Shown: positions 1 to 34,089 of the stretch, piece after piece
How positions within the stretch are numbered: the first letter of the stretch is position 1
Layout of the letters: each line of letters starts with the position of its first letter
Source: Candidatus Kapaibacterium sp.
GTDB lineage: Bacteria; Bacteroidota; Ignavibacteria; Kapaibacteriales; Kapaibacteriaceae
Length of the DNA: 34,089 nucleotides
NCBI GenBank assembly: GCA_018882585.1
Contig: VFFB01000016.1
Span: forward strand, 1 to 34,089
Direction of reading: 5' to 3'
The notes under the pieces: generated by a model
Told to the model about the DNA's origin: nothing
Seen by the model: only the letters and a program-made list of their open reading frames with translations
The model's database searches: none
Program-made: the position numbers and the translations under genes

Positions 1-444
1 CTCCTGTTCAGTGCAGCACGAACACAGCTTGTCGAGTCCGTCACTATCCCCGCGCTTGAGCGGGGCGACATCGTCCTGTGCGACCGCTACGTCGACTCGA
101 CGACAGCCTATCAGGGATATGGCCGGATGCTGGACATGGAGGAGGTGCGTCAGTGTAACAGAATCGCCACTCGTGGAGTTATGCCGTCGGTGACCTACTT
201 CATCGACGTACCCTACGACCAAGCGCAGCAGCGCATGCAGTTTGGCCCGACGTCCACCGAGCCGGACCGAATGGAGCGATCCGGAAAAGCATTCTACGAG
301 CGCGTCCGCGCCGGCTATCTTGCCATCGCCGCCGCCGAGCCGGAACGATGCAGGGTCGTTGATGGGTTACAAGACAGGGACGCAGTGCATCAGGCCGTCC
401 TAGCCGCCCTCCCAGAACTCGGTCGGCAGGTCCGAAATCCGTAA
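1..444 (+). CDS. tmk: Thymidylate kinase, C-terminal part (5' end outside window)
   Basis: Thymidylate kinase phosphorylates dTMP to dTDP in the cytoplasm for DNA precursor supply. The reading frame is open from base 1 and carries the family's DRYVDS motif followed by TAYQGYG, which form the dTMP-binding region. A shortened lid segment (TEPDRMERSGKAFYERVRAG) follows, where related enzymes have D/E-R-x-E and F..RVR..Y. The C-terminal pattern ending in a helix is also typical. The N-terminal P-loop lies upstream of the window, so about 147 of the usual 200 or so residues are present. The stop is TAA at 442-444, and the next gene begins 38 bases later on the same strand. Identity rests on motifs seen in the sequence; no alignment was run. 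Confidence 0.93.
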   Translation, partial: LLFSAARTQLVESVTIPALERGDIVLCDRYVDSTTAYQGYGRMLDMEEVRQCNRIATRGVMPSVTYFIDVPYDQAQQRMQFGPTSTEPDRMERSGKAFYERVRAGYLAIAAAEPERCRVVDGLQDRDAVHQAVLAALPELGRQVRNP

Positions 445-482
445 ATTCACGCCCCTTTCACGCATACAATCCGCACCCCCTC

Positions 483-3047
483 ATGGTACGACAGATTCTA
501 CGCCTTGCGACCCTTGTGGCATTGCTTGCCACGGGCACGAGCAACCTTCTTGCCGACCGCGGACGCGTCGTCGATGCGCGACTCCTGCTGCGTCCGAACC
601 CCAAAGCGATGGACCAGGTACAGGTGACCGGATTCATGCGCACGTTCGACCTGCAGCATGACGTTGCCCGTGACGTCTTTGGTGCGGCTCCGGCAACCAT
701 CGAGCTGACGAACGTCGAGCTGCCCGGAAGCGCCGATGCCACGCTGGACCTTGTGCGCTCGCGTGACGTGTTCGATCCTACGACGCAGTTCTACACCATG
801 ACCAAGCAGGGCCGTCGCGCTTTCACGGTGCGCCCCATCACGTCGTACTCGGGTTCCGTCCGCGGTGTGCCCGGCTCGCGCGTGTCGCTGCACTACAGCG
901 AGGGCGACCTTACCGGCGTGATCGAAGATGCGTCGGGTCGCCGCGTGGTGCTTGCGCAGGACATGAACGGCACGGACCGTCCAACGTCGACTCCGCACAT
1001 GATGGCCGACGAGCAGGCCGCGTACCGCGGCAACCTGCTTTCGAGCTTCCTTTGCGGTAACGAGAGCATCGTCGATGACCCCGATCAGTTGGGTAAGCTG
1101 ATGGCCGTGCGTGCCTCGAAGCCGCTCGAAGCGCTGCAGGACGATGACATGCGCGAGCTGAAGCTCGCCGTCGTGTTGCGCGAAGACCTTGATTCTGCCA
1201 TGAAGCGCCGTGGTGCCACCGACGAGCAGGTCGCCCAGTACTTCATGAAGATCATTGCCTGCGTCAGCCAGGCCTACGAGGAAGAATTCAACACGACGAT
1301 CTTCGTGCCGTACTTCCAGAAATTCACTGTCGACGAGCCGTCGCCGTACTTCTACAACGGCCGTGAGCCGGGCGAACTGCTGCAGGAGTTTTCGGAAGAC
1401 TGGGCACAGAACTACTCCGACGTCAAGCGCGATGCAGCCCACCTGTTCACGCTGATCCGTCCTATCGGCGGTTCGTACGTTGGTGGTATCGCCTACCTGG
1501 GCAAGCTTTGCGATAAGGCACGCCGCGGTGGCTATGGCGTTAGCACGGTATGGACCAACGCAAACGAAATGCCGGGCCGTCCGACCGCGTCGAACGGCTT
1601 TGTGTGGGACTATTTCGTGATCGCTCACGAGCTGGGCCACAACGTCGGCTCGCCGCACACGCATAACTGCTTCTGGACGCCGAAGCCTGTCGACACGTGC
1701 CAGCTGCAGGAAGACAACACGGACGCCTGTTTCTCTCGTGGACAGCTGAATCGCGTCGTGCGTCCGGGCACCATCATGAGCTACTGTCACCTCGTCAACG
1801 GCGAATCCACGCCCTTCCTGTTTGGCAGCCGTGTGGCCGAGAAGATGCGTGGCTGGGTTGAACAGTCCTGTCTGACCCGTCCGGAAACGCCCGTGCTGCA
1901 CATCACGTATCCGCGCGGCATCGAAGAGTGGAATTCCGGCACCAAGATCAACATCAAGTGGGCCGCCTATCGCGTGTCCAAGATCCGCCTTGAAATGTCG
2001 GTCGACGAAGGAAAGAACTGGACGCTGATCGCCAATAACCTAGATGCCGTTGCCCGCAACTACGAGTGGACGCTTCCGGTAACGACGGCTTCGCGTGTAT
2101 GGATCCGTGCCGTCGACAATGGTTCATCGGGCGCAGCCGACACGACGCTGGCGCCATACTCCATTGTTTCGCCGCTGGCGCTAACCGACCCCAAGGGCGG
2201 CGAGCGCATCGGTCAAGGCACGACCTATACGATCAAGTGGACCCGACAGCCGTTCATCGCGTCGGTGAATATCGAGTTCGCGCCCAATGGCCAGGACTGG
2301 ACGATGATTGCATCAAACGTCACGGCAACAACCTATGACTGGACGGTGCCCGAGGTGTTGACAGAGAAGGCACGGATCCGCATTACGTCATCCAGCAACT
2401 ATGCGATCGTATCACTCGGCGGTGATTTTGCCATTGGTGCGCCGCGTTTCGAGATGGTGATCCCCGAGCCCGGTGCCACCATCTGCAGCAACCAGAGCAA
2501 CCAGTTCCGATGGAACGCCGACTTCATCGACCGTATCCGCATCCAGTATTCGACCGATGCAGGAGCAACCTGGCGGACGGCGACGCAAGCCGCCTCGGTC
2601 TCTGTTTCGGATTGGCAGGTGTTTTCGCGTGCCGGCAGTCTTGGCAACATCGCCGACGAAACGGCTTGCCTTGTGCGCGTGATCGACAACGTGACGAGCG
2701 AGGAGCTCGACCGCGTCGAGAACCTCGTCATCAAGAAGTGCGACTCACCTGTGTCGGTCCAGGAAGATGCCAGCATGGCGTCGGACCTGCGCATCAATGC
2801 CGTGACGCCCAATCCTGCGCGTACCGAGGCCGTCGTGACGGTATCGACGGAAACGCCGATCGTTGCCGACATCGAACTTGTGAACGTACAGGGTGCCATC
2901 ACGGTGCTGCAGCGTGGCGTGTCGATCGACGCAGGCGCCGATACGCGGATCAACCTTGGACTTGACGCCGTGGCGAGCGGTATGTATCAACTCGTGCTTC
3001 GCTCCGGCGCAGCTCGGGTTGCCGTTCCGTTCACGGTGGTGCGCTAA
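483..3047 (+). CDS. Secreted reprolysin-like zinc metallopeptidase with T9SS sorting domain
   Basis: An 854-residue exported protease. Residues 1-25 form a signal peptide. Residues of about 26-220 look like a propeptide. The catalytic domain (about 225-460) has the full metzincin zinc site HELGHNVGSPH at 382-392 and a Met-turn IMSYC near 431-435, as in reprolysin/M12B-like bacterial enzymes. Three tandem units of about 90 residues follow (about 465-740). Each has a W/I-K/R-W core and a repeated pattern of a charged strand, 'D-G..W..I' and 'W.VP', resembling the Kre9/KNH-like or Ig-like modules common in FCB secreted proteins. The last 85 or so residues have the layout of a T9SS type A sorting domain: NAVTPNPA, then V-x-G and GMYQLVLRSG. 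That predicts outer-membrane export and surface attachment or release. ATG 483 gives the signal peptide directly; no strong ribosome site is visible. The substrate is unknown. Confidence 0.88.
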   Translation: MVRQILRLATLVALLATGTSNLLADRGRVVDARLLLRPNPKAMDQVQVTGFMRTFDLQHDVARDVFGAAPATIELTNVELPGSADATLDLVRSRDVFDPTTQFYTMTKQGRRAFTVRPITSYSGSVRGVPGSRVSLHYSEGDLTGVIEDASGRRVVLAQDMNGTDRPTSTPHMMADEQAAYRGNLLSSFLCGNESIVDDPDQLGKLMAVRASKPLEALQDDDMRELKLAVVLREDLDSAMKRRGATDEQVAQYFMKIIACVSQAYEEEFNTTIFVPYFQKFTVDEPSPYFYNGREPGELLQEFSEDWAQNYSDVKRDAAHLFTLIRPIGGSYVGGIAYLGKLCDKARRGGYGVSTVWTNANEMPGRPTASNGFVWDYFVIAHELGHNVGSPHTHNCFWTPKPVDTCQLQEDNTDACFSRGQLNRVVRPGTIMSYCHLVNGESTPFLFGSRVAEKMRGWVEQSCLTRPETPVLHITYPRGIEEWNSGTKINIKWAAYRVSKIRLEMSVDEGKNWTLIANNLDAVARNYEWTLPVTTASRVWIRAVDNGSSGAADTTLAPYSIVSPLALTDPKGGERIGQGTTYTIKWTRQPFIASVNIEFAPNGQDWTMIASNVTATTYDWTVPEVLTEKARIRITSSSNYAIVSLGGDFAIGAPRFEMVIPEPGATICSNQSNQFRWNADFIDRIRIQYSTDAGATWRTATQAASVSVSDWQVFSRAGSLGNIADETACLVRVIDNVTSEELDRVENLVIKKCDSPVSVQEDASMASDLRINAVTPNPARTEAVVTVSTETPIVADIELVNVQGAITVLQRGVSIDAGADTRINLGLDAVASGMYQLVLRSGAARVAVPFTVVR

Positions 3048-3054
3048 GGCAAGC

Positions 3055-3058
3055 GGAG
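3055..3058 (+). promoter_or_regulatory. Ribosome binding site deciding a GTG start for proline dehydrogenase
   Basis: GGAG lies eight bases before GTG 3067. This picks the GTG over upstream in-frame codons, which would run into the end of the metallopeptidase gene. Confidence 0.6.
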
Positions 3059-3066
3059 AAACGCAC

Positions 3067-3969
3067 GTGCAACTGTTCAATCAGCTGGTCGTTGCGGCCC
3101 TTCCGGTCGTGCCCAAGAGCGTCGTCAAGATCGTCGCGAAACGCTACATCGCCGGCTCGTCGCTGAGTGATGCCGTACGCGTGACGCAGAACCTGATGTC
3201 GAACGGCATCGGTTCGACTATTGACGTGCTGGGAGAGTTCGTTACCGAGCGCCCGCGTGCCCTGCACGAGACGTCGATGTCGCGCGATGTGGTCGATGCG
3301 ATCAAGCGCCATTCCCTTGACAGTTACCTGAGCATCAAGCCGACCTCGTTGGGCCTTGGCATCGACTTCGATTTCGCCTACCAGAACATCAGTGGCGTTG
3401 TGGCAGCGGCGCGTGAGCGCGGCGTGTTCGTGCGCATGGACATGGAGAACACGCCCTATACCGACGCTACGCTTGATGTGTATCGGCGTTTGCGCAGGGA
3501 CGGCTTCGACAACATCGGTGTCGTGATTCAAGCATATCTGCGCCGATCCGAACAGGATGTCCGCTCGTTGCTCGACTATGCACCCTCTGTACGCCTTTGC
3601 AAAGGCATCTACGTCGAGGATGCGTCGGTGGCCTTCAAGGATGCCGACAAGATCCGTCGCAGTTACCGCTCGCTCCTGCGATTGTTGGTCGATGGTGGCG
3701 CAACGCCCCATATCGCCACGCATGACGAGGCATTGATCGCCGATGCCGAAGGGCTTGTGCGGGAACGCAACCTTGACCGTATGCAGTATGAGTTTCAGAT
3801 GCTGCTTGGCGTGCGCGAGGACCGGCGTGATACTCTTGTGCGAGACGGACATCGCATGCGTATCTACGTACCCTTTGGCGAAGACTGGTACGGTTATTCC
3901 ACACGTCGGCTGAAGGAAAACCCACAGGTAGCAGGCTACGTAGCCAAGGCCATTCTCACGGGTCGATGA
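3067..3969 (+). CDS. Proline dehydrogenase (FAD-dependent, monofunctional)
   Basis: Oxidises L-proline to pyrroline-5-carboxylate, passing electrons through FAD to the quinone pool; this is the first step of proline catabolism to glutamate. The 300-residue length matches the monofunctional Bacillus/Thermus-type enzymes rather than the bifunctional PutA. Barrel motifs are clear: IKPTSLG, VRMDMENTPYTD, GVVIQAYLRR, RLCKGIY, ATHDEA, YEFQMLLG, and the C-terminal YVPFGEDWYGYSTRRL. The last holds the paired arginines that bind the proline carboxylate. The GTG start is chosen for its GGAG site; the open frame extends upstream to 2893 but overlaps the metallopeptidase. The pyrroline-5-carboxylate dehydrogenase partner is not in this window. 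The next gene starts one base after the stop, suggesting co-transcription. Confidence 0.93.
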   Translation: MQLFNQLVVAALPVVPKSVVKIVAKRYIAGSSLSDAVRVTQNLMSNGIGSTIDVLGEFVTERPRALHETSMSRDVVDAIKRHSLDSYLSIKPTSLGLGIDFDFAYQNISGVVAAARERGVFVRMDMENTPYTDATLDVYRRLRRDGFDNIGVVIQAYLRRSEQDVRSLLDYAPSVRLCKGIYVEDASVAFKDADKIRRSYRSLLRLLVDGGATPHIATHDEALIADAEGLVRERNLDRMQYEFQMLLGVREDRRDTLVRDGHRMRIYVPFGEDWYGYSTRRLKENPQVAGYVAKAILTGR

Positions 3970-3970
3970 T

Positions 3971-4846
3971 ATGACCAGACTTCTTGCCGCTGCCCTTGTT
4001 GCCGTTATGGCCGTTGGCTGCGCATCCAACCGTCCGGCTCCCGACGGAACGGTCACGGTAGGTACGTTCAACATGGAATGGTTGGGCGACGGAAACGGCG
4101 ACCGTAAGCCGCGCACTGATGCCGACTATCTTCGGATCGCCGACATTGTGATCAAGAGTGGCGTGGATGTGCTGGGGGTGCAGGAGGTCGAGAACGCCGC
4201 TGCCCTTCGGAAGATCCTGCGTTATTGCGCCGATTATGACGGTATGGTGCTGCGAGGCGAGACAGATCAGAACGTAGGTGTCATCTGGCGCAAGAGCGTC
4301 AAGGTCGACTCCGTAGGCCCTTACGAAGGCCTCGTCGTCCAAGCCGGACGGAGTCGTCCGGGCCTTGTCGTTCGATGTCGCTACGAAGGTTTCGACTGGA
4401 TGATGATGGTCGTCCACCTGAAGAGCACGTCGCGATTCGACAGCACGAATCAGCTTCGCGAATTGGCACGCGAGATACGGTCGCAACAGGCCTCGGCATT
4501 ACGTCGGTGGTCTGACTCCGTCCTGGCAGCCGGTGCCGAGAAGGACATCTTGATCGTTGGCGACATGAACGATGTGCCGACGAAGAAGTCGATGCCAACA
4601 CTGACGGCGCTGACCGAGTCGACGGCCATGCGATTCCTGACGAAGGACATGAAGAGCTGCGGTCCCCGAGACCGGCTGGCAATCGACCATGTGGTTGCAT
4701 CAACGCAAGCCGCTTCGCGCCTTGTAGCGGGCTCGATCCGTACCGAAGACTTTCATTCGTTTCTCGATGCCGAATCGGCCGAGAAGGTCAGCGACCACTG
4801 TCCGGTCGTTGTGCGATTCCACTCTGCTGCAGCCGACAACGATTGA
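3971..4846 (+). CDS. Endonuclease/exonuclease/phosphatase-fold lipoprotein
   Basis: A 291-residue protein of the Mg2+-dependent endonuclease/exonuclease/phosphatase superfamily (DNase I-like fold). Visible motifs in order are GTFNMEWL (metal-binding Asn), GVQEVE (catalytic Glu), VVHLKS (His), GDMNDVP (Asp/Asn pair) and SDHCPVVV (terminal Asp-His). All catalytic positions of the fold appear to be kept. The N-terminus is a short hydrophobic segment ending AVGC at Cys17, a plausible lipobox, so the enzyme is probably a periplasmic or surface lipoprotein. The substrate could be extracellular nucleic acid or a phosphoester and cannot be told from the motifs. The start is one base after the proline dehydrogenase stop. 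The 3' end faces the convergent gene at 4857 with a 10-base gap and no terminator hairpin. Confidence 0.85.
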   Translation: MTRLLAAALVAVMAVGCASNRPAPDGTVTVGTFNMEWLGDGNGDRKPRTDADYLRIADIVIKSGVDVLGVQEVENAAALRKILRYCADYDGMVLRGETDQNVGVIWRKSVKVDSVGPYEGLVVQAGRSRPGLVVRCRYEGFDWMMMVVHLKSTSRFDSTNQLRELAREIRSQQASALRRWSDSVLAAGAEKDILIVGDMNDVPTKKSMPTLTALTESTAMRFLTKDMKSCGPRDRLAIDHVVASTQAASRLVAGSIRTEDFHSFLDAESAEKVSDHCPVVVRFHSAAADND

Positions 4847-4856
4847 GCGTTGTGCC

Positions 4857-7349
4857 TTAGGCGAACACGGTGACCTTGTTGCCGTGCTCTTCGGAGATGC
4901 GCAGTACGTGGTAGGTGTTCTCGAGCAGCGTCTCCCACGAATCCTGCGGATCAGCCTCGGCCACGCCTGCTGATACCGTCACCGAGAAGCGACGTCCACG
5001 ATGTTCAAGGATGCTGCTTGCGATTTCGCGACGCATGCGCTCGGCCCAGATCTGTGCCTGCTGGGCACGTGAGCTTACAAGGCCAATGGCTACAAGACCC
5101 TGGTCGATACGGCCTACAAGGTCGTACGTACGCAGCTCGTCACGAAGGTGGTTCAGCACATGTTGCAGTACGACGTCGTGCTCTTCCTCGGCGGCATTGG
5201 GCGAAGGGTAACCGTCGATCTGCACAAGGCAGAGTGTGAACGGCGTCTGATAGTCCACACTGCGGGCGAACTCCTCGTTCAGGCGCGACAGGAAGCCCTG
5301 ACGGTTCATCGTCGAAGTCTGGTCGTCCAGCACTGCATTGCTCTGCAATGTCTCGCTGGTATAGATCTGTTCCAGATACGAGCCTGCATGCTCACCGAGT
5401 GCTTCCAGCACATCGATGTCCTGGTGGGTGAGCACGGCGCTGTCGTTCTCGATGAACAGGGCGCCATAGACATTGGTGAGCGACATCACGGGAACGGCAA
5501 CGAGCTGTCCGCCATCCATGGACGGTTCGCCAGGGGCAACGCGTAGCAGACCCTGATCGCCATAGGACACGACCGATGTTGAGCCCGCGATGGCCCGGCC
5601 CACGCAGGACCGCTCCAGCGAAACGGTAGCACCGCGTAGCAAGGTGTAGCCGTCGTGCACCGAGCGCACCTCGTTCACGGCCCATTGTTGCTGCTGTGCA
5701 TCAAAGAGAACAACGCCGATGGTGGCAATGTCCATCGATTGGACGGCAGCCTGCATAAGGCTCTTCACAAAGCCAGGGGGCGTTGCGCCACGCTCGCGCA
5801 GGCTGTGCCTGAAGGCATTGATGGTATCCAGCGTGCGGGCAGACTGCAACAGGTCGTACTTGCCGGTGTACGACTGGATAAGGCCTGAGATAAGCTTGGT
5901 GAACGTTCCGAAGAAGCCCACCGTGATCGTGTCGTAGGCATCCTCCTCGGTCGAGTCTGCACAGAGCACTCCAACAACGGAGCCGCCGAAGTAGACCGGT
6001 ACGCCGATGAACGACACTGTGTTTGCTTTCGACGTATAATACGGCAGCAGATCAGGCTCGGCCGTGGCCCGAATCGATGTCAGGATCTCGGGTCGGCCAT
6101 GAATGGCGATCTGACTTACAACGTCATCGCCAAGAGGGATCTTGCGCTGATCTGTGAACCAGCCGCCGGCATCGGTGATCTTGGCTTCGACCACGAGCTG
6201 TTGCTTTTCGAGGTTCACCCAGAAGAAGGCTGCCGTGCGGGCATTCACCATGGACCGGATGACCTGCAGCACACGATTGAGCAACGCCTCGAACTCTTTC
6301 CGGGGTTCTGTCTGATCGAGCAGTTCGCCGTCGTCGTCGTCGTGCTGCACGGTGATGGGAATGCTTCGTGCAGGGGCATGGGGATGGACGGGGACGTCGA
6401 TCGTGTCTGGCTTCTCGGTGATGACGTCTTGGCCGGATTCGACGATGTTCTCCTTGGGCACGTCGACGTATCGTTCCTGGGCCGGCGCCGTGGGTGATCC
6501 GGCAGGCTCGTTCGCAGCAACGTCCTCGGCCGATGCCGTAGGTTCCGCTGCCGAAGATTCGGCAAGCTTCCGCTTCGGCCGAACGATCACGTCTTCCGAA
6601 AGCTGCGTCTCTTCCGTGATCGGTCCGATCGGTTTATCGACGCCGGTGACGAAGGCACGCTCGGACGACGAAACATCACCGGTGGCGCGCGGCGAAGCCG
6701 CGTCGCGCTTGCGTGCAGGCTCTGCACGTTGTGGTGGCAGATCGTCGTCGGTACGATCCGAAGCGTCGGTGGTACTTACGGCCGGACCGCGTGCGGCACG
6801 CGCGCTGATCACAAGTTCGGGGGCGCGTCGGCTGGCCGAGCCGGCCTTGCGTACGCCAACGATGCGGATGCCGGAATCGCCGTCGCCGATCTCGGTACCG
6901 ATAAGTGCATCCGTCGTGTCTGGTTGTTCGGCAGTGGGTTGGGCGCGTGGACGTCGCTCGGCAGCAACGTCGGCATCGTCGAACAGGAGTCCCTGTCGAT
7001 CGTCGATGAAGGCTGTCGGCTCGCCTTCGTCCGATCCGAACGACTGTCGATACTCGTCCGGACGGAACTGAATGCGTACGCCCGTGGCGTCCTGCTTCGT
7101 GTCCGAACTCATGTCGGGCGGTTGGCTCACACGACGTCGCTTCGACTGCTCGATGGACAGTTCGGCGATGCGTGGCGAGATGATCATGAACAGGGCAACG
7201 CCACCCAGGATGGCGATGCAGACGCCGATCAGGCGGACGGCCATCTCGTCAAGGAAGAGGGCAATGAACAATCCTATCAGAATGACGCCCAGCGCGGTAG
7301 CATCACTCGGCTGCAGGATCTTTCTGAGATCAACTTTTCGCGTGGCCAT
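4857..7349 (-). CDS. Membrane-anchored double-GAF protein with degenerate GGDEF domain
   Basis: An 830-residue putative signalling protein. Two membrane helices lie at about 19-34 and 36-57. A 280-residue low-complexity acidic/Ala/Pro-rich linker follows (about 70-345). Two GAF-like sensor domains come next (about 352-490 and 515-660), the first with FIGVPVYFGGSVVGVLCAD and the second with LVAVPVMSLTNVYGALFIEN. The C-terminal domain (about 670-828) has GGDEF-family framing: LDDQTSTMNRQGFL in place of the D-x-L-T-x-L-x-N-R start, and FSVTVSAGVA near the end. However, the catalytic signature is replaced by RIDQGLVA at 747-754, so all five GGDEF residues are lost. The protein therefore probably does not make c-di-GMP and may act as a ligand-sensing or protein-interaction module. 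It starts 8 bases after the preceding minus-strand gene, making it the last of a three-gene run. Confidence 0.8.
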   Translation of the reverse strand: MATRKVDLRKILQPSDATALGVILIGLFIALFLDEMAVRLIGVCIAILGGVALFMIISPRIAELSIEQSKRRRVSQPPDMSSDTKQDATGVRIQFRPDEYRQSFGSDEGEPTAFIDDRQGLLFDDADVAAERRPRAQPTAEQPDTTDALIGTEIGDGDSGIRIVGVRKAGSASRRAPELVISARAARGPAVSTTDASDRTDDDLPPQRAEPARKRDAASPRATGDVSSSERAFVTGVDKPIGPITEETQLSEDVIVRPKRKLAESSAAEPTASAEDVAANEPAGSPTAPAQERYVDVPKENIVESGQDVITEKPDTIDVPVHPHAPARSIPITVQHDDDDGELLDQTEPRKEFEALLNRVLQVIRSMVNARTAAFFWVNLEKQQLVVEAKITDAGGWFTDQRKIPLGDDVVSQIAIHGRPEILTSIRATAEPDLLPYYTSKANTVSFIGVPVYFGGSVVGVLCADSTEEDAYDTITVGFFGTFTKLISGLIQSYTGKYDLLQSARTLDTINAFRHSLRERGATPPGFVKSLMQAAVQSMDIATIGVVLFDAQQQQWAVNEVRSVHDGYTLLRGATVSLERSCVGRAIAGSTSVVSYGDQGLLRVAPGEPSMDGGQLVAVPVMSLTNVYGALFIENDSAVLTHQDIDVLEALGEHAGSYLEQIYTSETLQSNAVLDDQTSTMNRQGFLSRLNEEFARSVDYQTPFTLCLVQIDGYPSPNAAEEEHDVVLQHVLNHLRDELRTYDLVGRIDQGLVAIGLVSSRAQQAQIWAERMRREIASSILEHRGRRFSVTVSAGVAEADPQDSWETLLENTYHVLRISEEHGNKVTVFA

Positions 7350-7357
7350 GCGCGAAT

Positions 7358-8407
7358 CTAGCGAAGTAGCTGCACTGTCGTACGCATCGTTGTACGTTGC
7401 GCAATGTTTTGTTGCTGTCCGGTGGCCGAGTTCTTGAGTACGGCCTGCAGGTCGGTCGACAATTCCGTCGTCTTCGAGATCGTGAATCCTTGGTCGACAT
7501 CCACGACCGTACGTCCGTTGCCGGAGATCTCGGACTTGCCCATCGTGATGCGCATGGGCGATGCCTTGGGAACGTTGCCCACCGACACCGTGCCGGCAAG
7601 CTTGGCCGAGACGTCGGCGATACGCCGCCCCTTGACCTTCTTTACTCCATCGATGTGATAGGTGGCCGTGCTCGAGGCGGTGAAGAGCTCGCCAAGGATG
7701 GGTGCCTTATTCATCGTGGACCAGTTGCCGGCCGAATCGACGCCGCCAACGGGAAAGCGTAGGTATTCCTGTTCGACGAATGACGCGTAGGCGGCCAGCT
7801 CGATCTGACGAGCATACTGTGCACGAACAGCCGGGTCGACCTTTTGGTCGCCGATGATCTTGTTGACGATCGAGGATACACCGCCGATTTCCTGGATGGT
7901 CGCGTTTGGACGGAGGATGATCGTGACCTCTTCGCCAATGAGTGCCGAGAACTGGGCGTAGTTCGGATCCGAACGTTGGGTCGAGTCGGCCGACGAGTAG
8001 CGTTGCTCCTGCAGAACCTGGCCAGTACGCTTGTTGACGGCTTTGACATCGATCGCGATCGAGTCGAATCGCATGCCGATCTCAAAGCTGCCGTCACCCC
8101 GCACACTGCGTACGCGCTTGGTGTAGACGTGCTTCGAGCGCTGCTCCATGAATGCCGTGTCCACACCGCCCGTCGAAATCTGTTCGGCCCGGTATTGGAA
8201 CGTATCGCCCACCTTGTACCGTAGCAGCAGGGAGTCGACCTTTGCCTCGGAGCCGGTAAGGGGCGATGCGCGATCGATGTCGGCCAACGTCACCGTTTCC
8301 GGTGCGACATCGCTTGGGGCTCCGTTATCGGAGCACGCCACGAGAAGTACGGCCGTGGCCGCAAGAAGCAGGCGAGTTACCACTGATACTGTCCGGTGAG
8401 TTTCCAT
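7358..8407 (-). CDS. Exported lipoprotein of unknown function (DUF6263-like)
   Basis: A 349-residue protein that I do not recognise with certainty. The N-terminus is a signal sequence with a lipobox-like LLVAC, followed by an acidic/Ser stretch, so it is probably a lipoprotein facing the periplasm or surface. The mature part begins LRYKVGDTFQYRAEQ and is rich in alternating beta-strand patterns, with long segments of the kind 'RSVRGDGSFEIGMRFDSI'. This is reminiscent of the DUF6263 family of Bacteroidota secreted proteins, but that is a guess from style. ATG 8407 overlaps the previous gene by 31 bases; GTG 8383 would leave only 7 overlapping bases and still give the full signal sequence. It shares general architecture with its upstream neighbour, suggesting duplicated or paired envelope proteins. 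Confidence 0.7.
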   Translation of the reverse strand: METHRTVSVVTRLLLAATAVLLVACSDNGAPSDVAPETVTLADIDRASPLTGSEAKVDSLLLRYKVGDTFQYRAEQISTGGVDTAFMEQRSKHVYTKRVRSVRGDGSFEIGMRFDSIAIDVKAVNKRTGQVLQEQRYSSADSTQRSDPNYAQFSALIGEEVTIILRPNATIQEIGGVSSIVNKIIGDQKVDPAVRAQYARQIELAAYASFVEQEYLRFPVGGVDSAGNWSTMNKAPILGELFTASSTATYHIDGVKKVKGRRIADVSAKLAGTVSVGNVPKASPMRITMGKSEISGNGRTVVDVDQGFTISKTTELSTDLQAVLKNSATGQQQNIAQRTTMRTTVQLLR

Positions 8408-9333
8408 GTCGTGATCGACGTCACGTCGTGCGTGAACACTTCGTTGTAGGCGCGTGCGCGGAAGCGTGCTTTGGCCGATGACACAACGTGGTTGATCGAC
8501 CCCGAAGCGGCAAGCTCGATGGTGTGGTCGACGACGGCCCGGCCGTCGAGTACCGACGCAATGTAGGGCACGCCGTAGGCGTGGATCGGCTGATCGGGAA
8601 CGACCTGGATGGTGTCGCGCAGGACGATGGAGTACAGGCCGCCGCTGTAGCCGGCGAGCTTTGAACGAACCTTGCCGGCGAACATCACACCGTCCAGCCG
8701 AAGCTGAAGATCGTGCTGCCACGAACTGTCAACCGCTACCTTCTTGCCCGGCAGGACGCGCTTCTGCAGATCCGAGTACTGGAGTATGTTGCCGTCTGCC
8801 ACGCTCTGATTCCAGATCAGGGCCATCACGGAGTCCAGTCCGTCGCCATTATCCTTCAGGTAGTCGCGCATCCACTCCAACTGCTCGCCCTTGACCGACA
8901 ACACGTCGCCGTAGGCGTTGTAACGGATGTCGGGCTGTCGGTTCATCGGTCCGACGTAATTCGTCAGATCGGCGAACTGCTTGATGGTCACGTCTTTCTG
9001 CGAGTCATACGTGAGCTCGACGCCTTCTGAGGCAAAGGCATACTGCAGCGAGTCGAGGTTGACGGTCAACGTCGAAAAGCCGTCAAGACTCTCCGTGCAT
9101 CGCACCGTTGCGAAGTAGACCACCTTACGTGTGTACGACTTCGTCGAGGAATCGCTGTGCGTTCGAACCACCGTGTCGATCTCGGTGATCTCGTAGTTCT
9201 GCGCGATGCCGGGGCGATACAGTGCCTGCAGACGGTATTCGCGTCCCTTCGGCGGTGCACCTGCGGTCTGCGCTCCGGCAGAAGCGATGGCTATGGTCAG
9301 AATGACCATCAGGCTGGAAAGACGTCCGATCAT
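8377..9333 (-). CDS. Exported protein of unknown function, paired with the next gene
   Basis: A 318-residue protein with a Sec signal peptide (MIGRLSSLMVILTIAIASAG, then AQ), starting at ATG 9333. An ATG-like start further upstream at 9366 would put eleven polar residues before the signal and is less likely. The mature protein starts with a 'YRLQALYRPGIAQNYEIT' stretch that parallels the 'LRYKVGDTFQYRAEQ' stretch of the following gene. Both then run 'T.....YTRKV.....' and 'F.I./TLTVNLDSL.' strands, so the two may be distant paralogues. No catalytic motif is visible. It heads the minus-strand run that ends with the GAF/GGDEF protein. A hairpin at 9383-9421 separates it from ndk upstream. Confidence 0.68.
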   Translation of the reverse strand: MIGRLSSLMVILTIAIASAGAQTAGAPPKGREYRLQALYRPGIAQNYEITEIDTVVRTHSDSSTKSYTRKVVYFATVRCTESLDGFSTLTVNLDSLQYAFASEGVELTYDSQKDVTIKQFADLTNYVGPMNRQPDIRYNAYGDVLSVKGEQLEWMRDYLKDNGDGLDSVMALIWNQSVADGNILQYSDLQKRVLPGKKVAVDSSWQHDLQLRLDGVMFAGKVRSKLAGYSGGLYSIVLRDTIQVVPDQPIHAYGVPYIASVLDGRAVVDHTIELAASGSINHVVSSAKARFRARAYNEVFTHDVTSITTWKLTGQYQW

Positions 9334-9382
9334 GTTCGCTGACTGATGTGTTGCGGGGGCTGACAAGTTACTTGAAATGACA

Positions 9383-9421
9383 ATGGGACCGCCATCGGCC
9401 TGCGGCCGATCGGGGTCCCAT
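9383..9421 (-). terminator. Stem-loop after ndk
   Basis: ATGGGACC (9383-9390) pairs perfectly with GGTCCCAT (9414-9421), and inside it ATCGGCC (9394-9400) pairs with GGCCGAT (9404-9410) around a TGC loop. It lies 26 bases past the ndk stop and before the next minus-strand gene. The following minus-strand bases (TTGTCATTTC) are only moderately T-rich, so termination is likely but not certain. Confidence 0.6.
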
Positions 9422-9446
9422 CATGACGTTTTCTATGCCGATCCTA

Positions 9447-9869
9447 TTACCGGTTGGCGACCAGATCTTTTTCGCTGAAGAAGAACCCGATCTCGATCAT
9501 GCCGTTCTCGACGCTGTCGGAACCATGCACGGCGTTCTCGCCCTTGCTGGCTGCAAAGCGCTTACGGATCGTGCCTTCGGCAGCTTCGGCCGGATCGGTC
9601 GAGCCGATCAGGGCGCGCCAGTCGGCCACGGCGTTCTCCTTTTCGAGGGCGATCGGCACGACGGGGCCGCTGCTCATGAAGGACACAAGTTCGCCGTAGA
9701 ACGGGCGCTCCTTATGTACGGCGTAGAAGGCGCCGGCCTGCTCGGCCGAGATGCGCGTGAGCTGCATGCCAAGGACCTTGAAGCCGGCAGCTTGGATCAT
9801 GGCGACGATGTCACCGACGTGGTTCTTGCGGACGGCGTCGGGCTTGATGATGCAGAGTGTGCGTTCCAT
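9447..9869 (-). CDS. ndk: Nucleoside diphosphate kinase
   Basis: Transfers the gamma phosphate from ATP to nucleoside diphosphates, balancing NTP and dNTP pools in the cytoplasm. The 140-residue length is normal for the family. Motifs include the starting [28 protein letters not shown], and NAVHGSDS, with the phospho-accepting histidine at position 115. It starts 32 bases after sucD on the same strand, so the two are probably transcribed together. Succinyl-CoA ligase makes a nucleoside triphosphate and physically associates with Ndk in some bacteria, so the pairing makes metabolic sense. A stem-loop follows the stop. Confidence 0.97.
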
Positions 9870-9901
9870 GGTGGTGCTGTTGTGTTCGTGATGGATGGAT
9901 G

Positions 9902-10867
9902 TTACTTCTTGCTGGTCTTTGCTGCGGCCTTCTTGGCGGCCGGCTTGGCCGCTGCGGGCTTGGAGCCACCTGCGGCAAGTACGTTCTTCATGGTGATGCC
10001 AATCGATGCCGGCGACTCCACAACGTGGATGCCGCAGGCCTTCATCGTTGCCATCTTGTCTGCTGCCGTGCCCTTGCCGCCGCTGATGATGGCGCCGGCG
10101 TGGCCCATGCGACGTCCCGGCGGTGCGGTCTGGCCGGCGATGAAGCCCACGACCGGCTTCTTGACGTTGGCCTTGATGTACTCGGCAGCTTCTTCTTCGG
10201 CGTTGCCGCCGATCTCGCCGATCATCACGATGGCTTCCGTCTCGGGGTCTTCATTGAACAGCTTGATGGCGTCGATGAACTTGGTGCCGATGATCGGATC
10301 GCCGCCAATGCCGATACACGTTGTCTGACCAAGGCCGACGTCGGTAAGCTGCTTTACGGCTTCGTACGTGAGCGTGCCAGAGCGCGACACCAGACCGATG
10401 GGGCCCTTCGAGAAGATGAAGCCGGGCATGATGCCGATCTTGGCTTCGCCTGGCGTGATGATGCCAGGGCAGTTCGGGCCGATCAGCACGGCATTCGACT
10501 GGTCGAGGCGTGCACGGACGGTGATCATGTCGTTGACAGGAACACCTTCGGTGATGCAGATGATCACGCCGATGCCGGCATCGATCGCCTCGAGAATGGC
10601 ATCGGCCGCCATCGGCGCCGGCACAAAGATGATCGACACGTTGGCCTGCGTGGCCGTCACGGCGTCGCGCACGGTGTTGAACACCGGTAGCTCGCGTGTG
10701 AACATGTCGTCACCCTTGCCGCCATACATCGTGCCGCCCTTGCCTGGGGTGACGCCGCCAACGACGTTGGTGCCGTATTGCAGCATCTGCGATGTGTGGA
10801 ACGTGCCTTCACCGCCGGTGATGCCCTGGACGAGAACCTTGCTATCCTTGTTGACGAGAACGCTCAT
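9902..10867 (-). CDS. sucD: Succinyl-CoA ligase (ADP-forming), alpha subunit
   Basis: Alpha subunit of the TCA-cycle enzyme that converts succinyl-CoA to succinate with substrate-level phosphorylation. The CoA-binding Rossmann-like half begins with [27 protein letters not shown] and [10 protein letters not shown] follow. The active-site histidine that is transiently phosphorylated is H256 in [17 protein letters not shown]. The usual protein is about 290 residues; this one has 321 because of a C-terminal tail (about 299-321) made almost only of Ala, Lys, Pro and Ser. The beta subunit gene sucC is not in the window. The gene diverges from an OsmC-like gene across a 153-base intergenic region. 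Confidence 0.97.
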
Positions 10868-10907
10868 TGTGCGGTCCGTTTCTATGCTTGTGTGGAATTG
10901 CGGACGG

Positions 10908-10915
10908 CAAAACTA
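10908..10915 (-). promoter_or_regulatory. Possible Bacteroidota-type -7 element upstream of sucD
   Basis: On the minus strand the bases read TAGTTTTG, an exact match to the TAnnTTTG consensus known from Bacteroidota sigma factors. They lie about 41 bases before the sucD start. No TTG -33 element is evident at the expected spacing, so this is a weak call. Confidence 0.3.
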
Positions 10916-11020
10916 CGAAAACGGCCGCTACGGCGTGAATGAAGGCAGCCGTCCACTCCGAGATATGATGACAGGCGTCTGCGTCCTATTTTTCGGCTCC
11001 ACCTACTGGAAAGGTTGACG

Positions 11021-11428
11021 ATGGTCGAGATACGCATCGGATATGACGGAGGACCGCGCAGCATTGCCGAGCATGGCCCATCCGGCGATCGCATTCATAC
11101 GGATGCCCCGGTAGACAACGGAGGCACGGGCGCATCGTTTTCGCCGACCGATCTGCTGGCGACGGCACTGGGCACATGTATGGCCACCTACATGGGCAAG
11201 GCATCCGAAAAGCACGGCTGGAACCTCGAAGGAACGCGGCTTGTCGTGCGCAAGGAAATGGTGGCCGACCCGTTGCGGCGCATTGGCCGGTTGGCAGTCG
11301 ATATCTACTTGCCCGGCGAATTCGACGACAGAGCCATGAAGACGCTCACCAATGCCGTGACGTCATGTCCGGTTAAGCTGAGTATTTCGGACCGCATCGA
11401 CGTGCCGATCACCTTCCACCCGCGGTAG
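11021..11428 (+). CDS. OsmC/Ohr-family protein
   Basis: A 135-residue OsmC-family protein; such proteins reduce organic hydroperoxides or act in related thiol chemistry. The two conserved cysteines are present: C53 in LGTCMATY and C116 in TSCPVKLS. The family's helix SPTDLLATALG precedes the first cysteine. Several family members of this small size, with 'FSPTDLLA', are annotated only as 'OsmC family' rather than Ohr, so the exact substrate is unknown. ATG 11021 is preferred over TTG 11015 because AAAGG ends six bases before it. Convergent with gatA; the 21-base gap holds no hairpin. Confidence 0.88.
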   Translation: MVEIRIGYDGGPRSIAEHGPSGDRIHTDAPVDNGGTGASFSPTDLLATALGTCMATYMGKASEKHGWNLEGTRLVVRKEMVADPLRRIGRLAVDIYLPGEFDDRAMKTLTNAVTSCPVKLSISDRIDVPITFHPR

Positions 11429-11449
11429 GACGGCGGCAGCGTTGGTCGG

Positions 11450-12859
11450 TCAGGACTCGAGCAACGAGGCGATCTGCATCAGTCGCTCGTCGTGGAACAA
11501 TGCCCCCTGCAACTGGAGTCCGATGGGCAGTCCGGATGCATCCTTGCCGAATGGTACCGAAAGGGCCGGAATGCCGGCGATGTTGGCACTGACGGTGAAG
11601 TAGTCACTAAGCCACATCGTGACGGGATCGGCGTTGCGTTCGCCCAGGCTGAAGGCAGTTGTTGGCGTGGTGGGCATGAACAGTGCATCGACATCGGCAA
11701 AGACGGCGTTGTAGGCGTCGCTGATAAGACGTCTGGCCTGCTGCGCCTTGCGGTAGTAGGCATCGTAGTAGCCGCTCGACAACACATACGTGCCAAGCAT
11801 GATGCGACGTTTGACCTCGGCGCCAAAGCCTGCCGTCTTCGAGGCTGTCGTCATGTCGGAAATGTCGGTATGCTCGGCCCGCAGACCGTATCGTACGCCG
11901 TCGAATCGTGCAAGGTTGCTCGAAGCTTCGGCCGTTGCAAGAATGAAGTACGTCGGTACCCAGATCTCTTCATGTCCCAGGGCAACCTCAATGATGGCCG
12001 CGCCCTTTGTCCGGAAGCGTTCGATTGCCTCGTCATAGGCCGTGATGATTGCCGGTTCGCAACCTTGGATCGCCGTCCGTGGCAGCACACCGATGCGTAG
12101 GGGGCTGGCATGGGGCGAGGCGATGACGTCGAGCGCGCGACCGGCTGCGCCGGGATCGCTGGTGGCATCCATGGGGTCGTGGCCGGTGATCACATCGAAG
12201 ACGGCTGCCGTATCGTGGAGCGACGAGGCGAAGATGCCGATCTGGTCGAGCGACGAGGCGAAGGCCACCAGGCCGTAGCGCGAGACGCGTCCGTAGGTGG
12301 GTTTCAGGCCATAGGTGCCGCAGAATGCAGCGGGTTGGCGTATCGAGCCGCCGGTATCGCTGCCAAGCGCAACATGGCACATGCCGTCGGCAACAGCCAC
12401 GGCCGAGCCGCCGCTAGAGCCGCCGGGGACGCGGGATTCGTCAACTGGGTTACGGACGGCGCCGAAGGCTGATGTCTCGTTGGACGAGCCCATGGCAAAC
12501 TCGTCCATGTTGGTCTTGCCGATGATGACGGCGCCGGCATCGCGAAGGCGTTCGACGACGGTTGCGTCGAACAGCGGGCGGAAACCGTCAAGCATGCGCG
12601 ATGCGCACGTGAGGGGCATGCCGGCCACGTTGATATTGTCTTTGACGGCCACGACCAGACCTTCGAGCGGACGTGCCAGTCCTGCGGCGAAGCGCTCGTC
12701 GCTTTCGGCTGCGGCTGCCGTGGCGCCATCGGCATCAACATGCAGAAAAGCATTCAGCGAAGCGCGCTCGTCGATGCGTTGCAAGCACGCTGTGGTGCGC
12801 TCGGCGCATGACGTTGCGCCGTTGTTGATGTCGGATCGGTCTGTAGCGTAGGTGATCAT
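11450..12859 (-). CDS. gatA: Aspartyl/glutamyl-tRNA amidotransferase subunit A
   Basis: Catalytic glutaminase subunit of GatCAB, which converts misacylated Glu-tRNA(Gln) or Asp-tRNA(Asn) to the correct amide using glutamine-derived ammonia. The amidase-signature triad is intact: Lys73 in VAVKDNI, cis-Ser148 in GGSSGGSAVA, and nucleophile Ser172 in GSDTGGSIRQPA. The spacing of 75 and 24 residues matches the known GatA triad. The Gat-type PTYGRVSRYGLVAFASSLDQIG segment is present, which separates it from general amidases. The 469-residue length is normal. The start ATG overlaps the TGA of the tatA-like gene by four bases (ATGA), implying translational coupling. gatB and gatC are not in the window. 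It is the last gene of the seven-gene minus-strand run. Confidence 0.95.
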   Translation of the reverse strand: MITYATDRSDINNGATSCAERTTACLQRIDERASLNAFLHVDADGATAAAAESDERFAAGLARPLEGLVVAVKDNINVAGMPLTCASRMLDGFRPLFDATVVERLRDAGAVIIGKTNMDEFAMGSSNETSAFGAVRNPVDESRVPGGSSGGSAVAVADGMCHVALGSDTGGSIRQPAAFCGTYGLKPTYGRVSRYGLVAFASSLDQIGIFASSLHDTAAVFDVITGHDPMDATSDPGAAGRALDVIASPHASPLRIGVLPRTAIQGCEPAIITAYDEAIERFRTKGAAIIEVALGHEEIWVPTYFILATAEASSNLARFDGVRYGLRAEHTDISDMTTASKTAGFGAEVKRRIMLGTYVLSSGYYDAYYRKAQQARRLISDAYNAVFADVDALFMPTTPTTAFSLGERNADPVTMWLSDYFTVSANIAGIPALSVPFGKDASGLPIGLQLQGALFHDERLMQIASLLES

Positions 12860-13242
12860 ACCTGCGGTGATTCCTTGGGCGTGTCGTTCGGTCGATTCCT
12901 TGGTTGCGCGCCCGGGGCGGGCGAAGGCGAGATCGTTGGCTCTGCGGCCTCGTCGGCCGGCTCCTTGGCTGCGACATCAGGCATCAGCCCGATCGATGCG
13001 TCGGGTCCGTCGTCGATGCTGCCGATATCGCTCACGTCGTTGCTTGCACGGTCAGGCGCAGGCAGCGTGGGGTCCTGCGTCGACAGGTCCCGGATCTGCC
13101 GCGTAAGGTCTTCCTGGGCGCGCCGGAAATGGCGAAGGCCCGAGCCGATGCTGCGCATCAACTCGGGGATCTTCTTCGGGCCGAACAGCAGAAGAATGAT
13201 CAGGACAATGAACAGCAGTTCGCCGCCGCCGACGTCAAACAT
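12856..13242 (-). CDS. Long TatA/TatB-like twin-arginine translocase subunit
   Basis: A 128-residue membrane protein of the Tat export system. The N-terminal helix (about 7-20) is followed by FGPKKIPELMRSIGSGLRHF, the FGPKKLP hinge and amphipathic helix of the TatA/B family. The remaining 80 or so residues are a Pro/Ser/Asp-rich, probably disordered tail ending in a QPRNRPNDTPKESP stretch. TatA proteins are usually 55-90 residues, so the long tail and the acidic/Arg-rich helix suggest a TatB-like role, but TatA and TatB cannot be separated by eye. It follows the short tatA gene by 34 bases and overlaps gatA. tatC is not in the window. Confidence 0.82.
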   Translation of the reverse strand: MFDVGGGELLFIVLIILLLFGPKKIPELMRSIGSGLRHFRRAQEDLTRQIRDLSTQDPTLPAPDRASNDVSDIGSIDDGPDASIGLMPDVAAKEPADEAAEPTISPSPAPGAQPRNRPNDTPKESPQV

Positions 13243-13276
13243 GGCAGGTCAGTGAGTGGTGGTCTGTCGGTCGCAA

Positions 13277-13447
13277 TTACGACTTATCGGATTTCGAGTC
13301 GGAATCGTCTCCGCTGGCTGCCTTCTTGAATTCGCGGATGCCCGAGCCGATGCCCTTCATGAGATCAGGGATCTTCTTGGCACCGAACAGGATGATGACG
13401 ATCAGCAGAATGAGTACCCATTCGCTGCCACCGGGTAGTCCAAACAT
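13277..13447 (-). CDS. tatA: TatA-type translocase subunit, 56 residues
   Basis: A small gene of 56 codons, below common gene-calling cut-offs. It encodes one N-terminal membrane helix (about 10-21), then [17 protein letters not shown], the typical TatA hinge and amphipathic helix, and ends in a short Asp/Ser/Lys tail. TatA multimers form the protein-conducting element of the twin-arginine pathway for folded proteins. A strong Shine-Dalgarno GGAGG stands four bases before ATG 13447. The paired long TatA/B-like gene follows, so the organism has at least two TatA-family proteins encoded together. Confidence 0.92.
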
Positions 13448-13451
13448 GATG

Positions 13452-13456
13452 CCTCC
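13452..13456 (-). promoter_or_regulatory. Ribosome binding site of the short tatA
   Basis: GGAGG on the minus strand, four bases before ATG 13447. It confirms that this 56-codon frame is translated from that start. Confidence 0.75.
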
Positions 13457-13498
13457 GTTGAGAGAGAGTTTTGCGTCAGAAAAAACAGCGTCGGCGCA

Positions 13499-14197
13499 CT
13501 ACGACGCGATGGCCTCGAGCGACATCGCCAGACTTTCGAAGACACCGCATCCATCTGCGCAGCCAAGTGTTGCTTCGACGTAGCGCTCGGGGTGCGGCAT
13601 CATGCCCATCACATTGCCTGCCTCGTTCACGATGCCGGCAATATGGTTCACGCTGCCATTGGGATTCGCCGAATCCGACGTTGTGCCGTCGGCCTCGACG
13701 TATCGGAATACGACCTGTCCGTTGTCTTCGATGCGTGCCAGCACGTCGGCCGAAGCGATGAAGCGTCCCTCGCCGTGCGCCACCGGAATGCGCACCACGG
13801 AGCCCTGTGCATAGGCCCGGGTGAATGCCGTTGGCAGCTCGACGCGCAGGAAGACGTCCTTGCAGACGAAGCTCAGATTCGCATTGCGGATCAGCGCTCC
13901 GGGAAGCAGGCCGGCCTCGGTCAGGATCTGAAAGCCATTGCAGATGCCCATCACATAGCCTCCGCCATTCGCGAAGCGGATCACCTCGGCCATCACCGGC
14001 GAGAACCGAGCGATGGCGCCTGTGCGAAGGTAATCACCGTAGGAGAAGCCTCCGGGCAGGATAATCACGTCAAGCCCAGCGGGCAGTGCCGTGTCCTTGT
14101 GCCACAAGCGGACGACGTCGTGGCCAAGCACGGTACCGGCACGGACGGCATCGCCTTCGCAGTTCGAGCCCGGAAAGGTCACTACGCCGATCTTCAT
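13499..14197 (-). CDS. purQ: Phosphoribosylformylglycinamidine synthase subunit PurQ
   Basis: Glutaminase subunit of the fourth step of purine synthesis (FGAM synthase), delivering ammonia to PurL. A class I glutamine amidotransferase of 232 residues. The nucleophile is Cys86 in GGYVMGICNGFQIL, and the His202/Glu204 pair is in MMPHPERY. The start is KIGVVTFPGSNCEGD, standard for PurQ. An upstream extension of the frame to 14272 is rejected because the true start overlaps the purS stop by four bases, as is usual for coupled purS-purQ genes. The large subunit purL is not in the window; 51 bases separate purQ from tatA. Confidence 0.96.
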   Translation of the reverse strand: MKIGVVTFPGSNCEGDAVRAGTVLGHDVVRLWHKDTALPAGLDVIILPGGFSYGDYLRTGAIARFSPVMAEVIRFANGGGYVMGICNGFQILTEAGLLPGALIRNANLSFVCKDVFLRVELPTAFTRAYAQGSVVRIPVAHGEGRFIASADVLARIEDNGQVVFRYVEADGTTSDSANPNGSVNHIAGIVNEAGNVMGMMPHPERYVEATLGCADGCGVFESLAMSLEAIAS

Positions 14198-14463
14198 GCG
14201 GCGGCCCCTTCGTGTTCTTCGATGCGGATGGCATAGTCCTCCATGACGGGGTTTGCCAGCAGCTTCGAACATGCTTCATCGGCAAGTTCCATCGCCGTTT
14301 CGGCATCGGGTGCCTGCACCGACATCTCGACGTACTTTCCGATGCGGATGTTCGTGAGCTGGGGCATGTGCAGGCTGTGCAACGCGTGTTCGACCGTTTT
14401 GCCTTGCACGTCCAGAATGGCGCGCCGCAGGGTGACGGTGATATGTGCAGTGTAGGTTTTCAT
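14194..14463 (-). CDS. purS: Phosphoribosylformylglycinamidine synthase subunit PurS
   Basis: Small subunit that bridges PurQ and PurL in the three-part FGAM synthase. The 89-residue length is typical. Motifs seen are the N-terminal TYTAHITVTLRRAILDVQGK, VEHALHSLH and IRIGKYVEM, and the late 'A..ACSKLLANPVMEDYAIRI' segment. Start and stop overlap neighbouring genes: two bases separate it from pssA, and its TGA overlaps purQ by four. The presence of PurS shows a multi-subunit enzyme rather than the fused PurL of enterobacteria. Confidence 0.95.
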   Translation of the reverse strand: MKTYTAHITVTLRRAILDVQGKTVEHALHSLHMPQLTNIRIGKYVEMSVQAPDAETAMELADEACSKLLANPVMEDYAIRIEEHEGAAA

Positions 14464-14466
14464 GCG

Positions 14467-15234
14467 TCAAAGTTCGAATGGGTCTGGATCGGGTGCTTCC
14501 ATCAGGTCGTCATCATCGTCGTTTCGACGCTGTCGGAACGACGCCACAACGTGACGTATGGCCCCGCCAACCATGTATAAAGCCATGAAGGGGAAGATCG
14601 CGGCGCCGCTGGTGACGATCGACGCGATGAGGCCCACCAAAAATACGAGAAAAACAACGGGGCGTTGGCGGATGGCGCGCGCCGTCGGACGCGGCATGTT
14701 GTCGTACTTGATGGTGCTCACCATGGCCGCCGCCGTGATGATGGTGGCCGTGAGCAGGCCCCACGGACGCAGGTCCGGGGGCAGCACGTCGTGCCGTTCG
14801 ATCGTGATCACGTACGAGACGATGGTCAGAGCGCCGGCCGGAATGGGCATGCCACGGAAGTAGAGTTTGTCCTCCATCCCGGTCAGCTGCACGTTGAACC
14901 GTGCAAGCCGCAGGACGCCGGCAAGTGCCGGCAGGGAAGCGATCAGCAGGCCCCAGCTTGTCCATTGGTTGAAGAACACCATGTAGAGCATCATGCTTGG
15001 GGCGACGCCGAAGGAAACTGCATCGCAGAGCGAGTCGAGCTCGACGCCGAATTCGCTGGTACTGTCGGTAAGTCGGGCCACGACGCCATCCAGCATATCG
15101 AACACCGCCGCCAGCACGATCAGCCAGGCTGCGCGTTCGAAGGTACCCGCGGCCGAGGCAACGATCGAGGCGAAGCCGCAGAACAGGTTGGCCAGCGTGA
15201 ACAGGTTGGGGACGACGGAGCGGGTGACGCGCAT
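14467..15234 (-). CDS. pssA: CDP-diacylglycerol-serine O-phosphatidyltransferase
   Basis: Integral membrane enzyme joining CDP-diacylglycerol and serine into phosphatidylserine. The CDP-alcohol phosphotransferase signature D49-G-x2-A53-R54-x8-G63-x3-D67-x3-D71 is complete, in DGVVARLTDSTSEFGVELDSLCD. About six to eight hydrophobic segments follow, in line with the 255-residue length of the family. A polar acidic tail (about 240-255) ends the protein. It lies two bases after psd, and the two successive enzymes make phosphatidylethanolamine, so they are very probably an operon. Confidence 0.95.
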   Translation of the reverse strand: MRVTRSVVPNLFTLANLFCGFASIVASAAGTFERAAWLIVLAAVFDMLDGVVARLTDSTSEFGVELDSLCDAVSFGVAPSMMLYMVFFNQWTSWGLLIASLPALAGVLRLARFNVQLTGMEDKLYFRGMPIPAGALTIVSYVITIERHDVLPPDLRPWGLLTATIITAAAMVSTIKYDNMPRPTARAIRQRPVVFLVFLVGLIASIVTSGAAIFPFMALYMVGGAIRHVVASFRQRRNDDDDDLMEAPDPDPFEL

Positions 15235-15236
15235 GA

Positions 15237-15917
15237 TCAGCCCTGAGCGGCCGCGGGGCCTGCAAGTCGTGCAAGAATCGTTTCCGAGCTGCGCACCGTC
15301 TCGCCCACTCGCGTGCAGATCGTCGCCGACGGTGCCACCAGAATGTCCATTCGAGATCCGAACTTCATCATGCCGAAGCGTGCGCCAGGCTTGGCAACGG
15401 TTCCCACGGTGCAGTCATAGACGACGCGGCGGGCCAGGAATCCCGTGATCTGTTTCATCACGACCGGTCCGTACGGTGTGTCGATCGTGATGATGCTGCG
15501 TTCGTTCTCTTCGGATGCCTTCGGGTTGAATGCCATCAGGTACTTGCCGGCGACGTAGGCGACGGACGAGACCCTGCCCCCTATCGGATACCTGTTCACG
15601 TGCAGGTTAACGGGGCTCAGGAAGACCGTGATGCGCTGGGCCGGACCACCGAAGGCGTCGACGAAGGGCTCGTTGACGATCTCGGTCACGTTGCCATCCA
15701 CGGGCGACACCAGCACGGACGCGTTGGCTGCTGCCTCGGCATTGAGCGGGCGTTCCGGATCGCGGAAGAACCACAGCGTAAAGGCGATAACGACGATGCC
15801 AAGGGCCATGACGATGCCGCGTAGCCATGGATGCTCTGTGACCATTGCAAGGCCCAGCAGGCCAGCCCCGATCCCCAGCATCAGGAAGGCATTGTCATAT
15901 CCATATGGCGTTATCAT
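15237..15917 (-). CDS. psd: Phosphatidylserine decarboxylase proenzyme
   Basis: Decarboxylates phosphatidylserine to phosphatidylethanolamine at the inner membrane. The 226-residue length fits the short PSD-A type. Two N-terminal hydrophobic segments (about 10-28, 33-50) precede the soluble core with SPVDGNVTEI (Asp74) and FLSPVNLHVNRYP (His106). The autocleavage site is FGS at 186-188, where Ser188 becomes the pyruvoyl cofactor. First gene of the seven-gene minus-strand run, and head to head with dnaN across 108 bases. Confidence 0.95.
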   Translation of the reverse strand: MITPYGYDNAFLMLGIGAGLLGLAMVTEHPWLRGIVMALGIVVIAFTLWFFRDPERPLNAEAAANASVLVSPVDGNVTEIVNEPFVDAFGGPAQRITVFLSPVNLHVNRYPIGGRVSSVAYVAGKYLMAFNPKASEENERSIITIDTPYGPVVMKQITGFLARRVVYDCTVGTVAKPGARFGMMKFGSRMDILVAPSATICTRVGETVRSSETILARLAGPAAAQG

Positions 15918-16025
15918 TCGGCCTCGAAGTAAGGTTTGAGGGTGGGACTCGGTTTCGTAGATTCGCAGGGTAAAATTAGCGATACGCGCTGATTGTCACA
16001 CCCTTCACAGGCGCACCCCACGGCG

Positions 16026-17141
16026 ATGAAGTTTACCGTAGCACTTCCCGAGTTGCAGCGAGCACTCCAAAAGCTCCTGCCGGCCATTCCCGCCAAGTCG
16101 ACCATCCCCGTCCTTGAGCACCTGCACGTTGCCCTTGTGGGGTCGGAACTGACCTTTACCGCCACGGACCAGGAGATCTCGATCTCGCTGGCCATTCCCG
16201 TTGCCGGCGAGGCCGATGGCGAGGTGCTTATCCCGGCAAGGCCGTTCAACGACCTTGTGAAGGAACTCGGACAGGCAGGCACCATCGAAGTGGGTGCTGG
16301 CGCCGACCAGGTGATCGCCATCCGGACGCCGACAGGATCTTTCGAGATGAAGGGTCTGCACGCACTTGAGTTTCCGACCATCCCGCCGTTTCCTGCGGCA
16401 ACGAAGGCGACGCTGCGTCGCGACGACATCGCACGCATGGCGAACAAGACAGTCTTCGCCGTGTCGACCGAAGAATACCGTCCAAGCATGACGGGTGTGT
16501 TCTTCAGCTTCAACGATGCAAATGTCACGGCCGTGGCGACGGACGGATTTCGTCTGTCGCGTGTGATCGTCACCGCATCGGAAGGCACATTCCCGTCGGA
16601 CCTCGAGTGCATCATTCCCGCACGTGCTGTAGAGCTGCTGCGCAAGGTAGACGGCGACGTGGTGATGGACGTGTCCAAGACGCATGCCCGGTTTACGATC
16701 GGACAGCACAGCATCACGACGCGGGTCATTGATGAGAAGTATCCGCCGTATCAGAATGTGATCCCGAGTGACAACGACAAGGCGCTGGTCATCAATCAAC
16801 GCGAGATCCTTGCCGCCATCAAACGCGTGTCGCTCTTCGCCAACACGAACACACGTCACGTGCGTTTCCGCATCTCCGAGCGTTCGCTGGCCGTGCACTC
16901 GCACGACGAGGATTCGGGCAGCAGCGGTACCGAGACGATCCCCTGTGAATTCTCGCATGAGGCATTCGAGGTCGGGTTCAATTATCGGTTTCTGGAAGAA
17001 GCGATCAAGAATATCACGCAGGAAGACGATCCGGATCTGAACGTACGCATGACCTTTTCGACATCGATCCGCGCCGTGCTGATCACGCCCGGTGCGGCGA
17101 GCGATTCGCTGCTGATGCTGGTCATGCCGGTGAAGATCTGA
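16026..17141 (+). CDS. dnaN: DNA polymerase III sliding clamp (beta subunit)
   Basis: Ring-shaped processivity clamp that tethers DNA polymerase III to DNA. The 371-residue protein starts MKFTVALPELQRALQKL, and has the three-domain clamp layout. Typical elements include LIPARPFNDLVKEL, the second-domain 'TGVFFSF....VATDGFRLS' and the C-terminal LITPG then MLVMPVKI. ATG 16026 is the natural start; a 11-residue in-frame extension upstream (15993) has no support. It is followed by recF with a 10-base gap. Unusually, psd rather than dnaA precedes it, on the opposite strand. Confidence 0.96.
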   Translation: MKFTVALPELQRALQKLLPAIPAKSTIPVLEHLHVALVGSELTFTATDQEISISLAIPVAGEADGEVLIPARPFNDLVKELGQAGTIEVGAGADQVIAIRTPTGSFEMKGLHALEFPTIPPFPAATKATLRRDDIARMANKTVFAVSTEEYRPSMTGVFFSFNDANVTAVATDGFRLSRVIVTASEGTFPSDLECIIPARAVELLRKVDGDVVMDVSKTHARFTIGQHSITTRVIDEKYPPYQNVIPSDNDKALVINQREILAAIKRVSLFANTNTRHVRFRISERSLAVHSHDEDSGSSGTETIPCEFSHEAFEVGFNYRFLEEAIKNITQEDDPDLNVRMTFSTSIRAVLITPGAASDSLLMLVMPVKI

Positions 17142-17151
17142 CGACCGTACC

Positions 17152-18288
17152 ATGCAGATCCGAACGGTCGGCCTGTACGACGTGCGAAATCACGTTGCGA
17201 CGGAGCTTGCCTGTGCCGGCCACGTCAACGTTCTGACCGGCCGCAACGGCTCGGGCAAAACGTCGGTCCTGGAGTCCATCGGCATGTGTGCCATCGGCCG
17301 AAGCATCGTTCCGGTGCCGGATGCGGCGCTTGTCCGACATGGAGCTGAATCGGCCACAATGATAGTGACCGCCAATCGTGACCTTGGTGCTCCGTGGAGC
17401 GTCAAGGTCACGGTTCGGGAAGGGGCAAGGAAGCGCATCGAGACGTCGCTTGCGTCGAACGCAACGGTGCGCGACCTGATAGGTGAACTGCCGATGGTGG
17501 CGCTGACGCCAGATCATAAGGCGATCACCTTTGGCGCCCCTGCCGACCGCCGGGCCTTCGTCGATGCCGTGATGGCACAGGCGAGTACCCGGTATCGAGA
17601 CCTGTTGTACGAACTGCGACGCGTGCTGAAGCAGCGAAACGCCGTCCTGGCAATGCAGGCCGACGATGGTACTTTGACAACGTGGACGGCGGCATTCACG
17701 GCATGCAGTGCCGAGATCATTGTTCGCCGTAAGCACTTCATCGCCGAACTGGCGCCGCGCGTGCGCGAAGCGTACAGCATGGTGTCGGACGGCGAAGAGG
17801 CCATCGACGTATGCTACCGGCCCGACACCGTGCCGGACCCCGCCGACGTTGATACCGTGCGGCAACAACTTGACGAGGCGGCCGCTCGCCTGCGCGCGGT
17901 GGAGCTCCGTCGAGGTACGACGATGTTCGGTCCGCAGAAGGACGAGGTCGACCTGACGATCAACGGCGGCCTGGTGCGCGAGACGGCGTCGCAAGGACAG
18001 CATAAGTCGCTGTTGGTGGCCCTGAAACTGGCAGAGTGCGATGTGCTGCTGCGAACTCGCAACGAACGGCCCGTCGTTCTGCTGGATGACGTGTTCAGCG
18101 AGCTCGACAGGCGCCGCATCGAACGGGTGATGCATGGCGTGCTGACGATGGGAATGCAATGTTTTGTGACCACGACCGAGGGTGACAGTATCGGATCAAT
18201 GGTGCCGCCAGGTACCGATATCCGAACCGTAACCCTCGCACGCGGTCAGATGATCGATTCGAACCAACAGCCATGGCGCACAACCTGA
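17152..18288 (+). CDS. recF: DNA replication and repair protein RecF
   Basis: SMC-like ABC ATPase that loads RecA at single-stranded gaps. It has Walker A GRNGSGKT at 30-37, a DRRAFVD segment, the ABC signature SQGQHKSL, and a Walker B VVLLDDVFSELD near the C-terminal third. The 378-residue length is standard. The end overlaps the next gene by 16 bases, which implies translational coupling. Confidence 0.95.
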   Translation: MQIRTVGLYDVRNHVATELACAGHVNVLTGRNGSGKTSVLESIGMCAIGRSIVPVPDAALVRHGAESATMIVTANRDLGAPWSVKVTVREGARKRIETSLASNATVRDLIGELPMVALTPDHKAITFGAPADRRAFVDAVMAQASTRYRDLLYELRRVLKQRNAVLAMQADDGTLTTWTAAFTACSAEIIVRRKHFIAELAPRVREAYSMVSDGEEAIDVCYRPDTVPDPADVDTVRQQLDEAAARLRAVELRRGTTMFGPQKDEVDLTINGGLVRETASQGQHKSLLVALKLAECDVLLRTRNERPVVLLDDVFSELDRRRIERVMHGVLTMGMQCFVTTTEGDSIGSMVPPGTDIRTVTLARGQMIDSNQQPWRTT

Positions 18289-18551
18289 AGGATCTGCTGG
18301 GTGACGTCCTGCGCAAGTACCGGCTTGAGCCGGCCCTGCACAAGGCACGTCTGCCAGACTACTGGCGACAGACGGTAGGCGATCGCCTTGCGGCGATTTC
18401 CGAAATCCGGTCGTTCGAAGGTGGTGTGCTGCGCGTCCACGTGACCGAGGCTGCCTGGCGGTCCGAACTGATGCTTCGACGCGAAGAACTGCGACACAAA
18501 CTCAACACGCTCGCCGGCGGAGAGATGATCACCGAGATCATCATTCGCTGA
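18273..18551 (+). CDS. DUF721/DciA-family protein
   Basis: A 92-residue protein of the DUF721 family. Its members include DciA, which loads the replicative helicase in bacteria that lack DnaC. The conserved pattern is present: an N-terminal helix with 'LGDVLRKYRLE', W-R-Q-T-V-G-D-R-L near 31-39, and the 'GVLRVHVTEAAWRSELMLR' beta/alpha core. Position between recF and gyrB agrees with its common genomic setting. The helicase-loading role is inferred from the family, not visible here. Confidence 0.85.
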   Translation: MAHNLKDLLGDVLRKYRLEPALHKARLPDYWRQTVGDRLAAISEIRSFEGGVLRVHVTEAAWRSELMLRREELRHKLNTLAGGEMITEIIIR

Positions 18552-18561
18552 TGGGCACATC

Positions 18562-18566
18562 GGGAG
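18562..18566 (+). promoter_or_regulatory. Ribosome binding site deciding the gyrB start
   Basis: GGGAG lies five bases before ATG 18572. It favours this codon over the in-frame ATG at 18551, which overlaps the previous stop and lacks a site of its own. Confidence 0.55.
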
Positions 18567-18571
18567 ACGAC

Positions 18572-20581
18572 ATGGCTGAGCAGATCAGCAACACGCAAGG
18601 GTACAGCGAAGATTCCATCAAGGTTCTCGAAGGCCTCGAGGCCGTTCGGAAACGTCCGGCCATGTACATCGGCGACGTCGGAGAACGCGGTCTGCACCAC
18701 CTTATCCAGGAGGTCGTCGACAACTCCATCGACGAGGCCCTTGCAGGGTTCTGCCGGAACATCGTGATCACACTGCATGCCGACGGCTCGTGCTCGGTGC
18801 AGGACGACGGTCGCGGCATTCCCGTAGGACCGCACCCGGTGAAGAAGATCTCGACGCTCGAGGTCGTGATGTGCACGCTGCATGCCGGTGGCAAGTTCGA
18901 CAAGAACACCTACAAGGTGTCCGGCGGTCTGCACGGCGTTGGTGTCAGCTGCGTGAACGCCCTGTCGACCGACCTTACGGTGACCGTCGAACGCGACGGG
19001 AAGATGTATGAGCAGAAGTACAAGATTGGTGCGCCACAAGGTGCCGTTGTCGAGGTTGGGAAGTCGCCTCGCACGGGCACAACAGTGCGCTTCTGGCCGG
19101 ATGCGACGATCTTCAAGACGGTCGAGTTCCGCTATGCCAAGGTGAGCGAGCGCCTGCGCGAGTTGGCCTTCCTGAATCCCGACGTAACGATCACGCTGCA
19201 GGATGAGCGCGACGGCCAGAAAGATGTCTTTGCCTACCGCGGCGGACTTGTTGATTTCGTACGCCACCTGGATGCCAACAACACGGCAATCACAAAGCCC
19301 ATCCTTATGTCAGGCATGGCTCGCAACGAATCAGGCGTCGAGACGGTCGTCGATGTCTGCTTCGAGTATAACTCCGGTTACAGCGAGAATCTGCTGTCGT
19401 ACGTGAACAACATCAACACCGTCGAAGGTGGCACCCACGTTAGTGGTTTCCGCAGCGCGCTGACGCGAACGCTGAATGCCTATGCGGCAGCCAACAACCT
19501 GACGAAGAAGGACGTCAACCTGACCGGCGAGGACTTCCGCGAAGGTCTGACAGCTGTCATCAGCGTGAAGGTCGCCGAGCCGCAGTTCGAAGGTCAGACG
19601 AAGACCAAGCTTGGCAATGGCGAGACCGAGGGTATCGTTCGCTCGATCATCAACGAAGAGCTGGCCAAGTACCTCGACGCAACGCCAAGCGCAGCGAAGC
19701 ATATCATCGAAAAGGCATCGCAGGCCGCCGAAGCCCGCGCGGCAGCGCGCAAGGCCAAGGATCTGATCCGCCGCAAGGGCGCACTCGAAAGCGGTTCGCT
19801 GCCGGGTAAGCTGGCCGACTGCTCGCTTCGCTCGCCGGAAGACACCGAGATATTCCTTGTCGAGGGTGACTCCGCCGGCGGCTCTGCCAAGCAGGGCCGT
19901 GACCGTCGATTCCAAGCCATCCTGCCGCTCAAGGGGAAGATCCTGAACGTGCACAAGGCACGGCTGACGAAGGTGCTGGAGAACGAGGAAGTGCGGACCA
20001 TCCTGACCGCCATCGGCGCAGGCTTCGGTGACGACTTCGATTCAGCAAAGGCACGCTACGGCAAGATCATCCTGATGGCCGATGCCGACGTCGATGGATC
20101 GCACATCCGTACGCTGCTGCTGACGTTGTTCTGGAAGCACATGCCCGACCTGATCAACGACGGTAAGCTGTACATCGCCCAGCCGCCGCTATACAAGGTC
20201 AAGAAGGGCAAGCAGGAATTCTATGCCTACAACGAGGCCGAGCGGGACGAGATCATCGCCCGCATTCGCAAGGAGAAGGCCGACCGCAAAGCCGCCAAGG
20301 CGGCCGAGAAGGGTGAACCCGTCGAAGAGGCCGAAGTGATCGAGGAAGGTGCAACGCCGGACGGTATCGTGATCAGCCGCTTCAAGGGTCTTGGCGAGAT
20401 GAATCCCGAGCAGCTCTGGGCCACGACGATGAATCCCGAGACGCGGACGCTGCTGCGCGTGTCGATCGAGAATGCCGCCGAAGCGATGCGCATCTTCGAG
20501 ACGCTCATGGGCGAAGCCGTCGAACCACGCCGCGAGTTCATTGAGCGCAACGCACAGTACGTCCGCAACCTTGACATCTGA
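18572..20581 (+). CDS. gyrB: DNA gyrase subunit B
   Basis: ATPase subunit of the type II topoisomerase that introduces negative supercoils. The GHKL ATPase half has EVVDNSIDEA, DDGRGIPV, HAGGKFD and GGLHGVGVSCVNALS. The transducer QTKTKLGN loop follows. The TOPRIM half has LVEGDSAGGSAKQGRDR (about 430) and MADADVDGSHIRTLLLT (about 504), then the end motif RFKGLGEMNPEQLWATTM, which favours GyrB over ParE. The 669-residue form lacks the large insertion of enterobacterial GyrB. A Lys/Ala/Glu-rich insertion of about 30 residues (about 568-596) lies before the final motif and is unusual in composition. The next gene starts on the last base of the stop codon. Confidence 0.97.
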   Translation: MAEQISNTQGYSEDSIKVLEGLEAVRKRPAMYIGDVGERGLHHLIQEVVDNSIDEALAGFCRNIVITLHADGSCSVQDDGRGIPVGPHPVKKISTLEVVMCTLHAGGKFDKNTYKVSGGLHGVGVSCVNALSTDLTVTVERDGKMYEQKYKIGAPQGAVVEVGKSPRTGTTVRFWPDATIFKTVEFRYAKVSERLRELAFLNPDVTITLQDERDGQKDVFAYRGGLVDFVRHLDANNTAITKPILMSGMARNESGVETVVDVCFEYNSGYSENLLSYVNNINTVEGGTHVSGFRSALTRTLNAYAAANNLTKKDVNLTGEDFREGLTAVISVKVAEPQFEGQTKTKLGNGETEGIVRSIINEELAKYLDATPSAAKHIIEKASQAAEARAAARKAKDLIRRKGALESGSLPGKLADCSLRSPEDTEIFLVEGDSAGGSAKQGRDRRFQAILPLKGKILNVHKARLTKVLENEEVRTILTAIGAGFGDDFDSAKARYGKIILMADADVDGSHIRTLLLTLFWKHMPDLINDGKLYIAQPPLYKVKKGKQEFYAYNEAERDEIIARIRKEKADRKAAKAAEKGEPVEEAEVIEEGATPDGIVISRFKGLGEMNPEQLWATTMNPETRTLLRVSIENAAEAMRIFETLMGEAVEPRREFIERNAQYVRNLDI

Positions 20582-21081
20582 TGGACGGCGAGTCCCATAG
20601 GCAACAAGTTGAGCGACTGCTGCAGAGCGTAACCGAGGGTCGTCCGCTGGGTGCCGATGAGCGGGACGTGCTTGAGCACATCCTGCGCAACGAGTTGATC
20701 ACGGATGTACCGGACGATTTTGAGGACGGCCCCACAACGGTAGGGCAACGGCTGGCCGATCATGTGGCTGCCTTCGGTGGCTCGTGGCTGTTCATCAGCG
20801 CCTTCTTCACCTTCATCCTGCTGTGGATGCTCACGAATGTGTTGCTGCTTGCCGGCCATGCCTTCGACCCCTATCCGTTCATCCTGCTTAACCTGATCCT
20901 AAGCTGCCTTGCAGCCGTCCAGGCACCGATCATCATGATGAGCCAGAATCGGCAGGAAGAGAAGGACCGTCAGCGCGCCCGAGCCGACTACCGCGTGAAT
21001 CTGAAAGCCGAGGTCGAGATCCGGCTTCTGCACGAAAAGATCGACGCGCTTCAGCGTCTGCTACAGGAACAACGCCAGTAA
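20581..21081 (+). CDS. DUF1003 membrane protein
   Basis: A 166-residue protein of the DUF1003 family, whose function is not known. Two membrane helices (about 63-82, and 95-112) are joined by the family core FDPYPFILLNLILS, then AAVQAPIIMMSQNRQ. The tail has the conserved 'DYRVNLKAEVEIRLLHEKID' helix, which looks coiled. The N-terminal 45 residues are charged and soluble. It overlaps the gyrB stop by one base and is the last gene of the replication cluster; coexpression with gyrB is likely but its job is unclear. Confidence 0.85.
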   Translation: MDGESHRQQVERLLQSVTEGRPLGADERDVLEHILRNELITDVPDDFEDGPTTVGQRLADHVAAFGGSWLFISAFFTFILLWMLTNVLLLAGHAFDPYPFILLNLILSCLAAVQAPIIMMSQNRQEEKDRQRARADYRVNLKAEVEIRLLHEKIDALQRLLQEQRQ

Positions 21082-21119
21082 CCCTGGTGCTGCGAGGTTG
21101 ACATCTACGAGGAAAACGA

Positions 21120-21153
21120 AAGGCCCCGAACGTCTGCACCCGTTCGAGGCCTT
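21120..21153. terminator. Stem-loop between convergent genes
   Basis: AAGGCC-C-CGAACG (21120-21132) pairs with CGTTCG-A-GGCCTT (21141-21153) around an eight-base loop, with one mismatch. On the minus strand the stem runs into TTTCGTTTTCC, a T-rich tail, so it should end the secreted-protein gene at 21234. It may also serve the plus-strand gyrB cluster. Confidence 0.7.
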
Positions 21154-21233
21154 CAAGTCCTGTGTTGACGGGAATACCCGACCGTCCAGGCGCAGGCAAG
21201 AACGTCGTGGCCGCGTCTTTGGTTCCCGGCTTT

Positions 21234-24200
21234 CTACCTGACAATGACTGGCAGGCTTGACCGGCCACCCGGCGTCGTAACGACCAGTACGTACATGCCC
21301 GGTGCAACACCCTGCATTGGCAGCGCCATCCGCTGCGCACCGTCACCACGCTGCGTCAAGACGCGGGCCCCGGTTACGGCAATAAGCTCCATTTCGACGA
21401 TGCCACGTTCGTCGACAACGGTTGCCGTAAGGTGTTCGGAAAGGGGCATCGGCATTACCGTCGGGGATGACGCTGCATAGCCGGCGACACTCACGGTTGA
21501 CGAGTCGACGAAGAAGTGCTGCGACCAGAACGACGTGCCGACAAGCCGCTGCTGCGTCGAACCGTCGCCATTCGTCAGACGGATGCTCACCGGACGGTGG
21601 TCGACGATGCGGTTCGTGGCGCTGCCAAGGAGAACCGTATCAAGCAGAGCAAAGCCTTCCTCGTCAGTGACTGCCGTGGCAAGGACCGTGCCGGTCCGAC
21701 TTACAATGTCGACCGTGGCCCCTTTTCGTGGATTGCCGGCTGCATCGTTGACGATGGCTGAAAGGGTCTGACGCAGATGCACGGCAGCCCCGTTTGGCGT
21801 GATGGTGTTGGGCAGGTTGATGGAACAGTCCACGCAGTGGACGATGCCGCCGCCGCTGACGCGGATGTCGAAGTTGTCGGGCCGGACCACGTCCAGACCG
21901 CGGATGACGTACGACTTGATGTTGCCCGAAAGGTCAACGGTGACTGCGTCGCCGCGGCTTCCGTACAGGCCAAGCATCGACACGTTGTGCGTGCCACCAG
22001 TTGGGCGTAGCACGAGCGCCGTTGTACCCGCGCGCATGCTGCGAATGGCAAGATCGTTGTGCGCGATGGATAGCTTTGGCACTCCCGATAGAACAAGGCC
22101 ACCGATGTTGCATCGACCTGCCGCAGCCGAGGTCCACTCGAGTGGACTGCCGGTGGTGGACGTCGAGGAAATGTTGGCCCCGCTGATGCGGAGCTCCGTT
22201 GCATCGGCGGACAACGTCGATGTTGCCGACAATTCCACGTAGGAGTTCTCGATGCGGCGCACGGGATGCGTTCCTGAGGCAACAACGGCGTCGTTCAGCG
22301 AGAGGCTTGTTGGAAGGAGCATCGTCGAGTCGGCATTCATGGGCCGCAGGACGGTCGAACGCAGAATGGTTCGGGATGCCGTTTCCTTGTCGGTAAGCGA
22401 CACGGTCACAGATCCGCCGCCGGGTTGGTCGGACTTTAGTGCACCTGCGATAACAAGGCGCGTGTCCGATGTTCTGCGTGTTGTCACCAAGGCCGGCAGT
22501 CGGACCGAATCCACGGCGGCACCGCCGGTCTCGACGCCGACGATATACGTCCGTGACGTATCGTCGTTAACCTGGAAGACTGTTCGATAGTATTGCGGAT
22601 TGGTTGCCACCATCACCATCTCGCGCAGGCTGATGACCTGTCCGGAATCACTGATGATGGTTGGGCCATTGGCGCTGGGGGCACGGCGGATGATAATACC
22701 GTTCCATTCCGTAGGCAGTGTGGCGATACGGATGCGCTGTTGTGCATCGACTTGCGGGCGCAGGCGCGCAAGCACCGTGTCGTTACGGCTGGCACCACGT
22801 CCGCGAACGGCGATGATCTCGTAGACACCGTCAGCACGAAGGCGTGTATCGCCGACGTTCTCGATGTGGACGTAGCCGCCACGTACGATGGTGTCGCGGC
22901 GGGCAGCACCTGCTTTGACCTTCGTCGCAATCGAAAACTGTTCGGTAACGACGTACAGCGAACCATTGTCGGCTGGTATTACCCATGACGGATCGCTCCA
23001 GCCCTGCAGAGAGGATGCGGCAGCGCGCAGCGGCGAATTCAGATCGGTGACCGACGGGTTCGGGCGCACGGCGCTATCGCCCGGAGGCGTTGTGACGAGT
23101 GTCCAACGAGCTGCCTCGGCCACATCGACGTAGCCGTTGCCATCGGCGTCGGCATCGCGTGTAGACATGGCAACACGCAAGGCACGCTCCCAGTATGTGC
23201 CTTGCCCCGGCCCGGAGAGCATCGTCGATACCGAATCGGCACTCGCGATGAGCGTGCCGAGGATCTGACTGTCCGCAAGTCGGCCACGAATTCCAAGAGC
23301 TCGCGATGTGGTAACGTCAATCGTTATGTCAGCTGCGTTCAGCTCCCGCAACATGTCGACAAGTGAGGCCCATGGCAGGATCTCGGTGTTGTTGAACCCG
23401 TCGCCGCTCAGGATAGGTCCCTCGCTCGTGCTGTGGCCCAGGTACTTTACGATGACCGATCGGCATCCTGCCGACCGCAGTCCCTTTAGTTCGTCATGAA
23501 GTGCTGCAACGGTGATGCCTTCGTTGTTGACACCGCGGCGCACAATGATGCTGCCAAAGTTGACACGCGGGCCGGTTGTATTGCTGTTCAACCGTGTGAT
23601 GAACGACGATATGTCGTGGCGAATCACCACATCATCAAGGTCACGCATTGTCTTGCCTGTGAAGACCAGCACACAAAGCGAATCGTTTGACGTGCGATCC
23701 GATGAGAAAGGCTCGGCCTGCGAGCAATTGCCGGCTGTGCCGCGAACGCGCGAAGCGTTCACGCCGCAGTAGGGCCCTGGGTCGACGGCGATGCTATCGA
23801 TGCTGAATGGTACCTGCGTCGAGAATACCGCAACAGGCGCCGCACTGCCGATCTCGGCGGGGACTGCAACGCCAACGACATCATGTCCGAAGAACGCAAA
23901 GGGGTCGGTATCGACAAAGAAGACATGGCTTGGCACTGACAGCGTAACATCGCTGTTGTCGATCATGCGAATGATAGCACCGGCAGAGATGACGGAGTCG
24001 GCTTGATCCTTGGCGGGACGCAAATGAAATGCTGCGGCTTGCGCCGGGACGTTTCGAGCCCGCAGAACCGAGTCCAGTACTACCGTTGCCGTTGCGATCG
24101 GAATGAAGCCTGGCAGTGGGTTAGCCGAACCCAGAGCCGTGTTGTCCGAAGGGTCGGTCTCGGCACCGTACACCACTTCAGCCGTTGCCTCGTGCAGGCC

Positions 24201-24506
24201 CCGTCGTGTAGGCTTGAAGTTGTATGGCGTCCACACGTTCTGTGATGATTCGGCCAGGATACTTGTGCCGGAGGCCTCCTGCTGGTATACAACAGTGCCC
24301 TCGTAGCGGACCGTAAACCTGACCGTGAAGGTCCCCGATGCTTTCGTTCCGCTGTTGACGACTTCCAGACCAATTCGGCCGGCTCGCTCGACGCGAGGCA
24401 GCGGATCAAACGTGATCTTACTCGCCACAAGGTCGGTCGCAAGGGCATACGTCGCGGACGACAGCCACAGGGCCGCAGCCAAGATTGATGTTCGCATTGT
24501 CGACAT
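21234..24506 (-). CDS. Large secreted protein with pseudo-caspase-like domain and T9SS-like tail
   Basis: A 1090-residue protein. ATG 24506 is set by a GGAGGG ribosome site. The signal peptide (1-23) ends at YALA. A CARDB-like adhesion domain follows (about 24-125). The segment at about 278-470 resembles the caspase-like fold: strand VIVKYLGHST with His358, then ITIDVTTS at 395-401 where active enzymes have a D-x-C-x-S, then GTLIASA and a helix 'GTYWERALRVAM'. An EF-hand-like Ca2+ loop DADGNGYVDVAE (453-464) comes next, as in some caspase-family proteins. His is kept, but the catalytic cysteine is replaced by threonine. A beta-rich, possibly right-handed helix region precedes a CVDC pair and an Ig-like segment. 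The last 75 or so residues look like a T9SS sorting domain (GMYVLVVTTPGG). The role is unknown, perhaps surface binding. The pseudo-enzyme reading is an inference. Confidence 0.78.
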   Translation of the reverse strand: MSTMRTSILAAALWLSSATYALATDLVASKITFDPLPRVERAGRIGLEVVNSGTKASGTFTVRFTVRYEGTVVYQQEASGTSILAESSQNVWTPYNFKPTRRGLHEATAEVVYGAETDPSDNTALGSANPLPGFIPIATATVVLDSVLRARNVPAQAAAFHLRPAKDQADSVISAGAIIRMIDNSDVTLSVPSHVFFVDTDPFAFFGHDVVGVAVPAEIGSAAPVAVFSTQVPFSIDSIAVDPGPYCGVNASRVRGTAGNCSQAEPFSSDRTSNDSLCVLVFTGKTMRDLDDVVIRHDISSFITRLNSNTTGPRVNFGSIIVRRGVNNEGITVAALHDELKGLRSAGCRSVIVKYLGHSTSEGPILSGDGFNNTEILPWASLVDMLRELNAADITIDVTTSRALGIRGRLADSQILGTLIASADSVSTMLSGPGQGTYWERALRVAMSTRDADADGNGYVDVAEAARWTLVTTPPGDSAVRPNPSVTDLNSPLRAAASSLQGWSDPSWVIPADNGSLYVVTEQFSIATKVKAGAARRDTIVRGGYVHIENVGDTRLRADGVYEIIAVRGRGASRNDTVLARLRPQVDAQQRIRIATLPTEWNGIIIRRAPSANGPTIISDSGQVISLREMVMVATNPQYYRTVFQVNDDTSRTYIVGVETGGAAVDSVRLPALVTTRRTSDTRLVIAGALKSDQPGGGSVTVSLTDKETASRTILRSTVLRPMNADSTMLLPTSLSLNDAVVASGTHPVRRIENSYVELSATSTLSADATELRISGANISSTSTTGSPLEWTSAAAGRCNIGGLVLSGVPKLSIAHNDLAIRSMRAGTTALVLRPTGGTHNVSMLGLYGSRGDAVTVDLSGNIKSYVIRGLDVVRPDNFDIRVSGGGIVHCVDCSINLPNTITPNGAAVHLRQTLSAIVNDAAGNPRKGATVDIVSRTGTVLATAVTDEEGFALLDTVLLGSATNRIVDHRPVSIRLTNGDGSTQQRLVGTSFWSQHFFVDSSTVSVAGYAASSPTVMPMPLSEHLTATVVDERGIVEMELIAVTGARVLTQRGDGAQRMALPMQGVAPGMYVLVVTTPGGRSSLPVIVR

Positions 24507-24510
24507 GGAT

Positions 24511-24516
24511 CCCTCC
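24511..24516 (-). promoter_or_regulatory. Ribosome binding site for the large secreted protein
   Basis: GGAGGG on the minus strand, four bases before ATG 24506. It decides this start over an upstream in-frame ATG (24587) and a following ATG (24497). Confidence 0.7.
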
Positions 24517-24571
24517 AGGAGTTCAGGCGCGAAAGATAGGACGTGCCAGCGGTAAATCCCATGAACGACGA

Positions 24572-24602
24572 CGCCCCTTCTTCGCATGTGGAAAAAGGGG
24601 CG
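24572..24602 (-). terminator. Stem-loop after ahcY
   Basis: CGCCCCTT (24572-24579) pairs with AAGGGGCG (24595-24602), and two further A-T pairs follow after a mismatch. It sits 45 bases past the ahcY stop. There is no clear T-run on the minus-strand side, so termination is probable rather than certain. Confidence 0.5.
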
Positions 24603-24646
24603 CGGAATGTGACGTTGTCGTTGGTCGAGATTCGACCGCGTGCTGA

Positions 24647-26098
<1,452 letters not shown>

Positions 26099-26126
26099 GC
26101 GGTTATGATGGTCGTGAAGTCAGATA

Positions 26127-27266
26127 TCAAGCAAGGTTTGTGCGAAACAGTTCAACCAGGTCAAGATGTTCCCACGGGAACTCGTGACGTCCAAAGTGCC
26201 CGTAGGCTGCCGACGGCTGATAGATCGGCCGGCGAAGATGAAGTCGATCAATGATGCCCTTTGGCGTGAGGTCGACGTTGCCGCGGATGAATTCGCCGAT
26301 GACGTGAGCCGGCGTGGTGCTGGTGCCGTGGGTGTCGACATGGACGGACACGGGCTGCGCGACGCCGATGGCATAGGCGAGCTGGATGGTGCACTCGCGG
26401 GCAACGCCGGCGGCAACGAGGTTCTTGGCCAGGTGTCTAGCCGCATAGGCCGCCGAGCGATCCACCTTCGTCGGGTCCTTGCCCGAGAATGCGCCACCGC
26501 CATGCGGTGCGCGGCCTCCGTAGGTGTCAACGATGATCTTCCGGCCCGTCAGGCCGGTATCGCCGTGGGGTCCGCCAATGACGAACTTGCCTGTCGGATT
26601 GATGTGATACTCCGTGGCCGACGTCAGGAGATGCTCGGGAATCACGGCTTTGACGACGTTCTCGATGACGTCTTCGCGAATGCGCGACTGATGTCCGTCG
26701 AAGTCCTTGTGCTGCGTCGACACCACAACGGTCGTCACCCTTACGGGTTCGTTTGCGTCGGTATACTCGATGGAAACCTGGGCCTTTGCGTCGGGCCGCA
26801 GGTAGGGCATCAGACGTTGCTCGTGCTTGCGAATGTCGGCAAGGCGCTTCATCAGCTTGTGCGAGTAATAGATCGGCGCAGGCATGTACTCGTCGGTCTC
26901 TTTCGTTGCGTAGCCGAACATCATGCCTTGGTCGCCTGCACCGCCGGTGTCGACGCCCATGGCGATGTCGGGCGACTGACGGTTGATGACATTGATGACG
27001 GCGCACGACTCGGCATCGAAGCGAAGTTCCGGGTCGGTATAGCCGATGTCGCGAATAACGCCGCGCACGACTTCGGGCAGGTCTATGTAGGTGGACGTCG
27101 TGATTTCGCCGCCGACGACGATCATGCCCGTTGTGGCGAAGCATTCGCAGGCTACGCGTCCCGTCGGGTCGTCCTGCAGAACGCGGTCAAGGACGGCATC
27201 CGAGACTTGGTCGCAAACCTTGTCGGGATGACCTTCGGATACTGATTCAGAGGTGAAGATGTACAT
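26127..27266 (-). CDS. metK: S-adenosylmethionine synthetase
   Basis: Makes S-adenosylmethionine from methionine and ATP in the cytoplasm. The 379-residue length is standard. Signature motifs are [10 protein letters not shown] with His13, the GAGDQG hexapeptide at 109-114 that binds the substrate adenine, and [19 protein letters not shown], the phosphate loop. The C-terminal APHGGG and '[12 protein letters not shown]' are also typical. It precedes ahcY in the same run, and the gap to the upstream nucleotidyltransferase gene is 56 bases. No SAM or SAH riboswitch could be recognised in these short gaps. Confidence 0.97.
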
Positions 27267-27322
27267 GGGGGTGATGCGGGTTTTGTGAGGCGAGCGATGT
27301 TGATTCGTACGTGATAGCCGGG

Positions 27323-28300
27323 TCAGTCGGATAGGCGCACGATGGAGGCGTCGCCGATGTTGATCGAGTGAAAGCGTCCTGCGATCTCGGCGTGTTCGCC
27401 AACGATGGATCGATCCAGCGCAATGTCGGCCACGGTTGCCTTGTCGCAGATGATACTATCGCGCACAATGCTGTTGCGGACCACTGCCCCCTTCGAGATG
27501 GTGGCAAAGGGGCCGATGACGCTGTGTTCGACGATGGCTTCGGGGTCGATGTGGACTGGGGGGACGATGACGCAGCCTGCCGGCGAGCCGTTCATGGGGC
27601 GGCGATTGAGCAGGAACCTGTTCGTTTCCAGCAGCGTCTCGGGCTTGCCGCAGTCGTACCAGCCTTCTACGGGGAAGGTGGTGAACTTTTCGCCGCGGTC
27701 GACCATGATCTGCAGCGCGTCGGTTAGCTGGTATTCGCCTTTCGTGCGGATGTCGCGATCGATCAGTTCGTCAAGGGCGGCACGCAGCTGTTGGGGATGG
27801 TGGATGTAGTACAGGCCAACGATGGCCATGTTCGAAACCGGTCGTTCGGGCTTTTCTACCAGACGATCGATGAAGGTGCCATCGGTGATGACAACGCCAA
27901 AGCGGCGGGGATCATCGACATGCTTGACGCCGATCGATGAAAAGGCCGAGGTCTTCAGTACGCTCAGATCGACGTCGAAGACGGTGTCGCCAAGGATGAT
28001 CAGCACGGGCTCTTCCCGCAGCGACTCGCGTGCGGTCCAGATGGCATGGCCAAGGCCGAGCATCTCGCTCTGTTCCACGAAGGTAACGTCGAGCTTGTAC
28101 GACGACCGTACATAGTCCTCTACCAGGTCACCTTTGTATCCGGTGATGATGGTAGCCGAGGTTACATCCTGCTCGAGCAGGGCGTCGAGGATATGACCGA
28201 GGATAGGTTTACCCGCGACGTTGACCAGTACCTTGGGCAGCGTATGCGTGAATGGCCGGAGGCGTGTGCCGATACCGGCAACGGGGATGACGGCATGCAT
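27323..28300 (-). CDS. Sugar-phosphate nucleotidyltransferase with left-handed beta-helix tail
   Basis: A 325-residue enzyme that activates a sugar phosphate with a nucleoside triphosphate for polysaccharide or cell-wall synthesis. The catalytic Rossmann-like half starts [17 protein letters not shown], with the G-x-G-T-R nucleotide loop and LPK (Lys23). It continues with [16 protein letters not shown] and the VEKPE motif of glucose-1-phosphate thymidylyltransferase/RmlA and related enzymes. The tail (about 245-315) has repeated isoleucine-rich hexapeptides of a left-handed beta-helix. The sugar and nucleotide are unknown. ATG 28300 is preferred; a TTG at 28309 is the only other option. It lies 15 bases after the lytic transglycosylase gene. 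Confidence 0.85.
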
Positions 28301-28306
28301 AGGCCG

Positions 28307-28314
28307 CAAAGATA
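28307..28314 (-). promoter_or_regulatory. TAnnTTTG-like element just before the nucleotidyltransferase start
   Basis: The minus strand reads TATCTTTG, an exact match to the Bacteroidota -7 consensus, only six bases before ATG 28300. A start at the usual distance would give a leaderless or nearly leaderless transcript. No TTG -33 element is seen at 19-21 bases upstream, so support is weak. Confidence 0.3.
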
Positions 28315-28315
28315 C

Positions 28316-30505
28316 TTATTGCAGGCGGATGACCTGCCCTGACCGGAGCACCGTTGTACGCCGGAGCGCTTTGTTCTTTGCGCGGATCGAGGCAACGGTA
28401 AGGCCATGGCGTTCGGCGATCTCGGCAAGCGTGTCGCCTTTGCGAACGCGATATGTCTTCGGCGTGCTCTTGGGCTGGTCGGGTTGGCGTGGAGCGGGGG
28501 CGACGTTCTGGTCGACGCCGCGACGCCGTGGTACTTCGATCGTGAGCGTTGCTCCGGCCTTGATGGTACCGCGTGGCGGGATGTCGTTGAGCTCGCGCAG
28601 CTGCTCGACCGTCGTTCCATACTGTTCGGCAATGCCTGCAAGGGTCTGTCCGCGGCGCACCGTGTGCTTGACGGTGCGGTTGACGGGCAGTCGCTCGACG
28701 TTCTGCTGTGCCATTGGCGGAATGGCTGCATCGGTCACGCCAACGATCAAGCTGTCGCCGGCGCGAATGTTGTCGCTGCCGTCGGGCAGCTTGTTCCACG
28801 CGCGCAGGTCGGCAACGCGGACGCCGTAGCGCTTGGCGATGGCATTCAGGTGCTCGCCGGGGCGCACGGCGTGGCGGATACGTGACGACTGTACCGTTTC
28901 GGCAGGTGCGGACGTTCCTGCCCGTGCGGCGATGCGAGGTTCAGATGGTGTCGTGCGCTCACCAGCGGCGACGGCGGCACCGCGATCCGCGGGCGGTGTA
29001 GAGCCCGTGACGGGGATGCGCAGGGAGCTGCCGCGGCGCAGTCGTGCTTGGTAACCGCTCAGGCCATTGATGGCCGCCACTTCGCTGGCAGAGACGCCGT
29101 AGCGGGCGGCGATCGAGGCCAGCGTCTCGCCACGCTGCACGGGATGCGTCAGCCAGGGAAGCTTCGCGTCGTCGGTCAACATGGCATACCGCTGACCAAA
29201 CGTGGTGAGCGATCCGCGCGGGATCTTGAGCGTGTAGGTCTCGCCCGGTGGCGTGCAATGCCGAATGAGTTCGGGGTTCAGCGCACGGATGGAGTCAACG
29301 GATACGTCTGCGCACGTTGCCAGAGCGGATAGGTTGCACGGTTCCTTCACGACGTAGGTGTCGTAATCGTATACGGCATGAAGGCTCAGTGAATCGTCGG
29401 GAAATCCGTAGGCCTTGCGATTCATCGTGATGATGGACGTGGCGATGTAGAGCGGCACGTAGTTCCGCGTTTCGCGCGGAAGGTAATCACGGATCTCCCA
29501 GAACGTGGGCTGGGCGATGCCCGACTTCCGGATGGCACGGCGCACCCCGCCGGCTCCGCAGTTATAGGCTGCCAGCGCAAGGTGCCAGTCGCCAAGATCG
29601 TTGTACAGGTCCTTCAGGAAGCGCATGGCGGCACGCGTCGCCTTTTCGGGGTCACGCCGCTCGTCTTTCCAGAAGCTCACGTCAAGGTCGTACTCGCGAC
29701 CGGTCGGCGTCATGAACTGCCACATGCCAACGGCCTTTGCACGTGACACGGCATTGGGGTTGAGCGCCGACTCCATCATGGCAAGGTGGACGATCTCGTC
29801 GGGCATGTTCTCTTCCCGGGCGATGCGCCGCAGCATATCCATCCAGCGCCCACCGCGCTCCAGCCACACACGGAAGAACTTCCGCCCCTTGTCCTGTGCC
29901 ATGAAGGCAATGTTTTTTTCGACGTGTGGGTTTACGACGAGTGGGATCGACGTGGGGGGTATCAGGACGCCCGGGGGGAGAATCGAGGTGGGGATGTTGC
30001 CGGTGGTGGCGGGAGCGTCGACCTGCTCAAAGACCTTATCCCGCAGGATAAAGACCGACGAGTTCTCGTCGAGCGCATCGATGCTCTTGACGTAGGTCTC
30101 GTAGTCTTCGATGATCGTCTGTGCCAACTCGGCGAAGTCGGCATTCTCTTCGATCCGGGGGAACGAGGCCAGGTCGTTCAGCATGTCCAGGGCGCGCTCG
30201 AACAGTTTGGCCGCTTTGACGGTGTCTTTGGACTCGATGGCCGAAAGTGCTGACAGGTAGCGGCGACGGGCGATCTCGATCTTGTCCACGACCACCTCGT
30301 CCCACGCACCGGCAACGCCAGGTTGGGCCCCCTCGTCCAGCTCCGAGAACTCGTCTGGAAACATGGGTCGCACAGCTGCCGGCAGCTGTCGTTGCGTCGT
30401 GGCAGTATCCTGCGCCCATCCGTGTGCAGGGATGCAGGCCGTCAGGGCGCCGATCAGGGCGACAAGGCAGACTGCAGATGGGCAACAAGGCAGAAATCGA
30501 CGCAT
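28316..30505 (-). CDS. LysM-containing lytic transglycosylase (MltD-like)
   Basis: A 729-residue envelope enzyme that cleaves the peptidoglycan glycan chain with an intramolecular anhydro-ring product. The N-terminus is a signal sequence with LTAC as a possible lipobox. An SLT catalytic domain spans about 210-370, with catalytic Glu245 in MMESALNP and the following AVGMWQFM and LALAAYNCGAGG segments. A degenerate LysM-like stretch follows near 385-430, then four clear LysM modules at about 454-498, 545-588, 614-657 and 685-728, each with a V-x-x-G-x-T/H-L pattern. LysM modules bind N-acetylglucosamine chains, so the enzyme is held at the wall. Low-complexity linkers join them. ATG 30505 is chosen over GTG 30535 because it starts the signal sequence; no ribosome site distinguishes them. 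Confidence 0.88.
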   Translation of the reverse strand: MRRFLPCCPSAVCLVALIGALTACIPAHGWAQDTATTQRQLPAAVRPMFPDEFSELDEGAQPGVAGAWDEVVVDKIEIARRRYLSALSAIESKDTVKAAKLFERALDMLNDLASFPRIEENADFAELAQTIIEDYETYVKSIDALDENSSVFILRDKVFEQVDAPATTGNIPTSILPPGVLIPPTSIPLVVNPHVEKNIAFMAQDKGRKFFRVWLERGGRWMDMLRRIAREENMPDEIVHLAMMESALNPNAVSRAKAVGMWQFMTPTGREYDLDVSFWKDERRDPEKATRAAMRFLKDLYNDLGDWHLALAAYNCGAGGVRRAIRKSGIAQPTFWEIRDYLPRETRNYVPLYIATSIITMNRKAYGFPDDSLSLHAVYDYDTYVVKEPCNLSALATCADVSVDSIRALNPELIRHCTPPGETYTLKIPRGSLTTFGQRYAMLTDDAKLPWLTHPVQRGETLASIAARYGVSASEVAAINGLSGYQARLRRGSSLRIPVTGSTPPADRGAAVAAGERTTPSEPRIAARAGTSAPAETVQSSRIRHAVRPGEHLNAIAKRYGVRVADLRAWNKLPDGSDNIRAGDSLIVGVTDAAIPPMAQQNVERLPVNRTVKHTVRRGQTLAGIAEQYGTTVEQLRELNDIPPRGTIKAGATLTIEVPRRRGVDQNVAPAPRQPDQPKSTPKTYRVRKGDTLAEIAERHGLTVASIRAKNKALRRTTVLRSGQVIRLQ

Positions 30506-30670
30506 GAACCGTGAGTTCGGGTGGATGATTGGCACGATACGTAGAACGCGGCAATATGGCCAGCATGGTCATGACGGCCAAACATCCAGAATCTTGCTGC
30601 AGGGGGCAAGGACGGTGCTGCGGAGCCACCTGGGTGGTAGCGACGCTGCAACTCGTTGAAATGCCGAGCC

Positions 30671-31435
30671 TTAGCGGTATCCGCCGGCGATCCAGGCGCG
30701 AACCTTTGCGATCTCGCAGTCTGTTGCCCGAGGGCCCGACGGAGGCATGGGTGAGTAGCCGGGGGCACGGGACATGGTGCCGACCAGTTTGCCCGAAGCA
30801 GCATGCTGGCGAACCAGGTCCTGCGTGCTCAGATCGACGGCTCCATTACGGGTAAGGGAGTTATGGCAGCCGATGCAGCGCAGGTCGATGACAGGTTTGA
30901 TATCGGCAGCATAGGTCACGTCTACGGTATCACATGCCGTGGTCGTCCCGCAGTCCTCGTTCTTGGCACCCTCCTGGATCCAGCGTCGGATGATTGCCGC
31001 TTGGGCATCCGTCAGGCGTGGGCGAGGCGGAGGCGGCATCTGTTCCTCGCCTGTTTCAAAGAGTACCTTGTACAGCGTGCTGTTGTCCGGAAGTCCTGCT
31101 CGTACAAGGCGTCCGCCTTTCGACGCCATCACAGCGGCATACGAAGTGACGTCGACTCCTTCTTCGCGGGAAACATTGTCGTGACAGCCGCTCGTCGCAC
31201 AGTTACTGACCAGGATCGGCAACACATCCTGCTCGAAACAGAACTTCGACGTTCCCGTGGTGTCTACGCCCCCCGTGGTGTCTGTGCCCCCCGTGGTGTC
31301 TGTGCCGCCATTATCTACTGTGTCGACCCTGTCGGTAGGCCCGGTTGGGATGTCGTCATCGTGACAACCAATGATGATGCCTGCGGTGATCAGCGTGGGA
31401 AGCACCAGTCGAAGGATGAAGGATGTGCAGTTCAT
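30671..31435 (-). CDS. Di-haem cytochrome-c-like lipoprotein
   Basis: A 254-residue exported protein. A lipobox IIGC at Cys24 predicts a lipid anchor. Residues of about 40-63 are Gly/Thr/Asp repeats. Two haem-binding units follow: CATSGCH at 79-85 (CX4CH) and CIGCH at 187-191 (CX2CH). Each is trailed by a MPP motif (M133, M230) that may supply the axial methionine, and by a W-I-x-x-G stretch (RRWIQEGA and RAWIAGGY). So it looks like an internal duplication of a monohaem domain, as in the widespread FCB/planctomycete cytochrome-like domains. It probably carries electrons in the periplasm or on the surface; partners are unknown. ATG 31435 gives the signal directly. The next upstream gene ends 32 bases away. 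Confidence 0.85.
   Translation of the reverse strand: MNCTSFILRLVLPTLITAGIIIGCHDDDIPTGPTDRVDTVDNGGTDTTGGTDTTGGVDTTGTSKFCFEQDVLPILVSNCATSGCHDNVSREEGVDVTSYAAVMASKGGRLVRAGLPDNSTLYKVLFETGEEQMPPPPRPRLTDAQAAIIRRWIQEGAKNEDCGTTTACDTVDVTYAADIKPVIDLRCIGCHNSLTRNGAVDLSTQDLVRQHAASGKLVGTMSRAPGYSPMPPSGPRATDCEIAKVRAWIAGGYR
31254..31307. repeat. Three 18-base tandem repeats in the cytochrome lipoprotein gene
   Basis: Three copies of an 18-base unit (31254-31271, 31272-31289, 31290-31307) with a few changed bases. In the minus-strand frame they encode the Gly-Gly-Thr/Val-Asp-Thr-Thr linker, so length changes by whole units would keep the frame. Confidence 0.85.
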
Positions 31436-31467
31436 GAAAGCTATCACGATTGGGGGTGAGTCGAATG

Positions 31468-33009
31468 TTACCGCGTCTGACGGATCAGAAGCGCGCCTGC
31501 GGGAACGTCGACAGTATGGGTGCCGACAGTGAGTGGTCCATCGTGGACCGTGCCGAGCCATTGTCCAAGGACGTTGAAGGCATCGAGTTGTGTGTCTGTT
31601 TCAGCTGTTACGGTGATCATGGCTTGTTCTGCGCCCGGAGCGTATGCGATGCGTAGGCTCGACACAGGTTCGGCGTTGCTGACGCTCAGCGGACCGTCTT
31701 CAAGGCGTCCGCGGGGAGTCAAACTGCGTCCGGCAACCGCCGGGTGATCTGCTCCGTAGCGATACACCTTGAAGATCATGGAGTTCTGCGGTATCTGCCC
31801 CTGGCGGACGGTGCCGTTCATGCCAACGGGGCTGACGTAGCGCCAGACGATATCGCCATCGTTTGTAACCTCGGCAAGCATTCCCTGCGGACCATAGCAT
31901 ACCAGCGTGTTGCCGTTGGGAAGGCGAGTTGCACCGCTGATGTTTGCCGCAAAGAACGCCGTATTGCCAGCCGGCGGTGTAAACATCCAAGCAGGCGCCA
32001 CAGGTCCGAACGCTGCCCCCTTTTCAAGCACATATTGGCCTGATTCGTCAAGGGGCGGTGTGAGCTCCTCGACGGTCGAGTAGCGGGCTGTGCCGGGACG
32101 GCCGGTACCATTGTTGAAGACCATGAAGTTGCCGGCGCCGGCAAGACCTGCGGTGATCCAGCGTGCATCGTGCTGCCCCCACAGCGTTTGGGCAGCGACA
32201 TTGCCGCGACCGTAGATCTGCGGGTTGCCGTAGCGATAGACGATCTTACCGGTCTTGCGGCTGATCACCCAGAACTCATTCAGGTTGTGGACGCTGACCA
32301 TGACCTCGTCGCGATCGGCATTGTACCGCAGAGAATTCAGGTGGAGCCAGTCCGTCCGATCGCCTCCGGCATTGATGTCGATCCGGTCGGGATGTTCGGC
32401 GATCACGCCGTAATTGGGTAGCGAGGGGTCGGCGTTCTGCACCAGGTTGTTGCGGGTGTCCCATGTCCAGACGATCTCGCCCGATGTTGGACCTGTGGGC
32501 TTGACCTCGATAATGCGCTCAAGCCACATGGTCTGATCGCGGAGTCTCGAGCTCAGTCGGCCGAGTGCCAAGGCGGTATCGCGCGGGATGGGATACCACA
32601 CCAGCAGCAGCACGTTGCCGTTGGGCATGATCTCGACGTCGTGATGGGCTCGTCCGTTGGGTCCATACAAGTTGTACGTCCACAACAATTGCCCGTCCCA
32701 GCCGAAGCGTTCGACGATACCGCCGGAGCCGCCGCCGTTGAGCGGCAGGTTGCCTGCGGGCGTGCCTGTGCGAAGAAGGCTTCCGCCGTCCAGCAGCATG
32801 GCGGCTTGTCCGGCCCGATACTGACTCTGCCACGTCCGGACGACCTGGCCATCGTTGTCGATCAGGTACGTCATGGTCGACACGACCGGAGCTATTAGCG
32901 TGTAACCCTTGTAGGCACGGGCAACGTCATGCTCAAGCACGCCCACGGTTTGAGCGTGTGTGCAGGTGAAGCATGCGATAAGGAGGCCGAGAAGTGCGGA
33001 ACAACGCAT
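31468..33009 (-). CDS. Arylsulfotransferase-like secreted protein
   Basis: A 513-residue exported protein resembling the ASST/arylsulfotransferase family, which transfers sulfuryl groups between phenolic compounds using a beta-propeller with a histidine. The signal peptide (MRCSALLGLLIACFTCTHAQ) starts at ATG 33009. Matching family pieces are HHDVEIMPNGNVLLLV, WLHLNSLRYN, WGQHDARW and LPNGNTLVCYGPQG; the repeated His-containing strands fit a propeller. The last 75 or so residues look like a T9SS-type sorting tail (VTAETDTQLDAFNVLGQ, then VDVPAGALLIRQTR), though shortened. Substrate is unknown, and some relatives act as generic six-bladed propeller proteins, so the enzyme name is an inference. 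It sits next to the cytochrome lipoprotein gene. Confidence 0.75.
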   Translation of the reverse strand: MRCSALLGLLIACFTCTHAQTVGVLEHDVARAYKGYTLIAPVVSTMTYLIDNDGQVVRTWQSQYRAGQAAMLLDGGSLLRTGTPAGNLPLNGGGSGGIVERFGWDGQLLWTYNLYGPNGRAHHDVEIMPNGNVLLLVWYPIPRDTALALGRLSSRLRDQTMWLERIIEVKPTGPTSGEIVWTWDTRNNLVQNADPSLPNYGVIAEHPDRIDINAGGDRTDWLHLNSLRYNADRDEVMVSVHNLNEFWVISRKTGKIVYRYGNPQIYGRGNVAAQTLWGQHDARWITAGLAGAGNFMVFNNGTGRPGTARYSTVEELTPPLDESGQYVLEKGAAFGPVAPAWMFTPPAGNTAFFAANISGATRLPNGNTLVCYGPQGMLAEVTNDGDIVWRYVSPVGMNGTVRQGQIPQNSMIFKVYRYGADHPAVAGRSLTPRGRLEDGPLSVSNAEPVSSLRIAYAPGAEQAMITVTAETDTQLDAFNVLGQWLGTVHDGPLTVGTHTVDVPAGALLIRQTR

Positions 33010-33046
33010 GGGGCTGTACGAAGGTGGGCTACCGACGAATATGCAA

Positions 33047-33061
33047 GAAACCGACGGTTTC
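33047..33061. other. Perfect palindrome upstream of the arylsulfotransferase-like gene
   Basis: GAAACC and GGTTTC flank a GAC spacer, forming a perfect 6-bp inverted repeat, 38 bases before ATG 33009 and 31 bases past the dehydrogenase stop. It could be a weak terminator for the upstream gene or an operator; the following minus-strand TTGCATATT is only mildly T-rich. Confidence 0.4.
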
Positions 33062-33091
33062 CCAATCGTTACAGACCAAACGCAGGTAGCC

Positions 33092-33844
33092 CTACCGAGC
33101 CAGGAATCCACCGTCGACGGCGTAATAGCTGCCCGTGATGAACGAGGCCTTGCTGCTTGTAAGGAAGCAGACCAGTTCGGCCACTTCGTGCGCTTGCCCA
33201 AGGCGTCCGATAGGATGCTGCGCAACGATGGCGGCCTTGATGGCATCGGTCTGCGTCACGTTGGCGATCATGGGTGTTTCGATGAAGCCGGGGCCCACTG
33301 CATTCACACGGATACCTTGTGCGGCGTAATCGAGAGCTGTTGCCTTGGTAAGACCGACAAGACCGTGCTTCGCTGCCACGTATGCTGGCGCACCTGCGTA
33401 CCCCACCTGACCCAGGATCGACGAAACGTTGACGATGGCACCTCCGCCACCGGCAAGCATGGCACGGATCTGCGCGCGCATGCCATAGAAGGCACCCGAT
33501 AGATTCACGTCGATCACACGTTGCCACGCGTCGATGGGATAGTCGGCCGTAGGCGCACCCGCGCCGGCGATGCCGGCGTTGTTTACTGCGTAGTCCAGAC
33601 GTCCAAACTCGCGAACGGCAGCCTCGACGGCACGCTCATTATCGTCAGGACTCGACACGTCACAGCGGACGTACTTGACAGCGCCTCCCATGTCGCGCAG
33701 TTCCTGCTCGACCTGATGTCCAAGCACGTCATCGAGATCTGCCAGCACAACGGCAGTGCCTTCGCGCACATACTGTTCAGCGATGGCTTTGCCAATGCCT
33801 GATGATGCGCCGGTGACGAGCGCGACGGAACCGATTGATTCCAT
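33092..33844 (-). CDS. Short-chain dehydrogenase/reductase (SDR)
   Basis: A 250-residue NAD(P)-dependent oxidoreductase of the classical SDR family. The nucleotide-binding TGASSGIG is at 11-18, the NNAG motif at 88-91, and the catalytic Ser (141/142), Tyr155 and Lys159 in SSILGQ...YVAAK. The end DGGFLAR is typical. An Asp in the 'VLADLDD' strand end suggests a preference for NAD over NADP. The substrate cannot be told. ATG 33844 is supported by AGGAG at a five-base spacing; a 27-residue in-frame extension upstream is rejected. Confidence 0.92.
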   Translation of the reverse strand: MESIGSVALVTGASSGIGKAIAEQYVREGTAVVLADLDDVLGHQVEQELRDMGGAVKYVRCDVSSPDDNERAVEAAVREFGRLDYAVNNAGIAGAGAPTADYPIDAWQRVIDVNLSGAFYGMRAQIRAMLAGGGGAIVNVSSILGQVGYAGAPAYVAAKHGLVGLTKATALDYAAQGIRVNAVGPGFIETPMIANVTQTDAIKAAIVAQHPIGRLGQAHEVAELVCFLTSSKASFITGSYYAVDGGFLAR

Positions 33845-33849
33845 GAATG

Positions 33850-33854
33850 CTCCT
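33850..33854 (-). promoter_or_regulatory. Ribosome binding site of the SDR gene
   Basis: AGGAG on the minus strand, five bases before ATG 33844, decides the start. Confidence 0.65.
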
Positions 33855-33906
33855 GTGGTGGATGTGTGACGATGTCGCCTGTTTGGCCCAACTACTTGTA
33901 GCCATG

Positions 33907-33935
33907 CAATAATAGCGTTGGCCACGGTGTTGCAA
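33907..33935 (-). promoter_or_regulatory. Candidate promoter for the SDR gene
   Basis: On the minus strand TTGCAA (33935-33930) is followed after 15 bases by TATTATTG (33914-33907). The second box fits a -10 TATTAT and also TAnnTTTG with one mismatch. It lies in the only gap upstream of the gene, about 62 bases before ATG. The spacing is short for a standard promoter. Confidence 0.35.
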
Positions 33936-33946
33936 CATGACGGAAA

Positions 33947-34089
33947 TCACGAGGAAGGGGTCCGATCGGCCGTGCGAAGCGCACGCCAGGCGTTACCCAC
34001 CGCCATCGCTTCGGGCGAGTCGACGGGCCATCGCTGCAGCCCGTGCTGCCGCAGGAAGTCCTCGAAGTCCGGCAGGAGTTCCTCAAGGC
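33947..34089 (-). CDS. C-terminal end of an unidentified gene (5' end outside window)
   Basis: The last 46 codons of a minus-strand gene, ending with TGA at 33947-33949 and open to the window edge. The peptide LEELLPDFEDFLRQHGLQ, then RWPVDSPEAMAVGNAWRAL, is mixed acidic and hydrophobic with GC-rich third codon positions, like the genuine genes here. The other two frames either hit a stop or read Arg/Ser/Cys-rich. The family is not recognised from this fragment. Confidence 0.55.
   Translation of the reverse strand, partial: LEELLPDFEDFLRQHGLQRWPVDSPEAMAVGNAWRALRTADRTPSS

Follow-up and report, generated by a model that had tools for sequence, protein, structure and literature searches.

The window analyzed here, a stretch of 34,089 nucleotides from Candidatus Kapaibacterium sp., encodes on its minus strand a protein of 1090 residues that has a real caspase/haemoglobinase-like domain (approximately residues 269–500), in which a serine, Ser401, stands at the position of the catalytic cysteine. 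The protein is likely a secreted pseudo-peptidase, its peptidase activity being predicted as lost. A pseudo-peptidase that keeps its fold, perhaps for ligand or calcium-dependent binding, had been proposed in an earlier note on this DNA; the matches to caspases, the replacement of the cysteine by Ser401, and the open reading frame support this proposal, and the calcium loop was found to belong to the whole protein family.

The region under study comprises residues 276–469 of the 1090-residue protein on the minus strand, and the parts that can be distinguished along the protein are listed in Table 1. The reading frame is intact, with no stops in 1,090 codons, compared with an average of about 33 in the shuffled coding sequence. 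Cysteine occurs seven times in the protein, at positions 247, 261, 278, 348, 799, 891, and 894. Aligned relatives share one order of parts: a signal-peptide-like start, a CARDB-like domain, a conserved leading region, the caspase-like domain, β-rich regions, an Ig-like domain, and a T9SS-like tail. The CARDB-like domain and the T9SS-type tail named in the earlier note are both weak assignments with scores below the respective cut-offs (Table 1), yet the former region is shared by the homologues, and the genome that encodes the latter has sprA. The product of this gene, the T9SS translocon protein SprA (TIGR04189), was identified with 833 bits (cut-off 200), and the window protein is predicted to be exported, probably by type IX secretion.

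Table 1. Features of the gene and its product; positions are those of the window.
Feature	Position	Strand	Basis
Coding sequence of the 1090-residue secreted pseudo-peptidase (predicted)	21234..24506	(-)	Open frame; GGAGG 5 bases upstream of the ATG at 24506; full-length homologues (E 1.7e-77)
Signal-peptide-like N-terminus, residues 1–24	24435..24506	(-)	Sequence pattern MSTMRTSILAAALWLSSATYALA; putative cleavage site set by eye
CARDB-like domain, residues 25–116	24159..24434	(-)	Pfam CARDB 15.1 bits, below the cut-off of 22.7; region common to homologues
Region before the caspase-like core, residues 144–268	23703..24077	(-)	Conserved in the family, aligned with all full-length homologues; no known domain
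Caspase/haemoglobinase-like domain, residues 269–500	23007..23702	(-)	133.7 bits with an HMM from relatives only; Z 10.6 to caspase-11 in VIA-align; best Foldseek match caspase-1
His358, on the catalytic histidine	23433..23435	(-)	GHS in the window protein, GHG in relatives
Ser401 (codon TCG), on the catalytic cysteine of relatives and caspases	23304..23306	(-)	Homologue alignment, HMM, structural alignment
EF-hand-type loop DADGNGYVDVAE, residues 453–464	23115..23150	(-)	Fitting residues at ligand positions 1, 3, 5, and 12; loop shared by most relatives
β-rich repeat-like region, residues 691–905, perhaps a β-helix	21792..22436	(-)	Inferred from sequence pattern and low-confidence model; common to homologues
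Ig-like/carboxypeptidase-regulatory-like domain, residues 913–965	21612..21770	(-)	bMG3 24.8, Big_1 20.5, and CarboxypepD_reg 18.6 bits, all below cut-off
T9SS type A sorting-domain-like C-terminus, residues 1019–1089	21240..21452	(-)	TIGR04183 (Por_Secre_tail) 18.2 bits, cut-off 23

The nature of the domain was established by combining profile searches with structure prediction. A hidden Markov model (HMM) for which five relatives were used, and from which the window protein was left out, scores the latter at 133.7 bits (E 7e-40), whereas the best of 2,000 shuffles reaches 7.6 bits. Used alone as a query, the window protein has no match by sequence among the peptidase families in Pfam, including Peptidase_C13 (PF01650) and Peptidase_C14 (PF00656), and none in a sequence search of the PDB. 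A comparison with known peptidase families, as suggested in the earlier note, thus yielded matches for the relatives and not for the window protein itself. The nearest relatives score approximately 16 to 18 bits against Peptidase_C13, below the cut-off of 22.8, and more distant relatives retrieved with the same profile reach up to 34.3 bits; distant relatives score 28.3 to 48 bits against Peptidase_C14 (cut-off 21.4). Profiles of the family retrieve from the PDB only weak matches to asparaginyl endopeptidases/legumains, the best being plant asparaginyl endopeptidases (E 0.0043). Because the nearest relatives approach family C13, and the distant ones pass the cut-offs of both C14 and C13, sequence comparison places the window protein in clan CD, near these two families and assigned to neither.

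Structure prediction and a fold search gave results in line with this placement. A model of residues 262–512 was generated from an alignment of six sequences and has a mean pLDDT of 50, with block means of 54 to 85 across residues 272–391, which constitute the first half, and low values in the second half; the fold is thus seen in part. A model of the whole protein made without an alignment was discarded (pLDDT 36). Using the model of residues 262–512 as a query, Foldseek returned caspases first, the best match being caspase-1 (6vie_A; E 1e-4), and VIA-align superposed 126 residues on caspase-11 (6kmu_G) with Z 10.6 and an rmsd of 3.2. The alignment with this caspase-11, a C254A variant, ends with model residue 140, which is Ser401, on residue 254, and in other structural alignments the last aligned pair is model residue 139 and residue 284 of caspase-1, the neighbor of the catalytic Cys285. 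In clan CD, the catalytic histidine and cysteine are located at the ends of strands β3 and β4 (PMC4357240); in the model, β3 stops just before His358 and β4 just before Ser401, and the order of elements (β3, a small hairpin, α3, and β4) agrees with the description of the clan (PMC4357240). A Z-score of this size on a weak model would be insufficient alone; together with the sequence evidence, it is sufficient for accepting a caspase fold.

Within this domain, the earlier note had recognized a strand ending in Gly-His and a second strand, ITIDVTTS, at the site where active enzymes carry D-x-C-x-S. His358 indeed aligns with the catalytic histidine in the GHG motif of the relatives, and ITIDVTTS is found at the cysteine site, although it spans residues 394–401 rather than 395–401. 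The codons for Gly357-His358 are at 23433–23438 (minus strand), with Gly357-His358-Ser359 encoded by GGC CAC AGC and Thr399-Thr400-Ser401 by ACC ACA TCG. The two motifs read YLGHS...TSRAL in the window protein and YxGHG...A-C-[HYF]-[SA]-G in relatives; compared with full-length relatives, GHS...TTSRAL occupies the places of GHG...ACxSG. Thus, besides replacement of the catalytic cysteine by Ser401, which leaves an HS dyad, the site differs from that of relatives by G359S, A400T, G404L, and changes in the residues in between.

The equivalence of Ser401 and the catalytic cysteine follows from the alignment with the two nearest relatives (L002 and L020), which read YIGHG...EVTACHSG; this alignment is free of gaps between ITIDVTTSRALGIRGRL and ICIEVTACHSGGIVSHL, including the surroundings of the strand that ends in Ser401. 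In the five-relative HMM, too, the cysteine of the model lands on Ser401. In the six-sequence alignment used for the structure model, MAFFT opened a gap of six residues in the active site; the gap-free placement rests on L002/L020 and the HMM, not on that alignment. Among the 29 domains in the tree described later, 27 have a cysteine at the aligned position; it is absent from the window protein and from L043. The latter, from a different family of the phylum (genome G261), reads GHA...DAPYAG and is a third instance in which the site was lost. The TTS site is carried by one sequence only; a second protein with it was not found in 123 genomes of the order or in the alignments of relatives.

In a search of 60 relatives, genome G037 provided two full-length homologues, L002 and L020, at 26% identity, one match extending over approximately 1,060 residues (E 1.7e-77) and the other over approximately 1,000 (E 4.2e-72); matches in genome G029 were weaker. 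These proteins, together with L070 (contig JANQRB010000009.1 of Candidatus Kapaibacterium sp., a genus assigned by NCBI to Eximiradiia, Bacteroidota), belong to an unnamed secreted family of the same order that shares with the window protein its length and order of parts over approximately 1,060 residues, the GH motif, and the calcium loop. In the family members the site is complete, in the form GHG...ACxSG or a near variant of it, whereas the window protein has GHS...TTSRAL. The domain occurs in nine of the 123 genomes of the order, the window genome included, and none of its other occurrences is closer to the window protein. A scan of the collection returned three loci, and two scans of viral contigs yielded no relative. 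A tree of 29 domains groups the window protein with L002/L020 as its sisters (support 100/99), and the cysteine is present in all other members of its 11-row clade. The terminal branch of the window protein amounts to 2.19 changes per column, compared with 0.18 to 0.39 in its sisters.

In genome G029, contig C71 encodes seven full-length family proteins consecutively within ~22 kb (~111.8–133.7 kb; L046, L053, L058, L060, L063, L065, and L066), all with a complete GHG...AC site, and this arrangement in a row indicates a tandem expansion; L069 and L071 are further family loci of this genome. Elsewhere, L054/L062 (G461), L055 (G458), and L064 (G461) contain two to three caspase-like domains in one frame, with both His and Cys present where the domain was covered.

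The gene is located between gyrB and ahcY, and its neighbors, as read from their sequences, are what we take to be ahcY on one side and a DUF1003-like gene adjoining gyrB on the other. In the window, the gap between these two facing genes (20581–24646) holds two genes; the corresponding gap is occupied by one frame in G001 and by several in G008, and it is empty in G005, G010, and G022, three genomes of the same family in which gyrB and ahcY face each other some 100 to 180 bases apart. This variability of the gap among relatives indicates that the gene is a lineage-specific occupant. The window protein was found in one genome only, and the 22 other genomes of the family lack the domain, except for one distant relative in G013; gain in the window lineage would be simpler than loss in 22 relatives, and gain is the direction that we infer.

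Within the window genome, there is no other family member, no match to C13, and no match to C14 above the cut-off. Given these absences, a role of the pseudo-enzyme as regulator of a closely related active paralogue has no support. The genome does encode two Peptidase_C25 proteins. Gingipains (family C25) also belong to clan CD and occur in bacteria with T9SS, but neither of the two matches is the window protein. The second of these matches, L075, is at a contig end (G000:C32:4-948), and L074 has the better score.

An EF-hand-type loop, DADGNGYVDVAE, at residues 453–464 had been predicted in full, and it is present: D453, D455, and N457 supply the Asp or Asn of ligand positions 1, 3, and 5, and E464 supplies the Glu of position 12. 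In the wider family, 23 of 31 distinct loops fill these positions in the same way, among them loops of members with a complete site. Because relatives with a complete active site carry it, the loop is an ancestral feature of the family and does not represent a calcium device that arose in an inactive enzyme. The predicted loop may enable the domain to bind calcium.

Changes in the window protein are unevenly distributed. In a relative-rate test with five outgroup sequences, the caspase domain of the window protein shows 32 changes of its own versus 13 for L002 (p 0.007), and 28 versus 10 for L020 (p 0.005), whereas ahead of the domain the numbers are nearly equal (10 versus 11 for L002 and 11 versus 12 for L020). 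An excess of changes in the domain and not ahead of it fits loss of catalytic constraint; because the window protein is also faster after residue 500 (37 versus 17), constraint has dropped in the domain yet not only there. Other conserved cysteines, at 337, 384, 446, 525, 569, and 593, have been lost as well. Clustering of the lost cysteines at the active site has no support, since the losses are spread over the protein, and cysteine loss alone would therefore be weak evidence. The argument for a predicted loss of activity is carried by the joint loss of the nucleophile, its neighbors, and the glycine following the histidine. On the other hand, of 86 columns without variation among seven homologues, the window protein retains the residue in 49, and within the domain in 23 of 38; these kept columns and the open frame favor a protein still under selection, as judged from sequence.

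The kept residues bear on an unlikely alternative, namely that the gene is in decay and that the site was lost since the protein was no longer needed. The long terminal branch, the faster change of the domain in the relative-rate test, and the presence in a single genome would all be expected for such a gene, but the frame is open over its full length, the invariant residues of the domain are kept to the extent just given, and the calcium loop is retained; a branch of this length could not have stayed free of stops without selection on the protein. Less likely still is that Ser401 and His358 form a serine-type dyad and that the domain is still an enzyme (a weak peptidase, an esterase, or a transpeptidase). 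Retention of His358 and the presence of a serine at the cysteine position are what such a dyad would need; however, the rest of the site has changed too, and in pseudo-caspases described in two surveys, serine is a common replacement and is regarded as inactivating (PMC3501461, PMC6426788). We consider this reading improbable, and marginally more so the specific form of it in which a working Ser401–His358 dyad would make the protein a T9SS-exported, caspase-fold enzyme with serine in place of cysteine.

That the active cysteine occupies another position of the site, or is concealed by a local frameshift, is very improbable. The candidate would be C348, near the start of the strand that carries the histidine and kept in all aligned relatives, but in those relatives it is an additional conserved residue, besides the catalytic cysteine that they also have. 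There is no cysteine between residues 348 and 799 of the window protein, hence none near the second motif, and the two other frames over residues 381–435 contain stops and no CxSG motif. Since the change covers several codons, a single base error cannot account for it. Least probable of all, to the point of being negligible, is that the motifs are coincidental and the domain is not caspase-like: the window protein alone indeed lacks a peptidase family match by sequence in Pfam or the PDB, but against this stand the profile and fold evidence and the relatives, which reach 48 bits for Peptidase_C14 and 34.3 bits for Peptidase_C13, above the cut-offs.

In the favored reading, the protein is a pseudo-peptidase with a retained fold. 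It descends from large secreted proteins of clan CD (C13/C14-like) that share a complete His–Cys site and a calcium loop. In the window lineage, the nucleophilic cysteine became Ser401, the glycine after the histidine Ser359, and ACHSG TSRAL, with the fold and the calcium loop being retained, and the domain would now act as a calcium-stabilized binding or scaffold module in a multidomain surface or extracellular protein. As to the nature of this module, the old groove may serve to bind a peptide or protein; a purely structural role of the domain is about equally likely. The loss of the site can be assigned to one lineage because complete-site relatives of the same full-length build are known.

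Caspase-like proteins with a substituted dyad have been described before. According to one survey, 858 of 9,994 bacterial orthocaspases have a substituted dyad, mainly in Alphaproteobacteria and Cyanobacteria (PMC6426788), and serine apparently made up 43% of the cysteine substitutions in an earlier survey (PMC3501461). These pseudo-orthocaspases resemble the window protein in combining a prokaryotic caspase-like domain with a substituted dyad, often with serine for cysteine, but the variants named there are mainly YS, YA, FS, YN, QC, and HA, whereas the window protein keeps the histidine and replaces cysteine by serine (PMC6426788). The same survey cites the Trypanosoma brucei metacaspases TbMC1 (HS) and TbMC4 (YS), of which TbMC1 shares HS for HC with the window protein; both are eukaryotic type I metacaspases in a different domain setting (PMC6426788). 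The known families C13 (legumain) and C14 (caspases) of clan CD are alike in fold and in the position of the dyad and are matched by the relatives, whereas the window protein matches neither model and lacks the cysteine.

A separate group of short caspase-like proteins (L110–L119 and L039–L041) was observed in ten genomes of six genera from other families of the phylum. In these proteins, GHG and a calcium loop are conserved, and DACxSG is replaced by TMSxSG, TAPASx, or TSSAS; judged by these motifs, they apparently constitute a conserved pseudo-caspase family.

Cysteine-to-serine pseudo-caspases are thus already known (PMC6426788, PMC3501461); what is new is the predicted exported setting and the existence of full-length relatives with a complete site. 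The part of the orthocaspase survey that was available describes no large exported protein of the build of the window protein, and among its sequences from Bacteroidetes, 10 of 1,078 have a substituted dyad (PMC6426788), which makes pseudo-caspases rare in this phylum; the present case is, by prediction, a large exported protein. If the gene is expressed, the organism would keep a caspase-like domain outside the cell for a purpose other than cutting, and pairwise comparison of the window protein with its complete-site relatives offers a way to test what the fold does in the absence of catalysis.
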